Assembly: GCA_020345785.1 (NCBI GenBank)
Contig: CP070771.1
Coordinates: 1,278,397-1,285,128 of the forward strand
DNA: 6,732 nt
Direction: 5' to 3'
Source: Desulfobacterales bacterium
GTDB lineage: Bacteria; Desulfobacterota; Desulfobacteria; Desulfobacterales; JAFDCJ01
The notes under the pieces are model-generated. The model was not told the origin of the DNA. It did no database searches and worked only from the letters and a program-made list of their open reading frames with translations. Shown here piece after piece: positions 1 to 6,732 of this stretch. The number at the start of each line of letters is the position of its first letter. The stretch's first letter is position 1. The translations under genes and the position numbers were made by a program.

Positions 1-1133
1 GATGCCATGACACTGGCGAATTTATCGTTTAATATTTGCGGGGCAACCCCGCTGACATCCTTGCGGGCCGACGTCACCCGATTGTCTTCAAACCATTTCA
101 GCTCCATTTCTTTGCTGGTGATAAATTTGAGCAGCTCCCAGGCCTCGTTCGGATGCTTGGTGTTGGGGCTCATCACCCAGGAACTCAGCCAGATGGCCGT
201 TGAGGGTTTGGTTTTCACCGGGGCCGGCGCGCAGCGCAACACTTCAAATGCCTTCAAATCGGGATTGATCTTGTTGACAATCGGCGGTGTCCATCCCGAA
301 CCCATAATCATGGCCACTTTTTTCTGAGCCAGCTGCGTGCGGACTTCCTGCGGGTTCATGGCGGTCAGCCCCGGGGGGACGACCTTGTATTTGGTGTACA
401 GCTCCACGAAGAAAGCAAATGCCGCCTTGGCTTCAGGTGTGTCGAGCGCGGAATGCTTCATGTCGGGTGTTAGGTAATCTGCGCCGTAACTCCAGATGAA
501 CGGTCCGAAACGCAAGGAAAATCCAGGACTTTTGGCACCGACCGTGCCGAAGCCCCATTGATCGACTTTGCCGTCACCGTCGGTGTCGCGTGTCAGTTTC
601 TGGGCATACACCAGAAACTCATCCCATGTTTTGGGAGATTTGTCGGGGTCAAGCCCGGCGGCCTTGAACATTTCGGAGTTGTAGAACAACACCATGGTCA
701 TATAATCACCGGGCATCGCATGAATTTTGCCGTTATAGGTCATCAATTCCAGGGGCAGCGGATACCAGGCATCCAGAAAGCCCGCTCCTTCTTTTTCAAT
801 AAACGGCGTCAGCTCCTTGGCAAAACCCTTGCTGAAAAACATGGGCAGAGAAAAGGCATGGACGTGAAAAACATCGGGCGCCCGACCGGCGGCAGATTCG
901 ACGGTGTATTTCGTTTCTTTCTCCCCGTAGGAGACCGGTTCCATAACGACTTTAATATTTGGATATTTTTGGTGGAACATCGCCATGCCTTCATTCAGTG
1001 ACTTGTTCCAGACGTCTTCGGTCAGATGCCAATCCGAAAATCGCAGGGTCACCTGATCCGCCATGGCTGAAGTAAAGGAAAACGGCGTTAATACAAAGGT
1101 TAAGCAGATAATGAGGGCCAGGTTTTTTTTCAT
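1..1133 (-). CDS. ABC transporter sugar-type substrate-binding protein, 3' end outside window
   Basis: Periplasmic binding component of an ABC importer, of the extracellular solute-binding protein family 1 (sugar) type. The frame is open from the ATG at 1133 to the left edge, giving 377 residues with no stop. Residues 1-25 are a Sec signal peptide: lysines at 2-3, a hydrophobic core, then Ala-Met-Ala before Asp26. There is no lipobox cysteine, so a soluble periplasmic protein is expected. Family hallmarks are AGRAPDVFHV (82-91), LFYNSEMFKAAGLDP (149-163), PKTWDEF (167-173), the DTDGDGKVDQWGF segment (183-195), and a late NEAWELLKFITSKE stretch typical of the second lobe. The start is supported by a strong AAAGGAGG Shine-Dalgarno 8 nt upstream. 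The substrate cannot be read from the sequence; sugars or polyols are likely. The permease and ATPase genes would be expected to the left. Family confidence is high, substrate confidence low. Confidence 0.93.
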   Translation of the reverse strand, partial: MKKNLALIICLTFVLTPFSFTSAMADQVTLRFSDWHLTEDVWNKSLNEGMAMFHQKYPNIKVVMEPVSYGEKETKYTVESAAGRAPDVFHVHAFSLPMFFSKGFAKELTPFIEKEGAGFLDAWYPLPLELMTYNGKIHAMPGDYMTMVLFYNSEMFKAAGLDPDKSPKTWDEFLVYAQKLTRDTDGDGKVDQWGFGTVGAKSPGFSLRFGPFIWSYGADYLTPDMKHSALDTPEAKAAFAFFVELYTKYKVVPPGLTAMNPQEVRTQLAQKKVAMIMGSGWTPPIVNKINPDLKAFEVLRCAPAPVKTKPSTAIWLSSWVMSPNTKHPNEAWELLKFITSKEMELKWFEDNRVTSARKDVSGVAPQILNDKFASVMA

Positions 1134-1140
1134 CTTAACA

Positions 1141-1211
1141 ACCTCCTTTCCAACGATGAAGGGTTTAAGATAAGTGTGCTTAAACGTTGCAGGTGTCGAC
1201 CACCTCCTTTC
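1141..1211 (-). promoter_or_regulatory. Leader with duplicated Shine-Dalgarno-like motif upstream of the binding-protein gene
   Basis: On the minus strand the motif GAAAGGAGGT occurs at 1150-1141, correctly placed for the ATG at 1133, and again at 1211-1202, 61 nt further upstream. The upstream copy has no ATG at normal spacing. A GTG overlapping it would open only a seven-codon frame (GTG GTC GAC ACC TGC AAC GTT, then TAA), and a start inside the Shine-Dalgarno itself is improbable. A small stem, GGTG (1192-1195) with CACC (1201-1204), would pair part of the upstream copy. It may be a leader structure or a decayed duplicate start site. Confidence 0.35.
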
Positions 1212-1325
1212 TTACAATGTCGGATCATGATAACCCAACATTCTTGCGTTTTTGCGGCTACCAGAAACAGTCCAGATTTCAAGTTAGGGGCTTCGCCCCA
1301 TTGTAAAAATTCCGAAACGTTTAAG
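1179..1325. promoter_or_regulatory. Possible LacI-family operator pair (inverted AACGTTTAAG)
   Basis: The 10-mer AACGTTTAAG lies on the plus strand at 1316-1325 and, exactly, on the minus strand at 1188-1179, so the two copies face each other across about 127 nt. The first copy sits in GAAACGTTTA with the 8-bp palindrome AAACGTTT (1315-1322). This resembles the AANCGNTT core of LacI/GalR/CcpA-type operators, which are common upstream of sugar-uptake genes. Assignment as operators is inference; no LacI-type gene is in the window. Confidence 0.3.
1287..1299. other. GC-rich hairpin GGGGC-TTC-GCCCC
   Basis: A perfect 5-bp GC stem with a three-base loop lies about 155 nt upstream of the binding-protein start. 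Neither strand has a T-run directly after it, so it is not a convincing intrinsic terminator. On the minus strand it would fall in the leader RNA of the binding-protein gene if transcription begins further right. Confidence 0.4.
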
Positions 1326-1570
1326 TTGTAGAAGTTATGAGTCGTTTTTTAGTGGTGGATCTATTTTCAGGTTTATTCGTTTTATACATAACGACATAAA
1401 TCATTATGCATACATACACAGCGTTCTTTCTATCTGCTCCGGTACGGTAGATAATGCACCAACCATAAAGAAATCGAATACCGCATTAATTACGACGCTA
1501 TGTATAGTTTGAAGACGATACGGGTCTTTGAGAAATTAGATTGTTGATTGATATGATTAGAACTGGTTCT
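1326..1570. other. Intergenic stretch with no recognisable gene
   Basis: This AT-rich sequence has frequent stops in the frames I followed. The only structure seen is a distant imperfect inverted repeat, TATACATAACG (1383-1393) against CGCTATGTATA (1496-1506), pairing 10 of 11 positions with one mismatch across about 100 nt. No convincing promoter pair or RNA gene was found. Confidence 0.4.
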
Positions 1571-1720
1571 TTACTGCAATGCAAAAGTCTGGGTCTCTCG
1601 CTGAACGTTGATCATCCATTTAACACAGAATGGTTCAATATGCAAATTGAATAGCCGACGACCCAGGGTACCATCAAAGTAAATTCTGAGCCAGTTGCAT
1701 TTGAAGTTTTTGTAAGACAT
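1571..1720 (-). CDS. Doubtful small hypothetical ORF, 49 residues
   Basis: An ATG at 1720 opens 49 codons ending in TAA at 1573-1571. The protein begins MSYKNFKCNWLRIYFDGTLG, is rich in aromatic and basic residues, and has two cysteines (residues 8 and 32). It has no signal peptide or membrane segment, and I do not recognise it. The Shine-Dalgarno is weak (GAG 6 nt upstream). The start codon lies only a few bases from the edge of the heptamer repeat at 1725, so the ORF may be a gene fragment left beside a repeat, part of a larger repeated unit, or chance. It is listed because it is the only ORF of this kind seen in the stretch. Confidence 0.18.
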   Translation of the reverse strand: MSYKNFKCNWLRIYFDGTLGRRLFNLHIEPFCVKWMINVQRETQTFALQ

Positions 1721-1724
1721 TAAA

Positions 1725-1935
1725 ATCTCAAATATCAAGCACCAAATTACAAATAAATCTCAAATCTCAATATTCAATGACCAAAACATTCACTACAATT
1801 GTAGTGTATGGCTTCCTAAACCCTGGTGAGCCGGTGATGATGTCGTTGGGTGCAATGGTAGACGGGTCATTTGTTTGGAATTTTGAATTTGGGTCATTGA
1901 AATTTGTTTGGGATTTGGTTATTGGTGCTTGGAAT
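1725..1935. repeat. Inverted pair of degenerate heptanucleotide (NNNNCAA) arrays
   Basis: The left arm reads as heptamers ending in CAA: ATCTCAA, ATATCAA, GCACCAA, ATTACAA, then a 4-nt ATAA, then ATCTCAA, ATCTCAA, TATTCAA, TGACCAA (1725-1784). The right arm on the minus strand (1935-1875) reads ATTCCAA, GCACCAA, TAACCAA, ATCCCAA, a 4-nt ACAA, ATTTCAA, TGACCCA, AATTCAA, then an 8-nt AATTCCAA. Both arms share the order of GCACCAA, the 4-nt break and the TGACC unit. Exact 10-bp matches are CAAGCACCAA (1736-1745 with 1922-1931) and TTCAATGACC (1773-1782 with 1892-1901). The centre (about 1785-1868) is not heptameric and begins with a 16-bp perfect palindrome, CACTACAATTGTAGTG (1791-1806). The arms could fold into a long imperfect cruciform or RNA hairpin. 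No transposase or target-site duplication was seen. The plus-strand ORF here appears to be an artefact of the repeat. Confidence 0.8.
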
Positions 1936-2055
1936 TTTCAGGATTTTTGTAAGGCAGCTATTTTTCTCAAAATCATTCAATTGCTTCTTTAAATGACGTG
2001 GCCCGGGCCGAGAGCCGATGATCGATGAGCGCCCGCTGTGCGCGGCGGTTCGAGC
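1936..2055. other. Short intergenic stretch downstream of the REC-HDOD gene
   Basis: AT-rich sequence switches to a GC-rich patch at about 1997-2052, which includes the 10-bp perfect palindrome GGCCCGGGCC (2000-2009) and a weak CCGC/GCGG stem near 2033-2047. The minus-strand genes end at 2056, so this is their 3' region, but no stem followed by a T-run marks a Rho-independent terminator. Confidence 0.35.
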
Positions 2056-3369
2056 TTAGATTAACTCCTCAACCGTCTTCATCTCCTCGATTACGGCCTT
2101 TTGGGTTTTGTCGATTTGATTTTTATTTAATTTCAGAAGGTGAGTCGACGCCATATTTTCAAGGTCGAGGTCAGGACCATTCTCTGCATTCAGACCGTAT
2201 CCGATTGATTTTGCCAATATATTTGCAAAATTAACAATCAGCAGCTCCTTTGTAATATTTTCTTCATTCTCATCCCGGCTGTCTTCATCTTGTATCAAAT
2301 CATCATGGTATAAGGCACTATTGATATAGCTTTCAGAATATTTCCACTTTTCAAGGAGGCGGGCGCCGAATTGGCAATGGTGTTCTTTGATGGTGTCGAT
2401 CAATTTGCGGTCGGATATGTCGCCGTTCAATTTCCCTTTACGCTCCATATCGGCAATGATCTGCAAAAGGGCCAGTTTGCCGATGTCGTGCAGCAATCCC
2501 AGAAAAAACGGATCGGCCGCCAACTGCAGCTTGATCAGATTTGCCGTAATTTCGGAAGCGTAGGCGCAAGCGATGGAGTGTTTCCACAACTTTTCAATCA
2601 AATAACGATATTTTTCGGTTTTCATCGAAAAATACTCGCGGCTTGTGAGTTCATCGACGAGTTGTTTAGTGGCGGTGATTCCGAGACGCGAGATGGCCTG
2701 CTCCAACGATTTTATTACCATAAAGCCCCTGTAGTAGGCCGAGTTGGATAAACGAATCAGTTCGGCGGAAATGGCCACATCTTTCTTGAGAAGATTCGCC
2801 AGCTGCCGGGATACGGCTCCCTTCAGGGTCATTTCACGAAATTTGGCCTGGATTCCGGGCAGCGTCGGCAGATTGATTTTTCTTCGATCGAAGACCGACG
2901 AGATGCTGTCGATAAACCGGTCGGCCGCCAAACTTGACGCATAGTCTCCTTCATCAGGCTCTTCCTGGACGCCAAGTTCCCGGATGCCGAACCTGTCCAG
3001 CTTTTTTCGGATGATATCGATATCGAACGGCTTTCCGATATAATCGTTGCAGCCGGATTGGACGCTGGCGATAATACGATCCTTATCCCGGTAGGAGGTC
3101 GCCATCAAAATTTTTGCTTCATCATCTTTTTTGACCTTGAGATTTTGTTCTACTTCCCTAATCTCGGATAATACTTCAATTCCGTCCATTTCGGGCAAAT
3201 TGATATCCAGCATAATTAAATCGAAAGGATCCTTGTTATAATGGGCTGCTCGGAACAACGCAACCGCATCTTTGCCGTTATCGACGGCATCACAATCACC
3301 AAAATTTTCCATAATCATGGTTAATTTTGTGCGGCTGACAATTTCATCATCAACGATAAGAATCTTCAC
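2056..3369 (-). CDS. Response regulator with receiver and HDOD output domain
   Basis: A 437-residue cytoplasmic signalling protein. Residues 1-125 form a CheY-like receiver: acidic pocket D7/D8, phosphoacceptor D55 in LIMLDINLPEMDG, conserved T91 and K113 in GKPFD. A linker leads to an HDOD domain, about 155-365, opening with NLPTLPGIQAKFREM and containing LSNSAYYRG (207-215), SLEQAISRLG (221-230), LWKHS (H264), GLLHDIGK (H294/D295), H330/H331 and H355. HDOD proteins are signalling relatives of HD phosphohydrolases, usually without proven catalysis; the complete receiver suggests phosphorylation-controlled output. The tail after 365 is charged and unassigned. The start is GTG at 3369, inside the GTGA overlap with the upstream gene's TGA stop. 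It is preferred because residues 1-9 form the receiver's first strand; a GGGGA sequence just upstream may act as Shine-Dalgarno. Translational coupling to the upstream gene is expected. HD-GYP was considered, but the GYP motif is absent. Confidence 0.93.
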   Translation of the reverse strand: MKILIVDDEIVSRTKLTMIMENFGDCDAVDNGKDAVALFRAAHYNKDPFDLIMLDINLPEMDGIEVLSEIREVEQNLKVKKDDEAKILMATSYRDKDRIIASVQSGCNDYIGKPFDIDIIRKKLDRFGIRELGVQEEPDEGDYASSLAADRFIDSISSVFDRRKINLPTLPGIQAKFREMTLKGAVSRQLANLLKKDVAISAELIRLSNSAYYRGFMVIKSLEQAISRLGITATKQLVDELTSREYFSMKTEKYRYLIEKLWKHSIACAYASEITANLIKLQLAADPFFLGLLHDIGKLALLQIIADMERKGKLNGDISDRKLIDTIKEHHCQFGARLLEKWKYSESYINSALYHDDLIQDEDSRDENEENITKELLIVNFANILAKSIGYGLNAENGPDLDLENMASTHLLKLNKNQIDKTQKAVIEEMKTVEELI

Positions 3370-4319
3370 GTTTTCCCCAAATTGGAATACAAACCTTTTT
3401 GTCGCAGAAATCTTTCCAGATGAGAGAATTCTTCTTCAAGCCTTTCGATTAATTTACAAATTTCTTCTGCCTTTTGGCTTTCAGCCGCTTTTTCCAGATC
3501 GGAGGCAGCCAGGGATAGTCCACGGGCTGCAAGATTGGCCGCCCCACCTTTTATGCGATGGCCCTCTGATGCAATAGCACGGTAATCGCGCCTGCAACCG
3601 GCTTCGCGGAGGACAGTGATCTGGTCTCCGACCTGGTCAATAAATTCTGCCAGAACCGCATACAAAATTTTCTTGTTGCCCATGAATTCATCGACCGCCC
3701 GATCAAGATCGAGCGGAAGATTCGTTTCACCCTGTTTTTTGACCGGCGGGTCAATTTCGGTCATTAATCTTTGATCCTGGGTGCAACTGGAAGCAGGATC
3801 GGTCCACCGGTTTATTACGGACAAAAGATGCGCCCGCTGCAGCGGTTTGCAGACACAATCATTCATCCCGGGATAGCGCTGCGGATCGAAGCCGCCTTCG
3901 GAAGCATCACCGGTCATGGCGATAATGGGAATCCTTTTGATTTCAGATTGTAGATTTCGGATTTCGGATTGAGCTTCTATCCTCTGTCCTTTTTTCTCTG
4001 TATTCTGAAATCTGTTCTCTGTTTTCTGTCCTCTGTCATCTGCTCTCAGCTTTGAGCCTTGAGCTTTGAGCTCCCACGCGCGTATTTCTCGCGTGGCCAC
4101 GTGCCCGTCCATGACCGGCATCTGGATATCCATCAGGATCAAATCATAACTTTTCTGTTTGCACGCTTCTAAGACCTGCTGCCCGTCTGCGACAATGTCA
4201 ACCTGGTAGCCGGCCTTCTCAAGGATCAGCTGTGCAATCTTCTGATTGACCTCATAGTCCTCTGCCACGAGAATACGTAAATTCTTCGGTGTATTTTTAT
4301 CTGCATCATGGTTAAACAT
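3366..4319 (-). CDS. REC-HPt phosphorelay protein with in-frame heptamer-repeat insertion
   Basis: A cytoplasmic phosphorelay protein of 317 residues from the ATG at 4319. The receiver (about 14-172) has acidic E20/D21 in VAEDYEVNQ, phosphoacceptor D64 in LILMDIQMPVMDG, T136 in IIAMTGDA and K158 in CKPL. A C-terminal HPt domain (about 200-310) carries H254 in the motif EGHRIKGGAANLAARG. Residues 84-128, between helix 3 (ATREIRAWE) and strand 4 (RIPIIAMT), are a charged low-complexity insertion encoded by tandem heptanucleotides; most receivers have only a short loop there. No histidine kinase core is present or adjacent, so the donor kinase is unlinked. REC-HPt modules are familiar as the C-terminal half of hybrid kinases, so this may descend from one; an in-frame stop at 4394-4392 blocks a longer protein. 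A TTG at 4346 would add nine residues; neither start has a strong Shine-Dalgarno, and ATG is preferred for codon type. The stop overlaps the next gene's GTG by 4 nt. Confidence 0.9.
   Translation of the reverse strand: MFNHDADKNTPKNLRILVAEDYEVNQKIAQLILEKAGYQVDIVADGQQVLEACKQKSYDLILMDIQMPVMDGHVATREIRAWELKAQGSKLRADDRGQKTENRFQNTEKKGQRIEAQSEIRNLQSEIKRIPIIAMTGDASEGGFDPQRYPGMNDCVCKPLQRAHLLSVINRWTDPASSCTQDQRLMTEIDPPVKKQGETNLPLDLDRAVDEFMGNKKILYAVLAEFIDQVGDQITVLREAGCRRDYRAIASEGHRIKGGAANLAARGLSLAASDLEKAAESQKAEEICKLIERLEEEFSHLERFLRQKGLYSNLGKT
3939..4070. repeat. Tandem degenerate heptanucleotide array inside the REC-HPt gene
   Basis: Read on the plus strand, the block divides almost wholly into 7-mers in three runs. 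Five GATTTCN-like units: GATTTCA, GATTGTA, GATTTCG, GATTTCG, GATTGAG (3939-3973). Ten NTCTGTN-like units: TTCTATC, CTCTGTC, CTTTTTT, CTCTGTA, TTCTGAA, ATCTGTT, CTCTGTT, TTCTGTC, CTCTGTC, ATCTGCT (3975-4044). Three CYTTGAG units: CTTTGAG, CCTTGAG, CTTTGAG (4050-4070). Single C and 5-nt CTCAG pieces join the runs. The encoded segment corresponds to 45 codons (3936-4070), so the frame is kept. The array has no stop in the coding frame. The composition differs from the flanking gene, consistent with local repeat expansion or insertion. It resembles in kind the short tandemly repeated heptamers described in cyanobacteria, without implying a shared origin. Confidence 0.88.
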
Positions 4320-4685
4320 GGGTTTCTTTGGCCCCGGTCTCTTCAATTTTCCGTTTGCGGGATAAATTCGCCTGTCAAAACTTTCAGCCGGCTACGGGCT
4401 GCGGACGACATAAATAGCTGTTAATGGTATCGGCACTTTAGGCGAAAAGTTGAATGTGTAATTAATTCGCCCTGAAACATAGCTCATTCAGGGTTGGAAA
4501 ATGCTCATTTAAACTGAATGAAGTCGTTGAATCGACGATCCCGCGGATTAATTACTATGTGCTGGGAAAAATTATTTATGCTTTTAGTTGCCAGATTTGT
4601 AATTCATGGACTGCCGGTGTATCGGGATGGCCGGCTTCGTCGATGTTGAGGCAAGACAAGTCGAGGGACGGATGTGAGGCGAAGA
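4320..4685. other. Intergenic region between gpmI and the signalling genes
   Basis: About 366 nt between the gpmI stop and the ATG of the REC-HPt gene. It contains the nested inverted repeat at 4458-4555 listed separately and a small stem GTCG (4523-4526) with CGAC (4533-4536). On the minus strand, TTGACA (4379-4374) matches a sigma-70 -35 box, but no -10 box follows at 16-18 nt. No intrinsic terminator after gpmI was found. The plus-strand ORF around 4559-4768 overlaps the end of gpmI antisense and has no support. Confidence 0.4.
4458..4555. repeat. Nested inverted repeat, possible structured RNA or small intergenic element
   Basis: The outer arms are GTAATTAATTCGC (4458-4470) and GCGGATTAATTAC (4543-4555), which pair over all 13 positions if one T-G wobble is allowed. 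Inside, TCATTCAG (4484-4491) pairs perfectly with CTGAATGA (4514-4521), and GTCG/CGAC (4523-4536) forms a third small stem. The size, about 98 bp, suits a small dispersed intergenic repeat or the leader of the REC-HPt transcript. No second copy is present in the window. Confidence 0.5.
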
Positions 4686-6341
4686 TTAAAATTCAACAAT
4701 ACTGGGTGTATACTCCTGCGGGGGCTCAAAACCTAGAGCTTTCAGGCAGGTTGCGGCTATGCTGCTAATTCCCAAATCGGGATGACCCGCCAGTCTCATC
4801 TTCACCCTGCCGGTTGGTTCATATATGTAAACCGGCACCGGATTCAGCGAGTGGGCTGTCTTTGGTTTCGGTTTTCCGGTTTGCTCATCGCGCACTATTT
4901 CGCCGGACTTTTTATCCCGCTGATACATGTCATCGGAATTTCCATGGTCTGCCGTAACGATAAGGATTCCGTTTGCCTTTTTTACAGCCTCTAGCAGCCG
5001 GGCGACGCACAAATCTACAGTTTCCACCGCGATTTCAACTGCCTCGGGTACGCCGGTATGTCCAACCATATCACCGTTGGCGTAATTGAGCCGGATGAAG
5101 TTGTATTTCCCTCCTTGAATGGCTTCAACCACCTTATCGGTTATCTCGGCGGCTTTCATCCAGGGGCGCTCTTCATAGGGAACGATATCAGATGGAATTT
5201 CAATATAATCCTCCAATGATTCGTCAAACTTGCCGGACCGGTTGCCATTAAAGAAATAAGTGACATGGCCGAATTTTTGGGTCTCACTGATGGCCAGTTG
5301 CTTGATACCCGCGTGGACGAGATACTCCCCCATGGTACGATCGATACCCGGTGGAGGTACCAGATACTTTTTCGGTATCAGCGCATCACCGTCGTATTGC
5401 ATCATGCCGGCATATTTTACTTTCAGCCTGGGACCGCGAGGAAATTTGTCGAAATCATCATTTTCAAATGCCATGCTCATCTCAATGGCTCTGTCCCCCC
5501 GGAAATTGAAATAAATAACGCTGTCGTTTTCAGTTATCGGCCCCAGCGGTTGTCCGTCGCGGGCGATGACAAAGGGAGGGAGATCCTGATCGATAACCTT
5601 CGGATTCTCCCGCCGCAACGTGCCGATCGCTTCGTCGGCGCTCCCAAAGTTTCTACCTTCGCCTAAGACATGTGTTTTCCAGCCCAGTTCCACCATTTTC
5701 CAATTGGCTTGATAACGGTCCATGGTTATTTTCATGCGGCCGCCGCCGGATGCAATGGCAAAGTCGATGCTGCTGTCTTTTTTCAGCGCTGCCAAAAAAT
5801 TTTCAAGTCGGTTGACATATTCCAATGCCGACGCAGGTGGTACATCCCTTCCGTCTAAAAGGATGTGCACGTAAGCTCTTTTTACCCCTTGCGCTTTGGC
5901 CTCGGTCAAGAGCGCTTCCAGGTGGTCGATATGGCTGTGAACGTTGCCGTCCGACAAAAGACCGATAAAATGAAGACTGGAATCATGACTGTTGACGTTG
6001 TCGATCAGTTCCTTCCAGACCGCCCCCTCGAAAAGGGTTCTTTTTTCAATTGCATTATTTACCAGGCTGGCACCCTGCTCAAAAACCCGGCCGCAACCGA
6101 TGGCATTATGACCAATTTCGCTGTTGCCCATATCATCATCAGTCGGCATACCAACCGCGGTTCCATGTGCTTTCAGCTTGGAAAAAAGGCTATTGCGTGA
6201 AAGCCAATCCAAGGTGGGGGTATTTGCTTTGCGAACAATATCGCCTTCTTCATACTTCCCGATTCCGACTCCATCCAGAATGGCCAGAACCACCGGACCC
6301 TCCGGACCTGTAAAATTTTTGTTTTTCTTCAACCGTTCCAT
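4686..6341 (-). CDS. gpmI: 2,3-bisphosphoglycerate-independent phosphoglycerate mutase
   Basis: Interconverts 3-phosphoglycerate and 2-phosphoglycerate in glycolysis and gluconeogenesis, in the cytoplasm, using two metal ions (typically Mn2+) and a phosphoserine intermediate. At 551 residues it belongs to the alkaline-phosphatase superfamily. The catalytic S74 lies in MGNSEIGHNA. Metal ligands by alignment with the Bacillus enzyme are D23 (LDGVGIG), S74, D424 and H428 (NGDMVGHTG), D465/H466 (TADHGN) and H497 (TAHSLNPVP). Substrate-binding motifs are HSH (135-137), DGRD (163-166), MDRY (207-210), FRGDR (280-284) and SETQKFGHVTYFFNG (352-366). The protein is longer than the roughly 510-residue norm, partly through a charged loop at about 471-494 between H466 and H497. 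The ATG start has a good AGGAG 6 nt upstream. It is transcribed divergently from the gene at 6673; the gap to the signalling genes suggests a separate unit. Identity is very secure. Confidence 0.98.
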   Translation of the reverse strand: MERLKKNKNFTGPEGPVVLAILDGVGIGKYEEGDIVRKANTPTLDWLSRNSLFSKLKAHGTAVGMPTDDDMGNSEIGHNAIGCGRVFEQGASLVNNAIEKRTLFEGAVWKELIDNVNSHDSSLHFIGLLSDGNVHSHIDHLEALLTEAKAQGVKRAYVHILLDGRDVPPASALEYVNRLENFLAALKKDSSIDFAIASGGGRMKITMDRYQANWKMVELGWKTHVLGEGRNFGSADEAIGTLRRENPKVIDQDLPPFVIARDGQPLGPITENDSVIYFNFRGDRAIEMSMAFENDDFDKFPRGPRLKVKYAGMMQYDGDALIPKKYLVPPPGIDRTMGEYLVHAGIKQLAISETQKFGHVTYFFNGNRSGKFDESLEDYIEIPSDIVPYEERPWMKAAEITDKVVEAIQGGKYNFIRLNYANGDMVGHTGVPEAVEIAVETVDLCVARLLEAVKKANGILIVTADHGNSDDMYQRDKKSGEIVRDEQTGKPKPKTAHSLNPVPVYIYEPTGRVKMRLAGHPDLGISSIAATCLKALGFEPPQEYTPSIVEF

Positions 6342-6447
6342 GGTCTGCTCCTGTAAATAAGATCAGCTTTTTTGTCTGGACATCTAAACCCCGCTTCATA
6401 TTGGACACGAATGAAACGGTATCGCGGCCGACCGATAATAAAGAATA

Positions 6448-6475
6448 AATATAGGATGTTTGCTGCGAAAAGCAA
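6448..6475 (-). promoter_or_regulatory. Candidate sigma-70 promoter for gpmI
   Basis: On the minus strand, TTGCTT (6475-6470) and TATATT (6453-6448) are separated by 16 nt, about 107 nt upstream of the gpmI ATG. The -35 box and spacer overlap an inverted repeat, TTTGCT (6459-6464) with AGCAAA (6471-6476), that could be an operator. The match is moderate and the call is inference. Confidence 0.4.
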
Positions 6476-6508
6476 ATATCAAATTTGAATATTCACCGCA
6501 TCAGGTTG

Positions 6509-6541
6509 TTGCGTGCTTTTGAAAATGAGTTATAGTATAAC
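6509..6541 (+). promoter_or_regulatory. Candidate promoter of the rightward gene, with palindrome over the -10 box
   Basis: TTGCGT (6509-6514) and TATAGT (6531-6536) are 16 nt apart, about 137 nt upstream of the ATG at 6673. The -10 box lies within the palindrome GTTATA-G-TATAAC (6529-6541), which also presents a TATAAC-like box on both strands. The palindrome could be a repressor site or the natural symmetry of an AT-rich box. Confidence 0.35.
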
Positions 6542-6632
6542 CTAACCAATCAGCTGCAAAAATTCCTTGCAATATCCATTTGAAACATTTAATTTTACTA
6601 AATTTTTCCAATCATAAATTCATGCAGCAGCC

Positions 6633-6648
6633 CCCCGACCGATCGGGG
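6633..6648 (+). other. Hairpin in the leader of the rightward gene
   Basis: CCCCGA (6633-6638) pairs with TCGGGG (6643-6648) around a 4-nt loop, ending 24 nt before the ATG at 6673. No T-run follows, so it is not an intrinsic terminator. It sits just upstream of the Shine-Dalgarno region and might affect translation or RNA stability. Confidence 0.4.
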
Positions 6649-6672
6649 TGAGAATTGAAGAGGACACACCAA

Positions 6673-6732
6673 ATGTATTCGAAACACTTGAAAGTAATCG
6701 TATGGGTCGTATTTCTGGTGCTGTGCCTGAGC
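6673..6732 (+). CDS. N-terminus of an exported or membrane protein, 3' end outside window
   Basis: Only the first 20 codons are present. They begin MYSKHLKVIVWVVF, with two lysines and a histidine followed by a hydrophobic run (residues 8-19), as in a signal peptide or a first membrane anchor. A cysteine at residue 18 follows L-V-L and could be a lipobox cysteine, but too little is visible to decide. The purine-rich GAAGAGGA, 8 nt upstream of the ATG, serves as Shine-Dalgarno. The gene is divergent from gpmI and shares its intergenic control region. Its function cannot be assigned. Confidence 0.7.
   Translation, partial: MYSKHLKVIVWVVFLVLCLS

Follow-up and report, generated by a model that had tools for sequence, protein, structure and literature searches.

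A degenerate heptanucleotide array in a receiver-domain loop of a REC-HPt phosphorelay protein and its relation to dispersed repeats

The STRR sequences of cyanobacteria are dispersed heptanucleotide arrays. As far as the accessible parts of the respective papers go, dispersed heptanucleotides are also represented by the GGGAATC arrays of Xanthomonas and the GGGGA(C/T)T arrays of Nostoc (PMC4692102), and heptads have been described in Geobacter metallireducens (GGACCGG and MTYCTGA; PMC2700814) and in Beggiatoaceae (TAACTGA; PMC4679880), Calothrix being likewise named among the carriers. In these excerpts the Xanthomonas arrays are mostly intergenic, often occur as inverted pairs and vary between close species (PMC4692102), those of Geobacter are also found inside genes (PMC2700814), and the arrays are interpreted as quadruplex-forming, regulatory or binding elements. 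The repeats considered here resemble those of Xanthomonas, Nostoc and Geobacter, as portrayed in the same excerpts, in their 7-bp units, which are often degenerate, and, as regards related genomes, in their genome-wide occurrence. One such array lies within the receiver domain of a phosphorelay protein, and the following sections compare this locus with its homologues and with the dispersed arrays of related genomes.

The REC-HPt gene and its array

The window, by which we mean the whole stretch of 6,732 nucleotides that was analysed, showed the following features; a scan of the window with Rfam and for tRNA genes returned nothing.

3366..4319, minus strand: gene for a phosphorelay protein of REC-HPt type, which has 317 aa when counted from the ATG at 4319 (Pfam)
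2056..3369, minus strand: downstream REC-HDOD gene (open reading frame list; Pfam HDOD 6.5e-37, Response_reg 5e-20)
3933..4070, minus strand: insert L84-R129, coded by the repeats and placed in the helix 3-strand 4 loop (lag-7 identity, loop bounds and structure model; coordinates by arithmetic)
4048..4072, minus strand: sub-array 1, sense unit AGCTCAA-type, reading KLKAQSS-like (TRF, 7 bp x 3.6, AGCTTTG on the plus strand)
3976..4042, minus strand: sub-array 2, sense unit GACAGAG-type, reading DRGQKTE-like (TRF, 7 bp x 9.6, TCTGTCC-type on the plus strand)
3939..3970, minus strand: sub-array 3, sense unit ATCCGAA-type, reading SEIRNLQ-like (TRF covers 3953-3970, GATTTCG x 2.6 on the plus strand; the lower boundary at 3939 was placed by eye)
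1715..1955, no strand assigned: second heptad-like site, where 7-bp arrays of CAAATYC-like and GATTTGG-like units form an inverted pair between genes (arms, fold and lag-7 identity)

The REC-HPt protein matched the Pfam families Response_reg (1.9e-21) and Hpt (4.8e-10); a TTG-started version of its open reading frame extends to 4346. The GTG start of the REC-HDOD gene overlaps the end of the REC-HPt gene by 4 bp. All the characteristic residues of the receiver and the HPt domain (D64, T136, K158, D21 and H254) are present, and in an alignment of 58 sequences D64, K158 and H254 were invariant and T136 and D21 nearly so.

The region 3936-4072 had a lag-7 identity of 0.692, as against a mean of 0.310 (sd 0.039, maximum 0.477) in 5000 dinucleotide shuffles. 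The heptanucleotide array reported in the initial annotation was thus borne out, TRF resolving it into 7-bp sub-arrays of three unit types which follow one another on the sense strand in the order AGCTCAA-type, GACAGAG-type and ATCCGAA-type. It is degenerate, with a longest perfect tandem run of 18 bp. Triple-heptad CAGA matches in sub-array 2 numbered five in sense and none in antisense. Equally sound was the placement of an in-frame, repeat-derived insert in the loop that joins helix 3 to strand 4 in a receiver whose D64, T136 and K158 are intact together with H254 of the HPt domain. The loop runs from A81 to R129 and its repeat-coded portion from L84 to R129.

A structure model had been recommended as a check. 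An AlphaFold2 model built from 58 sequences (mean pLDDT 82.6) gave a confident receiver with its secondary structure in the expected order and a low-confidence insert: a predicted helix at 72-95 is followed by 36 residues lacking secondary structure, mostly of low pLDDT, and then by a strand at 132-136. According to this model, the insert lengthens helix 3, its remainder is of low confidence and the receiver fold is kept around it.

At the intergenic site the inverted arms are 1768-1786/1888-1906 and 1742-1754/1880-1892, the main arms lying about 100 nt apart. The RNA fold of this site had a z score of -4.42, and lag-7 identity was 0.425 at 1681-1800.

It might be thought surprising that no stop codon appears although each unit is read in a rotating frame. 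The used frame is indeed open, but this is unremarkable. Because 7 and 3 are coprime, each sense frame of a perfect heptamer array gives the same heptapeptide, merely shifted: three units equal seven codons, and every cyclic triplet of the unit is visited once. Provided that none of these triplets is a stop, an array of any length stays open whichever frame of its strand is read, and the sole length condition for an in-frame heptamer insert is a total divisible by three. Since the array in the window is imperfect, only the used frame is open among its six.

The loop among homologues

Homologues were taken as the best 120 of 3266 and the best 120 of 1158 matches, which together comprised 142 distinct proteins, two of them from a Desulfobacterales bacterium; the loop expression failed on 11, leaving 131 parsed. 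Comparison of loop length across homologues, another check put forward in the initial annotation, showed that it varies. In the best 120 of 3266 homologues the helix 3-strand 4 loop was the only internal site with length variation of more than three residues between core columns, and it ranged from 7 to 109 aa. The loop usually follows directly on I-R-x-W-E and directly precedes P-I-I-A-M-T, and heptad peptides such as KLKAQSS, DRGQKTE, MRNSECG and SEIRNPK were seen in many inserts.

At the DNA level 80 of 590 loci were taken, and receivers that fall outside the loop expression are absent from the counts of 57 and 80 receivers that follow. Among 57 receivers parsed in the fetched loci, 31 had loops of at most 11 residues, and in 22 of these the loop was exactly 8 residues long. 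The 80 parsed receivers included 30 inserts of at least 20 residues, and lag-7 identity was at least 0.45 in 19 of them, namely 18 from 12 genomes and that of the window; the other 11 were not heptad-like, which counts against the loop being an acceptor of heptads. Unit types differed by locus: CAGANNN in L107-L109, AGCTCAA in L081, L089 and L101, and GGAANNN in L103, L110 and L231; the array of L125, with the unit CAATCAT, is nearly perfect. The proposed acceptor loop was present in stand-alone REC-HPt proteins and in larger multi-domain proteins. A relative at E <= 1e-30 was found in only 28 of 389 Desulfobacterales genomes, with five candidates scored per genome; the family thus has a patchy, by no means universal distribution within the order.

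Two homologues are instructive with respect to the insert of the window itself. The loop of protein P0002 has 35 residues and is 14 residues, or two steps of seven, shorter than the 49 of the window. In P0004, which is 61% identical over the whole protein, all 49 loop residues align with those of the window gap-free and 31 of 49 are identical. P0004 thus shares the insert at a conservation like that of the flanks, and in this pair the insert behaves like ordinary sequence. To judge from the alignment, the window's own insert appears neither young nor fast-changing in every pair. The refuting case named in the initial annotation, a conserved loop lacking nucleotide periodicity, is approached by P0004 as far as its protein sequence goes.

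Two other kinds of insert were encountered at this loop. L106 and L115, whose flanks are 84% identical, carry a 47-residue insert with no heptad DNA (lag-7 identity 0.38 and 0.31), which is maybe an old decayed array or of another origin. Short inserts of 8 residues, STRLSSSQA- or ASPELVEG-like, were found in P0057/P0081, P0059/P0103 and P0065-like proteins; we take them to resemble another common dispersed repeat.

To what extent inserts differ between close relatives was assessed in the listed proteins, with flank identity computed over 109 residues from both sides of the loop and a cut-off of at least 85%. This was reached by 227 pairs. The inserts were at least 60% identical in 166 pairs and less than 45% identical in 55 (59 sequences; 15 disjoint pairs), most of the latter being metagenomic proteins compared as protein, where misassembly at repeats may play a part. 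Inspection of the 15 disjoint pairs by eye indicated a change of repeat type in about ten and a partial replacement or deletion in about five. Five pairs were aligned in full, and all had high identity on both sides with unrelated inserts between. Some of the proteins stand for several sequences: P0113, a protein of the Olavius algarvensis Delta 1 endosymbiont, represents 10 contigs, and P0057 and P0078 represent clusters of 18 and 16 member sequences, although the insert may vary within a cluster. The sole pair compared at the DNA level is that of loci L107 and L108, both of which lie on contigs as long as the respective genome; they are 82-85% identical around the insert and have the 5' CAGA part in common, while the 3' units differ.

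The residue three before the loop was identical in 9% of the 55 differing pairs, as against 96% of the 166 pairs with similar inserts; for the residue preceding it the values were 78% and 96%. This suggests that the replaced tract begins within the codons of helix 3; it is also possible that the residue before the loop co-adapts with the insert. On a tree of the flanks (129 of the 131 parsed proteins, with the 10 residues before the loop omitted) a minimum of 38 changes in insert type is required, compared with a mean of 59.4 for shuffled labels, a count that is approximate because types were assigned by regular expression and a few are visibly wrong. In other words, insert types do cluster on the flank tree.

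The repeats show a strand bias. In the 26 loops of at least 25 residues mean hydropathy did not differ between the used frame and the two remaining sense frames (-1.27 in either case), and it was +0.40 in the antisense frames. CAGA heptads were in the sense orientation in all six DNA loops that carry them, whereas genome-wide counts of CAGA heptads are near strand balance (e.g. 52/56 and 197/216). Among protein loops, the sense CAGA peptide occurred in 11 and an antisense match in one, which reads like another repeat. These cases are not independent events, because the loops are related. We take the sense-strand bias as a protein-level filter favouring hydrophilic peptides.

Dispersed arrays in related genomes

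A census of 2.0 contiguous Mb of genome G161 yielded 74 arrays at lag 7 and 0-5 at each of lags 2-6, 9-13 and 15. The counts were 20 at lag 8 and 21 at lag 14, the double of 7. This stretch was picked in the knowledge that two REC-HPt matches lie there, so that the census is complete, not blind, and genes were crude longest-ORF calls. By these calls just 12 of the 74 arrays have more than 90% of their length within a gene, and the remaining 62 do not. Nine of the 12 lie near protein ends or in open reading frames of at most 133 aa. Only three are well inside a long reading frame, and two of these three occupy the helix 3-strand 4 loop of receivers in multi-domain proteins, one of which, of 564 aa, has an HPt domain. 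Among 28 receivers found by HMM in the same 2.0 Mb, 26 had no insert of at least 8 residues at any position, and the two exceptions are the two heptad-array loops.

The cores of the arrays show a moderate bias towards freedom from stops. In G161, 30 of 74 cores had a strand with no stop in any of its three frames; the same held for 260 of 2000 49-mers drawn at random from intergenic DNA and for 326 of 1480 cores after shuffling.

In addition to the heptads, G161:C1 contained between 1.5 and 3.5 Mb (L128-L227) the 20 arrays of 8-bp period, many of them AATTCAGG/AATTCCTC-like. They form a dispersed family of their own.

For the pattern CAGANNN x4, eight of the 12 genomes tested had 49-413 overlapping matches each and the other four 0-3, the reversed control giving 0-6. 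CAATCAT, the loop unit of G053, occurred on nine contigs of that genome, one of which is the loop, and in none of the 11 other genomes. The AGCTCAA-type pattern in G006 matched just its own loop, which counts against a dispersed pool as its source. In 400 kb of G182 there were 11 heptad arrays, none of them more than 90% inside a gene (one was 82% inside). Only three receivers were found there, so this stretch is no test of a hotspot.

Among the matches listed for G128, inverted CAGA pairs were seen on contigs C102, C103, C116, C118, C142, C225, C229 and C241, where a plus-strand CAGA array is often followed by a minus-strand array within about 40-105 bp.

Origin and role of the insert

The explanation for these observations probably lies in a tolerant acceptor loop of REC-HPt proteins that has been repeatedly overwritten by genome-resident repeats, which are kept when they are in frame and hydrophilic. 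The insert would belong to the degenerate, dispersed heptanucleotide arrays that lie mostly between genes in related genomes. A REC-HPt lineage would have acquired a repeat-coded loop following I-R-x-W-E, and other repeat types would then have replaced the loop cassette many times. The replacement would probably have occurred by recombination or gene conversion, either with dispersed arrays or with paralogous receivers, slippage contributing just to a small extent. Selection at the protein level would retain in-frame, stop-free and hydrophilic alleles. The insert would project from the receiver, first as a prolonged helix and then as a loop of low confidence that is probably disordered, leaving the phosphorelay residues intact, and its role may be neutral to mild. 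A dispersed pool would be expected in the window's own genome as well, of which the known site is that at 1715-1955. What weighs most against this account is the metagenomic origin of most differing pairs, together with the conserved insert that the window has in common with P0004.

A simpler alternative is that of pure tolerance: arrays land anywhere, a loop on the far face survives them and nothing attracts repeats, so that the insert was inherited and then decayed or changed. This is a serious alternative but in our opinion rather less than likely. By receiver topology the loop lies away from D64, it is of low confidence in the AlphaFold2 model, the majority of arrays in G161 are outside genes, the bias is to the hydrophilic strand, and P0004 and the window have a gap-free loop in common. 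However, with 26 of 28 receivers in G161 free of inserts and two carrying one, tolerance of the fold alone leaves the restriction to one family unexplained. A single ancient insertion followed by later replacement could explain why the inserts are restricted to the REC-HPt family.

The repeats might also serve a purpose. According to one unlikely proposal, the loop of the REC-HPt receiver is, in many members of the order, a hypervariable slot reloaded from the genome's 7-base repeats, which diversifies or insulates parallel phosphorelays, the frame-independent peptides acting as a store of in-frame hydrophilic linkers. Quite doubtful, too, is a selected, diversifying specificity element, in which turnover of the repeats would serve to tune or insulate the phosphotransfer of the several REC-HPt paralogues within a genome. 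The paralogues L102, L126, L242, L243 and L244 of G156 do carry different heptads in this loop (in L234, a further paralogue, the loop has 21 residues and no heptads), and inserts are unrelated between similar orthologues. Against this stand the low-complexity content of the inserts and the docking face of receivers, which is generally known to be formed by helix 1 and the strand 5-helix 5 side and not by the helix 3-strand 4 loop.

Heptanucleotide contingency loci, which mediate phase variation, rest on long perfect arrays. The initial annotation had regarded the array as a repeat expanding in a conserved domain, in which gain or loss of units in threes would alter the loop and any other change would switch off the REC-HPt and REC-HDOD genes. 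We consider such a phase-variable or length-tunable microsatellite very improbable. Like contingency loci, the array has a unit length not divisible by 3, the two genes overlap by 4 bp, and loop lengths are uneven modulo 7, with 27 and 19 of 69 flank clusters in two classes. Some near pairs differ by exactly 7 residues (P0055/P0062 and P0124/P0126), and the P0002 loop is shorter by 14. However, among 53 disjoint nearest pairs loop length differed by at least 4 residues in 31, and the difference was a multiple of 7 in only 5 of these 31. This is near the one in seven that chance would give, and steps of three units are accordingly not how the loop mainly changes. Unlike contingency loci, moreover, the array has degenerate units, its longest perfect run being just 18 bp, and no sign of switching; unit type differs between relatives, and no frameshifted allele was seen, although searches of predicted proteins would hide one. 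Among the places listed in the genome searches, G128:C44 shows one TGA, which is absent with P0113 as query. The gap-free P0004 loop speaks against recent expansion. The initial reading as a whole is partly supported: the array and its position stand, whereas unit gain or loss with switching is not supported.

Very improbable, too, is the insertion at the loop of a mobile element that forms hairpins like the Rickettsia palindromes, since there are many unit types and a single element sequence was not seen, despite strong folds in some inserts (L081, z -4.36; L236, z -4.73), a z score of -2.55 over 143 nt for the window array (-1.97 for the loop codons alone) and inverted pairs among intergenic copies. 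Hairpins are not a general property of the inserts: the median z score was -0.35 for 30 inserts and -0.40 for 59 flanking coding pieces (p 0.65). A repeat family of the Rickettsia type in unrelated genes was likewise rejected, there being several unit types and two of the three deep-genic arrays of G161 lying in the same domain loop.

A micro-homology landing pad, with the heptad phase running upstream into the helix 3 codons, was considered as well. In the 18 nt upstream lag-7 identity was 0.348 with insert and 0.249 without (19 and 42 loci), and lag-8 identity was raised too (0.325 and 0.254). The effect is slight and such a pad is not claimed.

The overwritten loop that we favour would link two things which are usually separate, namely extragenic heptamer arrays of unknown function and hypervariable loops of signalling proteins. 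Where the cassette is the chief difference between similar orthologues, these amount to natural swap experiments, and they make both the role of the loop and the spread of the arrays testable.

Heptad arrays as such are already known. A literature search, to whose coverage most subscription journals are external, returned no report of heptad inserts in receiver domains or of such an acceptor loop, and the recurrent acceptor site is unreported in the literature found. In the available parts of the papers on known heptads neither a recurrent in-frame acceptor site nor swapping of unit type between orthologues is described. The tandem repeats of Borgs, as far as the source could be consulted, resemble those described here in lying within genes, in giving rise to disordered regions (a probable feature of the present loop) and in evolving fast; Borgs are archaeal extrachromosomal elements, and the consulted part does not mention a common acceptor site (PMC9879509). 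The palindromic elements of Rickettsia are, like the present inserts, short in-frame repeats in functional genes; in the part of the source at hand they are palindromes of about 150 bp that form families with a conserved peptide and occur in unrelated genes (PMC10969869). Unlike them, the inserts of the REC-HPt family are of several unit types and are concentrated in one loop of one domain.
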